Positions 1 through 63,818 of a stretch of DNA of 63,818 nt are shown here, piece after piece. The notes below the pieces were generated by a model. The model ran no database searches, was not told the origin of the DNA, and saw only the letters and a list, made by a program, of their open reading frames with translations. Numbering within the stretch: position 1 is the stretch's first letter; every line of letters starts with the position of its first letter. The DNA lies in assembly GCA_028345575.1 (NCBI GenBank), contig JAOMDR010000004.1, positions 1 to 63,818 on the forward strand. The letters run 5' to 3'. The translations under genes were made by a program, and so were the position numbers. This stretch comes from Candidatus Nitrosopelagicus sp. (lineage in GTDB: Archaea > Thermoproteota > Nitrososphaeria > Nitrososphaerales > Nitrosopumilaceae).

Positions 1-3
1 AAT

Positions 4-294
4 CTAAATTTTTTCAAGCTTTCCGAATTTACCTTTTCCGAGTTGGACTTCGCCTTTGAACTCGTTTGTATATCCGTTCTCAATTTTGATTTTGTCACCA
101 TTTTGAATGTTGTTTGCATCTTCTGCCCACAATGTAATTTTAATTTCCATTCCATTGTCTACTAGCATTGCATCTGCAACATCTACTGTTGAGCCAGCTT
201 TTGTGTTGACGTTTCGTACTTCAGATTTTCTTTCTACAGTACCTTCAACATTAATTCCTGATCTCATGTTCTTGGCTTCATCAATTGTTGTCAT
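4..294 (-). CDS. OB-fold nucleic acid-binding protein (RPA/SSB-like)
   Basis: A 96-residue single-domain protein. The spacing of hydrophobic strands and the pattern VEGTVERKSEVRNVNTKAG, then IKITLWAEDA, then GDKIKIENGY matches a stand-alone OB fold of the RPA/SSB type. Such proteins bind single-stranded DNA or RNA. No zinc finger or C-terminal acidic tail is present, so it is shorter than full RPA subunits. The ATG start is supported by a minus-strand TATA-like box (316-324) that ends 22 nt upstream, which implies a leaderless transcript. The exact substrate (DNA or RNA) cannot be read from the sequence. Confidence 0.8.
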   Translation of the reverse strand: MTTIDEAKNMRSGINVEGTVERKSEVRNVNTKAGSTVDVADAMLVDNGMEIKITLWAEDANNIQNGDKIKIENGYTNEFKGEVQLGKGKFGKLEKI

Positions 295-315
295 GTACTG
301 GAATTCCTTAAAATG

Positions 316-324
316 ATTATAAAC
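316..324 (-). promoter_or_regulatory. TATA box for the OB-fold gene
   Basis: The minus strand reads GTTTATAAT, ending 22 nt before the ATG at 294. This is the spacing seen in front of many genes in this window and implies transcription starting at the start codon. Confidence 0.5.
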
Positions 325-408
325 TTTGTTTTCAAATTATTTTTTTAATAATGATGTTGATACTGTTATTGAAGAAGTTATATGTTAAAATCAATAATAG
401 CATTTGTT

Positions 409-508
409 GGAGGGGTATCGAAGCCTGGTCAACCGAGAAGGACTCAAGATCAATCTATAAGATATCCTTTCTCTTAGGAGTTCGTGGGTTCGAATCCCAC
501 CCCCTCCA
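409..508 (+). tRNA. tRNA-Leu (CAA) with a short anticodon-loop intron
   Basis: The acceptor stem GGAGGGG pairs with CCCCTCC, followed by discriminator A; CCA is not encoded. The T arm is GTGGG-TTCGAAT-CCCAC. A long variable arm (TCTCTTAGGAGTTC) marks a type II tRNA. The anticodon stem AAGGA pairs with TCCTT only if about 15 nt (ATCAATCTATAAGAT) are removed after position 37. That leaves loop CTCAAGA, anticodon CAA, hence Leu. An intron at 37/38 is the canonical archaeal site, cut by the splicing endonuclease. Mature length is about 85 nt. Confidence 0.9.
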
Positions 509-520
509 CATCTTTTAAAA

Positions 521-643
521 TTATACAATCATTGATTTTGTAATTGTTATACTATGACTAGTAATTTCTTTGTGAATTTTTGCAAGTTCTTCATTCTTAA
601 AAGATAGATTACATCTAAAACATTTCCATGTTTTACTAGGCAT
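521..643 (-). CDS. Mini C2H2 zinc-finger protein, 40 aa
   Basis: A short gene beginning ATG CCT AGT AAA. The protein holds WKCFRC, a 12-residue spacer, then a His pair (IHKEITSH), i.e. C-x2-C-x12-H-x5-H, a classic single zinc finger. It runs nearly the full length, so the protein is little more than the finger. A TATA box (665-673, minus strand) ends 22 nt before the ATG, which supports a real leaderless gene. It fills the gap between the tRNA and the divergent membrane-protein gene. It may bind nucleic acid or mediate protein contacts; the target is unknown. Confidence 0.65.
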   Translation of the reverse strand: MPSKTWKCFRCNLSFKNEELAKIHKEITSHSITITKSMIV

Positions 644-664
644 GGAAAGTATGATACTTTTTTC

Positions 665-673
665 GATATAAAG
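665..673 (-). promoter_or_regulatory. TATA box for the mini zinc-finger gene
   Basis: The minus strand reads CTTTATATC, ending 22 nt upstream of the ATG at 643, which matches the leaderless spacing of other genes here. Confidence 0.5.
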
Positions 674-746
674 TTCGTGTATCACTTATTCATTGTTCGA
701 AACTAACTAACCAATGATTTAGATATTTTAAGATACGATAGTTGGT

Positions 747-1367
747 ATGACTGATATTTTTGCATCCGTGTTAGAATTTTCGTATATCGGAATCTTTTTT
801 TTACTAATTCTAGTTAATGCAGCTCCACTTCTGATGCCTCCAACTTGGATAATTCTTGCATCATTTTATGCTATAGATGCATCATTTGATCCATTAGTAC
901 TTGCTCTAGTTGGTGCCACTGGTGCAACCCTTGGTAGATTCATTCTAAAACAAGTCTCAACAATATTTCGAAAATTTGTTCAAAATGAGCAAAAATCTAA
1001 TCTTGATGCAATTGGAAATTTTTTAAACAAAAAAAGATTCGGTTATATTCTTACATCCTTCCTTTTTGCTGCAACCCCGCTTCCAAGTAATATATTATTT
1101 GTAACATATGGTCTACTTAAGGCAAAAAGTATTGGACTATACGTTGGATTCTGGGCTGGTCGTGTAGTATCATACTATCTGATGATTTCGATAAGTAACA
1201 TAGTTTTAACACCATTTGTGGAATTATTTGAGGAACGTTATATTGGAATTTTGATTGCTGATGCGTTGGGAGTATCTGTAATAATTCTCTTCACCTGTAT
1301 CAATTGGACTCTATTATTGACCAAAAGAAAATTCAAATTAACAAGACCGAAACTATGGAAATTATGA
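747..1367 (+). CDS. VTT/DedA-like integral membrane protein
   Basis: A 206-residue protein with about five hydrophobic segments (roughly 12-34, 36-60, 100-122, 128-155, 165-192). The segment FLFAATPLPSNILFVTYGLLK followed by a glycine-containing helix resembles the re-entrant P-x-P region of VTT/DedA proteins, which act in lipid or small-molecule flipping. This is a family-level match by pattern only. A weak TATA-like stretch (GATATTTTAAG) lies about 20 nt upstream. The last bases overlap the start of the HD-domain gene, so the two are probably cotranscribed. Confidence 0.55.
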   Translation: MTDIFASVLEFSYIGIFFLLILVNAAPLLMPPTWIILASFYAIDASFDPLVLALVGATGATLGRFILKQVSTIFRKFVQNEQKSNLDAIGNFLNKKRFGYILTSFLFAATPLPSNILFVTYGLLKAKSIGLYVGFWAGRVVSYYLMISISNIVLTPFVELFEERYIGILIADALGVSVIILFTCINWTLLLTKRKFKLTRPKLWKL

Positions 1368-1975
1368 ATCAACTTAAAAATTTAAAAAAGATTTCCAAAA
1401 TTAAACTAGCTAAGAATGATCCTGCACATGATTTTGAACATATAATGAGGGTATACCGTAACGCTGAAAAAATATGTAAAACTGAAAATGGGAATAAAAA
1501 ATTAATTTTATCTGCTGTTCTTTTACATGATATAGTAAAAATTAAAAATCAAAAAGATTCTGCTATCAAAAGTGCTAAATTATCAGAAAAAATCTTGAAA
1601 GAAAATAACTTTTTTGACGATGAAATTAAAATTATTTCTGATGCAATTAGAGAACATAGTTTTTCAAAAGGTAAAATTCCTTCTAGCATTGAAGGAAAAA
1701 TTCTTCAAGATGCTGATAGATTAGATGCCATAGGAGCTATTGGGTTAGCTCGTGTTTTCTCATTTAGTGGTTCAAACAATCGTCCTTTTTATGATCCAAA
1801 CGACCCATTTTCAAGAAATAGGTCTGTTAATGACAATAAATGGGCATTAGACCATTTTTTTGAGAAATTACTTACATTAGAAAAAAAAATGAACACTAAA
1901 ACAGGCAAAATCCTTGCTAAAAATCGCACAAAAATATTAAAAAATTTTCTTAAAGAACTTAAATCTGAAATTTAG
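1355..1975 (+). CDS. HD-domain phosphohydrolase
   Basis: A 206-residue protein from the ATG at 1355. An in-frame TTG at 1304 would add 17 residues but lies deep inside the upstream gene, so I prefer the ATG. Metal-binding motifs are HDFEH (residues 25-29), the HD doublet in LLHDIV (58-59), EHSFS, and a later DADRLDAIGA. This arrangement is typical of the uncharacterised HD-superfamily hydrolases related to YfbR/YedJ, which act on nucleotides or phosphate monoesters. The gene overlaps the membrane-protein gene by 13 nt, so translation is probably coupled. The substrate is not predictable. Confidence 0.8.
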   Translation: MEIMNQLKNLKKISKIKLAKNDPAHDFEHIMRVYRNAEKICKTENGNKKLILSAVLLHDIVKIKNQKDSAIKSAKLSEKILKENNFFDDEIKIISDAIREHSFSKGKIPSSIEGKILQDADRLDAIGAIGLARVFSFSGSNNRPFYDPNDPFSRNRSVNDNKWALDHFFEKLLTLEKKMNTKTGKILAKNRTKILKNFLKELKSEI

Positions 1976-2283
1976 CCATAATCCAGATATCGTTGATGCC
2001 TTTTTTCAACCTCTGAATTTTCTCCATTTATGATTAGTTTCTTTTCATCTTCAAACCTATTTTGCATGTAGTGATTAATATCTTCGAATTCTTTTTTATT
2101 TTCAAATAATTTCATTAATGGTTCAATACTGCTAAAATATTCTACTGTCTTTTCTCTAAATTCTTCTTTAGTTGGATTTTTCACTCCATTCATTCTGAAC
2201 CATAACATTGCCCAACTAGCACCTGTAATGTGTGGTAATAGATCTAAAGCTCTTATGATTTCAAATTTTTCGTCGTCTCTCAT
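1972..2283 (-). CDS. Uncharacterised 103-aa protein
   Basis: A small, charged, largely helical protein with a Trp-containing N-terminal half (GASWAMLWFRMNG) and a Lys/Glu-rich C-terminal half. I recognise no domain. Its stop overlaps the 3' end of the HD gene by 4 nt on the opposite strand (convergent). It sits 8 nt downstream of hemB on the same strand and is likely read from the same transcript. A role in tetrapyrrole synthesis would be guilt by position only. Confidence 0.6.
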   Translation of the reverse strand: MRDDEKFEIIRALDLLPHITGASWAMLWFRMNGVKNPTKEEFREKTVEYFSSIEPLMKLFENKKEFEDINHYMQNRFEDEKKLIINGENSEVEKRHQRYLDYG

Positions 2284-2291
2284 TTACAATC

Positions 2292-3266
2292 TTACAACTT
2301 TTCTGCTATGTGTTTTGCAAAATAAGTGACAATCATATCTGCCCCTGCACGTTTTATTGAATACAATATTTCTTTTGTCATTTCATCTTCATCTATCCAT
2401 CCTTGCATTGCTGCACCTTTGACAAGTGCATATTCACCTGAAACACTATATGCTGCCACTGGAACATTGAATCGTCTTCTAGTTTCTGATATCAAATCTA
2501 AATACGTCAATGCAGGTTTTATCATAACAATATCTACCCCTTCATTAACATCTGTTTCAACTTCTCTCATTGCTTCTCTTGGATTTGTAAATGGAACTTG
2601 ATATGTTCGTCTATCACTAAATTGTGGTGCACATTCTGCTGCATCTCTAAATGGTGAGTAGAAATTTGATCTATGTTTTGCTGAATGAGACATAATTGCC
2701 ACATCTGTAAAGCCTTCATCATCTAATGCCTTTCTAATTGCTTTAACTTGTCCATCCATCATTGCTGAAGGTGAAACAACGTCTACTCCTGCTTTTGCTT
2801 GACTCACTGCAACTTTTGCTAGTGTCTTTAAACTAGAATCATTATCAATTTTATCATCATGGATTAATCCACAATGCCCTGATGTTGTATATTGACAAAG
2901 ACAAACATCTGCCATTATGACAATTTTATCTCCAAAATTTTTTCGAATCTCTGCTATTGCTTTTTGAACAATTCCATGTTCTACAAACGCTGATGTTCCA
3001 TCATCATCTTTCTCACTTGGAATTCCAAATAACATGATTGCTGGAATCCCTAATTCTGAAATGGTATTGACTTCATTTACTACTTCTGATAATGGAAGTC
3101 TTTCCATTGCAGGCATTGAATTAATTTGCTTTTTTGCTTCAATTCCCTCTTCAACGAAAACTGGACAGATTAGGTCTTTTGGTGAGATTGAAACCTCTTG
3201 AACTAAATCTCTCATTTTTTGAGTAGTTCTTAATCTTCGTAATCTTGTTTCAGGAAAATCGGTCAT
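2292..3266 (-). CDS. hemB: Delta-aminolevulinic acid dehydratase (porphobilinogen synthase)
   Basis: Condenses two 5-aminolevulinates into porphobilinogen in the cytoplasm. Length 324 is normal for the family. The catalytic zinc site is visible as VCLCQYTTSGHC (Cys-x-Cys-x7-Cys), so this is the Zn-dependent type. The two active-site lysines lie in MSHSAKHRSNFYSPFRDA and in VDIVMIKPALTYLD. It is the first gene downstream of the fused siroheme decarboxylase on the same strand, with 30 nt between them, inside a tetrapyrrole cluster that also holds hemA and siroheme synthase. Confidence 0.96.
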   Translation of the reverse strand: MTDFPETRLRRLRTTQKMRDLVQEVSISPKDLICPVFVEEGIEAKKQINSMPAMERLPLSEVVNEVNTISELGIPAIMLFGIPSEKDDDGTSAFVEHGIVQKAIAEIRKNFGDKIVIMADVCLCQYTTSGHCGLIHDDKIDNDSSLKTLAKVAVSQAKAGVDVVSPSAMMDGQVKAIRKALDDEGFTDVAIMSHSAKHRSNFYSPFRDAAECAPQFSDRRTYQVPFTNPREAMREVETDVNEGVDIVMIKPALTYLDLISETRRRFNVPVAAYSVSGEYALVKGAAMQGWIDEDEMTKEILYSIKRAGADMIVTYFAKHIAEKL

Positions 3267-3296
3267 ACACAGTGTATGGTTTAATTGAATATATTC

Positions 3297-4319
3297 CTAA
3301 GCAGGAATTGATTTTTCAATATTAAATTCATGCTCGACAAAGTACTCTACTCTTGTCTTTTTGAATTCTCTTGAACTAAACAGAATCTTGTATTCTTCAA
3401 CCTCAATTTGGTTTTGTATGTCACTAGCCATTTCTTTTGCTTCTTCAACCGATTTACAATGTATCATTGAAAATACATTATATGGCCAATCTGAATATAC
3501 TGGTCTTTCGTAACAATGACTGACTTGTGGAAATGCACCTAATTTTTCTCCAACTTGACTAATTCTATCTTTTGGAACTTTCCAAACAATCATTCCATTT
3601 GCTGTGAATCCTGCTTCTCTATGTCTAAGTATTGCAGCAAATCTTCGCATCACTCCAATACTCTCATAGTGTTTCAATCTTTCAAAAACTTTTTCTTCAC
3701 TAATTCCTAGTGCAGTTGCTGCTTTTAGAAATGGTCTATCTATTATTTCAAAATCTTTTTGTAATTGTCTGATAAATTCTTTATCTTCTTCAGTTGCAAC
3801 AAAATCAACTTTCTTAATTTCTTTTTTTGCTTCTGAAGGTTTCACATCATGTTTTTTTGTATCCACCATGTCTAGTTTGACGCCAATTTTGAATAATTGC
3901 AATGTTGGTAACATTCTAACTTTTTTAATACCATCCAATTTTGAGAATTTATCTAACTCTGATTCTAATTCTGAACCTGGTGGAACAGCTAATGTAAACC
4001 AAAGATTGAATTGATGTTCTCTTTCATAATTATGACTTACTCCTGGATGCTTGTTTATCTGATAAGCAACTTTCTCTAATTTATCTGCCTCAATTTCCAT
4101 TGCAACTAACGAACTGGTATATCCAAGTTTTCTAGTATCAAATATTGCACTTAACTGTCTTAACACTCCTTTTCTTTTCATTTTTGTTAATCTAGTTTTT
4201 ACTTCTTCTGCTGAAATATTGAATTTTTTTGCAATTTCATCAAATGGTCTTGGAACTAGTGGGAAGGTCCATTGAATTTCGTTTAAGATTTCATTATCAA
4301 TTTCTTCCATATTAGACAT
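3297..4319 (-). CDS. Siroheme decarboxylase, AhbA and AhbB domains in one chain
   Basis: 340 residues made of two Lrp/AsnC-like halves (about 8-150 and 172-335), each a winged helix followed by a RAM-like fold. It is usually labelled an AsnC-type regulator, but both halves carry siroheme decarboxylase signatures: IFDTRKLGYTSS with GVSHNYEREHQFNLWFTL in the first, and ILRHREAGFTANG with VSHCYERP and WPYNVFSMIH in the second. In other archaea these are separate AhbA and AhbB subunits that convert siroheme to didecarboxysiroheme for heme synthesis. The neighbours (hemB, hemA, siroheme synthase) fit that role. A minus-strand A/T-rich box at about 4342-4350 lies about 24 nt upstream of the ATG. 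Confidence 0.88.
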   Translation of the reverse strand: MSNMEEIDNEILNEIQWTFPLVPRPFDEIAKKFNISAEEVKTRLTKMKRKGVLRQLSAIFDTRKLGYTSSLVAMEIEADKLEKVAYQINKHPGVSHNYEREHQFNLWFTLAVPPGSELESELDKFSKLDGIKKVRMLPTLQLFKIGVKLDMVDTKKHDVKPSEAKKEIKKVDFVATEEDKEFIRQLQKDFEIIDRPFLKAATALGISEEKVFERLKHYESIGVMRRFAAILRHREAGFTANGMIVWKVPKDRISQVGEKLGAFPQVSHCYERPVYSDWPYNVFSMIHCKSVEEAKEMASDIQNQIEVEEYKILFSSREFKKTRVEYFVEHEFNIEKSIPA

Positions 4320-4371
4320 ATATCCAAAATCTATGAAATCAATTAAAAAATGTAACGTGTGTTCTTGAATG

Positions 4372-4378
4372 TATAAAT
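4372..4378 (+). promoter_or_regulatory. TATA box that decides the siroheme synthase start
   Basis: TATAAAT ends 24 nt before the in-frame TTG at 4402. The alternative ATG at 4369 lies just upstream of the box, so it would not be in the transcript. Confidence 0.6.
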
Positions 4379-4401
4379 TACATTTTGTTAATGGCAGATC
4401 G

Positions 4402-5055
4402 TTGATAATTGATCTTCATCTAAATGGGAAAACAGTCATTATTGTTGGTGCTGGAAATGAAGCCCTGAAACGCATCAAATTACTTCAAAATGAAGGATGT
4501 AAAATTATTGTAATTGGTGAAAAACCTACTTCTGAAATAACAAAACTTTCAAAAACAAAAAAAATCATCTTGAAAAAAATCAAAATAACTTCTTCACTTT
4601 TCTTAAAAACGTACAAACCATTTTTAGTAATTGCTTCAACTACTGATTCATCTCTGAATCAAAAAATAGTTCAAACTGCTAAAAAAATGAAAATTCTTGC
4701 ATATGCATCTGATTCTGCAGATTCAAGTGATATTTCATATCTTTCATTAATTGATATCAAAAAAACAATCAAAATTGCAATTTCTACTAATGGTGGTAGT
4801 CCAATCATGGCAAAAAAAATTAAATCAAAGACAGAAAAATGCCTACAAAAAAATATCTCCGATGAAGATGTAGAATTAATTAAAATCCAAAAATTTGCAC
4901 GAACTGAATCAAAAAAATATATCTTAACTCAGATTGAAAGAAAAAAATTTCTTTATGAATTGATGAATGATAAACATGTTAAAGAGTTATTAAAAGATGG
5001 AAAATACAAGGCAATACAGACGACAATTAAAAAAAAGGTGAAAGATTGGAAATGA
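4402..5055 (+). CDS. Precorrin-2 dehydrogenase / siroheme synthase N-terminal domain (Met8/CysG-N type)
   Basis: Oxidises precorrin-2 to sirohydrochlorin with NAD+ and may insert iron. I place the start at TTG 4402, giving 217 residues that begin IIDLHLNGKTVIIVGAGNE, the usual family N-terminus. The ATG at 4369 would add 11 residues and precedes the TATA box. The Rossmann motif is VGAGNEALKRIKLL near residues 15-28, and a conserved STNGGSPIMAKKIK segment lies near residue 140. There is no uroporphyrinogen methyltransferase domain. The stop overlaps the hemA start (ATGA), so the two are translationally coupled. Confidence 0.87.
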   Translation: MIIDLHLNGKTVIIVGAGNEALKRIKLLQNEGCKIIVIGEKPTSEITKLSKTKKIILKKIKITSSLFLKTYKPFLVIASTTDSSLNQKIVQTAKKMKILAYASDSADSSDISYLSLIDIKKTIKIAISTNGGSPIMAKKIKSKTEKCLQKNISDEDVELIKIQKFARTESKKYILTQIERKKFLYELMNDKHVKELLKDGKYKAIQTTIKKKVKDWK

Positions 5056-6311
5056 CAAAAAATATTATTAATGCAAGAGTAACTTTTAAGAAATCTCCAA
5101 TTCATGTACTTGAAAGATTCTCATTAGGTGACTCTGAAAATGCTTACAAATCTTTCAAAGAGCATACTGGTCTGTCTGAATGTGTAATATTACAAACATG
5201 TAATCGTGTAGAGATTTTTGGTTCTGGTAGTACATTTGACAGAGATCAAATTAAAAAAACTTGGGCATCACTATCGGGTTTAGAAGAAAATAGCTTTAAA
5301 GAAAATTTAGAGTGGTCCCAAAATTCTGAAGTCTATGAACATTTATTGAAATTAACCTCCGGTCTAGATTCTATGGTTGTTGGTGAAGAACAAATCATGA
5401 CGCAAATTAAAGATTCAATTCAATCTGCAAAAAAATTAAAAGTTTCTGGTGAATCACTAAATACATTATTTGATAAAGCTATACGTGTTGGTACTAGAGT
5501 AAGAACCTCAACTGGTATTAGTAAAGGAAGTATCTCTGTAGGTTCAATGGCGGTTAAACTTGCTGAAGAAAATGTCGATGAAATGAAATCAAAAAAAATT
5601 CTTTTGATTGGAACTGGTGAGGCTGCAACATTAGTTGCAAAATCATTAACAAAACGTGGATATCCATTCTTTATATCAAGTAGAACTGTAGAACGTTCAA
5701 CATCATTTTCTAAAACAGTTGGTGGCTTACCTGTTGATTTTAACTCAATCTTAACTGGCTTTGAAAATTATGATATTGTATTTGTGGCTACTACTGCACC
5801 TTACTTCTTGGTAACTTTTGAGAGAATACAAAAGGCACTTGAAACAAAACATTCTGGAATGATGATACTAGATCTTTCTAACCCTCGAACTGTTGATGAA
5901 AAAGTTGCTGAACTTAGAGGCATAAAACTAATGAATATTGATCAAATTGCTGAAATGGTTGATAAGAATATGAGAAGTAGAATTGGTCAGAAAAACTCTG
6001 CAGAAGAAATTATTAAAGAAGAATTACCAGTATTAGAAGCCACTATGAAAAGATTAGAAGCTGAACCTATTGTAAAAGATGTCTTCAAAAGTACTGATGC
6101 TATCCGATTAAAAGAACTTGAAAAGGCATTCAGCATGTTAGGCGAACTAAATGATTCACAGAAAAAAATAATTGAAGAATTAACTAAATCTGTTGCTGAA
6201 AATATAATGTCAACTCCTATGAATAATCTTAGAAAAGAAACTGAACATGGAAACTCTGATATAATTAATGCAGCATCAAAATTATTTAATTTTAAAAAAG
6301 AAGATAATTAG
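5052..6311 (+). CDS. hemA: Glutamyl-tRNA reductase
   Basis: Reduces glutamyl-tRNA(Glu) to glutamate-1-semialdehyde with NADPH, the first committed step of tetrapyrrole synthesis. About 419 residues. The catalytic cysteine lies in ILQTCNRVEIF. The conserved LTSGLDSMVVGEEQI, the NADPH fold LLIGTGEAATLVAKSL and the ILDLSNPRTVDE segment are present, followed by a C-terminal helical dimerisation domain. I chose ATG 5052, which overlaps the upstream stop (ATGA), over an in-frame TTG two codons earlier. Its 3' end overlaps the convergent GNAT gene by 4 nt. Confidence 0.96.
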   Translation: MTKNIINARVTFKKSPIHVLERFSLGDSENAYKSFKEHTGLSECVILQTCNRVEIFGSGSTFDRDQIKKTWASLSGLEENSFKENLEWSQNSEVYEHLLKLTSGLDSMVVGEEQIMTQIKDSIQSAKKLKVSGESLNTLFDKAIRVGTRVRTSTGISKGSISVGSMAVKLAEENVDEMKSKKILLIGTGEAATLVAKSLTKRGYPFFISSRTVERSTSFSKTVGGLPVDFNSILTGFENYDIVFVATTAPYFLVTFERIQKALETKHSGMMILDLSNPRTVDEKVAELRGIKLMNIDQIAEMVDKNMRSRIGQKNSAEEIIKEELPVLEATMKRLEAEPIVKDVFKSTDAIRLKELEKAFSMLGELNDSQKKIIEELTKSVAENIMSTPMNNLRKETEHGNSDIINAASKLFNFKKEDN

Positions 6312-6742
6312 TGATTATATCTCATTTGATTTGATTCTTGTTTGAATCCAATTCTTTCATAAAATGGAATAAGTTCATCTTGACAATCTAGAATTGTTTT
6401 ATAACAATTCATCACTTTTGCTTTTTCTAATAACGAATTTACAAGTTTAATTCCTATACCTCTACCTTCGTATTCTTTTGACACAACAACATCTTCGATA
6501 TGCCCTACACGTCCTCCATTATGGATAAATTTTTGTTCAATAAGTAATGTTGTTGAACCCACAATTTTTCCATTGATTTCTGCCACATGTATTATGTGAT
6601 CTGGATTTGTAATAATTTTTCTAAGTATATCTTTTCCAATCTCTCTATCAAGATCGCTTGCTTTTCTTAAACTGTCTAAGCTTTCTAGAAAACCCTTTTC
6701 AATATCTGACTCAACTATATCTCGAATTTCAATATCTGACAT
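6308..6742 (-). CDS. GNAT acetyltransferase, glucosamine-phosphate N-acetyltransferase-like
   Basis: 144 residues with a full GNAT fold. The acetyl-CoA loop is VSKEYEGRGIGIKLVNSLLE (Q/R-x-x-G-x-G/A form), preceded by GRVGHIEDVVV and followed by CYKTILDCQDELIPFYERIGF. The HIEDVVV, LDC and FYERIGF blocks resemble eukaryotic Gna1, which makes N-acetylglucosamine-6-phosphate. It lies 13 nt downstream of a sugar nucleotidyltransferase gene on the same strand, which fits amino-sugar activation for glycans. The exact acceptor is inferred, not shown. Confidence 0.82.
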   Translation of the reverse strand: MSDIEIRDIVESDIEKGFLESLDSLRKASDLDREIGKDILRKIITNPDHIIHVAEINGKIVGSTTLLIEQKFIHNGGRVGHIEDVVVSKEYEGRGIGIKLVNSLLEKAKVMNCYKTILDCQDELIPFYERIGFKQESNQMRYNH

Positions 6743-6755
6743 TATCTAATCATAC

Positions 6756-7445
6756 CTATTTTTTACTGTACTCTTCATTTGTTTTTTCATATGTTTCTTT
6801 ATCACCAATATCGATAAATCCTTTTTTAGAAATGACACTGCCAACTTTCTTTTTCTTTACAAGTACTTTTCGTATCACACTATCCATCCCATATGGTTTA
6901 TTCTTTGGAATTAATTGAAGTATTTCTGGTTCCATAACATAGCAACCTATGTTAATTTTTGCTGAAAATTCTGGCTTTTCATTCCATGAAGTCACCTGAC
7001 CACCATTTTTTGTATCAATTACACCATATTTGAAATTAAATTTGTAATCATAGAGGCTCATAGTGATATTTGATTTAGATTTTTTGTGTTGTTTAATCAT
7101 ATTTCTCAAACTAAAATTATAGATTGAATCTCCATATAGGCAAACAAATGTATCGTCAATAAATTTTTCAGCAGTTTTTAACTGACCTGCTGTTGCAAGT
7201 GGTTTGTTTGAAATGGCATATTCAATTTTTACGCCAAATTTTTCACCATTACCAAAATAATCTTCAATTTTTTTTCGTAAATAACTAACGCATAGAACAA
7301 TTTCTTTTATTCCATTTTTTTTAACCCATTCAATTTCGTGTTCTAAAATTGGCTTTTCACCTAATGGAAGCATTGGTTTAGGAAGAGTTTTTGTGTATGG
7401 TTGTAGTCTGGTACCAAGTCCTCCTGCTAAAATTACTGCCTTCAT
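6756..7445 (-). CDS. Sugar-1-phosphate nucleotidylyltransferase
   Basis: 229 residues of a nucleotidyltransferase fold. The N-terminal signature is LAGGLGTRLQPYTKTLPKP, with the nucleotide- and phosphate-binding Gly-x-Gly-Thr-Arg and a conserved Lys. A metal-binding CLYGDSIYN segment lies near residue 105, and the sugar-binding INIGCYVMEPEI block near 165. There is no left-handed beta-helix domain, so it is not a full bifunctional GlmU. Likely products are UDP-, GDP- or dTDP-sugars for surface glycans. It is probably cotranscribed with the downstream GNAT gene, which hints at UDP-GlcNAc synthesis. Confidence 0.85.
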   Translation of the reverse strand: MKAVILAGGLGTRLQPYTKTLPKPMLPLGEKPILEHEIEWVKKNGIKEIVLCVSYLRKKIEDYFGNGEKFGVKIEYAISNKPLATAGQLKTAEKFIDDTFVCLYGDSIYNFSLRNMIKQHKKSKSNITMSLYDYKFNFKYGVIDTKNGGQVTSWNEKPEFSAKINIGCYVMEPEILQLIPKNKPYGMDSVIRKVLVKKKKVGSVISKKGFIDIGDKETYEKTNEEYSKK

Positions 7446-7501
7446 GAGTTTGTATGCACTTTTCAGTTCTATTTATGTTCAATTATACAATCTTTAGTGA
7501 T

Positions 7502-8779
7502 TTATCGGATTAACAAAATTTTTTTTACTACTTGTTCTGGATTGGTTCCAAATACTATGATCATAGGTTCTTTTCCCATATCACCTTTATGGAATATGAT
7601 GTCTGGTTTCATAGATTTCAAGCAGCTAGAAATTCCCCATGATATAGATGAATTCTCTTTTTGTTTTGAATTTTTAGATTCTTTTTTTCTATCATAACTT
7701 ATGACTTTCATTCCTTCTTTCTTTGCTTTAACAATCATGCTTGGTTCATATTTTATGTTAATTGCAGAACGTATTTCAGGAAATTTCTTGGAAACTTCAA
7801 TAACTGAGGTTGCTACATGTTGTGATCCTCCATATTTCAGTTCTCCTGCCTGAATAATTCTGTCTCCTGCTTTAACTAATCTTCCTGAAATTCCTAACAC
7901 ATTATTAATTTTCTTTGGTTTAATTTTTGAAAAAACAAAATTTGTTTGACATTCAGGAATTAATTTAACACTATTTTTAATATTTTGTAAATCAATAATT
8001 GAATTTGAAAGTTCTTTTTGCATTTCAGATGTTTTTTTGTAAGTTATGCTTATGCCTTTACCTATCTTTTTAGAATTTTTTATAGATTGAAATACGTACT
8101 CTTTTGCATGTTCAGCTGCATCATGAATTGATCTTTTCAATGCAAGTGATGAAGCTATTGATGCAGAATAATTACATCCACTTCCATGATTGATACTTTT
8201 AATTTTTTTACCTTTCAAAATATAGTCTTTTTTTGATTCTAAAACAAAATCTTCAATAATATTTTTTGTTTCATTATAACCTGTAATTATTACATTTTTT
8301 GCACCTAATCGTTGTATCTCCTTCACTGCTTTTTGAATAGATGATGTTCCTGCCAAAATTTTGGCTTCGTGTTTATTCGGAGTAATGATTGTCGCTAATG
8401 GTATTATCATTTTTTTATAATCTTTGATAGCTGATTTTTTTAGAAGAATAGTTTTAGTTGTAGATTCAATTATTGGGTCAACAATAATTGGACATTTTTG
8501 TTTCTCAATCATTGAATGTACTGCTTTAATGATTGTCGCATCATACAACATTCCAATTTTAATGGCATCAATTTTGAAATCAATTAGTATTGATTCTAAT
8601 TGAGATTTGATTATATCTGGCGAAATTGGTAAAATTTTAGAAATTTTCTTTGTATTTTGACTAGTTATGGCTGTAATTACTGTTAATCCGTATACGCCAT
8701 GATTTTCAAATGTTTTGATATCGCTTTGAATTCCTGCTCCTGATGATGGGTCTGAGCCTCCAATCGAAAGAACATTCAT
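7502..8779 (-). CDS. thiD: Bifunctional HMP-P kinase / thiamine-phosphate synthase (ThiD-ThiN)
   Basis: 425 residues. The N-terminal 255 form a ribokinase-like ThiD: IGGSDPSSGAGIQSDIKTF at the start, IITPNKHEAKILAG mid-domain, and the anion-hole INHGSGCNYSASIASSLAL near 200. It phosphorylates HMP and HMP-P. The C-terminal ~160 residues (from about 265) resemble the archaeal ThiN thiamine-phosphate synthase, with GISGRLVKAGDRIIQAGE and SWGISSCLKSM. The fusion covers both steps after ThiC. The gene is divergent from thiC, with only 52 nt between them and one shared TATA-like box. Confidence 0.93.
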   Translation of the reverse strand: MNVLSIGGSDPSSGAGIQSDIKTFENHGVYGLTVITAITSQNTKKISKILPISPDIIKSQLESILIDFKIDAIKIGMLYDATIIKAVHSMIEKQKCPIIVDPIIESTTKTILLKKSAIKDYKKMIIPLATIITPNKHEAKILAGTSSIQKAVKEIQRLGAKNVIITGYNETKNIIEDFVLESKKDYILKGKKIKSINHGSGCNYSASIASSLALKRSIHDAAEHAKEYVFQSIKNSKKIGKGISITYKKTSEMQKELSNSIIDLQNIKNSVKLIPECQTNFVFSKIKPKKINNVLGISGRLVKAGDRIIQAGELKYGGSQHVATSVIEVSKKFPEIRSAINIKYEPSMIVKAKKEGMKVISYDRKKESKNSKQKENSSISWGISSCLKSMKPDIIFHKGDMGKEPMIIVFGTNPEQVVKKILLIR

Positions 8780-8801
8780 GGTGATCGTAAATTAAACGAT
8801 T

Positions 8802-8809
8802 GTTTAAAT
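8802..8809. promoter_or_regulatory. Symmetric TATA box shared by thiC and thiD-thiN
   Basis: GTTTAAAT has the palindromic core TTTAAA (8803-8808). The core ends exactly 24 nt from the thiC ATG (8832) on the plus strand and exactly 24 nt from the thiD ATG (8779) on the minus strand. No other convincing A/T-rich box sits at that spacing for either gene, so one box appears to drive both directions. Confidence 0.6.
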
Positions 8810-8831
8810 CCACCATTTGACAATTTGATAT

Positions 8832-10160
8832 ATGGCAACCCAAATGACTTCTGCACGAAGAGGTATAGCTACTGATGAAATGAAACAGGTAGCAAAAGAT
8901 GAAGATGTCACGCTTGATTGGTTAATTCCAAAAGTTGCTAGCGGTTCAATAATTATCCCAAGCAACAATGTACGAAAAGAAAAAATACATAATGTTGCAA
9001 TTGGTAAGGGTACAAAAACTAAGGTGAATGTCAACATTGGTACTTCTACTTTGAATGTAGATATTGATGAAGAAGTTGAGAAAGCAAAAGTTGCAGTAAA
9101 ATACCATGCAGACACGATTATGGATTTAAGTGATGGTGGTGATGTCGGAATTGTTAGAAGGAAATTATTAGAAGTTGCACCAATTACATTTGGAACTGTA
9201 CCAATTTATGAAGCATATAATTTTGGAGTAGAAAAACACAAAAATCCCCTAGACATCACTGAAGATGATTTTCTCAAAGCATTTGAAAATAATATAAAAG
9301 ATGGTGTTGATTACACAACAATTCATTCTGGCATAACAAAAGAAATTGCTAAAAGAATTCTGAAGGTCGAGCGTTATGCTGGCGTAGTCAGTAAGGGTGG
9401 AACTATCACTGCAGCATGGATGCTAAAATATGATAAAGAAAATCCTTACATAACTCATTATGATTATATGATGGAATTAGCACAAAAATATGACGTTACA
9501 TTTAGTTTGGGTGATGCTTTAAGACCTGGTTCAATTTTGGATTCCCATGATGAACTCCAAGTTCAAGAAATGATCAATATTTCAAGATTAGCTAAACGTG
9601 CAAATGAAAAAGAAGTACAAGTAATGATTGAAGGTCCAGGCCATGTTCCATTAAATGAAGTTGCTGCAAATGTTAGATTGGCAAAATCTCTCATTGGTGA
9701 TGTTCCTTACTATGTTTTAGGACCTTTGGTGACTGATATTGCATCTGGTCATGATCATATTGCAAGTGCTATAGGGGCTGCAGTATCTGCCAGTGAGGGG
9801 GTTGATCTTTTGTGTTATTTGACGCCTTCTGAGCATCTCGCTTTACCTAATGCTGAGGAAGTTAAAGCAGGTCTAATCGCATACCGCATTGCAGCACATG
9901 CAGGTGATCTTGTAAAACTTAGAGAAAAGGCAATCAAATGGGATATGAAGATGACTGAAGCAAGAAGAACTCTAGATTGGGAAAAACAATTGGCGTTATC
10001 AATTGATCCTGAACAAGCAGCAAAAATTCATGGGCGAACAGGTCAACATCCTGGAAACAATGTGCCGTGTACTATGTGTGGTGGAGCATGTGTGTATCTC
10101 ATGTTGCCACAACAAAGAAAATATGAAAAAGATCCTGAAAAATTAGAACAATCTAGCTAG
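8832..10160 (+). CDS. thiC: Phosphomethylpyrimidine synthase
   Basis: Radical-SAM-type enzyme that rearranges 5-aminoimidazole ribotide to HMP phosphate. 442 residues, the short ThiC form without the N-terminal extension of plant and many bacterial enzymes. The C-terminal 4Fe-4S site is PCTMCGGACVYLM (Cys-x2-Cys-x4-Cys). Other family blocks seen are TIMDLSDGGD, SLGDALRPGSI and MIEGPGHVPLNE. It is divergent from thiD-thiN. The 52-nt intergenic space is too short for a TPP riboswitch. Confidence 0.97.
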   Translation: MATQMTSARRGIATDEMKQVAKDEDVTLDWLIPKVASGSIIIPSNNVRKEKIHNVAIGKGTKTKVNVNIGTSTLNVDIDEEVEKAKVAVKYHADTIMDLSDGGDVGIVRRKLLEVAPITFGTVPIYEAYNFGVEKHKNPLDITEDDFLKAFENNIKDGVDYTTIHSGITKEIAKRILKVERYAGVVSKGGTITAAWMLKYDKENPYITHYDYMMELAQKYDVTFSLGDALRPGSILDSHDELQVQEMINISRLAKRANEKEVQVMIEGPGHVPLNEVAANVRLAKSLIGDVPYYVLGPLVTDIASGHDHIASAIGAAVSASEGVDLLCYLTPSEHLALPNAEEVKAGLIAYRIAAHAGDLVKLREKAIKWDMKMTEARRTLDWEKQLALSIDPEQAAKIHGRTGQHPGNNVPCTMCGGACVYLMLPQQRKYEKDPEKLEQSS

Positions 10161-10547
10161 TACTTTGTCAAGACTTGGAACTGTTATGTAGTCATTTAAT
10201 TCTTTTACATTTATCCATCTTGAATCTGAATTTTCCCAATTTAATTTAATTTCTCTATTATCACAAGAAAATAAAAATGGATAAACCTCCCATTGATGAT
10301 TTTCATACTGAGGTGATTCGATTAAAATCATGTCTCCTTCTTTAATTAATTTAATATTTGATTCCACAATTCCGACTTCCTCATAAACCTCAATTTTTGC
10401 ACGTTTAACTGGTTTTTCATCTCCTTCTATCAATCCGCTAATACCTGCCCATAGATTTTTCATACTTTTCACTTTTTGACTTCGTTTTAAGAGTAAAATT
10501 TTATCTGAGTTTGTTAAAAATGTCGTAACAATTTTTGTTTTATGCAT
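10143..10547 (-). CDS. NUDIX hydrolase
   Basis: 134 residues with a NUDIX box at about 36-58: G-x5-E, seven residues, then IEVYEEVGI. The usual Arg of the REUXEEXGU core is Ile here, while the three catalytic Glu residues remain. NUDIX enzymes hydrolyse nucleoside diphosphates linked to another moiety. The start codon overlaps the tyrA stop (TAATG), so it is the last gene of the aromatic operon. Its 3' end overlaps that of the convergent thiC by 18 nt. The substrate is unknown. Confidence 0.85.
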   Translation of the reverse strand: MHKTKIVTTFLTNSDKILLLKRSQKVKSMKNLWAGISGLIEGDEKPVKRAKIEVYEEVGIVESNIKLIKEGDMILIESPQYENHQWEVYPFLFSCDNREIKLNWENSDSRWINVKELNDYITVPSLDKVLARLF

Positions 10548-11398
10548 TATTTATCAATTGTATTGACCATCTTTGTTAGTTTCTTGTAGGATTTTTCTAG
10601 ATCTACATTTTGTGAAATTTTTTCTTTGTTGGTTTTGATATATTCTATAATTTCTTCACCTTTTCCTTCTTGTGCTGATGCTAACAATCGTCCTACATCT
10701 TTCCAAAATTCTTCGGCAACTTTTCTAATTTCTGGATTTGATATTATGGTTTCAATTAATTCTGGTGATTCTGTCATTATACTTTCTGCTAAAATTTTTT
10801 GAGCTTTGAATGTAGTGCCTGACATTTTTTCTGTAAGTGATATTTTATCATCCTTTGCTAAAATATTTGCAAATGCTATATTGATTAAATGTGTTAGACC
10901 AAGAATCATTGCAATTTTTTTATCATGTTCTGTTGAGTCAATTGTTACAAAATTACCATCTGGAAAAAGATTTTTTGCAACATTAAGCTCCTTTTTCCCA
11001 TCTTTAATTGGTATCAAAACAATATTGTGATTTTTTAGATTTTTTGCACCTGGTCCAAACATTGGATGCATACAAATTGGTGAAACCTTTGCAGGAATTT
11101 TTCCCAAGGCAGTTGCTGTTTTTGATTTTTGTGAAGTTATGTCTATTAGATATGATTCTCTTTTCATTTCTTTTGCAATTAGCCTAATAATTTCAGGTGT
11201 TTTCTTCGTTGGTGTCGATAATAAAACATAATCTACATTCAAAATTGCACTAATTAATGAATCTGCTTTTTTAATATTTTTTGCAACTGGATTCGTATTA
11301 TCAAAACCTGTAACTTCAAATCCTTTTTTTGAAAAATATTCTGAAAACCATTTGCCCATTGCACCCCCCGCACCAATTATTGCAATTGTTTTAGCCAT
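10547..11398 (-). CDS. tyrA: Prephenate (or arogenate) dehydrogenase
   Basis: 283 residues. The N-terminal NAD(P) motif is IIGAGGAMGKWFSEYF, with FDN at the end of strand 2 (the acidic residue favours NAD). The catalytic-domain signature ICMHPMFGPGAKNL contains the expected His. It oxidatively decarboxylates prephenate or arogenate towards tyrosine. It lies 7 nt after the aminotransferase and overlaps the NUDIX gene. Because an aminotransferase sits directly upstream, arogenate is a possible substrate, but the sequence alone does not decide this. Confidence 0.92.
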   Translation of the reverse strand: MAKTIAIIGAGGAMGKWFSEYFSKKGFEVTGFDNTNPVAKNIKKADSLISAILNVDYVLLSTPTKKTPEIIRLIAKEMKRESYLIDITSQKSKTATALGKIPAKVSPICMHPMFGPGAKNLKNHNIVLIPIKDGKKELNVAKNLFPDGNFVTIDSTEHDKKIAMILGLTHLINIAFANILAKDDKISLTEKMSGTTFKAQKILAESIMTESPELIETIISNPEIRKVAEEFWKDVGRLLASAQEGKGEEIIEYIKTNKEKISQNVDLEKSYKKLTKMVNTIDK

Positions 11399-11405
11399 TC
11401 TACAT

Positions 11406-12482
11406 CTATAACCTAGTTTTTAATATGTCCATGCCTTCAATTAGTGTCTTTATCTCTAAACATGCAGATATTCTGAAAAATTCATTATAGTCACCAAATC
11501 CTATTCCAGGTGCTATTGCTACTCCGTGATCTAATAGTTCTCCTGATAATTCTGAAGTATTAATTGGACTTTTTGTACGTGCAAAAATATACATCGCACC
11601 ATCTGGTCTCACAAAATCTAACTCCATTTTTTTACATATTTCTTCTAATTTTTTTAATCTTGTATTCATAATCTCTACATTTGCTGATACATCATCGTTT
11701 AATGATTTCATTGCTGCATATTGAATTGGTTCTGAAACATTAGTTAAACAGAGTGCCTGTAATTTTGTTAATTTTTCAATAATGTCTTTACTGGAAACTA
11801 AATATCCAATTCTATAACCTGTCATGGAATGTGATTTTGAAAATGATTGTGTAACAATTGTCTTTTCATAATCATATGATAAAATACTATTCCATTCTTT
11901 GTTTGAATAATTACTATAAATCTCATCACTGAGAATATACAAATCATTTTTTTTAGCAATCTCCACAATGTGATCTTGTAATGTTTTAGGTAAAATTTTT
12001 CCAGTTGGGTTATTTGGATAATTAAGAACAATCATTTTTGTATTTTCATTTATACATGAAGAAATTTCTTCAATATCTGGTTCCCATTTATTCTCTAATG
12101 TTGTTTTAATACTTCTTACTTTGATGCCTGAGTTTATTGCACATTGTCTATATGCTGGCCATGCTGGCTCTATTACTATAATTTCATCACTTGGATCTAA
12201 TAATGTGGATATTGCAAGAAAAACACCAAACCTAGCGCCAGGTGTAATCATTACATTTTCTAAATCCGTTTTGGCATCAAAATTTTTATTCACAAATTCT
12301 GCTATTTTTGTTCTAAATTCTGGTAAACCTTTAGCTGGACCATATTTTCCAAATCCTTTATCATATACTTCTGATAATGATTTCTTCACATTAACTGGAG
12401 GTTGAAAATCGGGCTCACCAACTTCTAAGTGAATTATTTTTTTACCTTGTCTTTCTAATTCTTTTGCCTTAAGAAAAAACTG
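11406..12482 (-). CDS. Class I/II aminotransferase, 5' end frameshifted relative to chorismate mutase
   Basis: A PLP aminotransferase: NYPNNPTGK, LSDEIYSNY, and the Schiff-base lysine in TQSFSKSHSMTGYRIGYL. Homology in this frame continues upstream of the first start codon, the GTG at 12389. The codons there read AKELERQGKKII, then HLEVGEPDFQPP, the conserved N-terminal arm. No ATG, GTG or TTG exists between that arm and the in-frame stop at 12483-12485. Dropping one T from the six-T run (12474-12479) joins it in frame to the chorismate mutase gene. The intact protein is therefore probably a chorismate mutase-aminotransferase fusion of about 450 residues. Likely role: transamination of prephenate or arylpyruvates. 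Confidence 0.85.
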   Translation of the reverse strand, partial: QFFLKAKELERQGKKIIHLEVGEPDFQPPVNVKKSLSEVYDKGFGKYGPAKGLPEFRTKIAEFVNKNFDAKTDLENVMITPGARFGVFLAISTLLDPSDEIIVIEPAWPAYRQCAINSGIKVRSIKTTLENKWEPDIEEISSCINENTKMIVLNYPNNPTGKILPKTLQDHIVEIAKKNDLYILSDEIYSNYSNKEWNSILSYDYEKTIVTQSFSKSHSMTGYRIGYLVSSKDIIEKLTKLQALCLTNVSEPIQYAAMKSLNDDVSANVEIMNTRLKKLEEICKKMELDFVRPDGAMYIFARTKSPINTSELSGELLDHGVAIAPGIGFGDYNEFFRISACLEIKTLIEGMDILKTRL

Positions 12483-12768
12483 CTAAGTGGGTATTTGACT
12501 CTAAAGACTGAACTTTCACTGATTCATTTAATAAAAAATTTAAAAATTTTAAAGCTGTATTTGAGTCAAAATCAATCTCTTGACATTGTTTTTTTACTAA
12601 TTCTCTAAGTTCATCTTCTCTAGATTCATTAGATACACTCATCCCTTGCTGATTTTTTATCTTACCGATCTCTTGTGCAATCTCTGTTCTTGTTTTTAAT
12701 AGAGATAACATTTCAACTGTAATTGTTTCAATTTTTTTTCTTAATTCATCAAGTTCGGTCATTTTCAT
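12469..12768 (-). CDS. Chorismate mutase (AroQ type), possibly the N-terminal part of a fusion
   Basis: A 99-residue all-helical AroQ domain: LDELRKKIETITVEMLSLLKTRTEIAQEIGKIK carries the N-terminal active-site Arg and Lys pattern. It converts chorismate to prephenate. It overlaps the aroC stop by 4 nt. The natural C-terminus is uncertain: the stop TAA lies immediately after a six-T run, and a one-base shift there continues directly into the aminotransferase (VFLKAKELERQGKK). See the aminotransferase entry. Confidence 0.88.
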   Translation of the reverse strand: MKMTELDELRKKIETITVEMLSLLKTRTEIAQEIGKIKNQQGMSVSNESREDELRELVKKQCQEIDFDSNTALKFLNFLLNESVKVQSLESNTHLAVFS

Positions 12769-13862
12769 AATGTTGGTTTTATGGAGCCACTAAGTAGTGC
12801 ATGGTCTGCTATGGTTAATGCAACCAATGAATCGACTACTGGTGGTGCACGTGGCACCACGCATGGATCATGTCTTCCTCCTACTTGTAATTTTATAGAT
12901 TTTTTCTTCTTTATGTCAACACTCTCTTGAATTTGGGATATCGATGATGCAGGTTTGAATGCAATTCTAAGTGTAATTGGCATGCCATTTGAAATACCTC
13001 CTAAAATCCCTCCTGAATTATTGGTTTTCGTTGAAATCTTACCTCCTTTCATCACATATGCATCATTATTTTCTGAACCGAATTTTTCTGAACCTGAAAA
13101 TCCAGAACCAAATTCTATTCCTTTAACTGCCGGAATTGAAAAAATTGCTTTACTTATGTCTGATTCTAATGAGCCAAAAATTGGTTCTCCTAAACCTACC
13201 GGTAAATTTGTAGTTATTGATTCAATTATTCCTCCAAGTGAATCGCCTTTTTTTCTAGCACCTAAAATAACACTTTTCATTTTCTGTGCTGTATTTTTTT
13301 CAGGACATCTTACATCGTTTGTATAGATAGATTTGAATTCTTTTTTTGTGGCTTCTTTCTTCATTTTCACTTTTCCAATTTGTGATGTATAGGAATTTGT
13401 TTCAACTCCGATTGTATCTTTTAATAATTTTCTAGCAATTGCTCCGCCCATTACATGTGTTGCAGTTAATCTTCCTGAAAATCTTCCCCCTCCTCTGTGA
13501 TCATTGAATTTTTTATATTTCATATATGCTGGATAATCTGAATGTCCTGGACGCATTTCAGTTCTTAATTTATCATAAGCTATTGATTTTTGATCTTTAT
13601 TCCAAATAATCATTGTAATTGGAGCTCCTGTAGTATATCCTCTGAACGTACCTGTGAGAATCTCTACTACATCTCCTTCTTTTCTTTGTGTAGACACAAG
13701 TGACTGTCCAGGTTTTCTCAAATCTAGCATTTTTTGAATATCATTTTCTTCTAATTCTAGACCTGCTGGGCAGCCATCTAAAACCGCACCAATACATTTA
13801 CCATGACTCTCACCAAAACTGGTGAGTACTAACCTTCTACCAATTGAATTACCGTTCAACAA
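12765..13862 (-). CDS. aroC: Chorismate synthase
   Basis: Converts EPSP to chorismate with reduced FMN. 365 residues. Signatures: SFGESHGKCIGAVLDGCPAG near the N-terminus, RPGHSDYPAYMKY, DHRGGGRFSGRLTATHVMGGAIA near 120, and GGRHDPCVVPRAPPVVD near the C-terminus. It is the first gene of a minus-strand unit running aroC, chorismate mutase, aminotransferase, tyrA, NUDIX. A minus-strand TATA (TTATAAG, about 13883-13889) lies 22 nt upstream of the ATG. Confidence 0.97.
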   Translation of the reverse strand: MLNGNSIGRRLVLTSFGESHGKCIGAVLDGCPAGLELEENDIQKMLDLRKPGQSLVSTQRKEGDVVEILTGTFRGYTTGAPITMIIWNKDQKSIAYDKLRTEMRPGHSDYPAYMKYKKFNDHRGGGRFSGRLTATHVMGGAIARKLLKDTIGVETNSYTSQIGKVKMKKEATKKEFKSIYTNDVRCPEKNTAQKMKSVILGARKKGDSLGGIIESITTNLPVGLGEPIFGSLESDISKAIFSIPAVKGIEFGSGFSGSEKFGSENNDAYVMKGGKISTKTNNSGGILGGISNGMPITLRIAFKPASSISQIQESVDIKKKKSIKLQVGGRHDPCVVPRAPPVVDSLVALTIADHALLSGSIKPTL

Positions 13863-13942
13863 TCAAAGATCGTCTATGATGCTTATAATCGTTATACGCA
13901 CAAACTTAGAGTTTATTTACAAAATTCCATTCAAAAATATAC

Positions 13943-14761
13943 ATGAAAAGAATTGGCTTGCTTGGATGTGGTTCAATTGGTACACAAATTGCAATTGCAA
14001 TTGATACTGGAATAATACCTGCAAAATTAACCCATATCTTTGATGAAGATAAAGAAAAATCTACTTCTCTCGCTAGTAAATTAAAAAATAAACCCACGGT
14101 TGTTGAAAATGTACATCTCTTATCCTCAAATCCTGTTGATCTGATAGTTGAAGCTGCATCACAAGATGCTGTTAGTGATAATGCATTAAGTATACTTCAA
14201 AATAGAAAAGATCTGGTAATAATGAGTAGTGGTGCATTATTAGATGAATCTGTATTTGAAATAATTTCTGATGCGTGTAGAGAACTAAAAAAAACAGTTT
14301 ATCTTCCATCTGGAGCAATATCCGGAATTGATGCAATTAAATCTGTAAAAGATGAACTTGATTCGGTTGTTTTGACTACCACAAAACATCCTAATTCATT
14401 AAAGGGTGCCAAATTTTTTGATGATTTTAAAATAAATCTTGATGAAATTAAAGAGACATCGACAATTTTTGAAGGCACTGCGAGTGAAGCTGTGAGATTA
14501 TTTCCGAAGAACATCAATGTGTCTGCCTTACTAAGTCTCTCTGGACTCGGAAGTCATGAAACAATTGTGAAAATTATTGCTGATCCAAATACTACTAAAA
14601 ACATACATGAGATTATTGCTCGTGGAAAATTTGGTCAAATCACTACTAAAATTGAAAATGTTCCTGATTCTAATAATCCTCGTACCAGTAGACTTGCAAT
14701 ATTGTCTGCTATTGAAACAATTAGATCCATTTGTACTAACGATATTAAACTTGGAACATAA
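13943..14761 (+). CDS. nadX: L-aspartate dehydrogenase
   Basis: 272 residues. The N-terminal NAD(P) fold is IGLLGCGSIGTQIAIAID. The mid-protein has LIVEAASQDAVSDNA and YLPSGAISGIDAIKS, and FPKNINVSALLSLSG gives the conserved Asn-Val segment. It makes iminoaspartate from aspartate, the substrate of NadA, whose gene is at 29130. A plus-strand TATA (GTTTATTTAC, 13911-13920) ends about 23 nt upstream. It sits between two blocks of the aromatic cluster on the opposite strand. Confidence 0.88.
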   Translation: MKRIGLLGCGSIGTQIAIAIDTGIIPAKLTHIFDEDKEKSTSLASKLKNKPTVVENVHLLSSNPVDLIVEAASQDAVSDNALSILQNRKDLVIMSSGALLDESVFEIISDACRELKKTVYLPSGAISGIDAIKSVKDELDSVVLTTTKHPNSLKGAKFFDDFKINLDEIKETSTIFEGTASEAVRLFPKNINVSALLSLSGLGSHETIVKIIADPNTTKNIHEIIARGKFGQITTKIENVPDSNNPRTSRLAILSAIETIRSICTNDIKLGT

Positions 14762-14763
14762 TA

Positions 14764-16032
14764 TTATTTAAAATCTGCACCGACGTTTTTCATATCTGAA
14801 ATGAATTCTGGATATGAAACCTTTACTGCATCAGGATCTGAAACTGTGCAATCTCCGACAAACATCCCTACTATTGCAAATGCCATGAATAATCTATGAT
14901 CATTTTCTGAATTTAATTCAGCAGGATGTATTTTTTCTGATTTCTTTAAAATCATTCCATCATCTTTTTCTTCCACATCTAATCCTATTTTTTTTAATTC
15001 TCTTGACATAATTGCTATTCTGTCGGTTTCTTTGTATCTTGCATGTTTTACATTATACAATTCAATTGGTTTTTCTGATTTTAATGCTAGAATTGCTATT
15101 GCAGGTAAGAGATCTGGTGTATTAGACAAGTCAAATTTCCCACCATTCAATAATATTGGAGATTTTGTTGTTATCATATCTTCTTCTAATGTGACATTTA
15201 CTCCTAATTTCTCTAAAATATCTACAATTGCCTCGTCACCCTGGGGCATATCTCCTAAGTTTATCTCGACTGTTAGACCATCCCCTAACAATACATTTGC
15301 CGCTAACAGTAATGCTAGATTAGAAAAATCTGATGGAATTGAAAATGTAGTTGGTTTGTAAATTTGATGAATAATTTGATATTTTTTATATTTTTCTTCA
15401 ATCTTAACTTCCACACCAAATTTTTTCATAATCGCAATTGTTAAATCGACATATGGTTTTGATACTAATTTTCCTTGAATATTAATTGTCAATCCTTCTG
15501 GTAATCTAGGTGCAATTATCATTAATGCTGAAATGAATTGACTAGAAATTTCTCCCTTTATGCTAATTTCATTCCCTTCAATTTTTCCATTGATGTGTAT
15601 TGGCGGTCTACCATCATCAGATTCAGTTTTGACACCCATCGTTTCTAAAGAATCTAAAATTGGTTGCATTGGTCTTTTTCTTAAACTTTCATCTCCTGTA
15701 AGTGTTGTATTTCCTCCTGATAATGCAGCAATTGCAATTGCAATTCTGATAGTCGTACCTGAATTTTCAGCATTTATCATTGAATTTTCAACAGTTGAAT
15801 CAATTGTATTGTTTATTGTTACCTTATCCTCCACTTCTTCTACTTCAATACCAAATCCTCTGCATGCACTAATTGTAGCAAGAGTATCATTAGAACGTAG
15901 AATTTTTTTTACAATGCTCTTTCCATCTGATAATGCTGCAAGAAATATTGCTCTATGTGTATAGCTTTTATTAGATGGACAGATTATTTTTCCATTTAAT
16001 TTAGATTTCTGAATTTTACAGTTCATGGACAT
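14764..16032 (-). CDS. aroA: 3-phosphoshikimate 1-carboxyvinyltransferase (EPSP synthase)
   Basis: Adds enolpyruvate from PEP to shikimate-3-phosphate. 422 residues. Signatures: PSNKSYTHRAIFLAALSDG near residue 19, ENSGTTIRIAIAIAALSGG (the LFLGNAGTAMR-equivalent) near 87, and RYKETDRIAIMSRELKKIG near 340 with the catalytic Lys/Glu/Asp/Arg set. It overlaps the upstream shikimate kinase gene by 17 nt. Two candidate starts, Met1 and Met3, cannot be separated. Last gene of the aroE-shikimate kinase-aroA unit; it meets the nadX 3' end. Confidence 0.96.
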   Translation of the reverse strand: MSMNCKIQKSKLNGKIICPSNKSYTHRAIFLAALSDGKSIVKKILRSNDTLATISACRGFGIEVEEVEDKVTINNTIDSTVENSMINAENSGTTIRIAIAIAALSGGNTTLTGDESLRKRPMQPILDSLETMGVKTESDDGRPPIHINGKIEGNEISIKGEISSQFISALMIIAPRLPEGLTINIQGKLVSKPYVDLTIAIMKKFGVEVKIEEKYKKYQIIHQIYKPTTFSIPSDFSNLALLLAANVLLGDGLTVEINLGDMPQGDEAIVDILEKLGVNVTLEEDMITTKSPILLNGGKFDLSNTPDLLPAIAILALKSEKPIELYNVKHARYKETDRIAIMSRELKKIGLDVEEKDDGMILKKSEKIHPAELNSENDHRLFMAFAIVGMFVGDCTVSDPDAVKVSYPEFISDMKNVGADFK

Positions 16033-16870
16033 ATGCCTTTTTGTTATTTATGTTAGCTACCATTATCTTTCCATCTAACCCTGAAAATTCTTTTTGAATT
16101 CTTGATTTATTCTTTTTTTCCGTAATTGCAATTATCGAAGGGCCGTTACCTGAAATTGTTGCACATAGTGCACTTTTCTCCATTAATTTCATAATCAAAT
16201 TTGGGTCTGAATTTAAAATTGCTGTTGTTGCAATTCCGTTTAATATTGCTGCATTCCAATAATCTGAGTTTTTTGCTAATTGCCAGGATTTTTCAAATGC
16301 ATCTTTAAACTCTTTCAATTTTTTTAAATTACCTCTTTTCCTTGATTTTGGTAAAAATATTATTGCTTGTAGTTCTTTTGGAGCTAATTCTCTATGCAAT
16401 AATTTCATCTTCAAATTATCTGTTACATTAAAACCTCCAAAATGACATGCACATGCATCATCATAGGCACCAGTTATACTGACTTTTGTTTGAATTGATG
16501 TTTTTGCACCTAATTTCAAAACTTCATCATCACTCATAGTCTTCCCAAAAGCTTTTGCGCATGATAATATGACTGCGGATGAAATTGCGCTAGAGCTCTT
16601 TAATCCGTATCCTGTAGGGATATTTGATTTAAAATCTAATTCTAATTTTGTATTATCTAAAATTTTTTTTGGAATCATATTTTCAATTAATTTATTTATT
16701 AAACGTGAACTAATTGTCTTATTTTCCGATGTGATATGAATTCCATTTCCTTCTCTTTTTCTTAATGTTGTTTCCACAAACGTATCAATTCCTAATGTTG
16801 ACCCTCTCCCTATGGCAATTGCATTTACTATCGAAACTGCACCATATACCTTCGCTACAACTTGTGTCAT
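16016..16870 (-). CDS. Shikimate kinase, archaeal GHMP type
   Basis: 284 residues of the GHMP kinase fold, unrelated to bacterial AroK. The phosphate-binding loop is IPTGYGLKSSSAISSAVILS near 90-110. The C-terminal GHMP motif ATISGNGPSIIAI is near 235. The start overlaps the aroE stop (TGATG) and its 3' end overlaps aroA, so the three genes are tightly coupled. It phosphorylates shikimate at O3. Confidence 0.94.
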   Translation of the reverse strand: MTQVVAKVYGAVSIVNAIAIGRGSTLGIDTFVETTLRKREGNGIHITSENKTISSRLINKLIENMIPKKILDNTKLELDFKSNIPTGYGLKSSSAISSAVILSCAKAFGKTMSDDEVLKLGAKTSIQTKVSITGAYDDACACHFGGFNVTDNLKMKLLHRELAPKELQAIIFLPKSRKRGNLKKLKEFKDAFEKSWQLAKNSDYWNAAILNGIATTAILNSDPNLIMKLMEKSALCATISGNGPSIIAITEKKNKSRIQKEFSGLDGKIMVANINNKKAYVHEL

Positions 16871-17691
16871 CAGAAACCTCCTAGAATAGATCTTTTCATT
16901 ATTTCATATGGTGCTTTTTTATCTAACCAAATTTCAAATGAACGTATTGCCTGTCCAAGTAGCATTTCATATCCAAAAATAATTTTACAGTTTTTTTCTT
17001 TTGCTTTATTTATCAAATCTGTTTTTACTGGTTTGTAAACTATATCATAAACTGTTGTTTCTTCAGTAAAAAATTTTACAGGTATTATATTTTTTTCATT
17101 TTTTAATCCTAATGATGATGTATTTACTATAAAATCAAAATCTGAGTCAAGTTCATTCATCTCTTCAATCGTTTTTGATGATGCATTTAATCCTAATTCA
17201 TTTGAAAATTCTGCCAATTCATCACCGTTATTTTTTGTTCTATTGACAATTGTAACATTTTTTGCATTTTCTTTTTGAAATCCTGTTACAATTGCCCTTG
17301 CTGCTCCTCCTGCACCAAGCAGTAGAATTTTTGAATCTTTAATTTTTATATCTTTTCTTTTAATTGGTTCTAAGAATCCGTCCATGTCTGTGTTAAACCC
17401 TCTTAGTATTCCGTCATCATTAAGAACTGTATTTGCTGCACCAATTTTTTTACAATTCTCATCCACATTGTCCAGATATTTCATCATTTCAACTTTGTGA
17501 GGTATTGTTACATTAAATCCTGAAATGTTGATTCTTTTTAAAGATTCTATGGCTGTAGCCAAGTCCCCCTGAATTACTCTATACGCAATGTATGTACATT
17601 CCATTTCCAGTTCTCTATATGCTGCATTATGTATTGTTGGTGATAATGAATGGTCGATTGGGTCTCCAATTACCGCATATGTCTTCAACAT
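16870..17691 (-). CDS. aroE: Shikimate dehydrogenase
   Basis: NADPH-dependent reduction of 3-dehydroshikimate. 273 residues. The substrate site GDPIDHSLSPTIHNAAY is at the N-terminus, with FNVTIPHKVEMMKYLD (catalytic Lys) near 60-75. NADP fold: ILLLGAGGAARAIVTGF near 125, followed by IVNRTK, whose Asn-Arg-Thr favours NADP. First gene of the aroE-shikimate kinase-aroA unit. Confidence 0.96.
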   Translation of the reverse strand: MLKTYAVIGDPIDHSLSPTIHNAAYRELEMECTYIAYRVIQGDLATAIESLKRINISGFNVTIPHKVEMMKYLDNVDENCKKIGAANTVLNDDGILRGFNTDMDGFLEPIKRKDIKIKDSKILLLGAGGAARAIVTGFQKENAKNVTIVNRTKNNGDELAEFSNELGLNASSKTIEEMNELDSDFDFIVNTSSLGLKNEKNIIPVKFFTEETTVYDIVYKPVKTDLINKAKEKNCKIIFGYEMLLGQAIRSFEIWLDKKAPYEIMKRSILGGF

Positions 17692-17782
17692 ATTTTCAAT
17701 TATTTTTGGATTGATATAACCTATTCATTGGTAAAAAAAATTTTCATAGCAAAAATTAATTCTACCAAATAATAAAAAAAGT

Positions 17783-18562
17783 ATGTATAAAATCACTTTT
17801 TTGATCATTATTTTAATTGGAATCTCATTAACTCCTCTCTCATTTTCAGAAGGTATCCCTGAATGGGTAAAAAATACTGCTTCTTGGTGGTCTGAAAGAC
17901 AAATATCTCAAACTGAATTTACTAATGGGTTGGAATTTTTAATAAATGAAGGAATTATTTACATTCCTCCCGCAGACCCTGGAATTCCTGGACCTGACAA
18001 AACTATCCCGGATTGGGTTAGAAATACAGCTGGTTGGTGGTCTGATGGAAAAATACCTGATTCCGGATTTATTAATGCGATGAAGTATTTGATTGAAATT
18101 GGAATAATTGAAATTGATGCATCTAGCCCTGAAATAATTGAAGAAAAAACTATTGAAGAAATACCTGAAACTCCAGCTATAACTGGGGTGCCTTTGATTT
18201 TGTTACTTGAAGGATATGATACTGTAACGCCCGAGAAAAAATTTGTTTTGGACATTTTAGTTTTTAATGCTGAAAAATATCCTAATGGATCACCAACTTT
18301 CAACAGAAATGCTGATTATTCTATAGATGGTGTTAATGTAGAACTTGAATTACACAATGAGGAGGAATTAATTCACACTTTTTCTGGAGCCACTAAAGAT
18401 GGATTTTTCCGTTATGAAATATTGGCACGTGAAACTACTCAAGATGGTACGTTATGGATGATAAATAATCTGTACACTGTTTATGTATCTGTATCATTAG
18501 ATGGACAAACTACCGAAAAGATTCATGAATTTTATGGAACTTCAAATTATGATAGAGGCTAA
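17783..18562 (+). CDS. Secreted protein with two WVKNTAxWWS repeats
   Basis: 259 residues with an N-terminal signal peptide (hydrophobic ITFLIIILIGISLTPLSF, then a likely cut after SEG). Two repeats follow: IPEWVKNTASWWSERQIS (about 24-41) with a helical EFTNGLEFLINEGII tail, and IPDWVRNTAGWWSDGKIP (about 75-92) with FINAMKYLIEIGII. The C-terminal 120 residues look like a beta-sandwich with no motif I can name. The same Trp-rich repeat occurs in many secreted thaumarchaeal proteins (recalled, not checked). It overlaps the convergent aroD by 4 nt, which isolates it functionally from the aro genes. Confidence 0.8.
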   Translation: MYKITFLIIILIGISLTPLSFSEGIPEWVKNTASWWSERQISQTEFTNGLEFLINEGIIYIPPADPGIPGPDKTIPDWVRNTAGWWSDGKIPDSGFINAMKYLIEIGIIEIDASSPEIIEEKTIEEIPETPAITGVPLILLLEGYDTVTPEKKFVLDILVFNAEKYPNGSPTFNRNADYSIDGVNVELELHNEEELIHTFSGATKDGFFRYEILARETTQDGTLWMINNLYTVYVSVSLDGQTTEKIHEFYGTSNYDRG

Positions 18563-19221
18563 TTTTCTAAAGATTTTATCTCATCAACACTAAATTGTCC
18601 CGGAGCTATTGCTTTTCCTAATGATACATATGTGAATGGACTTCCTAAATGTAAACACAGTATTCTTGAAAATTTACCTTGGTCTCCCATACAAAATGCC
18701 ACAGTTTTGTCCTTTGATTTGATGGAATAAAGTGATAGTAATCTTGAAGCATCTGATACGTTCTTTGCTACAGTCACAATTTTCACGACATTTGAAAATT
18801 TCCTCATTTTATTGAATCTAGATTTTAACTGTGATTCATTAGGTGTTTTTTTAAAATCATGCCATGAAATCAACAATTTACATTTAGTTTTCTTCAAATA
18901 CACTGCAAGTTTCTTATCTTTTTGAATTGTATTAAATTCAACATCTAGTAAAAATGGGTTATATTCTGCAATTAATCTCAAAATTGATTTTCTTTCATCT
19001 TCTTTTCCTATGAATAGTCCTCCTTCTGATTTTGGACGTAACGTGCATACGCATCTTGATAGACTTTTCTTAGAATTTTCTAAAACAATTGGTATATCTG
19101 ATTTCTTCAAATAATCGAAACGTATTTCTGCAAAATCTGATTTTGACAGTGCTTTTTTTAGAATTATTTTCAGTTTTTTTGGATTCTTCTCACCAATTGA
19201 TACACAGGTCTTATACTTCAT
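18559..19221 (-). CDS. aroD: 3-dehydroquinate dehydratase, type I
   Basis: 220 residues. Type I markers are visible: AEIRFDYL (substrate-binding Glu and Arg), LISWHDFKKTP (catalytic His) and VVKIVTVAKN (Schiff-base Lys). It dehydrates 3-dehydroquinate to 3-dehydroshikimate. The start overlaps the DHQ synthase II stop by one base. It is the last gene of the ADH synthase-DHQ synthase II-aroD unit. Confidence 0.95.
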   Translation of the reverse strand: MKYKTCVSIGEKNPKKLKIILKKALSKSDFAEIRFDYLKKSDIPIVLENSKKSLSRCVCTLRPKSEGGLFIGKEDERKSILRLIAEYNPFLLDVEFNTIQKDKKLAVYLKKTKCKLLISWHDFKKTPNESQLKSRFNKMRKFSNVVKIVTVAKNVSDASRLLSLYSIKSKDKTVAFCMGDQGKFSRILCLHLGSPFTYVSLGKAIAPGQFSVDEIKSLEN

Positions 19222-20279
19222 TATTTTTCAAGAATATACTCGTCGGCTACTTCCATTCCGAAGTGTCTTCCACTTGCCTCTTTCGAAAATGCCAAAACTG
19301 AATCTCCTTTTTTAAGATGGGTAACTGATACTAACTGTCCATTTGCCTTGACAAATCGTATGGTTTCTGCATCTTGTGCTATAATCCCGCCTATCTCGTT
19401 TCCAACCTTTGCTTTAATCAACAACATTGGTCTTTTTTCAATCTTACATCGACCAATAGCGGCTCTTCGCGCCTTTCCTTTAGAGTTTAGAATCAATACT
19501 TCACTACCTGTCTCTAATTCCGATAGATATTTTGTATTTCCATCCGGTGATAATGTGTAACAGTGAACTGCTCCTGCATTAACCCTAAATGGTCTTGGCG
19601 ATGTAAATGATGAACCTACTGATTCATTGTGAACCAAAAACATGAAATTGGCTCTACTTCCAATTAACATTCCTTCTCCTTTGTGTAACATTGACGCTGT
19701 ATCTACACAAACTCGTTCACCATCTCCTACTTCTTGAATTTCTGTAATCTTTGCAGTTTTCAAATCAAAACTCTTTGTTCCCATATTCACCAAAGTTTCT
19801 TCTACCTCGCCTATGGAGCCTGTTTGAAATATTACTCCGTCAACTCCGACATCTAAAATTGAAAACATCTTTCGAACTTCCTTTTGATTTTTCGCTATTG
19901 TGAATATTTGTGTGTGAATTTTATGTAATTTTGCTATGATATTCTCTAAAGGAATTATCTTCCAATCTTTTACTTCAATAATGACGAAATCAAGTCCTTT
20001 TTTTGCGGTTTCATAAACCCCATCAATATCCTTATTTGATAGAATTTTGAACTGTTTTCCAATTTTTTTACCCTTTATTTTTTTTCCATCTTTTCCAATT
20101 ACAACATAATCTGCATTTGGTGTTGTAAACACAGTTTTCATTTTACTTTTTTTATCTGTGATAGTTTTAGGATCTACGTAGATGTGTTTTACACCTTCAT
20201 TCTCTAAATTTTTTATAAATTTATTTAATTGATTTTTTCCAACCTTTGGTTGGACAATCAAAAGTTTATCAGTTGCCAA
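19221..20279 (-). CDS. 3-dehydroquinate synthase II (archaeal type)
   Basis: 352 residues of the archaeal AroB' family, unrelated to bacterial AroB. It makes 3-dehydroquinate from ADH by NAD-dependent oxidative deamination and cyclisation. Recognisable blocks include VGDGERVCVDTASMLHKGEGMLIGS, PFRVNAGAVHCYTLSPDG and VGNEIGGIIAQDAETIRF. It overlaps the upstream ADH synthase gene by 11 nt, giving the expected two-gene entry to the archaeal shikimate pathway. Confidence 0.94.
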   Translation of the reverse strand: MATDKLLIVQPKVGKNQLNKFIKNLENEGVKHIYVDPKTITDKKSKMKTVFTTPNADYVVIGKDGKKIKGKKIGKQFKILSNKDIDGVYETAKKGLDFVIIEVKDWKIIPLENIIAKLHKIHTQIFTIAKNQKEVRKMFSILDVGVDGVIFQTGSIGEVEETLVNMGTKSFDLKTAKITEIQEVGDGERVCVDTASMLHKGEGMLIGSRANFMFLVHNESVGSSFTSPRPFRVNAGAVHCYTLSPDGNTKYLSELETGSEVLILNSKGKARRAAIGRCKIEKRPMLLIKAKVGNEIGGIIAQDAETIRFVKANGQLVSVTHLKKGDSVLAFSKEASGRHFGMEVADEYILEK

Positions 20280-21054
20280 TTTTCTTTGCCATTTCTTTTG
20301 CAGTTTCTTTTCTGAAAATTATTCCTGCCAATGCTTCTACCATTTTATCTGGTGTTTTATGTGCAAAGATATTTCTTCCATAAGTAACTCCTTTTGCACC
20401 TGCAGTCATTGCATCTTCAGTCATCTGTAAAATATCCAAATCCGTTTTTGATTTTGGACCCCCTGCAATTACCACTGGAACAGGTATACTCTCTGTTACT
20501 TTTTTGAATGAATCAATATCTCCTGTGTACAATGTTTTAACAATATCTGCACCACATTCTGCACCAATTCTTGCAGTATGTGCAACAACTTCCGGGTCAT
20601 GTGGGTCTTTGACATTTTCTCCTCTAGGATACATCATTGCAAGTAATGGAACATTCCATTCATGACATTCTTCTGAAATTTTTCCTAACTGTTCAACCAT
20701 CTCTGGTTCTTCCTTACCGCCAATATTGATGTGTAATGAAACTCCATCTGCTCCTAATCGTATTGCTTCTTTCACAGAACCTGTAAGCATTTTTCTGTTT
20801 GGTGCTAATGATAATGCGGTACTAGATGAAAAGTGGGCTAAAATTCCAACTTTAGTTGGTCTTGGTAATGTCTTGATAATTCCTTTGTTAATTATGATGC
20901 TTGTCAATCCATGATTTTCACATTTGTAAATTACGTCATGTGGTTTTTCTAATCCCTCAATAGGCCCATTGGAAATTCCATGATCCATTGGAATGCAAAG
21001 CATCTTACCTTTTCGCATAATCTTACTTAGTCGAATTTCTGTACCTGTTGCCAT
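20269..21054 (-). CDS. 2-amino-3,7-dideoxy-D-threo-hept-6-ulosonate (ADH) synthase
   Basis: Class I aldolase-type TIM barrel of about 261 residues. MDHGISNGPIEGL near the N-terminus, ADIVKTLYTGD with the Schiff-base Lys, and PVVIAGGPKSKTD near 190. It condenses aspartate semialdehyde with a 6-deoxyhexulose phosphate. I place the start at Met (21054): the next upstream ATG (21093) adds 13 residues not typical of the family, and a minus-strand TATA (21079-21086) ends 25 nt before 21054. Confidence 0.92.
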   Translation of the reverse strand: MATGTEIRLSKIMRKGKMLCIPMDHGISNGPIEGLEKPHDVIYKCENHGLTSIIINKGIIKTLPRPTKVGILAHFSSSTALSLAPNRKMLTGSVKEAIRLGADGVSLHINIGGKEEPEMVEQLGKISEECHEWNVPLLAMMYPRGENVKDPHDPEVVAHTARIGAECGADIVKTLYTGDIDSFKKVTESIPVPVVIAGGPKSKTDLDILQMTEDAMTAGAKGVTYGRNIFAHKTPDKMVEALAGIIFRKETAKEMAKKIGN

Positions 21055-21078
21055 TAGTGATATCTTTGGTATACCATA

Positions 21079-21086
21079 CTTAAAAA
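21079..21086 (-). promoter_or_regulatory. TATA box for the ADH synthase operon
   Basis: The minus strand reads TTTTTAAG, 25 nt before the ATG at 21054. It argues against the ATG at 21093, which lies upstream of the box. Confidence 0.45.
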
Positions 21087-21127
21087 TTGCCAAAAATGCA
21101 AATTTAGGCTCATTTTTTATCTAAGAA

Positions 21128-21136
21128 TTAAATATT
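21128..21136 (+). promoter_or_regulatory. TATA box for mqnC
   Basis: TTAAATATT ends 23 nt before the TTG at 21159, supporting TTG as the start of a leaderless transcript. Confidence 0.5.
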
Positions 21137-21158
21137 AATCTCAAACGATAGATTGTGA

Positions 21159-22277
21159 TTGAGTCAATTAACGCAACAAATCCACTCTAGTGAAATTGGA
21201 GATATTCTAGAAAACTCCCTTAATGGTATCAGACCAAAAAAAGAAGATTATCTAAGATTACTGAAATCTGATGATGTATACCTAATGGGACTCGTTGCTG
21301 GAAATATAACTCGAAAAAAATTTGGGAAAAAAGTATCTTTTGTAAATAACATTATTTTGAATTATACTAACGTCTGTATCACTGATTGTAAATTCTGTGC
21401 ATTTTACAGACCTCCTAATCATGAGGAAGCTTACACCCTAACTTTAGATGAAATTGAAGCTAGAGTAAAAACTGGTTGGGACATGTTCAAAATAAGACAA
21501 GTCCTAATTCAAGGTGGTCATAATCCAAAACTTGGAATTGAATATTATGAAGATTCATTTAAAATGATTCGTTCAAAATTCCCAATGGTTGGTGTACATG
21601 GATTATCTACATCTGAAATTGACATGATTGCCACTGTTGAGAAATCATCAACAAAAGAAATTTTATCAAGATTAAAAGATGCAGGATTACAATCTGTCCC
21701 TGGTGCAGGCGCTGAAATTTTAACTGATTCTGTTAAAGAAATTATTAGTCCAAAAAAAATTGACAGCGATGATTGGATTAGAATAATGAAGGAATCCTTT
21801 GAATTGGGTTTACCTGCTTCTGCAACAATGATGTATGGTCATGTTGAAACTGATAATGATATTGTAGAACATTATGATAAAATTGCTAAACTACAAAAAA
21901 ACCTTAATGGATTTATGGCCTTTATTCCGTGGAGTTTTGAACCAAATAACACCTTAATGCAAAAAGAGGGAACTGTTACAACTGGCGCTGGAGGAATACA
22001 GTTACTAAAAATGATTGCAATCTCTAGAATAATCTTTGATGGTTTAATTGATCACATACAATCATCTTGGTTAACAAATGGTGTTGGTATGGCACAACTA
22101 GCATTACAATATGGTTCTGATGATTTTGGTGGAACCCTAATTGGTGAAGAAGTTGTTTCTTGTACTGGCGCTCGCTCCACTGAATTAACTGATACTCGAA
22201 TCATTGATTCAATCAAGCAAATTGGTTATTCAGCTGAAGAACGTGATAATTTTTATGAAACAGTATCTATGCGTTAA
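21159..22277 (+). CDS. mqnC: Cyclic dehypoxanthinyl futalosine synthase (radical SAM), MqnC
   Basis: 372 residues from a TTG start. The radical SAM cluster is CITDCKFCAFYR (Cys-x3-Cys-x2-Cys). MqnC-like blocks follow: QVLIQGGHNPKLGIEYYED, VPGAGAEILTDSVKEIISPKK, SATMMYGHVET and GFMAFIPWSFEP. In the futalosine pathway it cyclises dehypoxanthinyl futalosine on the way to menaquinone. The related CofH (F420 synthesis) differs in its mid-protein blocks. The convergent ubiD-type gene overlaps its end by 4 nt and could supply a late decarboxylation. Confidence 0.85.
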   Translation: MSQLTQQIHSSEIGDILENSLNGIRPKKEDYLRLLKSDDVYLMGLVAGNITRKKFGKKVSFVNNIILNYTNVCITDCKFCAFYRPPNHEEAYTLTLDEIEARVKTGWDMFKIRQVLIQGGHNPKLGIEYYEDSFKMIRSKFPMVGVHGLSTSEIDMIATVEKSSTKEILSRLKDAGLQSVPGAGAEILTDSVKEIISPKKIDSDDWIRIMKESFELGLPASATMMYGHVETDNDIVEHYDKIAKLQKNLNGFMAFIPWSFEPNNTLMQKEGTVTTGAGGIQLLKMIAISRIIFDGLIDHIQSSWLTNGVGMAQLALQYGSDDFGGTLIGEEVVSCTGARSTELTDTRIIDSIKQIGYSAEERDNFYETVSMR

Positions 22278-23710
22278 ATTCCATATTCAGACCATCTAGA
22301 ATCAACTAACTTTTTAGTCTCATCATCAACCTGAACTTTTTCTTGAATTTCTCTCTCAAATCCTTCTTCTGCTGTCTTTTGTGTTGCATCAATTCCTAAT
22401 TTTGAGCCTAGGTTTACCAATGGTGATGCAGGATCTAGGGTATCTGTTGGCGTTCTATCTATAATTGTAATATCTCTTGCAGCATCTGTTCTGGTTGTAA
22501 TTGCCCAGATAACATCATTCATGTCATGAACATTTACATCTTCATCTACTACGACAAACATCTTTGTTAATGCTAGTTGTCCCATTCCCCATAACCCCAT
22601 CATGACTTTTTTTGCTTGTCCTGGATATCTTTTCTTTATGGAAATTATTGCTAATCCTTGGAACCATCCTGCTGCTGGCATTTCAAAGTCTACAACTTCT
22701 GGATGGAACATTCTAATCATTGGTAAAAATGAACTTGCAATTACTTTTCCAATATATGCATCTTCTAAGATTGGTTTTCCAACAACTGTTGTCAGATAAA
22801 TTGGATTCTTTCTTTGCATAATTCCAGTTAAAGTGAAAGTTGGAAATGGTTCTTTTGGTGTATAGTATCCTGTATGATCTCCAAACGGTCCTTCATCTCT
22901 AATATCTGATGAATCAACATATCCTTCCAAAACAATCTCTGCATTTGCAGGAACCTCTACATCAATTGTTTTACACTTTACCATTTTGATTCCTTTTTTT
23001 CTTGTAATTCCTGCAAAAAGATACTTGTCTAATCCTTCTGGAACAGGAGCAACCGCTGAAAAAACGGTTGCAGGCTCTCCTCCAATTATTATTGCTACTT
23101 CTGTTTTGGTAGATTTTCTCATATCGTGATGTTCTGCACCTCTCTTGTGTTTTTGCCAGTGCATTAAGGCATGAGTACTATCCACAATTTGAATTCTATA
23201 TACACCTAAATTTCTAATTCCTGTTTCAGGATGTTTTGTTGCAGTTAAACCAAATGTAATGAATTTTCCTGCATCTTTATGAAATGATTTTAGAATTGGT
23301 ATGTCATCAAAAGTAGGATTTTCTTTTATTACTTCAGTTACAGGACCGTTCTTTTCTAAACTTGGAAATGAATCACTCATTTTTGAGAGTTCGGGTAATT
23401 TTTTAATTTTATTTAACATTCCCTTTGGAATTTCCATCTTTGACATATCTGCAATTCTTTGTCCAATTTCAGTAAAGTCTGTCGTCTCAAGTGATAATTC
23501 CAATCTCTTCATTGAACCAAACGCATTACCCAGCACCGACATATCATATCCTTTGACATTTTCAAACAGCAATGCAGGTCCTTCATCATACATTGTTCGA
23601 CGTAAGATTTCTGCCAACTCTAATTCTGAATCAACTTGAGTAGAGATTCTTTTCAGTTCTCCAGCTTTTTCTAAAACATCAATTAATTCGTGGATATCTT
23701 CAATTGGCAT
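22274..23710 (-). CDS. UbiD-family prenylated-FMN decarboxylase
   Basis: 478 residues, full length for UbiD. The N-terminal helical part (IHELIDVLEKAGELKRI) is followed by LLFENVKGYDMSVLGNAFGS. GPFGDHTGYYTP is the core block carrying the catalytic acidic residues, with VVGKPILEDAYIGK nearby. It probably decarboxylates an aromatic acid; next to mqnC, 1,4-dihydroxy-6-naphthoate is the best guess (inference). A minus-strand TATA (plus-strand GTATAAG, 23735-23741) ends 25 nt before the ATG. Confidence 0.88.
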   Translation of the reverse strand: MPIEDIHELIDVLEKAGELKRISTQVDSELELAEILRRTMYDEGPALLFENVKGYDMSVLGNAFGSMKRLELSLETTDFTEIGQRIADMSKMEIPKGMLNKIKKLPELSKMSDSFPSLEKNGPVTEVIKENPTFDDIPILKSFHKDAGKFITFGLTATKHPETGIRNLGVYRIQIVDSTHALMHWQKHKRGAEHHDMRKSTKTEVAIIIGGEPATVFSAVAPVPEGLDKYLFAGITRKKGIKMVKCKTIDVEVPANAEIVLEGYVDSSDIRDEGPFGDHTGYYTPKEPFPTFTLTGIMQRKNPIYLTTVVGKPILEDAYIGKVIASSFLPMIRMFHPEVVDFEMPAAGWFQGLAIISIKKRYPGQAKKVMMGLWGMGQLALTKMFVVVDEDVNVHDMNDVIWAITTRTDAARDITIIDRTPTDTLDPASPLVNLGSKLGIDATQKTAEEGFEREIQEKVQVDDETKKLVDSRWSEYGI

Positions 23711-23805
23711 GTGCTACACCTTTTCAAAAAGAAGGTATAAGCCTAACTCGATATTCAATTATGTCTCACAGCAAGAGTTTAATTCTCTTTTTTTGAATAT
23801 GGTTT

Positions 23806-24042
23806 GTGACTGATTCGGACACATGTGGAGTTTGTAAGGGTGTTGGAACAATTGAATTGATTGATTCTCAATGTCCATTTTGTAATGGCACTGGTGAAAA
23901 CTCTACTGCTGCTGAAAGTTATATGAAATCACACATTTGCCAATGCATATTTCTTGATAGAAAGATGTGTCCAATATGTGGTGAGAAATGTCATCATGAT
24001 ACGCCACATAGACCAAAAATTAGAATTAGTCCAATAAATTAA
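23806..24042 (+). CDS. DnaJ-like cysteine-rich zinc-binding protein, 78 aa
   Basis: Starts at GTG, with a TATA-like GTTTAATT (23777-23784) ending 22 nt upstream. The N-terminal half holds CGVCKGVGTIE and CPFCNGTGEN, two CxxCxGxG repeats of the DnaJ central zinc domain. A second zinc site, CQCIF..MCPICGEKCHH, follows. There is no J domain, so this is not a DnaJ. A stand-alone zinc protein of unknown role; it overlaps the convergent hypothetical gene by 4 nt. Confidence 0.78.
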   Translation: MTDSDTCGVCKGVGTIELIDSQCPFCNGTGENSTAAESYMKSHICQCIFLDRKMCPICGEKCHHDTPHRPKIRISPIN

Positions 24043-24416
24043 GGCATAGGTGGAAGTTCGCTTTTTCTTCCATGTCCACCTGAACCAAATTTGCAGTAAA
24101 AACACAAATCTGATTGCATATGTGTTAGATGTTCGATCTGTATTGCTCCAATTTTTAATGCGATTTTTGTGAGAATTTTATACTTTAGTGGCATTGCTGG
24201 AATTACCTCTTTGATGTAAACTTGATAATGGTCTGGACAAAACTTGAGTGTCACGCGTGCAGCATCAGATCCTGCTTCATTGACCTGTTTTGCAAAGTTG
24301 ATCTGTTCTCGGATGTATTCATGTTTTGGACATGGACAATTTTTACCACCTGGGTGTTTATAGGCTGGAGTATTCTTCCAATCAAAATCCGGATATTCTT
24401 TTTCGAAATCATCCAT
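24039..24416 (-). CDS. Uncharacterised Cys/His-containing protein, 125 aa
   Basis: A 125-residue soluble protein. The N-terminal HPGGKNCPCPKHEY and the C-terminal HMQSDLCFYCKFGSGGHGRK could form one metal site brought together by the helical middle. I recognise no family. Conserved-looking Cys/His spacing and its position next to a DnaJ-like zinc protein suggest a metalloprotein; this is inference. Confidence 0.6.
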   Translation of the reverse strand: MDDFEKEYPDFDWKNTPAYKHPGGKNCPCPKHEYIREQINFAKQVNEAGSDAARVTLKFCPDHYQVYIKEVIPAMPLKYKILTKIALKIGAIQIEHLTHMQSDLCFYCKFGSGGHGRKSELPPMP

Positions 24417-24490
24417 TCATTTACTATATTTGTATAATTAATAAAATTAGATCAATAATATGCTCATAGAAACATCATAAGCTAAATAAA

Positions 24491-24506
24491 CACCTCAAAT
24501 GAGGTG
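24491..24506. promoter_or_regulatory. Perfect inverted repeat before the first tail-family gene
   Basis: CACCTCAAATGAGGTG is a 7-bp inverted repeat with a 2-nt centre. It lies between a TATA-like TAAATAAA (24483-24490) and the ATG at 24512. Its right arm contains GAGGTG, a Shine-Dalgarno-like string 5 nt before the ATG. If transcription starts upstream it could hide the ribosome site; if the TATA at 24483 is used the site is an operator in the core promoter. Confidence 0.45.
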
Positions 24507-24511
24507 AAATT

Positions 24512-25306
24512 ATGGCTACAGCAAAAAAGACAACAAAAAAGAAGTCTACAACATCAAAAAAAGATCTAGAAGCCAAAATTGCTGATTTAGAAGCAAAATT
24601 AAATAAATTAGCCGCAGCACAGGAAGCAAAACCAGCTGAGGCAGCTCCTAAACCAGCTGAAACAAAGCCGGCAGAAACTGCAAAACCAAAACCAGCAGAA
24701 ACTGCACCGGAACCAAAACCGGCAGAAACTGCAAAACCAAAACCAGCAGAAACTGCACCAAAACCAGCTGAGAAAGCACCTCCAGCATCAACCGAACTTC
24801 ACGAAAGATTCCGTGAAATTCCAACAGGAAACTGGAACACACAAAAAGTTGCAATCACTGGTTTCACTGCACCTGGTAACCGATACTTTGGTAGCAGAGC
24901 TCTTGTAGCACAAGTTGAAGTTTCACCATCCAACTGGAATGATCACAAAACAAAAATCACTGGTTACACAGCACCAGGAAACAAGTACTTTGCAACAAAA
25001 CAAAGACTTGCATATCATCCAGAAGCCAAAAAGTTTGGTACTTGGATAAAAGATACTCCTGCACCACAAGCAGAAAAACCAAAACCAGCAGAAGCCAAAA
25101 AGGCAGAAGCAGGTGGTCCACATGGACATGATGAAAAACCAGCAGAAACTAAAAAAGCAGAAGCTAAACCAAAAAAGGTAGATGCTAAAGGGGCAGATTG
25201 GAAATCACAAGAAGCTCAAGATGCATATGCTGCAAAAATGAAGGCTAAAGGCGCAACCTTACCAAAAGGATTCATCAAAGATGCAAAAGCAAACACAGGA
25301 CACTAA
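24512..25306 (+). CDS. Modular Lys/Ala/Pro-rich protein with two NW-TAPGN repeats and the AKANTGH tail
   Basis: 264 residues. A Lys/Thr-rich basic head (1-18), a short heptad helix DLEAKIADLEAKLNKL (about 20-35), and a KPAET repeat linker (38-90) come first. The central 80 residues hold two related repeats, GNWNTQK..ITGFTAPGNRYFGSR and SNWNDHK..ITGYTAPGNKYFATK, then HPEAKKFGTWI. After a GGPHGHDEKPA module comes the tail KGATLPKGFIKDAKANTGH. No signal peptide or membrane helix. The basic head suggests nucleic-acid binding. Three further genes downstream share its modules. Function unknown; I know of no characterised homologue. Confidence 0.85.
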   Translation: MATAKKTTKKKSTTSKKDLEAKIADLEAKLNKLAAAQEAKPAEAAPKPAETKPAETAKPKPAETAPEPKPAETAKPKPAETAPKPAEKAPPASTELHERFREIPTGNWNTQKVAITGFTAPGNRYFGSRALVAQVEVSPSNWNDHKTKITGYTAPGNKYFATKQRLAYHPEAKKFGTWIKDTPAPQAEKPKPAEAKKAEAGGPHGHDEKPAETKKAEAKPKKVDAKGADWKSQEAQDAYAAKMKAKGATLPKGFIKDAKANTGH

Positions 25307-25315
25307 TCATTAGTG
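25301..25315 (+). terminator. Stem-loop over the stop codon, copy 1
   Basis: CACTAATCATTAGTG, a palindrome that includes the last codons and TAA stop, followed by an A/T-rich and T-rich stretch. In RNA it forms CACTA-(ATCAT)-TAGTG. The same 15 bases recur after two more genes of this family. Confidence 0.5.
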
Positions 25316-25424
25316 TAAATTCTAGAACATTCTTTTTTCTTTTATTTTCTTTTAAAATTTCAATTTTTCTGTATATTTTATCTTCTAGAATTTTGTAATT
25401 AAATACTAAAACTAAATCCTGAAA

Positions 25425-25436
25425 TTAACATGTTAA
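25425..25436. promoter_or_regulatory. Palindrome upstream of the 52-aa tail gene
   Basis: TTAACATGTTAA, a perfect 12-bp palindrome that overlaps the start of the TATA region (25433-25444). It is placed where a regulator could block or recruit TFB. Confidence 0.35.
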
Positions 25437-25444
25437 TTAAATAT
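25433..25444 (+). promoter_or_regulatory. TATA box for the 52-aa tail gene
   Basis: TTAATTAAATAT ends 22 nt before the TTG at 25466, supporting that start for a gene with no ATG available. Confidence 0.5.
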
Positions 25445-25465
25445 CCATATCTGTGATCAAAGGAA

Positions 25466-25624
25466 TTGGCAAAATCAAAAAAAGCTACAGCAGCAGAAGA
25501 AGCAAAGAAAAAACAAGATGCTGCTGATAAAGCTAAAGCAGAATATATTGAAAAAATGAGAAAGAAAGGCGCAACCTTACCAAAAGGCTTCATTTCTGAC
25601 GCAAAAGCAAACACAGGACACTAA
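25466..25624 (+). CDS. 52-aa AKANTGH-tail protein (short form 1)
   Basis: A short gene with a TTG start; an in-frame TGA at 25454-25456 rules out anything earlier. The first half is Lys/Ala-rich (AKSKKATAAEEAKKKQDAADKAKAEY) and probably helical. The second half is EKMRKKGATLPKGF followed by ISDAKANTGH, nearly identical to the tail of the 264-aa gene upstream, and the DNA identity runs past the stop into the hairpin. This looks like a recent duplicate that kept only the tail plus a charged helix. Confidence 0.75.
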   Translation: MAKSKKATAAEEAKKKQDAADKAKAEYIEKMRKKGATLPKGFISDAKANTGH

Positions 25625-25633
25625 TCATTAGTG
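25619..25633 (+). terminator. Stem-loop over the stop codon, copy 2
   Basis: The same CACTAATCATTAGTG palindrome, again spanning the stop codon and followed by TAAATTCTAGAAC and a T run. Confidence 0.5.
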
Positions 25634-25722
25634 TAAATTCTAGAACTTTCTTTTTTTATTTCTATTTTTATCAATTCTTTTCTAAATCTGTCTTATTTAT
25701 TGAAAAAATCCCATATCATTAC

Positions 25723-25731
25723 ATAAATAAA
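25723..25731 (+). promoter_or_regulatory. TATA box for the 53-aa tail gene
   Basis: ATAAATAAA ends 23 nt before the ATG at 25754. The preceding TGAAAAAATCCCATATCATTACA segment resembles the sequence upstream of the 296-aa paralogue (26670-26692). Confidence 0.5.
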
Positions 25732-25753
25732 CAACTAAGGCTATGACCAATCT

Positions 25754-25915
25754 ATGGCTGGTCCACACGCACATGATGAAGAGCCAAAAAAAGAAGTAAA
25801 AAAAGCAGATGATGCTGAAGCAGCTAAAGAAGAATATGCTGCAGAAATGAAGAAAAAAGGCGCAACCTTACCAAAAGGATTCATCAAAGATGCAAAAGCA
25901 AACACAGGACACTAA
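25754..25915 (+). CDS. 53-aa AKANTGH-tail protein (short form 2)
   Basis: Begins MAGPHAHDEEPKKEVKK, a version of the GGPHGHDEKPA module found inside the two long paralogues. A charged helix follows (DDAEAAKEEYAAEMKK), then the tail KGATLPKGFIKDAKANTGH. It is therefore built from two modules of the long protein without the repeat core. An ATG start with a well-placed TATA box makes it very likely real. His-Asp-Glu residues at the N-terminus could bind metal (inference). Confidence 0.78.
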   Translation: MAGPHAHDEEPKKEVKKADDAEAAKEEYAAEMKKKGATLPKGFIKDAKANTGH

Positions 25916-25924
25916 TCATTAGTG
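25910..25924 (+). terminator. Stem-loop over the stop codon, copy 3
   Basis: The third CACTAATCATTAGTG palindrome, again overlapping the stop codon, followed by T-rich sequence. Confidence 0.5.
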
Positions 25925-26020
25925 TAAATTCTAAATTCTCTTTTTATTTTATTTTTTTACTTCTTTCTTGTAATTTTCATACATTTTTTCTCATTTTTCT
26001 GATCTCCCAGATCAGTATGA

Positions 26021-26028
26021 ATTAAATA
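26021..26028 (+). promoter_or_regulatory. TATA box for flavodoxin
   Basis: ATTAAATA ends 24 nt before the ATG at 26052. The ATG at 26028 overlaps the box and is excluded. Confidence 0.5.
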
Positions 26029-26051
26029 TGAATAGGATGAGGTTTTTCTTA

Positions 26052-26606
26052 ATGACAATCGGACTTTATTTTGGTACTCAAACTGGAAAAACTGAAACAG
26101 TTTGTGGTATAATTAAAGAACAACTAGGCGATGCAGTAGGAACTGCTAAAGATGTTACCGAAGCTGATTTGGCAGACTTTGCCGGTCTTGACGGTCTCAT
26201 ATGTGGCATTCCTACATGGAATACTGGAGCTGAAGAATTAAGATCTGGAACTGCTTGGGATGACCTATTAGAAAAAATTGGTGCATTAGATCTCAAAGGA
26301 AAGCCAGTCGCAATATTTGGCTTAGGTGACTCTGTTGGTTATGGACAAGACTATGTCGATGCAATGGAAGAACTACACAGATATTTCGAAAAAGCAGGTG
26401 CAAAAATGGTCGGATACGTAAGTCTTGACGGCTATGAGAACTTTACTAGTTCAAGATGTTTGATTCCACATCTCAATGAGATTACACAACCAGATGATGG
26501 TGAAAAGTTTTGTGGACTTCCTGTCGATGAAGATAGTGAAAATGAACTAACAGCAGAACGAGTAGAGAACTGGTGCACTCAGCTTAAATCTGAAATGGGA
26601 ATATAG
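26052..26606 (+). CDS. Flavodoxin, long-chain type
   Basis: 184 residues from ATG 26052. The FMN phosphate loop GTQTGKTET is at residues 8-16, with IPTWNTGAEELRSGTAWDD near 60 and FGLGDSVGYGQDYVDAM near 92 carrying the aromatic isoalloxazine contacts. The extra segment KMVGYVSLDGYENFTSS in the last strand marks the long-chain class known from bacteria. It carries single electrons in place of ferredoxin. It lies inside the AKANTGH-tail gene cluster without sharing sequence with it. Confidence 0.93.
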   Translation: MTIGLYFGTQTGKTETVCGIIKEQLGDAVGTAKDVTEADLADFAGLDGLICGIPTWNTGAEELRSGTAWDDLLEKIGALDLKGKPVAIFGLGDSVGYGQDYVDAMEELHRYFEKAGAKMVGYVSLDGYENFTSSRCLIPHLNEITQPDDGEKFCGLPVDEDSENELTAERVENWCTQLKSEMGI

Positions 26607-26727
26607 AACATCTACTATCCTCATTACAACTCCTTTTTTCAAATTTTTACATATTTTTGTTTATTTTTTTGAAAAAATTTTATGTCGTTACAAAATGCAC
26701 ATAAGCAACTAATTCCCTATTCCACCA

Positions 26728-27618
26728 ATGGCGACATCGAAAAAGCGTACAACAACAAAACGTAAAACAACAACAAAACGTAAAACAACAACAAAACGTA
26801 AAACAACATCTTCAAGAACCACAAAAGCTGATTTAGAAGCAAAGATTGCTCAATTAGAAAAGCGATTATCAGGTCTTGCCGCAGGTGCTGAATCAAAACC
26901 AGCTCCAAAACCAGCTCCAAAACCAGCTCCAAAACCAGCAGAAACTGCGCCAAAACCAAAACCAGCAGAAGTTAAAAAACCAGAAGGCGGTGGCGGTCCA
27001 CACGGACATGATGAAAAGCCTGCAGACAAGGCACCACCAAAGCCTGCAGAGAAAGCACCTCCAGTTCCACTTCACGAAAGATTCCGTGAAATTCCAACCG
27101 GAAATTGGAACACACAAAAAGTTGCAATCACTGGTTTCACTGCACCAAGTAACAGATACTTTGGTAGCAGAGCTCTTGTAGCGCAAACTGAAGTTACACC
27201 ATCCAACTGGAATGATCAAAAAACAAAAATTACTGGTTACACAGCACCAGGAAACAAGTACTTTGCAACAAGACAAAGACTTGCATATCATCCAGAAGCC
27301 AAAAAATTTGGTACTTGGATAAATGATGCTCCGGCAAGTGGACAAGCAAAATCTGCTCCACCACCTCCACCACCTCCACAACCTGAAGTTCAGGCTAGTG
27401 CTGGAAGTGCATCTGATGGAAAATCAAAGCAGCAAGAACTTGAAGATTATGAGAAAGAATACTTGGTACGTCTAGAACAGAAAAAAGTTGATGATGCAAA
27501 AGCAGCAGCAGAAGCAGCCGCAGCAGAAGCAGCAGCAACCGCAGCCGCACAATCTAACCGAGGCTCAATGCCAAAAGGTTGGGGACCTGCAGGTGCAAAA
27601 GCAAACACTGGACATTAA
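26728..27618 (+). CDS. Modular Lys/Ala/Pro-rich protein, long paralogue 2
   Basis: 296 residues. A basic head with three TTTKRK repeats, a heptad helix DLEAKIAQLEKRLSGL, then (APKP)n and KPAE linkers and the GGGGPHGHDEKPA module. The repeat core is nearly identical to that of the 264-aa paralogue (GNWNTQK..TAPSNRYFGSR, SNWNDQK..TAPGNKYFATR, HPEAKKFGTWI). After a Pro run and an Ala-rich helix it ends MPKGWGPAGAKANTGH, a divergent tail. The order of modules differs: GGPHGHDEKPA lies before the core here but after it in the first paralogue. No signal peptide. Function unknown. Confidence 0.85.
   Translation: MATSKKRTTTKRKTTTKRKTTTKRKTTSSRTTKADLEAKIAQLEKRLSGLAAGAESKPAPKPAPKPAPKPAETAPKPKPAEVKKPEGGGGPHGHDEKPADKAPPKPAEKAPPVPLHERFREIPTGNWNTQKVAITGFTAPSNRYFGSRALVAQTEVTPSNWNDQKTKITGYTAPGNKYFATRQRLAYHPEAKKFGTWINDAPASGQAKSAPPPPPPPQPEVQASAGSASDGKSKQQELEDYEKEYLVRLEQKKVDDAKAAAEAAAAEAAATAAAQSNRGSMPKGWGPAGAKANTGH
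26749..26802 (+). repeat. Three exact 18-bp tandem repeats
   Basis: The unit ACAACAACAAAACGTAAA occurs three times in a row and encodes the TTTKRK repeats of the basic head. Copy number could vary by slippage. Confidence 0.9.
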
Positions 27619-27641
27619 CCGCCCTTACTCTTCTTTTTATT

Positions 27642-28100
27642 TTATTTTTGAAAAGCTTCTAGGACTTCCTTTGAATGTCCCTTTGGTTTTACCTTAGGAA
27701 AAACCTTGAAAATTTTTCCTTTTTCATTTACTAGAAACGTACTGCGATTAATCCCCATAAACTCTCGTCCCATGAATTTTTTTAATCCCCATACGCCAAA
27801 CTTTTTACAAACTTCTGTCTCAACATCTGCAAGTAAAATGTAAGGTATGTTCATTTTATCACAAAATTTTCTATGTGATGTTACATCATCTTTACTAATT
27901 CCGACAATCTCAATTCCGGCTTTTTGAAATTTTTTATAATCTTTAGAAAATTCATCTGCTTCAGTCGTGCATCCTGGTGTAAAATCTCTTGGATAAAAAT
28001 AAACGACAAACTTTTTTCCTTTGAGTTGAGATGATTTGATCGTATTACCATCTGCATCTTGTAATTGAAATTTTGGTACTGCTTTTCCTTCTTCTATCAT
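27642..28100 (-). CDS. bcp: Peroxiredoxin, Bcp/PrxQ type
   Basis: About 152 residues. The peroxidatic Cys lies in FYPRDFTPGCTTEADEFSKD near 45-55, preceded by GKAVPKFQLQDADG. No second Cys is present five residues later as in classic two-Cys PrxQ (the residue after the TTEAD stretch is Phe), so resolution may need another thiol; a later Cys at KFCDKM is a candidate. It reduces H2O2 and organic peroxides. The ATG at 28109, three codons earlier, is an alternative start. Divergent from the aquaporin gene. Confidence 0.92.
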   Translation of the reverse strand: MIEEGKAVPKFQLQDADGNTIKSSQLKGKKFVVYFYPRDFTPGCTTEADEFSKDYKKFQKAGIEIVGISKDDVTSHRKFCDKMNIPYILLADVETEVCKKFGVWGLKKFMGREFMGINRSTFLVNEKGKIFKVFPKVKPKGHSKEVLEAFQK

Positions 28101-28187
28101 AATGTCCATATGATTTTTCCAGATAAATATTCTTTGAGTTGAAATTGACTAGTATGTTTTATATGGATATGAAATTCGACATCGAAT

Positions 28188-28901
28188 ATGGTTAATCCAC
28201 GAGCATGGCTTGCAGAAGCAATTGCAACATTTGGTCTAGTATTCTTTGGACCTCTATCTGTAATTCTAGCTGCTGCATGGTATGGTGATGGATTATCAAC
28301 TGAAGCAATAATTTTCATTTCACTTGGTCACGGTGGAATAATTGTATTGATGGTTTATGCGTTTGGACATATTTCTGGTGCGCATATCAATCCCGCAGTT
28401 ACAATACCTATGATGATTACAAAAAAGATTGATGTTAAAAATGGAATTGGATATATTCTATTTCAAATAATGGGGGCAGTTATTGCAACTCTAAGTTTAC
28501 AAGCACTATTCCCAGAAATTGGTAAGAAGGTATTCTGGGGCGCTCATGGAGGTCCTAGTGAATTAATAGGCAACAGTATGATGTCTGGATTAGCAGTTGA
28601 GATTATCTTGACATTCTTTTTAGTTGTTGTAATTTACATGACCGCAGTTCACACAAAAGCACCAAAGCAGATTTACGGTGGTGCAATAGGTGGAATGGTA
28701 TTCTTACTGCACTTAGTTGGTGTTCCATTAACTGGTGCTTCAATGAATCCTGCAAGATCATTTTCACCTACATTAGTATCTGGAGATGCTGGTTTATGGG
28801 AAGTTCAATGGTTATACTGGGTAGGGCCAATCATTGGTGGTATCATTGCAGGTGTTGTAATGAACTATCTCTACGTTAAACCTGCAGAAAAAGAAGCATA
28901 A
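28188..28901 (+). CDS. Aquaporin / glycerol facilitator (MIP family)
   Basis: 237 residues with six transmembrane segments and two half-helices. The NPA boxes are SGAHINPAVTIP near 67 and GASMNPARSFSP near 185. The selectivity-filter residues and the ARSFSP form point to a water channel rather than a glycerol facilitator, but this is inference. A TATA-like TTTATATGG (28156-28163) ends 25 nt before the ATG. Confidence 0.93.
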   Translation: MVNPRAWLAEAIATFGLVFFGPLSVILAAAWYGDGLSTEAIIFISLGHGGIIVLMVYAFGHISGAHINPAVTIPMMITKKIDVKNGIGYILFQIMGAVIATLSLQALFPEIGKKVFWGAHGGPSELIGNSMMSGLAVEIILTFFLVVVIYMTAVHTKAPKQIYGGAIGGMVFLLHLVGVPLTGASMNPARSFSPTLVSGDAGLWEVQWLYWVGPIIGGIIAGVVMNYLYVKPAEKEA

Positions 28902-28944
28902 TTTTTTTCCAAACGTTTTTAACAATTTTTCCAAGTAAGTTAAT

Positions 28945-29019
28945 GGGTTCATAGCTCAGCATGGATAGAGCGATTGCTTGCGGAGCAATAGGTCGGGGGT
29001 TCGAATCCCTTTGGGCCCG
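28945..29019 (+). tRNA. tRNA-Arg (GCG)
   Basis: Acceptor GGGTTCA pairs with TGGGCCC (two G-T pairs), discriminator G, CCA not encoded. Anticodon arm ATTGC-TTGCGGA-GCAAT gives anticodon GCG, reading CGC/CGU. T loop TTCGAAT. D arm TAGCTCAGCATGGATAGAGC. 75 nt, no intron. Confidence 0.93.
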
Positions 29020-29129
29020 TTTAAATTTAATAACAAAATGACGGCAAGAATTGCCTCAAAACAAAATTTCTATGTATTTTTTTGGTAAAATAATAATACT
29101 TTAAATGATTACTGGAGGGAGAATTTCGG

Positions 29130-30065
29130 ATGTTAAAAGATAAGATTGAAGAATTGAAAAAGAAAAAGGACGTAGTCATTTTAGCACATAATTATCAAAT
29201 TCCTGAAGTCCAAGATGTAGCTGATTTTGTAGGTGATTCTTTAGGTCTTGCGCGTGAAGCAGCAAAAACTCCTCATAAGACAATTTTATTCTGTGGTGTA
29301 CATTTCATGGCTGAAACTGCAGCAATAATTAGTCCTGAAAAAAAAGTTCTCATTCCTGACACCAATGCAGGTTGTTCGTTATCTGATTCAATAAACATTG
29401 ATCAATTAAAAAAATGGAAATCTGAACATCCAAATGCAATTGCAGTTGGTTATGTTAACACCACTGCTGAAATAAAATCTGAATTAGATTATTGTTGTAC
29501 TTCCTCAAATGCTGTAAATGTTGTTAAAGCAATTCCTGATGACAAAGAAATTTTATTCTTACCTGATATGTTCTTGGGATCTTATGTTGCAAAAATGACT
29601 GGTAGAAAAAATATGTTAATTTGGGCAGGAGAATGTCACGTACATGCTGGCATTACACCTGATCATGTAAAAGAAAAATTAAACTCTCTAGCTAATGCTG
29701 AATTTCTAATTCATCCTGAATGTAGTTGTACTACGCCTATGATGTATGATGTTGCAAATGGCAGTTACAACTCTAATCAAGTACAAATACTATCTACTGA
29801 AGGAATGATGAATCATGTTAAAAATTCAAAATCAAATGAATTTGTAGTTGCAACTGAAACTGGAATTTTATACAGAATGAAGCAGCAAAATCCTGATAAA
29901 AAATTCATTCCTGCATCAGAAAAAGCAGAATGTGAATATATGAAAATGATTACGCTAGAAAAAGTCTATAATTCTCTATTAAATGAGGAAAATGTAGTTA
30001 CTGTTTCAAAAGAAATTGCTGATAAGGCACGACTTGCAATTGAACGAATGCTTGCAATAACTTAA
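29130..30065 (+). CDS. nadA: Quinolinate synthase
   Basis: Condenses iminoaspartate and dihydroxyacetone phosphate to quinolinate using a 4Fe-4S cluster. 311 residues. AHNYQIPEVQDVADFVGDS is near the N-terminus; candidate cluster cysteines lie in ILFCGVHFMAETA, in the CC pair of LDYCCTSSNA, and in HPECSCTTPM. With nadX (13943) and the convergent nadC it completes de novo NAD synthesis. A GGAGGG string lies 11 nt upstream of the ATG, but a TATA box (CTTTAAAT, 29099-29106) placed 24 nt before the ATG suggests a leaderless message. Confidence 0.96.
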   Translation: MLKDKIEELKKKKDVVILAHNYQIPEVQDVADFVGDSLGLAREAAKTPHKTILFCGVHFMAETAAIISPEKKVLIPDTNAGCSLSDSINIDQLKKWKSEHPNAIAVGYVNTTAEIKSELDYCCTSSNAVNVVKAIPDDKEILFLPDMFLGSYVAKMTGRKNMLIWAGECHVHAGITPDHVKEKLNSLANAEFLIHPECSCTTPMMYDVANGSYNSNQVQILSTEGMMNHVKNSKSNEFVVATETGILYRMKQQNPDKKFIPASEKAECEYMKMITLEKVYNSLLNEENVVTVSKEIADKARLAIERMLAIT

Positions 30066-30889
30066 GAAATTTCTAAACTCAAATCTATACCATTAACTGA
30101 ATTAGTAATACTTCCTACAGAAATCATATCCACATTTGTTTTGGCATATTTTGTAATGTTCTTTGAATTTATTCGTCCTGATGCCTCTAAAACAACTTTA
30201 TTTCTTAATTTGAGCTCAGTTAATTTTTTTACTGTCTTCTTGATTTTTTCTGGAGAAAAATTATCCAGCATTATGATGTCAACGCCCATTTTGGCACACA
30301 AAATTGCATCTTTCTCTGTTTCAACTTCAATCTCAATTTTACCTCTTGTTTTTTTTGCTTTTCTTAAAATACCTTCAATTGATTTCTCAACTGCCAAGTG
30401 ATTATCTTTGATCATAATCATCTCGTTGAGAGTCATTCTATGTTTTTCTCCACCACCAATTTTTACTGCTTCTTTATCAAAAAATCTTAAACCAGGAACT
30501 GTCTTACGTGTGGCAAAAACTTTGGATTTTGAGCCTACTGATTTAATCTGTTTTTTAAGATTGTTTGTCTGTGTTGCAATTCCACACATTCTTGATAGAA
30601 GATTTAGTGCTGTTCTTTCACAGGTTAAAATATCTCCTGCGTTACCTTTTATCTCTAAAATGGGTTGATTTGCTTTTACAATTATTCCATCTTTTTTGTA
30701 AATTTTTGTTTTACATTTTTTTAATGCAAAAATTTCTTTAGCGTACTTTGTACCTGCAACAATTGTTTCTTCTCTTGTAATTATGCTTGCAACAATTTTT
30801 TTCTTTTCTAATAATCTACTTGTAATGTCGCCGTTTCCAACATCTTCATCTAAAAATCGTTTTAATTCTCTTTTTGGAGAATATGTCAA
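30062..30889 (-). CDS. nadC: Nicotinate-nucleotide pyrophosphorylase (quinolinate phosphoribosyltransferase)
   Basis: 275 residues. ALNLLSRMCGIATQT, then FATRKTVPGLRFFDKEAV with the catalytic Arg/Lys, then GGGEKHRMTLNEMIMIKDNH. It turns quinolinate and PRPP into nicotinate mononucleotide. Overlaps the nadA end by 4 nt (convergent). It begins 1 nt after the spt4 stop, so it is the third gene of the rpo7-spt4-nadC unit. Confidence 0.95.
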   Translation of the reverse strand: MTYSPKRELKRFLDEDVGNGDITSRLLEKKKIVASIITREETIVAGTKYAKEIFALKKCKTKIYKKDGIIVKANQPILEIKGNAGDILTCERTALNLLSRMCGIATQTNNLKKQIKSVGSKSKVFATRKTVPGLRFFDKEAVKIGGGEKHRMTLNEMIMIKDNHLAVEKSIEGILRKAKKTRGKIEIEVETEKDAILCAKMGVDIIMLDNFSPEKIKKTVKKLTELKLRNKVVLEASGRINSKNITKYAKTNVDMISVGSITNSVNGIDLSLEIS

Positions 30890-30890
30890 T

Positions 30891-31079
30891 TTAAGTTACC
30901 TTTAATGCGTATTTGCCTGGTTTACTAATTCCTAATGTACCGGCAATTTTTGAGTTGGTTGGTTTTACAACTAGAACTATTCCATTCCAGTCTGGTGAGA
31001 GATCTGTTGATTTACAAACTGGACAAACTTTTGCCACTGTTACACATCTACATTCTCTACAAGCTAATTCTTTTACCAA
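30891..31079 (-). CDS. spt4: Transcription elongation factor Spt4 (RpoE'')
   Basis: 62 residues. One four-Cys zinc ribbon: ACRECRCVT (Cys-x2-Cys) and CPVCKSTDL. The body strand DWNGIVLVVKP is typical of archaeal Spt4. It partners Spt5/NusG to support elongation by RNA polymerase. It directly follows the Rpo7 stop codon with no spacer, the standard archaeal rpo7-spt4 pair. Confidence 0.94.
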   Translation of the reverse strand: MVKELACRECRCVTVAKVCPVCKSTDLSPDWNGIVLVVKPTNSKIAGTLGISKPGKYALKVT

Positions 31080-31673
31080 TTATTTTTCCTCAACAACAAC
31101 TTCTTTTGCATCAACTTCTTCACCGTTTGCTTTTGCAATTTCTTCTTTAATCCATTCTTCTGTACCTAAGAATGGCTGTCTACATGTAATTCCAATTTTC
31201 CCCATTGTGGCTGCTTTGCCTAATGATACTGCAGTAATTCTAGTTCTTAACATGGAACCAACTTTTAATGTTCTTCCACTTTGATTTGCAATAATCATTC
31301 CAGATGCTACGTCACTTTTCAAATAATCATCCATTACTTGTGACAAGTGTAACAATGCATCAGTTGGTCCAATTCTTACAAATGCACCAAAGTCTGTAAT
31401 GTCTACAATTTCACCTTGAACGATTTCTTGTAATTTTGGATAAAATGTTAATGCTTGAAATTCTACTCTATGGAATGTACCTCCATCACCTGGAATCATT
31501 TTTCCCATTGGCTCTACTTTGGCATCCATTACCATTATGATGTATCCTAATTCTTGATTGATCATACTTTCATATTTTGATTTTAAGATACTCTCTGCGG
31601 CTTTTTTTAATGTTGAACCAAATAGACTAGGTGGAATTCTTACAATATCTACTAGAGTTGAAACCGAAAACAA
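31080..31673 (-). CDS. rpo7: DNA-directed RNA polymerase subunit Rpo7 (RpoE', Rpb7 homologue)
   Basis: About 197 residues from the TTG at 31673, which gives the usual N-terminus FSVSTLVDIVRIPPSLFG. The upstream in-frame ATG at 31724 lies before the TATA box. The RNP-like N-terminal domain (about 1-80) is followed by an S1/OB domain beginning GEIVDITDFGAFVRIGPTD near 87. A charged tail ends VVVEEK. With Rpo4 it forms the stalk that binds emerging RNA. Confidence 0.94.
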   Translation of the reverse strand: MFSVSTLVDIVRIPPSLFGSTLKKAAESILKSKYESMINQELGYIIMVMDAKVEPMGKMIPGDGGTFHRVEFQALTFYPKLQEIVQGEIVDITDFGAFVRIGPTDALLHLSQVMDDYLKSDVASGMIIANQSGRTLKVGSMLRTRITAVSLGKAATMGKIGITCRQPFLGTEEWIKEEIAKANGEEVDAKEVVVEEK

Positions 31674-31694
31674 TTGCAATTTTTTGATGGAATT

Positions 31695-31703
31695 TTTATT
31701 TAT
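31695..31703 (-). promoter_or_regulatory. TATA box that decides the rpo7 start
   Basis: The minus strand reads ATAAATAAA, ending 22 nt before the TTG at 31673. Confidence 0.5.
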
Positions 31704-31843
31704 GAACCTTTGGATATTTTCCAAGATTTATTCAAATTATTCCAATTTTTGTCGAATGTTTGCTCCTCAGTTCACTATAATTCTCTAATTAGTTTGGACT
31801 AAGTAAAGAATATTTTAAATGAAGAGAATGAGTAATCTGCACA

Positions 31844-32929
31844 ATGGTTGGTGTAGATCAAGTATTAGAAAAACTGGCAACAGTCGTTGATCCTGATTTG
31901 AAAAAAGATATTGTATCAATGGGTATGATTAAGGATCTAGAATTGAACTCTGGTGATCTCAAATTCACTTTAGAACTGACTACTCCTGCTTGTCCATTCA
32001 ATGATGAGATTGAAGCTGATGTAAGAAAAGCTATTGATGACATTGATGGCATTGAAAATTTTGATTTGAAAGTTACTGCAAAAGTTATGGAAGGTCGCTC
32101 ACTTGATGCCGATGAAGCAATGGCAACTGTCAAAAATGTAATTGGTGTTGCTAGTGGAAAAGGCGGAGTTGGAAAATCAACTGTGTCATTAAATCTTGCA
32201 CTTGCATTATCTCAAACTGGTGCAAAGGTTGGTTTACTTGATGCAGACATCTATGGACCAAGTATTCCTCTAATGTTAGGAATGAAAGATGGTGCAATGG
32301 AAGTTGAAGATAATAAATTACAACCTGCAACATTTGATGATCTCAAAGTCGTATCTTTTGGATTCTTTGCAGAACAAGAACACCAAGCAGCAATTTATCG
32401 TGGACCTATAATTTCTGGAATCTTAAAACAATTTTTAGTTGATACAAACTGGACAAATCTTGATTATCTTATAGTTGATCTTCCACCTGGTACTGGTGAT
32501 ATTCCATTGACATTAGCACAAACAATTCCTATTACTGGCATTCTAGTTGTAACAACTCCTCAAGATGTTGCAAGTAATGTTGCAGTAAAAGCAATTGGAA
32601 TGTTTGATAAACTCAACGTACCAATACTTGGCGTTGTAGAAAATATGAGTTATTTCTCTTGTCCTGATTGTTCAAACAAACATTATATCTTTGGTAATGG
32701 TGGAGCAAAAAAAATTAGTGAAAAACATGAAATTCCATTCTTAGGAGAAATTCCATTAAACTCTGGAATTATGGAAGGTTCTGATTTAGGTAAACCTGTA
32801 ATGATGACAGATGCAGAATCACCTAGTGCAGAAGCATTTAGAATTGCAGCAAAAAATGTTGCAGCACAATGTAGTATTGTTGCAGCAAAATTACAAGAAG
32901 AGATGCAAGCAGAAGCTACTACAAACTAA
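31844..32929 (+). CDS. Mrp/NBP35-type Fe-S cluster carrier ATPase
   Basis: 361 residues. The N-terminal MIP18/DUF59 domain (about 1-90, with TPACPFNDEI) is fused to a P-loop ATPase. Walker A is ASGKGGVGKSTVSLNLAL near 104, the deviant-Walker type with the signature Lys. The cluster site is FSCPDCSNKHYIFG (Cys-x2-Cys). It assembles or transfers 4Fe-4S clusters, useful for the many Fe-S enzymes here (NadA, ThiC, MqnC). It is followed by the dephospho-CoA kinase gene with only 4 nt between. Confidence 0.94.
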   Translation: MVGVDQVLEKLATVVDPDLKKDIVSMGMIKDLELNSGDLKFTLELTTPACPFNDEIEADVRKAIDDIDGIENFDLKVTAKVMEGRSLDADEAMATVKNVIGVASGKGGVGKSTVSLNLALALSQTGAKVGLLDADIYGPSIPLMLGMKDGAMEVEDNKLQPATFDDLKVVSFGFFAEQEHQAAIYRGPIISGILKQFLVDTNWTNLDYLIVDLPPGTGDIPLTLAQTIPITGILVVTTPQDVASNVAVKAIGMFDKLNVPILGVVENMSYFSCPDCSNKHYIFGNGGAKKISEKHEIPFLGEIPLNSGIMEGSDLGKPVMMTDAESPSAEAFRIAAKNVAAQCSIVAAKLQEEMQAEATTN

Positions 32930-32933
32930 TCTC

Positions 32934-33431
32934 TTGATTTTACCCCCAAACTTACGTGATGAATTAAAAATTCCTTTAGGTAAATTAATTCTAAATGATT
33001 CATCTGAAAAAGAATCCTATATCCAAAAAATTTATTCTGAAAAAGTTGTGATTACTGTTGGCGATGCCACATCAGAGTTACTTTTAGGAATGGGATTAAC
33101 TCCATTATTACACATTATTGATGGACAAGAAAAACGTGAGAAACGTTCTCCACCTTTAGCTGAATCAATCAATACTGAATTAACTGTAAAAAATAATCCT
33201 GGGGAAATTAGCACTGAAAGTTATAATCTCATTAAAGATATTTTTGAACAAAAGCCTCCAATTCGATTACTAGTTGACGGCGAAGAAGATTTACTGGTAC
33301 TGCCTGTTTGTCTATTTGCTCCTGAAAATTCAGTTGTAATGTATGGTCAACCCAATGAAGGGCTAGTAATTGCTGAAATTACTGATGAAGTCAGAGACAA
33401 GGTTCAAAAAATAGTAAATCAAATGAAATAA
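32934..33431 (+). CDS. GTP-dependent dephospho-CoA kinase (archaeal, DUF359)
   Basis: 165 residues from a TTG 4 nt after the Mrp stop, giving an N-terminus ILPPNLRDELKIPLGKLI. Family blocks are VVITVGDATSELLLGMGLTP, IIDGQEKREKR, VKNNPGEIS and LVDGEEDLLVLPVCLFAPENSVVMYGQP. It uses GTP to phosphorylate dephospho-CoA, the last step of archaeal CoA synthesis, and is unrelated to bacterial CoaE. Longer in-frame readings upstream lie inside the Mrp gene and are not likely to be translated. Confidence 0.92.
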   Translation: MILPPNLRDELKIPLGKLILNDSSEKESYIQKIYSEKVVITVGDATSELLLGMGLTPLLHIIDGQEKREKRSPPLAESINTELTVKNNPGEISTESYNLIKDIFEQKPPIRLLVDGEEDLLVLPVCLFAPENSVVMYGQPNEGLVIAEITDEVRDKVQKIVNQMK

Positions 33432-33488
33432 GGGATGATGAGACGGTGGCTGTATGACTTGTGATTACAACACTAAACTCTGACCATC
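33431..33488 (+). ncRNA. Candidate C/D box sRNA
   Basis: The 120-nt gap holds ATGATGA (33435-33441, C box) and CTGA (33480-33483, D box) about 40 nt apart, with a TGTGATT (C'-like) in the middle and CTGT (imperfect D'-like) before it. Short GGG and CC flanks could pair weakly. The size and spacing fit an archaeal methylation guide, with guide candidates ACGGTGG (before D'-like) and CAACACTAAACT (before D). Not proven; the internal boxes are imperfect. Confidence 0.45.
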
Positions 33489-33550
33489 TTTTACACTTAG
33501 CCAAGATCATTTGACATTATCCAATAAAGTCTAAAATTTAGAATCTAATC

Positions 33551-33931
33551 ATGAAGCTAGATGATGAGCTCCGTTTAGTAATACTGGAAAAAGTAGGAAT
33601 ATACTCAAAACGATTCTCAACATCTGAGCCACAAGTATTTTTTACAAACAAAGAAGTGATGGCTGCCCCAAAAGAAATTACTGAAGGTTGTAGAACTACG
33701 GCCTACAAGTATTATGGTGTCTCATACATGGAAAAAAATACAATTTTCCTCAATGTCAAAAAAATCCCTGATGAAAAGACTCTGGAAAATACAATTGTCC
33801 ATGAATTGATCCATCAAAGATTTCCGTATCTTAGCCATGGTAAAAGATTCAACAAATTAGTCCGTCAGGGGTTGCGTGGAAAGACATTTGATCCATATAG
33901 GAAAAGAAATTCTCCCAAAATCTCTTGTTGA
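33551..33931 (+). CDS. Zincin-type metallopeptidase (SprT/DUF45-like)
   Basis: 126 residues with TIVHELIHQRFPYLSHGKRFNKLV near 83-106: an HELxH site with a third His 11 residues on, the SprT/YgjP arrangement. The small size and lack of a signal peptide suggest a cytosolic protein. Substrate unknown. A position just upstream of the pyrophosphatase gene carries no obvious functional meaning. Confidence 0.75.
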   Translation: MKLDDELRLVILEKVGIYSKRFSTSEPQVFFTNKEVMAAPKEITEGCRTTAYKYYGVSYMEKNTIFLNVKKIPDEKTLENTIVHELIHQRFPYLSHGKRFNKLVRQGLRGKTFDPYRKRNSPKISC

Positions 33932-33967
33932 TTTATATTCTTCAGAGATTCGTTTTTCAAATATACA

Positions 33968-36028
33968 ATGGCTACTGAAACTATTCTGGGTTTGCCTATA
34001 GAGGTAATTGTTCCAATTATTGCAGCAATTGCATCCTTTGCAGTTGCAGGCATATACACGGGCTGGGTCGCCAAACAAAACCCTGGTACAAAACAAATGC
34101 AGGAAATTTCAGAAGCCGTAAGAATCGGTGCAGCAGCATTTTTGAGACGTGAAATGAGAATTATTATTCCAATTGCAATTGGATTATCTGTAATTATTGG
34201 ATTTTTCATTGGTGATTCAAATGGAATTGCTTTTGCAGTAGGTGCAACACTTTCTGCAGTTGCAGGATTTATCTCATTGAAAGTTACAGTAAAGGCTGCA
34301 GTAAGAGCCGCACATGCAACAGGTTCTGGTTTAGGAAAAACTTTTGCTATTACATTTAGAGGTGGCGCAACAGTTGGTCTTGCAGTTCCTGCAATGGCAC
34401 TAGCTGCAACCGCAATTTTGTATATGATTTATCCAAACCCAATCACCATTGCAGGTATCGGAATTGGTGCAAGTCTAATTGCATTATTCATTAGAATTGG
34501 TGGTGGAATTTTCACAAAGGCTGCCGATATGGGTGCCGACTTGGTAGGAAAAGTAGAAGCAAACATTCCTGAAGATGACCCACGAAACCCTGCTACAATT
34601 GCAGATAATGTGGGTGATAATGTAGGGGATGCAGCAGGCATGGGTTCAGACGTATACGAATCATACATTGTAACAATTTTAGCATCATTACTAATTGCAG
34701 CATTAATCGGTTCACCAGAAAACTTTGCATATCCAATCTTAATTGGAGCATCTGGATTAGTAGCATCAATCATTGGTACTGCAACAATTGGCTCAAGAAA
34801 GATTACTGATGTTATGAAGCCGCTTAACATTTCATTTTACGTTTCAGCAGCAATAGCAATTGCACTTAACTTTGTATTCACTCAAATAATTTTAGGAGAT
34901 ACTCCAATTGCTTATGCATTATTTGGTTCAACTGTCATCGGTGTAATTCTGGTTCCAGTTATACAAAAAATTACAGACTATTACACAAACGCAAACTCAA
35001 AACCTGTTGTAGAAATTTCTGAATCTGCAAAGTGGGGATATGCATCACTAACACTAATGGGAATTATCAAAGGCTTACAATCAACCGGACCATTCATGAT
35101 TGCACTAGTTGCAGCAATTATCATTTCGTTTGCAATTACATCTGCAGCAGCACCAGAAGGTACTGACCCATTATTGTATGGAATCTTTGGAACATCACTA
35201 ACTGCAATGGCTATGTTATCTCTAGCAGGAATTGTTCTCTCAATTGACGCATTCGGTCCAATTGCAGACAATGCAGGCGGTATTGTAGAGATGACCGAAA
35301 TGGGTGAAGAAAATCGGAAAATTACTGATGAAATTGACGCAGTAGGAAATACGACAAAGGCTGTAACCAAAGGCTTTGCAATTGCAAGCGCAGCGCTAGC
35401 CGCATTAGCAATGATTCAAGCATTCCAATTTGAGGCATCACATTATTTCAGCGACGTTGTAATTGACTATGGTCTATCAAACCCATCAGTTATCGTAGGT
35501 CTCTTAGTTGGTGGATTAATTCCATTTATCATCACAGGCCAATTAATCAGCGGCGTAGAACGTGCAGCAAAGAAAATGGTCTATGAAGTCAGAAGACAAT
35601 TCAAAGAAGATCCTGAAATTTTAACCGGTAAATCAAAACCTGATTATGCAAAGTGTGTAGACGTTGCAACAATTGCATCAATCGGAGAACTATGGAAATC
35701 AGCATCAGTTGCAGTAGCAGCACCAATCGTTGTTGGTATATTATTAGGTCCTTCAGCAGTAGCAGGTCTCTTAATGGGAGCCGTTGTCTCTGGAATTTAT
35801 CTTGCATATCACTTAGCAAACACTGGTGGTGCATGGGATAACGCAAAGAAACTCATTGAAATGAGAGGTGAGAAAGGTACTGAAGAACACAAAGTCGCAG
35901 TAGTCGGTGATATCATCGGTGATCCTTACAAAGATACCGCAGGTCCTGCACTAAACACAGTAATCAAACTCTTGAACACAATTGCAATCGTATTCGTTCC
36001 AGTATTCTTTGCAGTTATTGTATTATAG
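33968..36028 (+). CDS. hppA: Membrane-bound proton-translocating pyrophosphatase
   Basis: 686 residues, about 16 transmembrane helices. The PPi-binding segment GADLVGKVEANIPEDDPRNP and NVGDNVGDAAGMGSDVYESY lie near 190-220. GDIIGDPYKDTAGPALN is near the C-terminus. The cation-determining segment is GNTTKAVTKG; Lys at this site marks the K+-independent, H+-pumping class (established for the family). It recovers energy from pyrophosphate produced in biosynthesis. Confidence 0.97.
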   Translation: MATETILGLPIEVIVPIIAAIASFAVAGIYTGWVAKQNPGTKQMQEISEAVRIGAAAFLRREMRIIIPIAIGLSVIIGFFIGDSNGIAFAVGATLSAVAGFISLKVTVKAAVRAAHATGSGLGKTFAITFRGGATVGLAVPAMALAATAILYMIYPNPITIAGIGIGASLIALFIRIGGGIFTKAADMGADLVGKVEANIPEDDPRNPATIADNVGDNVGDAAGMGSDVYESYIVTILASLLIAALIGSPENFAYPILIGASGLVASIIGTATIGSRKITDVMKPLNISFYVSAAIAIALNFVFTQIILGDTPIAYALFGSTVIGVILVPVIQKITDYYTNANSKPVVEISESAKWGYASLTLMGIIKGLQSTGPFMIALVAAIIISFAITSAAAPEGTDPLLYGIFGTSLTAMAMLSLAGIVLSIDAFGPIADNAGGIVEMTEMGEENRKITDEIDAVGNTTKAVTKGFAIASAALAALAMIQAFQFEASHYFSDVVIDYGLSNPSVIVGLLVGGLIPFIITGQLISGVERAAKKMVYEVRRQFKEDPEILTGKSKPDYAKCVDVATIASIGELWKSASVAVAAPIVVGILLGPSAVAGLLMGAVVSGIYLAYHLANTGGAWDNAKKLIEMRGEKGTEEHKVAVVGDIIGDPYKDTAGPALNTVIKLLNTIAIVFVPVFFAVIVL

Positions 36029-36063
36029 AAAAAATCTATATCTTCTAGCGAATTATCACAATC

Positions 36064-36267
36064 GTGTTATCTAAAAACATCTTACTTTTCATAGGTTGTC
36101 TGTTTGGAAGTGTTGCTGGTATATTTCCAAGTAATTTGATAATGTTTTACGGCTTTACAACTGAAACCTTTAGCATGTCTATTCCATTTATCGTAATAGG
36201 TGTGGTAGGCGTTGTAGTTTGCTTTCATTTTGCCCATAAAGCAGAAAATGTTCAATCTGAAATGTAA
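36064..36267 (+). CDS. Small two-helix membrane protein, 67 aa
   Basis: Begins at GTG. Two hydrophobic segments (about 5-28 and 40-58) with a short loop containing FTTETFS. No family recognised. It starts 35 nt after the pyrophosphatase stop on the same strand. Whether it is cotranscribed or associates with the pump is unknown. Confidence 0.6.
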   Translation: MLSKNILLFIGCLFGSVAGIFPSNLIMFYGFTTETFSMSIPFIVIGVVGVVVCFHFAHKAENVQSEM

Positions 36268-36304
36268 AATCGCTCACTGCATAATTTTTTCTTTTAATAG
36301 GTTC

Positions 36305-36332
36305 GTATCATGAACTTGTAAAAATATGATAC
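36305..36332. repeat. Inverted repeat upstream of a mini membrane ORF
   Basis: GTATCAT (36305-36311) and ATGATAC (36326-36332) separated by 14 nt. It lies just upstream of the TATA-like box at 36337-36344, a typical place for a BRE-proximal regulator site. Confidence 0.35.
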
Positions 36333-36336
36333 ATTG

Positions 36337-36344
36337 TTTAAAAT
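36337..36344 (+). promoter_or_regulatory. TATA box for the 32-aa membrane ORF
   Basis: TTTAAAAT ends 23 nt before the ATG at 36367, the leaderless spacing seen across the window. Confidence 0.45.
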
Positions 36345-36366
36345 CTAAACAAAAAACTGGTGTCTC

Positions 36367-36465
36367 ATGTATGAAAGAAAACTCCTAAAAGATCAAAAAG
36401 AGCGCTCTGTTCTTTTTGTAGGGTTTTTGTTGATTGTGGGCATAGGCATAATGATGATCCCATAA
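36367..36465 (+). CDS. Candidate 32-aa single-pass membrane miniprotein
   Basis: A short ORF: a charged head MYERKLLKDQKERS, then an 18-residue hydrophobic helix (VLFVGFLLIVGIGIMMIP) ending at the stop. Positive charges before the helix predict a cytosolic N-terminus. A TATA box at the right distance and the regular layout make this more than a chance ORF, but with no homologue visible it stays a candidate. It converges on the gene at 36482. Confidence 0.5.
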   Translation: MYERKLLKDQKERSVLFVGFLLIVGIGIMMIP

Positions 36466-36481
36466 TTCCTTTCTTTTCTTT

Positions 36482-37135
36482 TTAAAATCCTGGTTGGAAT
36501 CCGGCATCCATGAATCCTCCACCGTCTCCACCTGCATCACCAAAGTCTCCACCTGCATCACCAAAGTCTCCACTACCATCTGCATCATGTGCATAATCAA
36601 CTTCAGCTATAAAATCTGCCATCATCATGTGATTCATTCCTAACATACTTCCCATCATTGCTCCATTCGCAAATCCCATCATCATCATTAAAGGAAAAAA
36701 ACTTCTATTTGCATTCATTCCTTCACGTAATTTTTCTTTGTCTTTCTTTTCATACAACAAAACCAGTTTATCCCATTCATCTTTTAATTCATCAATTTTT
36801 TTTTCAATTGTTTCACTTCCTTTTTCTGTGAGTTTTAATGTGGGATCAAGATTACGTGTAAGCCAACCCTCTTTCTTATCTGGACTAACTAACTCATGTG
36901 CTTCTAATCTTTTGGCAGATGAATTCATCTTTAACATTCCAATTTTAGGTAAACGCTTTCCAATTCTAGCCCATTTAGACAATCCATTTCTAATCAATCC
37001 CATGATTACATAATCTAGAGGCTCTAATTCTGATGCAGTTCTTACTTTTGAAATAAGATCTTTAGGATTAATTTTCTTACCTTCTTTTACTCTCTCAAGA
37101 TAATCTTTTTCATATTCTTCAAGGTCTTTACCCAT
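36482..37135 (-). CDS. Uncharacterised protein with winged-helix-like core and Gly/Asp-rich tail
   Basis: About 217 residues from MGKDLEEYEKDYL (an ATG six codons earlier, at 37153, is possible). Residues 20-120 look like a winged-helix pair: LDYVIMGLIRNGLSKWARIGKRL, then EAHELVSPDKKEGWL and LKLTEKGSETIEKKI. A Met-rich hydrophobic segment (FFPLMMMMGFANGAMMGSMLGMNHMMM, read in two parts) follows, and a tail of DFGDAGG repeats. It could sit on the membrane through the Met-rich part. I recognise no named family. Confidence 0.68.
   Translation of the reverse strand: MGKDLEEYEKDYLERVKEGKKINPKDLISKVRTASELEPLDYVIMGLIRNGLSKWARIGKRLPKIGMLKMNSSAKRLEAHELVSPDKKEGWLTRNLDPTLKLTEKGSETIEKKIDELKDEWDKLVLLYEKKDKEKLREGMNANRSFFPLMMMMGFANGAMMGSMLGMNHMMMADFIAEVDYAHDADGSGDFGDAGGDFGDAGGDGGGFMDAGFQPGF
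36527..36568 (-). repeat. 21-bp tandem duplication encoding GDFGDAG
   Basis: A 21-bp unit (plus strand CCACCTGCATCACCAAAGTCT) is present twice, coding for the DFGDAGG repeats in the acidic tail of the preceding gene. Confidence 0.75.
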
Positions 37136-37209
37136 GTTGATCACTAAGGGCATAATTATAGATAAGATTTTCTAAAAAAAGAAAAATAAAATAAAAAAAG
37201 ATTATAGAA

Positions 37210-37470
37210 TTAACAGCCTTCCATCTTTTGGATGAAATAACCTTTTTCTTTAATCTCAGTTTCTACTGGTTCTGGGGCACCTTGTGTGTGACAGAATTGA
37301 CATTCCTCTCCTGTTACAGTTGCACCTTCTTCACCAACAGTTGCTAGCCATTCTTTTGCAAATGCGATTGCTTGATCATGATCTTGCTTATCGGTGATAA
37401 CATCGAAATGCATTGTATGACCATCTTTGGCTTTAACATAAGTGTCGTAGACGTGTATATCCATTGCCAT
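37210..37470 (-). CDS. DUF2024 family protein, 86 aa
   Basis: IHVYDTYVKAKDGHTMHFDV at the N-terminus is the hallmark of the DUF2024 family; CQFCHTQGAPE follows near 58, with a possible Cys-x2-Cys-His metal site, and a C-terminal Cys. No biochemical role is established for the family. Stands alone on the minus strand. Confidence 0.8.
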   Translation of the reverse strand: MAMDIHVYDTYVKAKDGHTMHFDVITDKQDHDQAIAFAKEWLATVGEEGATVTGEECQFCHTQGAPEPVETEIKEKGYFIQKMEGC

Positions 37471-37506
37471 ATTCTTGATGCAAAATTAGTTCTATTTAAT
37501 TTATCA

Positions 37507-37911
37507 CTATATTATTGAAATCTGTTTTACGTTCTCGTCTTCTAAAATGAAACAATTCATTTCCTCTGTCTTGCCTGAATAAATTATCCATGGAAATGGA
37601 TTTACTCTCATGAATTTTTTATCTGTCTCTGAAGGATATGCTTCTGATTCTGGATGGGAATGAAAAATACAAACTATCTCCATGTTTGATTCTTTTGCCT
37701 TTTGATCCACTTCAAACTCTTTGTCCGGTGAAATCGTAAATGTAACTCTAGACTTTGCAGTATTTTCGGCTAAGACTAATTCTTTTACCGTCCAGTTCTC
37801 ATCAGTCTCATTTCCAACTAGAATTGCACAAGACTCGTATGGTTTTTCTGATTCTGCATACTTTGCTAGTTCTTGTTTATCTTTATCTGATAAAATAATA
37901 GATTTATTCAC
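37507..37911 (-). CDS. JAMM/MPN metalloprotease (deubiquitinase-like)
   Basis: About 134 residues from the GTG at 37911, just after the cupredoxin stop; in-frame ATG at 37974 would overlap the upstream gene. The JAMM site is visible: ESCAILVGN supplies the Glu, FHSHPESEAYPSETD gives H-x-H-P-x6-S-x2-D. Such proteins cleave ubiquitin-like or sulfur-carrier conjugates. A Ub-like partner is not in this window. Confidence 0.85.
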   Translation of the reverse strand: MNKSIILSDKDKQELAKYAESEKPYESCAILVGNETDENWTVKELVLAENTAKSRVTFTISPDKEFEVDQKAKESNMEIVCIFHSHPESEAYPSETDKKFMRVNPFPWIIYSGKTEEMNCFILEDENVKQISII

Positions 37912-37916
37912 TATTG

Positions 37917-38723
37917 TTATTCTACTGACTCTTCTATAATTATTGTTGAGACCATCCACGGGTGTACAATACACATGTATTCGTATGTTCCAAGGTCTAA
38001 CTTGTTAGTGTCTAGTTTGTAAGTTTCCCCTGCATTTAGTAGTCCTGTATCAAATGTTTCACCAAAGTCTACTGAACTTGTAGCAGTATGTGACATTGTA
38101 TCGTCGTTCACCCATTCTATGATATGACCCTTTGAAACTACCGCTTCATCTGGTTCATAGTCTGGAGCACCTTGTACATCTGATCCTGCTAACATTGAAA
38201 TTATGAATATTGGTCCTTCTGGAATTACTTCTTCTACGATTTCTTCTACTTCGGCAACATCTGACGCAATCATGTAAGGGTCTGGTCCTACAAATCCGAA
38301 TGCCATGTAAAGTCCGATTCCTGTTCCAAATGCTAAAACAAAGATTACTCCAACAGGTTTTGCATATGTTGGCATTTTCATTGCAAAGTATGAAATTACA
38401 ATTGCCGGAATTGCAATCATAATTAATATTCCTGCAAATAATGGCAATGTTGAATTTTCTGTCATCGTAGTTGCAAACGTTCCAAATCCTAGAGAAATTG
38501 AGATGATTGCTAGTACTGTTGCTTTGGTACGGTTTGATGTTGAAATTCCCCCTTCCAAAAGACCTGCAGTCATTATGATTAATCCAAACATGAAGAGTAA
38601 TCCGGTTAATGCATGCATTCCATCAATGAATGTGTGAGCGATTCCTGAATATGATGTAATAAGTCCCACAAGACCGATTGCGGTTAGTCCTCCACCTGGC
38701 ATTATTAGATCCCAATTACTCAA
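37917..38723 (-). CDS. Membrane-anchored cupredoxin (plastocyanin-like)
   Basis: 268 residues from a TTG. About five transmembrane helices (residues 10-160) precede a blue-copper domain. Type 1 copper ligands: His in DTMSHTATSSVDFG, then Cys, His and Met in YEYMCIVHPWM. The domain lies outside the membrane and probably passes electrons in the copper-based respiratory chain of ammonia oxidisers. A multi-span anchor instead of a single helix is unusual. The TATA at 38747-38757 supports the TTG start. Confidence 0.88.
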   Translation of the reverse strand: MSNWDLIMPGGGLTAIGLVGLITSYSGIAHTFIDGMHALTGLLFMFGLIIMTAGLLEGGISTSNRTKATVLAIISISLGFGTFATTMTENSTLPLFAGILIMIAIPAIVISYFAMKMPTYAKPVGVIFVLAFGTGIGLYMAFGFVGPDPYMIASDVAEVEEIVEEVIPEGPIFIISMLAGSDVQGAPDYEPDEAVVSKGHIIEWVNDDTMSHTATSSVDFGETFDTGLLNAGETYKLDTNKLDLGTYEYMCIVHPWMVSTIIIEESVE

Positions 38724-38746
38724 TTCTGCTTTGATGCTTTCAGAGT

Positions 38747-38757
38747 ATTATTTTATC
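38747..38757 (-). promoter_or_regulatory. TATA box for the cupredoxin gene
   Basis: The minus strand reads ATAAAATAATA, ending 24 nt before the TTG at 38723. Confidence 0.5.
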
Positions 38758-38814
38758 CTTATGTAACAAAGAAGATCGTCTATTAGAAGGGAATAAATTC
38801 GATACATCAAAAAT

Positions 38815-39696
38815 ATGAGTATATTGGGAATAAAGGAAATAATTGAAATTTCAAAACCAAGAATTGTCGTTCTTCTTGTAATTACAGCTGTTACATCGAT
38901 GTATGCAGCAAGTAAATTGATTGGACCTGAATTAGACACTTGGGGATTAATTCATATCATTATTGCAGGAGGTTTAGCATCAGCTGGTTCAAGTGCATTG
39001 AATCACTACTATGACCGTGACATTGATCCATTAATGGAACGAACCAGTACTAGACCAATACCATCTGGAAGAATAAAGCCAAATTCTGTTTTGATTTATG
39101 GATTGACTGTAAGTGTAATTTCTGTAGTATATGGTGCATTAGCTTTGAATTACATTTCCGCATTTTTCATTGCACTTGGAATATTTTTCTATGTGATAAT
39201 TTACACAGCATGGCTAAAGAGATTAAATTCATCAAACATTGTGATTGGTGGATTTGCCGGAAGTGCAGCTTCTATGGCTGGATGGTCTGCAGCCACAGGC
39301 TCTATGGATATTCTGGGATTTTTAATTGGATTTCTTGTATTCGTTTGGACTCCATCTCACTTTTGGTGTCTAGCAATGAAGATGAAGGATGAATATTCTG
39401 CAGCCAAAGTTCCAATGCTTCCAGTTTTAATTGGAATGCAAAAAACATCAAAATACATTTTGATTAATACATTGATTCTACTTCCATACTCGTTAATGCT
39501 CTATGCATTTGGTATGGGTCTTGTTTATACTGCAATCGCAGCTGCCTCTGGTGGTCTAATGCTTGTATATCATTACAAGTTAACGAAAGAACCAACATCT
39601 GACTTTGCATGGAAAGCATACAAAGTTACCGCTCCGTATTTAACAATAATTTTCTTAGCAGTTGCATTAGATGCGGCTTTTAATTTTAGATTTTAA
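38815..39696 (+). CDS. ctaB: Protoheme IX farnesyltransferase (heme O synthase)
   Basis: 293 residues, about eight transmembrane helices. The prenyltransferase motif NHYYDRDIDPLMERTSTRPIPSG lies near 63-86 (read as NHYYDRDID and ERTSTRPIP), with a second acidic stretch near KMKDEYSAAKVPMLP. It attaches a prenyl chain to heme B to make heme O for terminal oxidase. Convergent with the wHTH gene, overlapping by 4 nt. Confidence 0.94.
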   Translation: MSILGIKEIIEISKPRIVVLLVITAVTSMYAASKLIGPELDTWGLIHIIIAGGLASAGSSALNHYYDRDIDPLMERTSTRPIPSGRIKPNSVLIYGLTVSVISVVYGALALNYISAFFIALGIFFYVIIYTAWLKRLNSSNIVIGGFAGSAASMAGWSAATGSMDILGFLIGFLVFVWTPSHFWCLAMKMKDEYSAAKVPMLPVLIGMQKTSKYILINTLILLPYSLMLYAFGMGLVYTAIAAASGGLMLVYHYKLTKEPTSDFAWKAYKVTAPYLTIIFLAVALDAAFNFRF

Positions 39697-39983
39697 GAGT
39701 TAGGAAAACTGGCTTCGTAATCTTTTTCTTGCGTTTCTTTTATCTGATCTTCGTAGGCATCTTCTTCAACTTTTTCTGCAACTGCTTGAATTCTTCTATT
39801 ATCTTTTGTTACCCATGCCACATTGATCAATCCCATTATCTCTAAATCTAGTAGAACTTTGTTGAATTTACCTTCAGTGATAATTGTGCCATCTTTTGTA
39901 AGGGCCTTTTCTAATTCCTTATCTGTATAGTTCTCTTTTTGTTTGATTACTTCTAATACATGATTTCTTATTGGAATTGCCAT
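39693..39983 (-). CDS. Small winged-helix protein
   Basis: About 96 residues from the ATG at 39983. AIPIRNHVLEVIKQKENYTDKELEKALTK and ITEGKFNKVLLDLEIMGLINVAW have the helix-turn-helix/wing order of a short wHTH DNA- or protein-binding domain, followed by an acidic tail. In-frame extension to 40058 would overlap Cdc48 by 68 nt and is unlikely. It is the last gene of the Cdc48 operon. Confidence 0.72.
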   Translation of the reverse strand: MAIPIRNHVLEVIKQKENYTDKELEKALTKDGTIITEGKFNKVLLDLEIMGLINVAWVTKDNRRIQAVAEKVEEDAYEDQIKETQEKDYEASFPNS

Positions 39984-39990
39984 ATCAAAT

Positions 39991-42165
39991 CTAACCGTAA
40001 AACGTTTTGTCAGCCTCTCGTGGAATAATGCTTGATGCACCTTCTTTAATCTTCTCATACCATGATTCTACTTCTTTTGTTATTGATGGTCTAATCTTTT
40101 TTAATCCTGCAGCAAAGTCTTTGCTTGAAATTTCTTTAGAATTATTTTGCATTGCTTCAACTGCCGCTTCTCTGCATAATGATGCCAAATCTGCACCTGA
40201 ATAACTCTGTGTAGCAACTGAAATTTCATGTAAATCTACATCTTTTGATAACGGCATTCCGTCTGTCAATATTTTGATAATTTCTAAACGACCTTTTTCA
40301 TCTGGTGGGCTAACAAAGACGTTCAAGTCTAATCTACCAGTCCGTAACATAGAGTTATCAATTAAATCGGGCCTGTTTGTTATTCCTATAATTACTACTC
40401 TTGATGTTGTTCCTTCCTCCATCTCTGTTAACATTTGGCTGAGTATATTTTCTCCAATTCCTCCTCCTTCTTCTCCATTTTTCATTTTTGCCAATGAGTC
40501 TAGTTCATCAAAAATTATTACACATGGTGATGATGCTTTTGCTTTTCTGAAAATCTCTCGTATTGCTTTCTCTGATTCTCCAACCCACTTTGATAATATT
40601 TCTGGTCCTCTAACAAGAATCATGTTACCTCCACTCTCAGTAGCTAACGCTCTGGCTAAAATTGTCTTACCACACCCTGGTGGACCATACAACAATGCAC
40701 CTCTAGGTGGTTTTATTCCCATTTTACTAAATTTCTCAGGATCATTCATTGCAACTATCAAGTTATCTTGAAGAACATGTTTTGATTCTTCTAATCCTCC
40801 AACATCTTCCCAGAATACTTTCGAGCGTTCTACATAGAACTCCCTCATTGCTGTAGGTATTACACCATGCATAGCATCATAAAAGTCGATTATTTTCACT
40901 TCCATTGATTGAAGAACTTTGGCTGGAATTTTTTCAGTTTCTAAATCAATTTCTGGTAAATATCTTCGAATTGATCTTATTGCTGCTTCTCTACATAATG
41001 ATTTCATATCTGCACCTGTATATCCGTGCAATTCTGCTGCAAGACTTTTCAAGTTAACATCATCTGCAATAGGCATTCCTCTTGTGTGAATTTGCATAAC
41101 CTCTAATCTACCATCTGCATTTGGAACTGAAATTTCCATTTCTCTATCAAATCGTCCTGGTCTTCTTAATGCAGGATCAACACTGTCTGGTCTATTTGTT
41201 GCACCAAGTACTACTACGTTTCCTCTATCTGTTAATCCATCCATTAATGCAAGTAATTGAGCAACAACTCTTTTTTCTACATCACCATATGCCTCTTCTC
41301 TTTTTGGTGCGATTGCATCAATCTCGTCTATGAAAATTATACTTGGAGAATTTTCTTTTGCTTCTTTGAAAATATCTCTCAATTTTGCCTCAGTTTCACC
41401 ATAATACTTGTTCATAATTTCTGGACCGTTAATTGATAGCATTCTTGCTTCTGATTCACTTGCAAGAACTTTTGCAAGTAATGTCTTACCACATCCTGGT
41501 GGACCATACAATAATACTCCGCTATGTGGTTCGATTCCAAGTCTTACAAATAATTCTGGGTGTCTTAATGGCAATTCCACTATTTCTCTCATTATCTTAA
41601 TCTCTTCTTGTAATCCTCCAACTTCTTCGTACGTTATACGGGATTTTTTATCTTCAGATGCTTCTGATAAGATTGTTAGAGTGGTGGTACGTTCAATACG
41701 TACTATTCCTTTTGGGGAAATTTTTTCTATTTTAAAGTCCATTGCATTTCCGAGAATCATTACTGAAATCTCGTCACCTTGACTTAATGGCAATCCTTTC
41801 AATCTATTTTTTACAAAATCAGTAAATTCCTTGTCAACTGTTACTTGATCTGCAATTGGAGTTAATGTAACTGATTTTGCAGGTTTTGTTACTATCTTCT
41901 TAATTTCAACTACGTCGCTTAATGCGACTCCTAAATTTTTTCTTGTTTGACCATCAATTCTGATTGTGTCTGGATATTTCTCATCTTCATCGGTAGGCCA
42001 AACTATCGCACATGTTGATTTTTTTGAATTAATTTGAATAACATCGCCTGGTGTTACTTGAAGATAATCCATTGCGTCTGGACCGATTCGAGCTCTTTTT
42101 TTTCCAATATCTCTTTGTTTTGCTTCTCCCACTCTCATTTGTAGTGGGTCAACATTTCGAGTCAA
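39991..42165 (-). CDS. Cdc48/p97 (VAT-like) AAA+ ATPase
   Basis: 724 residues. N-terminal double-psi barrel domain (1-180), then two AAA modules, each with Walker A GPPGCGKT, a Walker [10 protein letters not shown] or IIFDELDS, and arginine-finger segments ([21 protein letters not shown]). It unfolds proteins for degradation. An in-frame TTG at 42165 and an ATG nine codons later ([10 protein letters not shown]) are both possible starts. It follows aEF1B by 8 nt. Confidence 0.95.
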
Positions 42166-42173
42166 CTAAACTC

Positions 42174-42455
42174 CTATTTCATGTCAACTGACATGCGGCT
42201 CATATTCAGCACCTCAAACTCACTAACACCTTCGACAGATTTGACAGAATTTTCTAATGATTCCATCTTACCTTCGGCATCTTCTAACGTGAATTCTGCT
42301 TTGATAAACTCTAATCCAAAAGCTAATGGTTCTTTTGTATGTCTACGCAATTCAATCTCATCTTTTAGACTTGATTTTATTCCTTCAACTAATTTATCTA
42401 AATCTACTTCGGTTCCGGTAGGAAGTATCTTTACAATTAAAAGTAATTGAGCCAT
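42174..42455 (-). CDS. Translation elongation factor 1-beta (aEF1B)
   Basis: 93 residues forming one ferredoxin-like domain. [16 protein letters not shown] at the N-terminus, [20 protein letters not shown] and the C-terminal [13 protein letters not shown] are diagnostic. It exchanges GDP for GTP on aEF1A. Gap of 3 nt to the upstream zinc-ribbon gene and 8 nt to Cdc48. Confidence 0.93.
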
Positions 42456-42458
42456 TTT

Positions 42459-42638
42459 CTATGGTCCCGAAAAGCCGCATGATTTGCATGTATATGGTGC
42501 TGCGGCTTCTCTACAACTTCCACATCTCCAAATTAATTCGTTATTACACTCTGGACAATTAAATTTAACATTCTTATCGCCTGGCATGATGTGTCTACTA
42601 CAACCATTGCATACCGGTAGTGTAATACTTGAAGACAT
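42459..42638 (-). CDS. Small double zinc-ribbon protein upstream of aEF1B, 59 aa
   Basis: Translated directly from the sequence: LPVCNGC near residue 8, NCPECNNELIWRCGSC in the middle and YTCKSCGFSGP at the end, so four CxxC pairs for two zinc sites. A gene of this type directly upstream of aEF1B is a common archaeal arrangement (HVO_2753-like, recalled). Role unproven, perhaps linked to translation. It is too short for many gene-finding cut-offs. Confidence 0.88.
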   Translation of the reverse strand: MSSSITLPVCNGCSRHIMPGDKNVKFNCPECNNELIWRCGSCREAAAPYTCKSCGFSGP

Positions 42639-42681
42639 ACTAAAATCCGCTCTATTAGGAATTTATACCTTCCTTGAAATT

Positions 42682-43824
42682 TTATGCTTTATTTTGAACA
42701 AGTCTCTTGATTTCTCCTCCAATTAATGCTTGCATTGTGTTGAAGGAACCTTTCATTCCCAGCAATCTGAGAATTGAACTTGTATGAAAATCAAAGTCTT
42801 CTTTATTTGAAATATCTTCTTCAATTTCAGGTGTAATTGAATTAAATAATTTGTTTACCGTTCCATTATCCAATCTTGCAAGTATTTTTCTAGCAAGATT
42901 TTGTTTCTCAAACTCTTTCCCAAACTTTTCTTTCCATTCTTTCTCATAATTCATTAATGATGAAGAATCTCCTGTTTCTATTGCTTCTGAAATCGCTCTA
43001 CCTGCCATAATTCCTGCCATTCCACATGAGAAAATACCTCCTGCAGTTGTAGGTTTTGCTTGTCCTGCAGCATCTCCAACTATCATTGTATTGCCATCAA
43101 CAAAATTTTTAATTGGTCCTTTGATCCAGATTGGTGCGAATATTTTTCTAATTGTTGAAAAACTACCTTTAGATTTTAGTAATTCATCCATTCGTCCTAA
43201 TGTGTTAATTCCTTTACCTGAAACTCCTACCTTACCTACTCCTTTCCCTGAAGGAATTATCCATGCAAAAAATTCTGGATATTTCTCTTGATCAAAATAT
43301 ACTTCTACTTGACCTTCTTTAATCCAATCTGCATAAACTTCGTATTGTGCAGTTAGCAATATTCCGTCTCTATCTTTATTTGCTAATCTTGAAACTCCTC
43401 TACAATCTACAAAAAATTTACATTCTACATTTCCATTTGATGTTCTTATTGTATTATCATTTTTTTCTTGGAAACTAGTCTTTACAGAAATCTCGGCACC
43501 GTTATCCCTTGCTTGTCTTGCTGCTTGTTTATCTAATTCTCTTCTGTTTATGACTATGATTTTTTGTCTTTTTGAATTAATTGTAATCTCTTTTCCCTCT
43601 GGAGAAAAAATCTTTGCACATTCTACTTTACTATCAAATGTTTTTGGTGACGGTTCAATTCCCAATTCCTTTAATGCATTTTCACTAACCAATCCTCCAC
43701 AATGTTCTGGACTACCAACTTCGAATCCTTCTTCTAAAACTAAAACAGAATGACCATTTTTTGCAATTTCTCTTGCAGCTAAAAGTCCAGAAATACTTCC
43801 TCCAGCTACTACTGCATCATACAT
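42682..43824 (-). CDS. Geranylgeranyl reductase family FAD enzyme
   Basis: 380 residues. FAD-binding AVVAGGSISGLLAAREIAKNG at the N-terminus, PEHCGGLVSENALKELGI near 38, GDAAGQAKPTTAGGIFSCGMAG near 250. Such enzymes saturate the isoprenoid chains of archaeal lipids and of menaquinone; a saturated quinone tail is characteristic of ammonia-oxidising archaea, so either substrate fits. First gene of a minus-strand operon ahead of the zinc ribbon, aEF1B and Cdc48. Confidence 0.9.
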   Translation of the reverse strand: MYDAVVAGGSISGLLAAREIAKNGHSVLVLEEGFEVGSPEHCGGLVSENALKELGIEPSPKTFDSKVECAKIFSPEGKEITINSKRQKIIVINRRELDKQAARQARDNGAEISVKTSFQEKNDNTIRTSNGNVECKFFVDCRGVSRLANKDRDGILLTAQYEVYADWIKEGQVEVYFDQEKYPEFFAWIIPSGKGVGKVGVSGKGINTLGRMDELLKSKGSFSTIRKIFAPIWIKGPIKNFVDGNTMIVGDAAGQAKPTTAGGIFSCGMAGIMAGRAISEAIETGDSSSLMNYEKEWKEKFGKEFEKQNLARKILARLDNGTVNKLFNSITPEIEEDISNKEDFDFHTSSILRLLGMKGSFNTMQALIGGEIKRLVQNKA

Positions 43825-43892
43825 GTATGGTTTGTATCTTTATTTGGTATTTGAATTGTAACGTTTATCATCAACTTCCATAATTATTTCAT

Positions 43893-44246
43893 ATGACTGA
43901 TATCAAACAGGTTATTGCGGTTAGAACTGATCTTGGAATGGGAAAAGGTAAGATTGCAGCACAAGTTGGTCATGCATGTGTTATGGGTGCAGAACATGTT
44001 AGAAAATCACATCCTGAATGGTTTCAAACTTGGTGGGGTGGACAAGAGAAAGTTGTCGTCAAGGTTTCTGGAATAAAGGAATTAAATGAAGTCAAAAAAG
44101 GTGCAATTGAGTTAGGTCTTCCGTGGTCTGAAATAACTGATGCTGGTCATACACAAATTGCACCAGGAACAACAACTTGCATATCTGTTGGACCTGCTCC
44201 TGAAAATTTAATTGATAAAGTTACTGGAGATTTATCGTTACTTTAA
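43893..44246 (+). CDS. pth2: Peptidyl-tRNA hydrolase, Pth2 type
   Basis: 117 residues. AVRTDLGMGKGKIAAQVGHACV at the start and ITDAGHTQIAPGTTTCISVGPAP near 88-110 carry the catalytic residues of archaeal/eukaryotic Pth2. It recycles peptidyl-tRNA. A TATA-like GTTTATCA (43863-43870) ends 23 nt before the ATG. truD follows two genes on, a familiar archaeal pairing. Confidence 0.95.
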   Translation: MTDIKQVIAVRTDLGMGKGKIAAQVGHACVMGAEHVRKSHPEWFQTWWGGQEKVVVKVSGIKELNEVKKGAIELGLPWSEITDAGHTQIAPGTTTCISVGPAPENLIDKVTGDLSLL

Positions 44247-44281
44247 GAATCAGATATAACAAGCTCTAATTTTGAAAAGTT

Positions 44282-46066
44282 GTGAAGCAAAAAACAAAAG
44301 GTATTCTTGCATTCGCATTTTTGGGAGGTATTTTATTGACATCGACTGTATTATTTGCAATTGCTCCGCCAGCAGCCACCATGACTATGGAAGAAAAAGA
44401 AGTTCTAGATAAATTTGATTTTATGATGGATGCATGTGTAGAACGTACATCTGACTTAGAAAATAATGAACAAGCTCTTACTGCATGTCAGGAAGTTGCA
44501 ACTCAAGACCGTAATTCTTCACTATGTGATGTTGGACAGAAAATTGGTGAGCAAATGTTAATTGATAATTATTGTACTGAACTTAGTTCAACATTGACCG
44601 GAACTCCTATGGATAACTTCCCTGATGATCAACGTGCAACTTTCTGTGGAGGTAGTGATGCAAAATCTACATCTTATGTACAGGAATATAAAATTCCAAC
44701 TTTATGTACACAACCACTTGCAATTAAAGTCGCACCTGATGGAAATGTATGGTTTGTTGAATCAAATGTAGGTCAAATTGCAAAATTTGATCCTATATCT
44801 GAAAAATTTACTGAATTTGAAAATGATATGTGGCCAGAAGGTGCACGTACTATGTCATGGGGGATGGATTATTCTTCTGATGGTACAATGTGGTATACTG
44901 ATGGAAGTTTTGATACTCTTTGGCGTTTTGACACAATTGGTGAAACATATGATGCGGTATCATTCCCTCCTTCTGAAGAAGGTTCGTTACCTCAAAAACT
45001 TGCTATACGTGGTTCAAATATTATAGTAAATGACTTTACTGGAAGTAAAATTACTTTCTTTGATTTAGCTCAAAATATTGATGATCTTACATATTCTAGT
45101 ATTGTAGCACCAATTCCAAATTCATTTACTGGTGATTTTGGAGTTGATTCTAAAAATAATTTATGGTATACAAATTGGGTTCCTGATACGACTGGATTAT
45201 TATTAAAATTCAATATTGAACAATACAAACAAGATTCCTATTTGGCAAGTACAGGAATAGATATTCCGCTCGAAAATTATTTTGATGTATATGATTTTCC
45301 AGATGATCTTAATACTGCAAATGGATTGTCTGTAGATGAAAATGATAATGTTTGGATTGTAGATACTTCTAGTAGTTTCTTTTTCAAATTTGATCCTAAT
45401 GAAGAAAAATTTACAAAATTTGTTACCTCAACACCTCAAAAATCTGCATATGGGAATTCAACTGGAATAATAAAAACACCAATTTCTAGACCCTATTGGA
45501 CTGAAACTGATATGAATGGAAATCTCATTTTCAATGAACAAACATCCAATCAACTTGCAGTCTTTGATATTGATAATGAACGACTAATAGAATACATGGT
45601 ACCGTCTAAAAATCCTAACTGGGCTGACTGTGAAGATAAATCAAAATCAAATTGTGGTGTTGCACAAATTTTTGGCTTTGATGTGATAGATGATAAAATT
45701 TGGTTTACAGAATGGGCAGAAAATAAAATTGGTGTAGTTGATACTGGAAAATCTCTTCCATTCACAGTAAATACCAATGTTGAATCTATAAACCTCAAAA
45801 AAGGTGAAACTGAAACAATTTCTTTGAGTATAAATCCATCATCATCAAACATTGGGGATATCAATTTCAATTTTGCTCATACTGCATCAACTGTTACAAA
45901 ATCATCTGATCTTTTAATCTCCCATGACTTCAATAGTTCTAATGAAATTATTGTCTCAATTACTGCAAGTCAAATTGCATTATCTGGAGATTACAAATTA
46001 CTTTTAGGAGTTTTCAACTCTGAGGTAAACGTATCAAAATACGTTGATGTCATTATTGAACCGTGA
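44282..46066 (+). CDS. Secreted or membrane-anchored beta-propeller (virginiamycin B lyase-like)
   Basis: 594 residues from GTG; TATA-like GATATAAC (44253-44260) ends 22 nt upstream. An N-terminal hydrophobic segment (about 8-28) is a signal anchor. After a Cys-rich region (about 50-125), five or more blades repeat the pattern APDGNVWFVES / DSKNNLWYTNW / DENDNVWIVDT / DDKIWFTEWAENKIG. A C-terminal 100-residue Ig-like domain follows. Propellers of this type are often called streptogramin lyases, but the lyase residues cannot be confirmed here. It overlaps truD by 4 nt. Confidence 0.85.
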   Translation: MKQKTKGILAFAFLGGILLTSTVLFAIAPPAATMTMEEKEVLDKFDFMMDACVERTSDLENNEQALTACQEVATQDRNSSLCDVGQKIGEQMLIDNYCTELSSTLTGTPMDNFPDDQRATFCGGSDAKSTSYVQEYKIPTLCTQPLAIKVAPDGNVWFVESNVGQIAKFDPISEKFTEFENDMWPEGARTMSWGMDYSSDGTMWYTDGSFDTLWRFDTIGETYDAVSFPPSEEGSLPQKLAIRGSNIIVNDFTGSKITFFDLAQNIDDLTYSSIVAPIPNSFTGDFGVDSKNNLWYTNWVPDTTGLLLKFNIEQYKQDSYLASTGIDIPLENYFDVYDFPDDLNTANGLSVDENDNVWIVDTSSSFFFKFDPNEEKFTKFVTSTPQKSAYGNSTGIIKTPISRPYWTETDMNGNLIFNEQTSNQLAVFDIDNERLIEYMVPSKNPNWADCEDKSKSNCGVAQIFGFDVIDDKIWFTEWAENKIGVVDTGKSLPFTVNTNVESINLKKGETETISLSINPSSSNIGDINFNFAHTASTVTKSSDLLISHDFNSSNEIIVSITASQIALSGDYKLLLGVFNSEVNVSKYVDVIIEP

Positions 46067-47259
46067 TTCCACAAATTGATAAAGAGATAGGACTCTCTGT
46101 TTATACTACAAAATATGCCCCTATCTCTGGAAAAATTAAAAAAAATGAAAATGATTTTTTGGTGAAAGAGGTTTTATCTGAAAAAGCTATTGACTTATTT
46201 GATAATTTGGATGGACATGCTGTTTACCTGTTAAAAAAATCTGGAATTGATACAAATCATGCATTAATTGATATCGAAAAACGCTATGGCCTTGTCTTAA
46301 AATCGCTTGGTTTGAAAGATGCAAATGCAAAAACAGAACAGTACGTTTACACCTACAAAAAAATAAATTCTCTAGAAGAATATACTGGACAAAAATATTC
46401 TGCAAAAAGACTTGGATTTGTAGAAAAACCAATATCAAAAAAAGATATGCTAGGAAATTATTTTGAAATTAGAGTATCTGATATGAATGAATCATTACCG
46501 TCATTTACCGGTAATGAAAACATTCTTAATTTTTTTGGATATCAAAGATTTGGTTCAAAACGACCAATAACGCATCTAGTTGGAAAATCAATCATTAAAG
46601 GTGATTATGAAGAAGCACTTGAGTATCTACTAAGTTTTTCATCAAAATATGATTCAGAAAAAAATAATGAAATGCGGAAATTAATATCTGAACGTAAATC
46701 TGAATCTGAAGTAATTGAATTATTACCATTTTCTATGGATATTGAAAGAAATTTACTAAAACAACTTTCCAGTGACAGTGATCCTAAGAATGCAATACGT
46801 TCGATTCCTCTTGCATTACGAAGATTTTACATTCAATCATACCAATCATTTCTATTCAATAAAACTTTGAGTCTTGCACATGAATTTGAAGAAGAATTGT
46901 CATTACCGACAACTGATGATGTTTGTTTTGATAAAAATTCTATATTGGGAAAATTTGAAAATGATCCTAAACAAAAACTTGCTATTCCACTTGTAGGTCA
47001 TTCATATTATAAAAAATCAAGATTTGATTATTATATAAAAAAAATTCTTGATGAAGAATTGCTTACTCCAAAAGATTTCTTCATCAAAGATTTCCAAGAA
47101 CTCTCAGTTGAAGGTGGATTTCGTAACGCATCAATTAATTATTTGAATTTCAAGATTGATGAAAATATGATAAAATTTCAATTATCTCGTGGTTCATATG
47201 CCACAATTCTGTTAAGAGAAATTCTAAAATCTTCAAATCCTTTGGATTCTGGATTTTAA
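46063..47259 (+). CDS. truD: tRNA pseudouridine(13) synthase
   Basis: 398 residues, starting at GTG inside the propeller's TGA stop. The catalytic Asp lies in LGLKDANAKTEQYV near 86; NFFGYQRFGSKRPITHLVGKSI near 152 is the second TruD motif, and SYQSFLFNKTLS the third. It isomerises U13 of tRNA. Its natural partner pth2 is separated from it by the propeller gene. Confidence 0.93.
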   Translation: MIPQIDKEIGLSVYTTKYAPISGKIKKNENDFLVKEVLSEKAIDLFDNLDGHAVYLLKKSGIDTNHALIDIEKRYGLVLKSLGLKDANAKTEQYVYTYKKINSLEEYTGQKYSAKRLGFVEKPISKKDMLGNYFEIRVSDMNESLPSFTGNENILNFFGYQRFGSKRPITHLVGKSIIKGDYEEALEYLLSFSSKYDSEKNNEMRKLISERKSESEVIELLPFSMDIERNLLKQLSSDSDPKNAIRSIPLALRRFYIQSYQSFLFNKTLSLAHEFEEELSLPTTDDVCFDKNSILGKFENDPKQKLAIPLVGHSYYKKSRFDYYIKKILDEELLTPKDFFIKDFQELSVEGGFRNASINYLNFKIDENMIKFQLSRGSYATILLREILKSSNPLDSGF

Positions 47260-47300
47260 AATTTTGAAAGCTTTTTTTATTGTTTAATCTGAATGAATGT

Positions 47301-47759
47301 ATGGAGAAAGCAACTTTTGCTGCAGGGTGTTTTTGGCACGTTGAAGAAGTATTTTCTAAAACAAATGGCGTAAAATCTACCGCTGTAGGATATACCGGAG
47401 GTCATACAGATAATCCTACGTACGAAGATGTTTGTACTGATAAAACTGGTCACGCTGAAGCTATACAAGTTGAGTTTGATCCTGCAGAAATTTCATATTC
47501 TGATTTAGTAAAAGTATTTTTTGAAAATCATAATCCAACTACTCCTAATAGACAAGGTCCTGACATTGGCATTCAATATCGCTCTGCAATATTTTGTCAT
47601 AATCCTGAGCAAGAACAAGCAGCAAAAGATGTTAAAGAAAAATTAAATCCATCTGCACAAAAGACATTTGGGAGCGATATTGTCACTGAGATAAAATCTG
47701 CTTCTACATTCTACCGTGCTGAAGAATATCATCAAAAATATTTTGAAAAAAATTATTAA
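47301..47759 (+). CDS. msrA: Peptide methionine sulfoxide reductase A
   Basis: 152 residues from ATG 47301; a TTG seven codons earlier is less likely. The catalytic Cys is in ATFAAGCFWHVEEVF at the N-terminus, with GVKSTAVGYTGGHTDNPTYEDVC and GHAEAIQVEFDP. It repairs S-methionine sulfoxide. Overlaps the convergent small membrane gene by 4 nt. Confidence 0.95.
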   Translation: MEKATFAAGCFWHVEEVFSKTNGVKSTAVGYTGGHTDNPTYEDVCTDKTGHAEAIQVEFDPAEISYSDLVKVFFENHNPTTPNRQGPDIGIQYRSAIFCHNPEQEQAAKDVKEKLNPSAQKTFGSDIVTEIKSASTFYRAEEYHQKYFEKNY

Positions 47760-47962
47760 GTTAATTTCTTCTTTTCTACAAAATACCCAATTAATATCAA
47801 AATCACTCCCATCATACTGATAATTATTCCATTATCTATCCATTCTTCACTTTCATACATGAATGATGATTCTGGTCCAACCATTCCTTGTCCTTGAAAA
47901 CTGAATATGATTCCAAAAATTACCAGAATTACTCCTGGAATTACAATTGACAATGATTTCAT
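47756..47962 (-). CDS. Small two-helix membrane protein, 68 aa
   Basis: Two hydrophobic stretches (about 5-22 and 44-62) around a polar loop MVGPESSFMYESEEWID, and a basic C-terminus KKKLT. No family recognised. Overlaps the msrA stop by 4 nt. Confidence 0.6.
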   Translation of the reverse strand: MKSLSIVIPGVILVIFGIIFSFQGQGMVGPESSFMYESEEWIDNGIIISMMGVILILIGYFVEKKKLT

Positions 47963-48041
47963 ATTGTAAAGTTCTTTTAGTTAAAATAAAAATGCGATGT
48001 TCATTGAAAATGATCATTCGTTAGGAACAAATTGAAAAGAA

Positions 48042-48797
48042 TTGATTAATTGGGTAAATCAATTTTTACTCGGTTTTTTAATCCAAATTCCAAAAGAATT
48101 TTCTGTGTATAGTTGGAATAGTTCTGATGAAAATGTGCCAAAAATATTCAAATATTCAAATTTGATTGTTTTTGGGTCTGCTGCTGGAATTGCATTATTG
48201 ACAGCGTTTTTACTCAATACCTATTATGCTGAATTATTTCTTGAGCATCCATATCTTATGAATATTTTATTTGCTCCTGCATTTGGAATTGGATTTCTGT
48301 ATGGTCTAAAAATTTCTGAAAGAGCATTACAACCCTCTGAAACTCGAAGTGCGTTCAAAAGAAAAATTATGAAATTATTTCTTTTCTTCTTAGTCATTGG
48401 TGGTTTGTTTAGCTCTGTAAATTTTGCACTTCATGGTGGTGCAATGATACCTGATTCATCTTTAGTTGATGATGGAGTGGTTCCTTGGGCTACTGATATG
48501 ATTACTGCAAATGGTGGTGCAACATTTTTGATTGTATCGAGTATTACAATTATGGCTGCCGCAACAAGAAGAATTGTTGGATTAAATGGCGGAATTATTG
48601 GAAAAATTATTACATTTGGTGGAACATTTGTTTTCTTTTCAATGATTAGTATGAGTTTAACACAAACAGATCCTTCTAACTCTCAAATCTATCTATACAC
48701 GTGTTATCACGCTGGAATTATTGGTGGTGCGATGTATCAAATGAATCGTTTTACTTCTAATCTTAACACTTGGGAAGATTACATGAACGGGCAGTAA
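48042..48797 (+). CDS. Uncharacterised polytopic membrane protein
   Basis: 251 residues from a TTG start, about six transmembrane helices (roughly 43-62, 72-90, 110-130, 157-175, 188-208, 215-235). A loop HGGAMIPDSSLVDDGVVPWATDM lies outside or between helices 3 and 4. No motif recognised. It meets the second cupredoxin gene end to end (stops adjacent). An in-frame ATG further in would cut the N-terminus, so I keep the TTG, but the start is uncertain. Confidence 0.65.
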   Translation: MINWVNQFLLGFLIQIPKEFSVYSWNSSDENVPKIFKYSNLIVFGSAAGIALLTAFLLNTYYAELFLEHPYLMNILFAPAFGIGFLYGLKISERALQPSETRSAFKRKIMKLFLFFLVIGGLFSSVNFALHGGAMIPDSSLVDDGVVPWATDMITANGGATFLIVSSITIMAAATRRIVGLNGGIIGKIITFGGTFVFFSMISMSLTQTDPSNSQIYLYTCYHAGIIGGAMYQMNRFTSNLNTWEDYMNGQ

Positions 48798-49409
48798 TTA
48801 TTCTACTATAACAGTTCCAATCATCCAAGGATGAACGAGACAATAATAAACAAATTCTCCTTTATCTGAAAACTCAAATTCGTATGTAGCTCCTGCCATA
48901 ATCATTCCTGAATCAAAAGCTCCGTCTGGTCCACCATCTGGAGTTCCACTTGTTGCAAGATGTGCAGCACTATCATTATTTTCCCAAACTACTGTGGTGC
49001 CGGTTGAAATGTTTAATGTTGCTGGAATATAACATTCATCGGTTTCTTCACATCCTGGTGCACCTGATCCTTCGGGAATTGAAACAATTTCTGCAGATAC
49101 TTGCGGTGCTTCCATAACTGGTTCTTCCATAATCATAGTTTCAGATTCTTCTGTATCATCTAATGTCATTCTAGGAATTTCATATAATGTATTTCCAGGT
49201 TTTTCAAACATATCACATCCTTCCTGCATGTAATTTCCTGCTTTACACATCTCAAAAAATGCTGTATTGTCTCTTTGTATTCGATCTGCATAAAGAACAT
49301 CAGGTCCAATTGCGACTTGGACTATTCCAATTGCTGCTAGTGATGCAGCTACTAATATCATTGAGTAACCAACTTTTCTATAATTATGTGGATCTTGCAT
49401 TTCTGACAT
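48798..49409 (-). CDS. Membrane-anchored cupredoxin (single N-terminal helix)
   Basis: 203 residues. One signal-anchor helix (about 15-38) is followed by a Cys-containing linker (CKAGNYMQEGCDMF) and an acidic stretch. The blue-copper domain covers about 105-203, with the ligand His in DSAAHLATSG and Cys, His, Met in YYCLVHPWM. A CEETDEC pair (about 125-131) could form a disulfide. It probably shuttles electrons on the outer membrane face. Divergent from the 107-aa gene through a shared TATA box. Confidence 0.88.
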   Translation of the reverse strand: MSEMQDPHNYRKVGYSMILVAASLAAIGIVQVAIGPDVLYADRIQRDNTAFFEMCKAGNYMQEGCDMFEKPGNTLYEIPRMTLDDTEESETMIMEEPVMEAPQVSAEIVSIPEGSGAPGCEETDECYIPATLNISTGTTVVWENNDSAAHLATSGTPDGGPDGAFDSGMIMAGATYEFEFSDKGEFVYYCLVHPWMIGTVIVE

Positions 49410-49433
49410 TTACTTTGAGGCAAAATTAGGCAA

Positions 49434-49441
49434 ATTTAAAA
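49434..49441. promoter_or_regulatory. TATA box apparently shared by the cupredoxin and a 107-aa gene
   Basis: ATTTAAAA, core TTTAAA (49435-49440). The core ends 25 nt before the GTG at 49465 (plus strand) and 26 nt before the ATG at 49409 (minus strand). Confidence 0.5.
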
Positions 49442-49464
49442 CTTGAGCCTTCTTAATTTCATTA

Positions 49465-49788
49465 GTGACAATTCAAATTCTTCATTATGAATTTCTTGGA
49501 CCTATCAAGCTATCCGAATGGGGCCCCCCTATGGATAAAGTAGTTTACATAATTTTCAACCAGAATAAATCCGGCTTTATACCACTTCATGCTGGTGAAT
49601 CTGACAAAACCGATCAGAAAGACTTTTTCACACAAAATGATAATTTCAAGTGTTGGATTCAACATGCTGGCAATGAAGAGAGTCTTTATCTCGCAATTTT
49701 ACCTCTATGGGAGTCTGAAGCGCCAGAAAGAAAACGTATTGTAGACAAAATTATATCGAAATATCGTCCTCTATGTCAGACTGAATGA
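49465..49788 (+). CDS. Uncharacterised 107-aa protein
   Basis: Begins at GTG. Soluble alpha/beta composition, with KVVYIIFNQNKSGFIPLHAGES near 24-45, KDFFTQNDNFKCWIQHAG and APERKRIVDKIISKY at the C-terminus. The YIIF..HAGES stretch looks superficially like a GIY-YIG core, but the catalytic Arg/Glu pattern is not clear, so I do not assign it. Its stop abuts the convergent 78-aa gene. Confidence 0.65.
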   Translation: MTIQILHYEFLGPIKLSEWGPPMDKVVYIIFNQNKSGFIPLHAGESDKTDQKDFFTQNDNFKCWIQHAGNEESLYLAILPLWESEAPERKRIVDKIISKYRPLCQTE

Positions 49789-50025
49789 TTATTTTGAATT
49801 TATTTTATCTTTAACTTCAAATAATTGCATTGTAAGAAGGTCAATTGCTTTTTTCAAGTGATCAAATTCATTAATTGAATGAATTTGTCCCTCTGTAAGT
49901 TTTCTTAAAATTTTAACATTAGCTTTTGCTTCTTCATCTTTAGCAGTTACCTCTAATGCATTGATTTTTGCCAAGATATTTTCCAAATCTTTAATCATTT
50001 CTTCTTTTGGTGCGTGTTTATCCAT
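49789..50025 (-). CDS. Small coiled-coil protein, 78 aa
   Basis: Entirely helical by composition: IKDLENILAKINALEVTAKDEEAKA and then LKKAIDLLTMQLFEVKDKI have heptad-like spacing of Leu/Ile. No named family. Convergent with the 107-aa gene with no gap. Confidence 0.6.
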   Translation of the reverse strand: MDKHAPKEEMIKDLENILAKINALEVTAKDEEAKANVKILRKLTEGQIHSINEFDHLKKAIDLLTMQLFEVKDKINSK

Positions 50026-50055
50026 GTTTTTGAAACTCTTTTTTCCTATATATCA

Positions 50056-50208
50056 CTAGAGTTGTTCATCATCAATCTCTTCAAATGCATCTAAAAATTG
50101 ATTACATGTACAATCGGGGATTTGACAAGATCCTCTTCTTAACATTGACTCTGATGATGTGGTAGTTTTATGAATTTCATCAGTATGATGACACCGTCTA
50201 CAAATCAT
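50056..50208 (-). CDS. Candidate 50-aa Cys/His-rich protein
   Basis: Translated directly: MICRRCHHTDEIHK at the start and GSCQIPDCTCNQFLDAFEEIDDEQL at the end. CxxCHH and CxxxxCxC together could bind one zinc. A minus-strand A/T-rich box (about 50229-50236) lies 21 nt upstream. It fills an otherwise empty gap between two minus-strand genes. Confidence 0.6.
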   Translation of the reverse strand: MICRRCHHTDEIHKTTTSSESMLRRGSCQIPDCTCNQFLDAFEEIDDEQL

Positions 50209-50232
50209 GTTTGTAACAAAATTCCTAGTAAT

Positions 50233-51270
50233 TTAAGGAATTAGAACTGCACGCGCTTCGATATTTGAATTTTTTAACTTTTCAAGTACTTCATTTGCCT
50301 GTTCTAATGGAAATGATTCTGTAACCACATTGAAATCATTTTTTTGTGCAATCTCAATTACTTTTTCCATGTCTTTCATAGAACCAATTAGCGTTCCTCT
50401 TACTGTTTTTTCCTCAAACGCTAAGAAATTTGGAATTTTACCTACTGTAGCAATTATTACAGTTCCTCCTTTTTTCACTGATTTTATAGCTGTGTCTGTG
50501 ACAACATCTGATGGCGCAAATACAATTGCTGCATCAAATAATCCATATTCGTTTTTAACTTTATTCAAAAATTCATCTTGAGATTCTGTAAATTGGAATG
50601 TTTTTTCTGCACCAAGCTTCTCTGCAACATTTAGGTGCTCTTTTTTTCTTGATACGCCAGTTACTTCACATCCATCTACTTTGGCAAATTGTATTGCCAT
50701 ATGTCCTACTCCACCAATTCCATAAATTGCAATTTTTTTATTTTTTTCAGGTTCTGCTGCTTTTACTGCTTTGTATGCAGTTATTCCCGGGCAAAATAGT
50801 GGTGCTGCATATTCTGATGACATACTTTCTGGAACTTTTGTCAGAAAGTTTTCTGACGCATTAATAAATTCTGTATAACCTCCGCGTAATGTCTCACCAG
50901 TTATTTCATTATCTTCACAAAGGTATTCTTTTCCTTCATTACAATATGTACAATTCATACATGATTTCAAAAGTGGTGTTATTCCAACTCTATCTCCAAT
51001 TCTAAATTTTGTAACTTTATCTCCAATTTCAATAATTTTTCCAACCACTTCATGTCCTGGTACTGTTGGAAATGACGGAGGAATTCCAATCTCTTGCCAA
51101 TCTCCTTCTATTCCGTGTAGTTGAGAATGACATACTCCGCATGCTTCGATTTTGATTAAAACTTCATCAGGATTATTTATTGAATGTCTTTCAATATTTG
51201 TTAATTTTAATGGCTTGTCTTCGATTTTCTTACATTCTGAAAGAACCATTGCACGCATCATTTCTGTCAT
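50233..51270 (-). CDS. Zinc-dependent alcohol dehydrogenase (MDR family)
   Basis: About 345 residues from the ATG at 51270; the ATG at 51294 lies at the edge of the TATA box. Catalytic zinc: CGVCHSQLHG and GHEVVGKI; structural zinc: four Cys in CMNCTYCNEGKEYLCEDN. NAD(P) fold: IYGIGGVGHMAIQFAKVDG. Oxidises or reduces an alcohol/aldehyde; substrate not predictable. Divergent from the 77-aa gene. Confidence 0.92.
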   Translation of the reverse strand: MTEMMRAMVLSECKKIEDKPLKLTNIERHSINNPDEVLIKIEACGVCHSQLHGIEGDWQEIGIPPSFPTVPGHEVVGKIIEIGDKVTKFRIGDRVGITPLLKSCMNCTYCNEGKEYLCEDNEITGETLRGGYTEFINASENFLTKVPESMSSEYAAPLFCPGITAYKAVKAAEPEKNKKIAIYGIGGVGHMAIQFAKVDGCEVTGVSRKKEHLNVAEKLGAEKTFQFTESQDEFLNKVKNEYGLFDAAIVFAPSDVVTDTAIKSVKKGGTVIIATVGKIPNFLAFEEKTVRGTLIGSMKDMEKVIEIAQKNDFNVVTESFPLEQANEVLEKLKNSNIEARAVLIP

Positions 51271-51293
51271 AAATGAGCCTAATCTAACACACA

Positions 51294-51303
51294 TTTATTT
51301 TTA
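51294..51303. promoter_or_regulatory. A/T box lying symmetrically between two divergent genes
   Basis: TTTATTTTTA (minus strand TAAAAATAAA). It ends 24 nt before the ATG at 51270 (minus) and 23 nt before the ATG at 51326 (plus). The minus-strand match to a TATA box is the better one. Confidence 0.4.
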
Positions 51304-51325
51304 GTAGGATGTTCTTATGACAAGT

Positions 51326-51559
51326 ATGGCTGAAATTTTAAAAAAGGATGATTTTCGACGTGTTGAGCTATTAAATTTAGTAACTAAAAATGGTAGTTTC
51401 AAAAATCTAAGTGATGATCAGCTTATTCTATTAGACAAATTATTAAAAAAGAAAGACTACAGTAACGAAAAAAAGGCAGAAAAATCAAAGCAAAAACTAC
51501 TAAAACAGATTAACATAGAAATTTACAAACGTAACGATACGGCAATCTGGAAAATCTAG
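51326..51559 (+). CDS. Uncharacterised Lys-rich protein, 77 aa
   Basis: Start at ATG 51326 (MAEILKKDDFRRVELL) chosen from the TATA spacing; an ATG three codons earlier is the alternative. Helical, strongly basic, with LSDDQLILLDKLLKKKDY and KKAEKSKQKLLKQINIEIYKR. No family recognised. Lies 37 nt before the DUF255 gene on the same strand. Confidence 0.6.
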   Translation: MAEILKKDDFRRVELLNLVTKNGSFKNLSDDQLILLDKLLKKKDYSNEKKAEKSKQKLLKQINIEIYKRNDTAIWKI

Positions 51560-51595
51560 AATACCTACAAATAATCAATACTCTGAATTACCATC

Positions 51596-53620
51596 ATGCC
51601 GAATAATCTATCTAAAGAAACAAGTCCATATTTACTTCAACACAAAGATAATCCTGTTGAATGGTACTCTTGGAATAATGAATCATTAAAAAAAGCAAAA
51701 GATGAAAATAAACCTATTTTTCTATCTGTTGGTTACAGCTCTTGTCATTGGTGTCACGTCATGGCTCATGAGTCATTTGAAAATGATGATGTGGCAAAAA
51801 TTATGAATGAGAATTTTATTAATATCAAAGTTGACCGCGAAGAACGACCCGACTTAGATGACATTTATCAAAAAATATGTCAAATGTCGACTGGTCAAGG
51901 TGGATGGCCACTAAGTGTATTCTTGACGCCTGAACAAAAACCATTTTACGTTGGAACTTATTTTCCGGTTCTTGATTCCTATGGCAGACCTGGTTTTGGT
52001 AGCCTATGTAGACAGTTGGCACAAGCATGGAAAGAAAAACCAAAAGATGTTGGTATTTCAGCTGAACAATTTATGTCAAATCTTACTAAACTAGAACGAG
52101 TTTCTGATGGTGGGGAAATTGAAAAATCTATTTTGGATGAAGCTGCAGTAAATCTTTTACAGGTTGCAGATACAAATTATGGTGGATTTGGTCAAGCACC
52201 TAAATTTCCAAATGCTGCAAATCTTTCTTTCATGTTTAGATACTCTAAACTCTCAGGAATCACAAAATTTCAAGAGTTTGCGTTAATGACATTAAAAAAA
52301 ATGGCTAAAGGTGGAATCTTTGATCAAATTGGTGGCGGATTTCATAGATATTCAACTGATGGACGATGGCTTGTACCTCATTTTGAAAAAATGTTGTATG
52401 ACAATGCACTTTTACCTCCTGTCTATGCTGAAGCGTATCAAATTACAAAAGATCCATTTTACCTTGGTGTTGTCACAAAAACTCTTGATTATGTAATACG
52501 TGAAATGACATCTACTTCAGGTTTATTTTATTCTGCTCAAGATGCAGATACCAATGGAGAAGAAGGACAAACTTTTGTTTGGAAAAAACGTGAAATTGAA
52601 AACATCTTAGGTGATGATTCTGAAATATTTTGTATCTATTATGATGTTACTGATGGCGGAAACTTTGAAGGAAATACAATTCTGGCAAATAATATCAATA
52701 TCTCTTCTCTTTCATTCAAATTTAACAAAACTGAAGATGAAATCGCTGAACTTTTGAAACGTTCGTCAAAAAAACTACTTGATGTAAGAGATAAACGAGA
52801 TCAACCTGGAACTGACGATAAGATTATTACGTCATGGAACTCTATGATGATTTCAGCATTTAGTAAAGGTTATAGAATTTCGGGAAATGAAAAATATCTT
52901 AATGCTGCCACAAATGCAGCCAAATACTTTACAGAACAATTCTCTAAACATGGATTCATGCATAGAACCTTCAAAAATGATATTCCAAAATTAAATGGAT
53001 ATCTAGATGATTATGCATATCTTGTAAATTCTCTTGTTGATGTTTTTGAGATAACATCTAATGCACATTTTCTTGATATGGCTCAGAAAATTGGAAATTA
53101 CATGATAGAACACTTTTGGAATGAAACTGAAAAATCATTTTACTTTACAGCTGATACACATGAATCTTTGATAGTTCGCCCAAAAAATTATTATGATTTA
53201 TCTGTTCCATCTGGAAATTCAGTTGCTGCAAATGCATTACTAAAACTCCATCATCTTGTAAATGATGAAAAATTTCTTAAAATATCTAAACAAATTTTGG
53301 AATTAAATGGAACTTCTGCTGCAGAAAATCCATTTGCATTTGGCTATTTACTTAATGTAATGAATCTATATCTAAAGCATCCCACAGAAATTACGATAAT
53401 TAATTCTGAAAACTCTGAAATTGTAAATTCTTTGTATAAGAAATTCATACCTGAAGGAATTATAATTCAAATTGATGATGAAGAAAATTTAAAATTATTA
53501 TCCGAATATCCATTTTTTGAAGGAAAAGAATTCTCGGATAAAACAAATGTAACTATTTGTAAAAACTTCACTTGCTCTTTACCCTTATACGAATTATCTA
53601 AAATAGAAGAAAATCTCTAA
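51596..53620 (+). CDS. DUF255/YyaL-type thioredoxin-fold and glycosidase-like protein
   Basis: 674 residues. The N-terminal thioredoxin-like domain (1-165) has [19 protein letters not shown], a CxxC redox site, with [14 protein letters not shown] and [12 protein letters not shown] six-hairpin (alpha/alpha)6-barrel follows (about 190-560) with [29 protein letters not shown] and [12 protein letters not shown]. Length and order match the YyaL/SPATA20 family, of unproven function. Confidence 0.93.
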
Positions 53621-53937
53621 ATTCTTTGTATATCTATTCTTAAAACTTGCCCAACTTGTGGTCTACCAAGTTTTTCATATCTATTTTTTGGCATAGTGAT
53701 TGAGATATTTGTCTGTGCATAACTCTTCATTTTGATAGTTGGCTGCGCTTGTAGCATTGCTTCAAGTAATGGCATGACTTGTTCTTTTGTATCTTGATCA
53801 AGTTTCTTTGAAACGTTTTCCATAATCAATTGTTTTTGTGAAATTGGTTCTGTTTGAACATCTTCTGCCAGTGCTATTTGAATTGCTTGACCATTATCAA
53901 TAATTTGCTGAATCTTATATCCAATTATTTCTGACAT
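53617..53937 (-). CDS. Uncharacterised 106-aa protein
   Basis: From [17 protein letters not shown] (an in-frame start four codons earlier is possible). A mixed alpha/beta domain ending with a strand-rich part [23 protein letters not shown] and [12 protein letters not shown]. The shape [18 protein letters not shown] recalls small archaeal OB- or SHS2-like proteins, but I cannot name it. Overlaps the DUF255 stop by 4 nt (convergent). Confidence 0.65.
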
Positions 53938-53970
53938 AATCATCGTCATTCTGTTTGGATTTATTCCTAC

Positions 53971-54255
53971 CTATAGCTTCTTTTGGTCTAACGCCTTGGT
54001 TATTTTCTCAATATTATCTCTCATAAATTCATGAAATTCTTGTATATCGTCTAATCTAACTTCTAATTGTTGATTTGAGTATGTCTGTAAAAATGCTGAA
54101 TACACTGTACCGACTATTACGCCAAAAGCTATCTCTCTTTTAGAACTAGAGAATTTACTGTATTCGTTTGCAAATTGATTGTAAGAATCAGCTTGTTCGA
54201 TATAGTATTGCAGTAGTCCTTCTAAAAATTTTTTATTCTCATCTGAAATTGCCAT
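53971..54255 (-). CDS. Uncharacterised helical protein, 94 aa
   Basis: Soluble helical protein: DENKKFLEGLLQYYIEQADSYNQF, then a hydrophobic GVIVGTVYSAFLQTY and a charged end. No family recognised. 21 nt upstream of the 106-aa gene, same strand; the two may be cotranscribed. Confidence 0.65.
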   Translation of the reverse strand: MAISDENKKFLEGLLQYYIEQADSYNQFANEYSKFSSSKREIAFGVIVGTVYSAFLQTYSNQQLEVRLDDIQEFHEFMRDNIEKITKALDQKKL

Positions 54256-54287
54256 TTAACATTCTTGTTTGTGTGTATGTATAAGAA

Positions 54288-55052
54288 TTATTGTCGAGCT
54301 AAAATCTTTGAACATCTGCCAAGGGCATTAGTGATTCTTTCAGGGTTTCTTGAAAAAATCACATATGATGATACTGAAATTATTAATAGTGCACTTGAAC
54401 CTAATGGAAATTCTGGAACTGCTGCATACTCGTCCGATTCAGCAATTATGGTATAATCTGCAACATTCATTGATTGGTTCTTCTCATAAATTGGAACTAA
54501 AAAGTGACTTTCCTCCCCAGCTCTCAGAAAATCTGGCTGTGTTTGAATTTTTGAAACTGTCAATACTTTTCCATCTCTGTCATATAACGTTGCAACAACG
54601 TTTATCATGTTGGCAGTAATCTCTCCATTATTTTCAATAGTTCCAGAAATTATTAAATTATTTAATTGGTCTCTCTTCATTTCTGATGAAACAATTTCAA
54701 TTACTTGATTCTTTGGTGCTGCAAGTTTGTATTCAAATCCCAAATCATAATCTAAAACACCATTCATCTTTTTTTCATTTGTAATAATATCAAAACTACC
54801 TTTCATTCCTGGCATTATTATATTTGACATGACTTTTCCATCTATTATGTCTAATACTTTTCCATTCTCATCAATTAGCGTGGCTGTAATTTTTATTTTA
54901 TTCACTGGTGACTTTGAATCATTTTTAATCTCCCCTACAATGTGCATGATACCGTCATTTCCAATGTATGTCTGATCATTTTCAACTATTATCTCTCCAA
55001 ACGCTGGTTGTATCAAAAACAATAATGGAATCAAAAATACTAATTTTTTCAT
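54288..55052 (-). CDS. Secreted FxLYD-like protein with PEF-type C-terminal sorting signal
   Basis: 254 residues. Signal peptide KLVFLIPLLFLIQPAFG (cut near residue 19). Two related Ig-like beta domains, about 22-115 and 120-205, each with an IVGEIKNDSKSPVNKIKI or ISGTIENNGEITANMINV strand followed by ATLIDENGKVL or ATLYDRDGKVL; this is the FxLYD pattern. The C-terminus is VPEFPLGSSALLIISVSSYV and a basic end (RNPERITNALGRCSK): a PEF motif, one transmembrane helix and a basic cluster, the tripartite layout of archaeosortase substrates. A matching sortase gene lies at 61441. Confidence 0.8.
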   Translation of the reverse strand: MKKLVFLIPLLFLIQPAFGEIIVENDQTYIGNDGIMHIVGEIKNDSKSPVNKIKITATLIDENGKVLDIIDGKVMSNIIMPGMKGSFDIITNEKKMNGVLDYDLGFEYKLAAPKNQVIEIVSSEMKRDQLNNLIISGTIENNGEITANMINVVATLYDRDGKVLTVSKIQTQPDFLRAGEESHFLVPIYEKNQSMNVADYTIIAESDEYAAVPEFPLGSSALLIISVSSYVIFSRNPERITNALGRCSKILARQ

Positions 55053-55083
55053 AAAGATACTATGATCTTAAATGCTTAAAGAT

Positions 55084-55590
55084 TTATTGTTCAATTCCTG
55101 CTTTTGCATCATTAAAAGATTTTAATCCTGCTTGTTCGGCTTCAAATGACAATTGTGTCAATTCTTGGGATCTGACTAGTTCTAGTTCATCTCCATTTTT
55201 TATCCATCCTAAACGATGCTCATGTGATTCAATCTGATATTCTAAAGATAATTTTAGTAGTTTTACGGATCTTGAGAAGGCATCTGGCGGTTGTAATTCA
55301 TCATATTTGTCTAATAATTTATTGAATGTTTCAATATGTCTTTCTCCAATTACAATCATCTCTTCATCAGATATTGTATTTTCATTCCACCTCGCTATGC
55401 TTGAAATGAATAGTCCTTGTTCATTTTGAATTTCTTCTTGTAATGATTGAATCTCATTACCAAACGCAAACCCACGAATTTTTGCCTGATCCGCTGAGTA
55501 GAAATAAAAGACAATGATTCCTATTATGATTGCACTTATTATTATAATTGGGAATTTACTTTTAGATTTTTTTGCCTTACGTTTTTTCAA
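55084..55590 (-). CDS. Membrane-anchored helical protein, 168 aa
   Basis: A very basic head (KKRKAKKSKSK), one transmembrane helix (about 14-32), then a helical exterior domain with EIQSLQEEIQNEQ, IVIGERHIETFNKLLDKYDEL and SLEYQIESHEHRLGW. Family unknown. Same strand as, and 31 nt downstream of, the secreted PEF protein gene. Confidence 0.7.
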   Translation of the reverse strand: MKKRKAKKSKSKFPIIIISAIIIGIIVFYFYSADQAKIRGFAFGNEIQSLQEEIQNEQGLFISSIARWNENTISDEEMIVIGERHIETFNKLLDKYDELQPPDAFSRSVKLLKLSLEYQIESHEHRLGWIKNGDELELVRSQELTQLSFEAEQAGLKSFNDAKAGIEQ

Positions 55591-55593
55591 TTA

Positions 55594-55884
55594 CTAATCG
55601 ATATATTTTCCTGCTTCATCTGATTTTAATTCTATGTTGAGTTCTGTTCCGCTGATAAATGATTCTCCTCTGACAGTTCTAATTCTAGCAATAACTAACT
55701 CATGTGGCCAAATTTCTACCACTACTTGACCAACTTCGGGACTGTCTGGCGCATCAACTATTTTGATATCTTCTTTTTTAATACCATAATCTTGTAATTT
55801 TTTTATACTGTGTTCAATCAGTGGTTCTGGGTCGTTATGACTTAGTGCCCACACTGTTCCAGAATATTCAATTTGCTGCAACAC
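55594..55884 (-). CDS. Uncharacterised 96-aa protein
   Basis: Alpha/beta protein: IEYSGTVWALSHNDPEPLIEHSIKKLQDYGI, then strands QVVVEIWPHELVIARIRTV and GTELNIELKSD. No family recognised. It ends 3 nt before the 168-aa gene on the same strand and starts 27 nt after the RAM-domain gene. Confidence 0.65.
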   Translation of the reverse strand: MLQQIEYSGTVWALSHNDPEPLIEHSIKKLQDYGIKKEDIKIVDAPDSPEVGQVVVEIWPHELVIARIRTVRGESFISGTELNIELKSDEAGKYID

Positions 55885-55911
55885 AATTTCACTTTTTTTT
55901 TCGTATAAGTG

Positions 55912-56148
55912 TCATTCGCCTTTAATGACATTTAGTGTCATTGTGCTTACAACTCTGGATAACTGTCTAATTCTCAATGAAACTGTTTTCTCAAAATCTT
56001 CTTGTGTTTCTGCGTGGATTTCTGCTATTATGTCGTATGCACCAAATGTAACATATGCATTTGTTATTTCATCTACTTGTTGTAATTCTTCTAAAATGTA
56101 CTCTTCAGCACCTAAATCACAATTCAATAAAACAAATCCGATATGCAT
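55912..56148 (-). CDS. Stand-alone Lrp/AsnC effector-binding (RAM) domain protein
   Basis: 78 residues of one ferredoxin-like RAM domain: IGFVLLNCDLGAEEYILEELQQVDEITNAYVTFGAYDIIAEIHAETQEDF, with the glycine-rich AFVTxGxYDI turn near 40 that in Lrp proteins binds amino acids. No DNA-binding helix-turn-helix is present. Such proteins act as ligand sensors or bind to full Lrp partners. Confidence 0.88.
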   Translation of the reverse strand: MHIGFVLLNCDLGAEEYILEELQQVDEITNAYVTFGAYDIIAEIHAETQEDFEKTVSLRIRQLSRVVSTMTLNVIKGE

Positions 56149-56193
56149 TTTTTCTTACACTTTTCTAACTAATCCTTCTCTTTAAGTGTTAAA

Positions 56194-57546
56194 CTACCAC
56201 TTCTTCTTTGTATCTCTACCTTGTCTTCCATAAGATGAACGTGTACTACTTCTTCTTTTGTATTGGTCTCTAGCTGGTCCATCTCTACTGCGTCCACCAC
56301 CATAACTTGATCTTCCACCACCATAACTTGGTCTACTTCTACCACCATAACTTGGTCTACGCCCATATCCTGAACGCATTGGTTGTGCAACGCGTCGTCC
56401 TACATCCCGTTTCAATGGGTCTGGAATATGAACTTCAATTCCCATCTTTTTATTTAGATCCGTTAAGTCTGATTTGATTTGTTTTTTAATAAATTTCCAA
56501 TCTGCAATTGATGAATATGATACTAATGTAATCGCCCTTCCTTTTGCTCCTGCTCTTGCTGTACGACCAATTCTATGGAAATAGACCATATCCTGATTTG
56601 GAACATCATAGTTTACTACCAAGCCTACTCTTGGAACATCAATTCCTCTTGCTGCAACATCTGTTGCAACCAATATGTCTGCTTGATTTTTTCTAAATTT
56701 CATCATTGAATATTCTCTTTTATTTTGTGACATATCTCCTTCAATTGCAACTACTTTGTATCTGGATTTTTGTAGATCTCTTGCGACATTCCTTGTTCTA
56801 ATTTTTGTCGAACAAAATACTATGACTTGACCTCTATTTTGATTAATAAAGTCTGTAAGGTATTTGTGCTTCTCTCTATCTTTTATCACTAAAAATGATT
56901 GATCAATTCCTTCTCCACTTAGATCATCCGAATCAATTAAAATATTTTTTGGATTATTTAGATATTTGTCAGAAAGTCTAAGAATTTCCGGCGGCATTGT
57001 TGCTGAAAATAATGATGTAATCCTATTTCCAGGAACTTTTTGTAGGACATATTCGATATCTTCTATGAATCCCATGTCAAGCATTACATCTGCTTCATCT
57101 AATACAACATGTTTGATATCATTAGTTCTGATTGAACCATTATCCAAATGATCAATTAATCTTCCAGGTGTTGCAACTACTATCTCTGGTTTTCTACGTA
57201 GTGCATCTAATTGTATTCCAATTCCTTGTCCTCCATAAACGGTTACTACTTTGATTTTTGTATATTTTCCAACTTTTTTTATCTCTTCAGTAATTTGCAT
57301 TGCTAATTCTCTTGTCGGTGCAATGACTAATCCTTGAATTCCTCCTCCGTGAATGATGTTTTGTAGCATTGGGATTCCAAATGTTGCTGTCTTTCCTGTT
57401 CCTGTATGTGCTTGACCAATTACATCATTTCCTTGTAAAAGTTCAGGTATTGCTTGTGCTTGTATTGGAAAAGGTTTGGTAAATCCGAGCTCCTTGATGG
57501 ATCTCATTATGTCTTCATTTATTTTTAATTCGTCAAATGTGTTCAT
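56194..57546 (-). CDS. DEAD-box RNA helicase with RGG-like tail
   Basis: 450 residues. Q motif GFTKPFPIQAQAIPELLQ, motif I AHTGTGKT, Ia PTRELAMQI, II LDEADVMLD, III SAT, IV VFCST, V DVAARGID, VI HRIGRTARAG. The last 70 residues are rich in Arg/Gly/Tyr/Ser (RPSYGGGRSSYGGGRSRDG), an RNA-binding tail. RNA unwinding at low temperature or in ribosome assembly is a reasonable role (inference). Confidence 0.95.
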   Translation of the reverse strand: MNTFDELKINEDIMRSIKELGFTKPFPIQAQAIPELLQGNDVIGQAHTGTGKTATFGIPMLQNIIHGGGIQGLVIAPTRELAMQITEEIKKVGKYTKIKVVTVYGGQGIGIQLDALRRKPEIVVATPGRLIDHLDNGSIRTNDIKHVVLDEADVMLDMGFIEDIEYVLQKVPGNRITSLFSATMPPEILRLSDKYLNNPKNILIDSDDLSGEGIDQSFLVIKDREKHKYLTDFINQNRGQVIVFCSTKIRTRNVARDLQKSRYKVVAIEGDMSQNKREYSMMKFRKNQADILVATDVAARGIDVPRVGLVVNYDVPNQDMVYFHRIGRTARAGAKGRAITLVSYSSIADWKFIKKQIKSDLTDLNKKMGIEVHIPDPLKRDVGRRVAQPMRSGYGRRPSYGGRSRPSYGGGRSSYGGGRSRDGPARDQYKRRSSTRSSYGRQGRDTKKKW

Positions 57547-57692
57547 TTTTTTTCTGTCTAAAGCAATGACAGAGAAAGCGAACCTAATCTATCATTATTT
57601 CTAATCTCACTCAATTCGATCGTCTAATAAACCCATGCTTAGAATTAATTGATTCCTATGGTGAATAGTGTAATTGTAAAATATGTCAAATT

Positions 57693-57700
57693 GTTTATAA
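57693..57700 (+). promoter_or_regulatory. TATA box for the 41-aa CxxC miniprotein
   Basis: GTTTATAA ends 23 nt before the ATG at 57723. Confidence 0.45.
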
Positions 57701-57722
57701 CCTATTTTTGATTTATGAGCAC

Positions 57723-57848
57723 ATGGATGAAAAAAAACAAAATGATATGGATGAACAAATTGAGGCTGAAAACTCTGAAGTTTCATGCAGCTCTTGCCCT
57801 ATTGATTCCGTCGCCCAAAAAATCATGAGTTTGTTCAGGCGCAAATAA
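57723..57848 (+). CDS. Candidate 41-aa CxxC protein upstream of the DsbA-like gene
   Basis: Acidic head MDEKKQNDMDEQIEAENSE, then VSCSSCPIDSVAQKIMSLFRRK. The Ser-Cys-Ser-Ser-Cys-Pro site is a CxxC pair in a short amphipathic tail. It has its own TATA box and lies 54 nt before the DsbA-like gene on the same strand. It may bind metal or be a redox partner. Short and without known relatives, so only a candidate. Confidence 0.55.
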   Translation: MDEKKQNDMDEQIEAENSEVSCSSCPIDSVAQKIMSLFRRK

Positions 57849-57902
57849 TATAATCTTAGAGACAATGCAAGGTTTTTTAATTAAATTACTTTTCTAAAAT
57901 CC

Positions 57903-58583
57903 ATGGTTGATACAAAGAAAATTGCAGTTGCTGGCGCAGCTGTAGTGTTAGTTGTAATACTTGTAACGTTTGCCACATCATACATGTCTGACTTTGATAC
58001 TCCTCGAACTTCCACTAATGATGATGAATTTAAAACACTTGAACTAAAACAAGCACCTGTATTAGGTTCTAAAACTGCAACTGTAACAATCATTGAAGTT
58101 GGTGATTACCAATGCCACATGTGTAAACTTTGGTTTGAAGAAACTCGACCCCAAATCATTGAAAATTATATTGACACTGGAAAAGCAAATCTTGTTTTTG
58201 TTGATATGCCATTTCTAGGTAGTGATTCGATTCCTGCTTCTGAAGCAACATACTGTGCAGATGATCAAGGAAAATATTGGGAATATCATTCAATGCTTTT
58301 CACATACCAAGAAGATGAAATAGATGGTGGTTGGGCCAGCGCTACCCGATTACAAGCTTTTGCATTTAACTTAGGTTTGGATATTGAACAGTTTGACAAG
58401 TGCATGACCACTGATGATCATTATGCTAGAGTTAATTACAACAAACAAGTGGCTGTTACTGAATTTGGAGCAAACAGTACTCCTACATTCATGATTGTAA
58501 ATACATTATCTGGGGAGTCACAAAGAGTTGTAGGTGCTCATCCATACTCTACATTTGAAAATCTAATTGATTCATTAATCTAA
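57903..58583 (+). CDS. DsbA-family thioredoxin-fold protein (exported)
   Basis: 226 residues. An N-terminal transmembrane anchor (about 8-27), then a DsbA/DSBA-like domain. The redox site is GDYQCHMCKLWFEETRP (CxxC, residues about 72-75). FVDMPFLGSDSIPASEATYCADDQGKYWEYH and the late cis-Pro segment NSTPTFMIVN match the DsbA fold. It makes or rearranges disulfides outside the membrane. The stop is followed 1 nt later by the start of a membrane-protein gene. Confidence 0.9.
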   Translation: MVDTKKIAVAGAAVVLVVILVTFATSYMSDFDTPRTSTNDDEFKTLELKQAPVLGSKTATVTIIEVGDYQCHMCKLWFEETRPQIIENYIDTGKANLVFVDMPFLGSDSIPASEATYCADDQGKYWEYHSMLFTYQEDEIDGGWASATRLQAFAFNLGLDIEQFDKCMTTDDHYARVNYNKQVAVTEFGANSTPTFMIVNTLSGESQRVVGAHPYSTFENLIDSLI

Positions 58584-58584
58584 A

Positions 58585-59061
58585 TTGAATAATATTTTTG
58601 GACTTATTTATTCAAATCCATCTTACATTCTAATTACAACTGGAATCTTTTTCTTATTATTTATTCCATTAATTATAATTTCAGAATTTTTATTTCTTGA
58701 ACCATTTGTGGTATTCTCTGTGTATCCTGAAACTACATTGAGCTTTTCTCTAATTGTATTTTTATCAATTCTTTCATCTCTTGCAGTATCGATGAATATC
58801 TACCGTGTTAAATTAATCAAAGAAACTAAAAAAATAGGTTCAAGTATAGTTGGAACTATTATTGGTGCATCTGCAGGTGCATGTTCTTGTGGACCTATAG
58901 CATTTTCAGTTATTACAACATTTGGGACAGCTGGAAGTATCGCAAGCTCATTTCTAACAATTTATGAAATTCCAATTCGCTTAACATCTATTGGAATTCT
59001 TGGAATCGTAATTTTTGTCACTACGAAGTCTCTTTCACACGAGTGTAAAATGAAATTCTAG
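58585..59061 (+). CDS. Four-helix membrane protein with a CSC motif, paired with the DsbA-like gene
   Basis: 158 residues from a TTG directly after the DsbA-like stop. Four hydrophobic segments (about 13-36, 43-67, 86-110, 128-148). GASAGACSCGPIAFSVITTFG between helices 2 and 3 contains Cys-Ser-Cys, with a further Cys in the tail SHECKMKF. The gap of one nucleotide to the DsbA gene and the two close cysteines suggest it could re-oxidise or reduce that protein, as DsbB, VKOR or CcdA do, but the family itself is not one of these. Confidence 0.72.
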   Translation: MNNIFGLIYSNPSYILITTGIFFLLFIPLIIISEFLFLEPFVVFSVYPETTLSFSLIVFLSILSSLAVSMNIYRVKLIKETKKIGSSIVGTIIGASAGACSCGPIAFSVITTFGTAGSIASSFLTIYEIPIRLTSIGILGIVIFVTTKSLSHECKMKF

Positions 59062-59140
59062 CCTAGTTCAATTTTGTTGATGTAAAAAGACAATTTTTTA
59101 CAACCCACTAAAATTACTTTTCAAATTGTAATGCATTACT

Positions 59141-59221
59141 ATGTCACGATTCTTCGTTCCAACTCGTCCATCTAAACGGGCATACGATGCTGACGAATTA
59201 GATGAGACAGACGATCAGTAA
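59141..59221 (+). CDS. Candidate 26-aa peptide
   Basis: MSRFFVPTRPSKRAYDADEL and an acidic end DETDDQ. A weak A/T-rich box (CTAAAATTA, 59108-59116) lies 25 nt upstream. Composition (basic head, acidic tail) is peptide-like rather than random, but the length and an alternative ATG at 59131 in another frame keep confidence low. Confidence 0.3.
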   Translation: MSRFFVPTRPSKRAYDADELDETDDQ

Positions 59222-59233
59222 TAGAAGTTCTTT

Positions 59234-60154
59234 CTATATTTTTAAAAATGAATTACTTGGTACCTCTAAATCTGTAAATATTTCTGGATGCAAAATTTTC
59301 GCTAAAATCTCAATACCACTTACTACTCTAATGCTTGGTTTGCTAAAAAATGAATTTGCATCAACTGCAAAAACTTTCTTTTCTTTAACAGCTCTCAACT
59401 GATTCCATTTTGAATCGCTTCTAAGATATTTTTCATACTCTGAAATTGTTCTTTTAACATCAAAACCACATGGCATCAAGATTAACACATCTGGATCTGC
59501 CTTTACAATTTCTTCAATTTCCATTTTTCTTGAATGTTCACCAGTTTTCGTTATCATGTTAATACCTCCTGAGTATTCAATCATTTCTGGCACCCAATGC
59601 CCTGATGTAAAAAATGGTTTCACCCATTCTATTCCTAAAACTTTAGGTTTGTTTGAAATTTGCATATCTTTAATTTTATTTATTCGTGAATTAAGTGAAT
59701 TAACAATTTCCGCACCTCTTTGCACTTCATCAATTTTTTCTGCAATATCTTTCACACATTTTAAAATACCTTGTACATCATGAGGGTTCATTGAATAAAT
59801 TTCTGGTTTCTCATCCAGAATTTCAATTGCATTTTTTACTTGATTGGTGTATGCTGAACAAACCTCACAAATTTCTTGTGAAATAATTAGATCCGGTCTT
59901 GCATTAGATACGTTTTTCGTTATTAATTTGTAAATATCTTCTCCTTTCTCTGAAAGACTACAAATTTTCTCATCAATTTCTTGACTTGACATATTTTCTG
60001 GTTCAAAAACACTCTCTATCACTTTAGGTTTGTTTGAAGCATCACTTGGAAAATTACACTCATGAGTTACACCAAATAATTTTTCTTGTGCTCCTAATTC
60101 ATAAATCAACTCTGTTGCACTAGGTAAAAATGAAATAATTCTTTTATTTTTCAT
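59234..60154 (-). CDS. Periplasmic-binding-protein-like protein of the BtuF type
   Basis: 306 residues. ISFLPSATELIYELGAQEKLFGVTHECNFP at the start, PDLIISQEICEVCSAY near 90, LGIEWVKPFFTSGHWVPEMIEYSGG near 170 and VKADPDVLILMPCGFD near 210: the class III binding-protein fold of cobalamin transporters (BtuF). Unlike BtuF it shows no signal peptide or lipoprotein Cys, so it may be cytosolic or leave by an atypical route. No permease or ATPase is adjacent. Confidence 0.85.
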   Translation of the reverse strand: MKNKRIISFLPSATELIYELGAQEKLFGVTHECNFPSDASNKPKVIESVFEPENMSSQEIDEKICSLSEKGEDIYKLITKNVSNARPDLIISQEICEVCSAYTNQVKNAIEILDEKPEIYSMNPHDVQGILKCVKDIAEKIDEVQRGAEIVNSLNSRINKIKDMQISNKPKVLGIEWVKPFFTSGHWVPEMIEYSGGINMITKTGEHSRKMEIEEIVKADPDVLILMPCGFDVKRTISEYEKYLRSDSKWNQLRAVKEKKVFAVDANSFFSKPSIRVVSGIEILAKILHPEIFTDLEVPSNSFLKI

Positions 60155-60212
60155 TTGAAATTCTTGTATTCTTTGTTCTCTTTAACTTTGTGTCAATTTT
60201 TTACTAGATGAA

Positions 60213-60222
60213 TTATTTATTA
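60213..60222 (+). promoter_or_regulatory. TATA box for nreA
   Basis: TTATTTATTA ends 23 nt before the GTG at 60245, supporting GTG as the start. Confidence 0.5.
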
Positions 60223-60244
60223 TTCCTAACCTTCTAGAAAATAT

Positions 60245-61402
60245 GTGTCTAGAACAGGTTCTGATATTAGAAAAGGTATTGAACAAAACTGGCATGAATA
60301 TCTTTCAAAGTATGCAAATCTTTTCTCTTCTAATGAAATACAGGGTTCTAGCCCCCCTTCAGTTTTTGTAGGCTCGTATGGATACCCCAAAGTTGGTATT
60401 GGGCCAATGTTACCTCCAATCCACGGAGATACTGCGCTTTTAGATTCACCTGAAAGATGGCTTGGAAAAAGTCTTGAAGAAATTGTCAATTATCGATTAA
60501 ATCTTGTACGTGGAATACAAAAAACAGGAATTGAAGAGACCAGTGGTCGTTTCGTCGAAAGTCTTCATGAATTAGCAATGTCATCAGGCTCTATTGATTC
60601 TGAAATAGAGTTCCTGAAAAAACCTACTCCAATTCCATCTCTTGATGGCCAAAATGCACCATTTGGCCCTCTCGGTGAAATAAAGACTGCAAAATTTTCA
60701 CCAAATTCTTCTATCAAACCAATAGAAAATGCATACTATGACACTGATCTAAAAGCTGAAGATGCAGTGATGAAACTTTATAATTCTGGAATTGAAATAT
60801 CAAAAATTCAAAAATGTTTCAGTATTGGAATGTTTGGTAAAAACCGAAAACTAGTTCCAACAAAATGGAGTATCACTGCAACAGATCAAATAATATCTAA
60901 TGATTTAATGCATAACATACTTGATTTTGATATAATTGATACATATGGTGTCTTTAATTTTGATCATCTTGGAAATTTATTTTCAGTAATATTATTCCCT
61001 CATAGATGGGTTTTTGAAATGCAAGAAGCATGGCATGATAAAAATTCAATAGGATTTGGAAATGATTATGAAAATGCAAAAGGAATTGATCATACTCCGT
61101 CTATTGCAGGCGCATATTTTGCAGGTAAATTGGCAGTAACCGAGTACCTACAAAAAATCAAAAGACAATCAGGCGTTATAATATTTAGAGAAATTCAACC
61201 TGAATATGCTGTACCTGTTGGTGTTTGGCAGGTTCGTGAAGGGGTGAGGGAAGCAATGAAAAAAACTCCTCAAGAAACAAATTCATTAAATGAAGCAATC
61301 AGTCTTGCAACAAAACGAATGAGTATTAGTAAAAATGAATGGCTTGCTCATGGAAATATGCTCAAACTTGTAGCTCAAACAAATCTATCTGATTTTTTCT
61401 AA
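60245..61402 (+). CDS. nreA: Archaeal DNA repair protein NreA
   Basis: 385 residues from GTG. VFVGSYGYPKVGIGPMLPP near 42-60, DSPERWLGKSLEEIVNYR, then YYDTDLKAEDAVMKLYNSGIE and KLVPTKWSITATDQI, with LFPHRWVFEMQEAWHD-type blocks later: the Nre (DUF650/651) family. The very C-terminus is QTNLSDFF, which fits the PCNA-interacting PIP box Q-x-x-L-x-x-F-F. Nre proteins function in DNA repair in haloarchaea. Confidence 0.93.
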   Translation: MSRTGSDIRKGIEQNWHEYLSKYANLFSSNEIQGSSPPSVFVGSYGYPKVGIGPMLPPIHGDTALLDSPERWLGKSLEEIVNYRLNLVRGIQKTGIEETSGRFVESLHELAMSSGSIDSEIEFLKKPTPIPSLDGQNAPFGPLGEIKTAKFSPNSSIKPIENAYYDTDLKAEDAVMKLYNSGIEISKIQKCFSIGMFGKNRKLVPTKWSITATDQIISNDLMHNILDFDIIDTYGVFNFDHLGNLFSVILFPHRWVFEMQEAWHDKNSIGFGNDYENAKGIDHTPSIAGAYFAGKLAVTEYLQKIKRQSGVIIFREIQPEYAVPVGVWQVREGVREAMKKTPQETNSLNEAISLATKRMSISKNEWLAHGNMLKLVAQTNLSDFF

Positions 61403-61410
61403 TATTTGCA

Positions 61411-61419
61411 TATTTATTG
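61411..61419 (+). promoter_or_regulatory. TATA box that decides the archaeosortase start
   Basis: TATTTATTG ends 22-23 nt before the ATG at 61441. The in-frame TTG at 61417 overlaps the box and is excluded. Confidence 0.5.
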
Positions 61420-61440
61420 AGAGACTTCAAACGACACTCA

Positions 61441-62379
61441 ATGGAAAACAAAAGTGTGTTTATAGCAATTCTTCTTGTTTTATCTCCAATCCTATTCACA
61501 ATGGCGATATATCCTGATAGCTTTAGTCTTAGCTGGAATCAAGGTAGAGGTGGATTTCTTTTTGCAGCCGCATTCATCGCAGCAGAATTAATTGGATTAA
61601 AATTTGTAATTCCAAGGAAGCGTTTCTTTTACTGCATTCCGTTAATTGCACTTACAATAACATATTTCGTATCTCTACAATTTGGCGTTAGAGATTACAT
61701 AATGAGTTTAGTCGATGTTTTTGGTGTCTTAGAATATTCTTGGGAATGGTTATTTGATTTCACAGTAATGGCAATTTTTGTCACTGCATCCCTTGCAATT
61801 CTATTTGGAAGAAAATGGATTAGAATAGGACCTGCTGGCCCAATATTTTTAGCTGGCAATGCAATTATTTTGGCATTAGATTCTTTCTTTCCTTATGATA
61901 CCCTTGGACCATTACAATACATTGTACCGTATTTTGTGCAAGCCAATGTCTGGGTAATTACTGTACTTGATCTTGGCGTTGCAACTGCACGTGACAATCT
62001 GATGTTCCTTAATGGTGACTTTGGTCCATTTGCATTACAAGTCTTCTGGCCATCTGCAGGAGTCCATAGTATAATCATCTATTCACTAGTAATGATGGCA
62101 TTTCTCATAAAAATGAGAATTCCTCGAAATCGTAAAATTATATATTTTGTTTTAGGTATTCTTGGAACTATTTTTGTAAATATGATCCGAATATTTTCAT
62201 TATCTGTTTACGCACTAAAAGTAACTACTGATCCTGAAGCTTGGGAAGAATTTCATTCTGTAGCTGGAGAAATAATGTTCCTTCCTTGGTTATTCATATT
62301 CTTATTGGTTGTTACTGCAGTTGAAACAAAAAGACTCAAAAAATTAGAATCTGAAGACACCTCTAAAAATAATTTGTAA
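61441..62379 (+). CDS. Exosortase/archaeosortase family protein with Ser in place of the catalytic Cys
   Basis: 312 residues, about eight to nine transmembrane helices. In exosortases and archaeosortases the active site is Cys-x-Gly in one loop, Arg in the next and His in a third. The matching positions here are FWPSAGVHS (Ser205), VNMIRIFS (Arg250) and EEFHSVAGEIMF (His272). Ser replaces Cys while Arg and His are kept. It would cut and reattach substrates with a PEF-type C-terminal signal. A candidate substrate is encoded at 54288-55052. Confidence 0.85.
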   Translation: MENKSVFIAILLVLSPILFTMAIYPDSFSLSWNQGRGGFLFAAAFIAAELIGLKFVIPRKRFFYCIPLIALTITYFVSLQFGVRDYIMSLVDVFGVLEYSWEWLFDFTVMAIFVTASLAILFGRKWIRIGPAGPIFLAGNAIILALDSFFPYDTLGPLQYIVPYFVQANVWVITVLDLGVATARDNLMFLNGDFGPFALQVFWPSAGVHSIIIYSLVMMAFLIKMRIPRNRKIIYFVLGILGTIFVNMIRIFSLSVYALKVTTDPEAWEEFHSVAGEIMFLPWLFIFLLVVTAVETKRLKKLESEDTSKNNL

Positions 62380-63454
62380 TGCTACTTTGACCTTCAACGT
62401 CTGAAAATTCTGAAATTCTAACTCCAACTCTTCTAACTAGCATAACTTGTTCAACTAATGCTTCTTCTAATAATTGGTTTGTAACTTTTTTCAGTTCATC
62501 TTCATTACTTACTGAATTTTTTAGCATTCTTGATTTAGTTTTTGTTGATAGATCTTCATTTACAAATTGAATTCCAATTGAGCGATACATCTTATTATTC
62601 TCAATTGCTATTCTGTTCAATTGCACACATAACTCCATTACGTTTTCTTGTAAAAATTCGAATTCTTTGGAATTTTTCTTTAAAGTGACAATTTTACTGA
62701 ACTGAATTGTTGGGGATCTCTCTTTGACTATTTCTGCGTCTATACCTTTTGCAGAATTAAAAATATATCCTCCAGTTTTTCTTCCAAACACTTTGTTCAA
62801 ATCAAAAATACTAATTCTTCTTAATTCTTCTATTGTATGGACATTCATCTGTGTGAATACATCTTCTGTTTTTTTACCTATTCCTGGAATTTCTCTAATC
62901 TTAAGTGGTGACAAAAACTCCTCAACCTGTTCTGGTTTTACTGTTGTTAATCCATCAGGTTTTTTATAATCCGAAGCAATTTTTGACAATAATTTATTTG
63001 GTGTAATCCCAACAGAACATGTGAGTTTTAGGCTATTTCTTATTTCATTTTTTAATTGTTGTGCTAAATGCTCAGCATTATGAAAATCTGTTTCAGTTTT
63101 TTTTGTAACGTCTAGATATGCTTCATCTTTACCTACATACTCAAATACATCTGCATACTTTTCAATTATTTCCATTCCTTTTGATGACATGTCAGAATAA
63201 TAATCAAAATCGGCTGGCAAAAAAACTGCATCTTCTTCTTTTAATTTATTTTTTGCAAGCATGATGGGTATTCCAGATTTTACTCCAAATTTTCTTGCAT
63301 TATAATTTGCAGTAGCTATGGCACCACTATCTCCTCCTCTATCTGAAAATATACAAACTGCAACACATTTTCCTTTTATTTTGGAATCTCTGATTTCTTC
63401 ACACTGTGCATAAAAATAGTCAAAATCAACATGAAATACAATCCGCTTTTCCAT
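62363..63454 (-). CDS. dinB: DNA polymerase IV (Y-family, DinB)
   Basis: 363 residues. FHVDFDYFYAQCEEI at the N-terminus and YVGKDEAYLDVT near 102 hold the catalytic acidic residues (the usual SIDEAYLD reads GKDEAYLD here). The thumb HhH is IPGIGKKTEDVFTQM; the little-finger domain follows. The C-terminus ends QSSITNYF, a PIP box for PCNA. It copies past lesions with low fidelity. Its stop overlaps the 3' end of the sortase gene by 17 nt. Confidence 0.96.
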   Translation of the reverse strand: MEKRIVFHVDFDYFYAQCEEIRDSKIKGKCVAVCIFSDRGGDSGAIATANYNARKFGVKSGIPIMLAKNKLKEEDAVFLPADFDYYSDMSSKGMEIIEKYADVFEYVGKDEAYLDVTKKTETDFHNAEHLAQQLKNEIRNSLKLTCSVGITPNKLLSKIASDYKKPDGLTTVKPEQVEEFLSPLKIREIPGIGKKTEDVFTQMNVHTIEELRRISIFDLNKVFGRKTGGYIFNSAKGIDAEIVKERSPTIQFSKIVTLKKNSKEFEFLQENVMELCVQLNRIAIENNKMYRSIGIQFVNEDLSTKTKSRMLKNSVSNEDELKKVTNQLLEEALVEQVMLVRRVGVRISEFSDVEGQSSITNYF

Positions 63455-63525
63455 AATGTGTTTTAAAATTCAATTCTTATTACAATTACGTAATTTTATA
63501 TCTGAATCTGAACTAGCTTTCATTA

Positions 63526-63774
63526 ATGGATTCGGCAATTGAAGTAAATGATGATGGTGTTAAGGTAAATCCTGAAATCATGGAAAATGAAAAATTCTAT
63601 CATTGTATTTTCAAGGATAAAGTAATTCTAGTCTTTAAGGATCATCAGGAATTTTTGAATTGTTTTGAAATTGAAGAAAAGGAGATAGTAGATAAAATCA
63701 AATCTTCAAAAGACGATGATGTGCATTCTATTCTTGAATCTTACATTGAAAAACAGAAGCTTAAAAAACAATAA
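63526..63774 (+). CDS. Uncharacterised 82-aa protein
   Basis: Acidic small protein: AIEVNDDGVKVNPEIMENEKFYHCIFKDKVILVFKDHQEFLNCFEIEEKEIVDKI, then a helical charged C-terminus. No family recognised. A TATA-like ATTTTATATC (63492-63501) ends 25 nt before the ATG. Divergent from dinB with a 71-nt gap. Confidence 0.68.
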   Translation: MDSAIEVNDDGVKVNPEIMENEKFYHCIFKDKVILVFKDHQEFLNCFEIEEKEIVDKIKSSKDDDVHSILESYIEKQKLKKQ

Positions 63775-63792
63775 ACTTGTCTTACTGTATTA

Positions 63793-63818
63793 ATGAGTTC
63801 AAATTCTGATGCGTCTGA
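63793..63818 (+). other. Possible start of a gene cut by the window end
   Basis: ATG AGT TCA AAT TCT GAT GCG TCT runs open to the last base. Only eight codons are visible, so it is no more than a possible truncated gene. Confidence 0.2.

Follow-up and report, generated by a model that had tools for sequence, protein, structure and literature searches.

What kind of protein system is encoded by an interval of about four genes in Candidatus Nitrosopelagicus sp., in which two long and two very short proteins share their modules, and what could be the role of the C-terminal peptide that they have in common? The window analyzed here is the whole stretch of 63,818 nucleotides (contig JAOMDR010000004.1) that contains the interval. 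A preliminary description made from the sequence had proposed a modular family with a shared AKANTGH tail, arisen by module shuffling, abundant, possibly nucleic-acid-binding or scaffolding, with tail-only partners; this overall interpretation is partly supported by our results. The four ORFs (264, 296, 52 and 53 aa) were found as described, with coordinates confirmed (Table 1), and the modules, namely a basic head, a short heptad helix, Pro/Ala/Lys linkers, a two-repeat core, GPHxHDE and NTGH tails, are all present in the sequence. The interval does contain the four family genes, but also a flavodoxin gene (FldA), unrelated to the tail/core family, between the mini-genes and the 296-aa gene.

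Table 1. Positions in the window of the genes and sequence features discussed in the text.
Feature	Positions	Strand	Remarks
264-aa paralogue	24512..25306	+	basic head, coiled coil, P/A/K linker, two-repeat core, GPHGHDE module, helix, tail
Two-repeat core (86 aa) of 264-aa protein	24797..25054	+	alignment A1; family-wide matches
Tail KGATLPKGFIKDAKANTGH of 264-aa protein, with TLPKGF motif	25247..25303	+	
Hairpin ACACUAAUCAUUAGUGU	25300..25316	+	overlaps stop codon of 264-aa gene
52-aa mini-gene	25466..25624	+	TTG start; charged helix and tail
53-aa mini-gene	25754..25915	+	GPHAHDE module, charged helix, tail
Flavodoxin FldA	26028..26606	+	Pfam Flavodoxin_1 3.1e-20; NCBIfam FldA 4.2e-62
296-aa paralogue	26728..27618	+	K/R/T-rich head, coiled coil, GPHGHDE, core, poly-Pro, EDYEKEYLVR helix, tail
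Two-repeat core of 296-aa protein	27070..27327	+	93% identical to core of 264-aa protein
DYEKEYL motif in 296-aa protein	27445..27465	+	also present in other proteins
Tail RGSMPKGWGPAGAKANTGH of 296-aa protein	27559..27615	+	MPKGW variant
223-aa protein	36482..37153	-	EYEKDYL motif near N-terminus; otherwise unrelated

The relocation proposed for the GPHxHDE module is borne out by its placement at residue 202 of the 264-aa protein, at residue 90 of the 296-aa protein and at the start of the 53-aa protein. The shared tail, in turn, holds for three of the four proteins: its 19 residues are near-identical in the 264-, 52- and 53-aa proteins, whereas that of the 296-aa protein is distinct, and each long protein of the window carries a single LPKG-type motif, one of them the MPKGW variant. 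A fifth copy of the tail closes a coiled-coil ORF on a different contig, and the same tail is also the terminus of a core protein in another genus and of an unlinked protein of the DUF3892 type. Matches to EFEPxYL fell in an unrelated 273/274-aa protein.

Relatives of the core were detected in 175 of 250 Nitrosopumilaceae genomes, with at least one genome in each of the 22 genera sampled, thus the modules of this locus are not a product of chance. Core proteins of this family are often encoded as two adjoining paralogues in fixed synteny, the pair being bordered by a 125-aa gene and Bcp at 22 of 23 loci; the two repeats within the core are 52% identical over 29 aligned columns. Outside the Nitrosopumilaceae no convincing core was found: 7 of 75 genomes gave matches at E<=1, of which the best (E 2.1e-4) crosses three stop codons and the others have E >= 0.08. 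None was found in viral contigs. A known family covering the core was sought in Pfam and NCBIfam and none rose above the cut-off, either for the long proteins or for the mini-proteins; in agreement with the preliminary description, no characterised member appeared in family, profile or structure-database searches. PHROGs, a database without cut-off, returned one match, between the 52-aa protein and a family of unknown function (E 0.0037), and two short fimbrial matches in a PDB profile search were dismissed as chance. AF2 models of the 264-aa protein, built on shallow alignments, displayed helices at residues 16-38 (block mean pLDDT 70-91) and 225-245, with pLDDT < 50 for residues 40-227 and mean values of 46.6 for the protein and 46.3 for the core alone. 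As far as sequence and prediction go, these data suggest that the core and tail proteins form a family, so far undescribed, of disordered and scaffold-like proteins in ammonia-oxidising archaea.

AKANTGH had been taken as the defining tail, and it is indeed present; nevertheless, by sequence comparison it is a later extension, found in the genus Nitrosopelagicus and one other genome, the conserved older element being LPKG plus an aromatic residue. The older tail reads as (K/R)G(T/S)LPKGF; it usually closes the protein, and linkers often contain further copies. In the stretches sampled, 22 of 26 core proteins of other genera terminate exactly in LPKGF, and the four that do not include one masked protein (L093, first copy). 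LPKG is repeated in the linkers of many relatives, a 723-aa protein of another genus having 13 LPKGF and two MPKG copies, while some relatives end in MPKGW or MPQGW plus two or three residues and one has no C-terminal copy. In two genomes of a further genus (G178 and G179) with core matches, the [ST]LPKG[FYW] pattern was found in AmoX only, so the pair of these genomes either ends differently or has no tail. The comparison of 22 distinct DNA tails, chosen by their DAKxNTGH end, gave pS 0.62 and pN 0.015 over the first 12 codons (pN/pS 0.023), with pN 0 over LPKGF. An initial pN/pS of 0.096 was biased low, LPKGF and NTGH having served to select the tails; restricted to codons outside that selection, the ratio was 0.127. 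The tail is conserved at the protein level, with many silent differences between its codons and hardly any change in the peptide.

The same motif, as M-TLPKG-[F/Y/W], is the start of AmoX, a membrane subunit of ammonia monooxygenase (AMO), in the Nitrosopumilaceae and in a second family, presumably Nitrososphaeraceae. In eight Nitrosopumilaceae genomes 46 of 50 LPKGF sites lie in AmoX or in the core/tail protein set, a count that omits FPKGF sites, which the degenerate first codon matches too; the other four, in the interior of a nuclease-like protein (L135) and in frames without a plausible gene (L137, L139, L143), were taken as unrelated. The LPKGF protein between amoC and amoA lies in an amo cluster confirmed by Pfam, and all 50 AmoX genes retrieved by homology (the 30 best and 20 picked among the matches listed) read M[TA]LPKG[FYW] at the ATG. 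Searching for ATG-[TAS]LPKG-[F/Y/W/L/C] gave one site in each of 24 Nitrosopumilaceae genomes, all of them AmoX, and sites in 23 of 25 Nitrososphaeraceae-type genomes, one of these sites (in G294) being taken as AmoX on the basis of its codons. The pattern occurred in 0/18 relatives without an AmoX match, and the reversed-pattern control in 0/75 genomes. It was also absent from the eight genomes of two other families (f2 and f3), both with AmoX, and from two Nitrososphaeraceae-type genomes, so AMO as such can do without the motif.

Other Nitrososphaeraceae-type proteins share the MTLPKG-type start: a protein of 85-87 aa in 10 genomes, a coiled-coil repeat protein in 6 and a protein of 385-plus aa in a single genome. 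Once the first eight residues were removed, BLASTP detected no likeness below E 3 among these types, AmoX and the window proteins. The chance expectation of [ST]LPKG[FYW] at residue 2 is ~3e-4 per 1,400 proteins. An SLPKGF inside a nucleotidyltransferase-like protein of two Nitrososphaeraceae-type genomes (L226, L228) was put aside and a 9-residue frame in G401 was discarded. The genome that the window comes from is 86% complete and yielded no AmoX; the paralogue pair is located away from the amo cluster, with no gene in or beside it, and inspection by eye of the neighbourhoods of two of the MTLPKG proteins revealed no amo or polyhydroxyalkanoate (PHA) genes. Our literature searches found nothing joining LPKG with ammonia-oxidizing archaea or dealing with the AmoX N-terminus; among the matches listed, LPKGF mostly referred to a coronavirus nucleocapsid protein.

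The hexapeptide common to the paralogue ends and AmoX suggests a docking signal shared within the cell. Our preferred reading, to which we give somewhat less than an even chance, is that LPKG-aromatic is a docking motif, the long proteins being multivalent scaffolds and the mini-genes encoding nearly bare ligands. TLPKG-aromatic would then be a portable short linear motif of ammonia-oxidising archaea, and the AmoX N-terminus one copy of it, predicted to face the cytoplasm by the positive-inside rule (both ends of AmoX are charged, the loop joining its helices is uncharged). The long paralogues, probably soluble and mostly disordered, would oligomerise through their short coiled coil and display one to several copies, C-terminally and in Pro-rich linkers, acting as scaffolds for any motif binder, and a motif-binding hub, or AMO itself, could gather AmoX and the paralogues at the inner face of the membrane. 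The core is not a general receptor, because it is confined to the Nitrosopumilaceae and the motif is wider. A more specific version, a dedicated cytoplasmic AMO organiser whose hub reads the motif on AmoX and on the scaffolds and clusters or regulates AMO at the membrane, and which in the open-ocean genus Nitrosopelagicus would be tuned by tail-only micro-proteins, seems to us rather unlikely. The published AMO complexome (PMC10030591), made in two species outside the Nitrosopumilaceae, cannot speak to the paralogues of this family. Were the docking reading true, one hexapeptide would connect an AMO subunit, at its exposed end, with a scaffold pair present throughout the family and, in soil-type relatives, with further proteins, and would give a reason for AmoX keeping its glycine-tethered N-terminus; the shared hexapeptide makes the identity of a TLPKGF binder directly testable.

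Among the alternatives, nucleoid or RNA-binding proteins, whose K/R/T-rich heads and KPAE linkers would act like histone H1 tails, whose core repeat would be a divergent RNase H1-type hybrid-binding (viroplasmin) unit and in which LPKG would be a secondary contact, appear doubtful. The heads of core proteins are basic, and core and Pfam PF01693 share a weak pattern (WNxxKAxVxGYxxxxxxYFAT): 9 of 19 core sequences matched at E up to 0.1, and hhalign gave a score of 22.3, with a probability of 28% (48% for repeat 2 alone), when 50 column shuffles reached at most 13.0. However, the best E value, 0.016, is not significant, being the best of 19 related sequences each compared to 24,736 families; the core stays below the family cut-off (21 bits) wherever scored, reaching it in 0/17 genomes, the hhalign match covers 23 columns only, AF2 yields no fold for the 264-aa protein or the core from its shallow alignments, and the AmoX N-terminus is left unexplained. 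Another possibility is that the AmoX match is a coincidence or an AmoX-internal constraint, and the paralogue LPKGF a mere linker or tail motif of one family. In its favour, the conservation of AmoX is a single observation, made at one orthologous site, and two families have AmoX without the pattern; three further unrelated protein types with the same N-terminus, the low expectation at residue 2 and the zero counts in the reversed control and in relatives without AmoX match make this reading improbable.

We consider it quite improbable that these are surface proteins of storage (PHA) granules, with LPKG bringing proteins to the granule. The model for such proteins is PhaF, a phasin tethering PHA granules to the nucleoid, which the AAKP-like linkers of the paralogues presumably resemble. 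One MTLPKGF protein of the Nitrososphaeraceae type has a faint, sub-cut-off Phasin_2 match (E 0.073), but the four window proteins have no phasin match in Pfam or NCBIfam and, again, AmoX would be unexplained. Possible PHA granules and PhaE/PhaC are reported for Nitrosopumilus maritimus (PMC11082331). Finally, the tail could be a DNA or RNA element (mobile repeat or 3' signal) translated incidentally, as tail, stop codon and hairpin are near-identical DNA in three neighbouring genes. The 3' flanks differ elsewhere, the flank of these genes is missing after the 296-aa and DUF3892-type genes, and the silent-site pattern of the 22 tails, a constant peptide despite many silent changes, refutes this reading for the peptide, leaving it a negligible probability.

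Multivalent disordered linker proteins that organise an enzyme are known in carboxysomes (CsoS2) and pyrenoids (EPYC1). Compared by description, they share with the paralogues disorder, basic character, repeated short motifs and sometimes a C-terminal peptide; repeated LPKG lies in Pro-rich linkers of the relatives, the window proteins having one copy each, and the low-confidence region is the one at residues 40-227 of the 264-aa protein. In contrast to CsoS2 and EPYC1, the paralogue motif is LPKG-aromatic and the putative partner a membrane enzyme. Microcompartments and encapsulins use terminal cargo or encapsulation peptides, which, like LPKG, are short and sit at the N- or C-terminus of unrelated proteins; LPKG differs in sequence and in having internal copies as well. 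Histone H1-like tails and PhaF, as generally described, have in common with the paralogues K/P/A-rich basic segments and a short coiled coil, but the paralogues have a conserved two-repeat core and LPKG, and no phasin or histone domain was found in Pfam or NCBIfam. AmoX (PMC10030591) shares with the paralogues the TLPKGF hexapeptide, N-terminal in its case; it is a membrane protein of the amo cluster with no other likeness to the window proteins.

Returning to the docking reading, in Nitrosopelagicus the C-terminus would have grown into LPKGFIKDAKANTGH, and copying of the 264-aa gene's 3' end would have given tail-only mini-proteins, possible single-valence ligands capping or tuning the network. 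The 53-aa gene shares its 3' end and downstream hairpin with the 264-aa gene, and its upstream region resembles the one before the 296-aa gene, with a score (36) higher than in any of 200 shuffles, which none of the other nine pairs compared achieved; together with the tail on unlinked proteins, this upholds the module shuffling proposed before. The hairpin lies 3' of both mini-genes as well and precedes a T-rich tract; its stability is no better than that of shuffles (z -0.7 to -1.2). By itself it may be a terminator or mRNA end signal. As for the proposed abundance, indirect support comes from amoABC-like codon use, in which both mini-genes and the 264-aa gene occupy ranks 1, 2 and 4 among the 63 ORFs of the window, the 296-aa gene being at rank 23.

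The window, contig 34 of a 1.10-Mb genome, belongs to a member of family f1, which we take to be the Nitrosopumilaceae, the GTDB family of Nitrosopelagicus; NCBI gives this genus no family placement. The four ORFs of the preliminary description, two long proteins (264 and 296 aa, the pair) and two mini-genes (52 and 53 aa) carrying the tail, were present with their modules as described, and its statement that no characterised member is known was borne out, none of the four proteins exceeding the cut-off of any Pfam or NCBIfam model. The 52-aa protein gave a single match in PHROGs (E 0.0037), to a family of unknown function. Using the 86-aa two-repeat core of the long proteins as query, matches were obtained in 175/250 f1 genomes, every one of the 22 genera being represented, and in 108 of the 131 that are near-complete. 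Among the single-contig genomes listed with a core match (n = 23), 17 had two matches and six had one, the two copies being ~0.7 to 2.6 kb apart where coordinates were read; a search of 75 genomes gave no convincing match outside the family.

In 22 of 23 loci, a set that includes several near-identical Nitrosopelagicus loci, the pair, or its single representative, is flanked by a divergent gene for a 125-aa protein on one side and by a peroxiredoxin gene on the other; in the remaining one (L089) the peroxiredoxin side alone was visible in the stretch examined. The 125-aa protein was without Pfam or NCBIfam match. Across these 23 loci, a FldA flavodoxin inside the pair was seen only in the AKANTGH-tailed Nitrosopelagicus loci L007, L008, L009, L012 and L079, and none was detected in L014, L017, L019 or the stretches of other genera.

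Features located in the window and in stretches (L-numbers) fetched from other contigs and genomes
Feature	Stretch	Position	Strand	Remarks
125-aa Cys/His-rich protein	window	24039-24416	-	78-100% identical, adjoins the pair in 22/23 loci
FldA flavodoxin	window	26028-26606	+	between the mini-genes and the 296-aa gene
Protein with second motif	window	36482-37153	-	[DE][YF]E.[DE]YL at N-terminus
Core protein of G122 (genus g14)	L091	2401-2844	-	Nitrosopelagicus tail LGATLPKGFIKDAKANTGH
140-aa protein of the window's genome	L101	1156-1578	-	SEYEKDYLERL near start, H1-like KKAAPKRK end
723-aa protein of G006 (f1, genus g3)	L132	1313-3484	-	
85-87-aa f8 protein	L297	31-291	+	MTLPKG[FY] start
MTLPKGY repeat protein	L312	564-1274	-	

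In the compared stretches the C-terminus is exactly LPKGF in 22/26 core proteins of other genera; the exceptions are one with the Nitrosopelagicus tail (genome G122), one masked, one ending in MPQGWKP and one lacking a C-terminal copy. Many of these proteins from other genera carry extra LPKG copies in their linkers. In Nitrosopelagicus the C-terminus is lengthened to LPKGFIKDAKANTGH; locus L014, with a core identity of 90%, keeps a GTLPKGF end and showed neither mini-genes nor flavodoxin; in deeper members of the genus the C-terminal residues are MPKGWKPS or AMPKGF. The 19-residue tail also terminates an unlinked protein that can reach 839 aa and has a DUF3892-like N-terminus (21.6 bits vs a cut-off of 22.3, an adjacent stand-alone copy reaching 23.4), as well as the core protein of G122, the one g14 genome involved, where it is possibly a transferred tail. 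When 22 distinct DNA tails chosen by their DAKxNTGH end were compared, the first 12 codons gave a pS of 0.62 and a pN of 0.015; silent differences thus far exceed amino-acid changes and LPKGF is invariant, therefore selection keeps the peptide. In the 723-aa protein of G006, Pro-rich spacers separate 13 copies of LPKGF and two of MPKG; the protein also has an EYERDYL motif, and its N-terminus shares 35% identity with the DUF3892-like N-terminus of L097.

The LPKGF DNA pattern with a true leucine codon was found at 50 sites in eight f1 genomes, 46 of them within the pair, the mini-genes and the DUF3892-type proteins, or else in a single additional gene. The latter codes for ~120 aa, starting with MTLPKGFGSGG, and has AmoC on one side and AmoA on the other, AmoB adjoining; the three Amo neighbours were confirmed by Pfam, and the ~120-aa protein was covered by no model. 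We take it to be AmoX, both from where its gene lies and because PMC10030591 describes AmoX as a two-helix subunit of ammonia monooxygenase. Matches to AmoX were present in 207/330 genomes of the order, and none was found in the window's own genome, which is 86% complete. All 50 AmoX genes fetched by homology (30 best matches plus 20 picked from those listed; 40 from f1, 10 from f8, none from families f2 or f3) have M[TA]LPKG[FYW] at the ATG.

The pattern ATG-[TAS]LPKG-[F/Y/W/L/C] was then searched in 75 genomes. Each of 24/24 f1 genomes had exactly one site, verified as AmoX. In two genomes of genus g15 the [ST]LPKG[FYW] pattern occurred nowhere but in AmoX. In f8, which we infer to be the Nitrososphaeraceae, 23/25 genomes had at least one site, with a total of 41: 23 in AmoX (22 translated, one assigned from its codons), ten in an 85-87-aa protein, six in an AEEKAKRE-type repeat protein, one in a 385-plus-aa protein, and one discarded for having a frame of 9 residues only. 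Sites were missing from all 18 genomes that lack an AmoX match, as well as from six f2 and two f3 genomes in which AmoX is present; with the pattern reversed, none of the 75 genomes gave a hit. A 198-aa zinc-ribbon protein has the same N-terminal start after a GTG codon. From the residue frequencies of the window proteins, [ST]LPKG[FYW] at residue 2 is expected ~0.0003 times per 1,400-protein proteome. With the first eight residues removed, the f8 types, AmoX and the window proteins showed no mutual BLASTP likeness below E 3; because these proteins are alike only in the terminal hexapeptide, of which the pair has internal and C-terminal copies, the LPKG-aromatic sequence looks like a docking peptide.

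The 85-87-aa protein is conserved, with relatives in nine f8 genomes besides that of L297, and the copy tested was without Pfam or NCBIfam match. The repeats of the MTLPKGY proteins (L312, L294, L296, L298, L299 and L302) are long and variable in length, most members share an aromatic C-terminus, and the one of G256 (L298) has an apparent frameshift inside the repeats.

The use of short docking peptides by multivalent disordered linkers is a known principle, exemplified by CsoS2 and EPYC1, and it is in this feature that the proposed system would resemble them. We propose a scaffold system in the cytoplasm for which LPKG-aromatic would serve as the address, and of which AmoX would be one client; the AmoX N-terminus would face the cytoplasm, judging by the charged ends of AmoX and the uncharged loop between its helices. 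The coiled coil of the long paralogues may oligomerise, the mini-proteins could serve as single-valence ligands, and a receptor for the peptide would be expected. That the core itself is the general receptor is unlikely, because searches beyond f1 recovered the AmoX motif and no convincing core. Structure prediction of the core yielded no fold, and a resemblance of the core to the hybrid-binding domain of RNase H1, scoring below the cut-off, is a lead. The family, the LPKG-aromatic motif and the tie to AmoX of this putative scaffold system appear to be new; no description of the family was found in the literature searched, which left out most subscription papers and all preprints.

In the window, L007, L009, L012 and L079 two mini-genes follow the first long gene and precede the flavodoxin; L008 has none at that place. 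A hairpin with its flank, 3' of the stop codon, is common to the 264-aa gene and both mini-genes and was not found after the 296-aa or the DUF3892-type gene; its stability was not greater than that of shuffles. The upstream regions of the 53-aa and 296-aa genes match beyond 200 shuffles, the sole such pair among ten compared. With a 296-like upstream region and a 264-like 3' flank, at least the 53-aa mini-gene therefore appears to be chimeric, derived from both paralogues. When the 63 ORFs of the window were ranked by amoABC-like codon use, the mini-genes came 1 and 2, the 264-aa gene 4 and the 296-aa gene 23, an indirect hint of high expression, to be read with the shortness of the mini-genes in mind.

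A second motif, [DE][YF]E.[DE]YL, is present in the larger paralogue, in the DUF3892-type proteins, in a 140-149-aa protein of the window's genome with a K/R-rich end, and in one further window protein. Its occurrence on several proteins suggests several interacting peptides rather than a single one. A 149-aa protein of genome G052 (L255) has a start similar to that of the 140-aa protein of L101.
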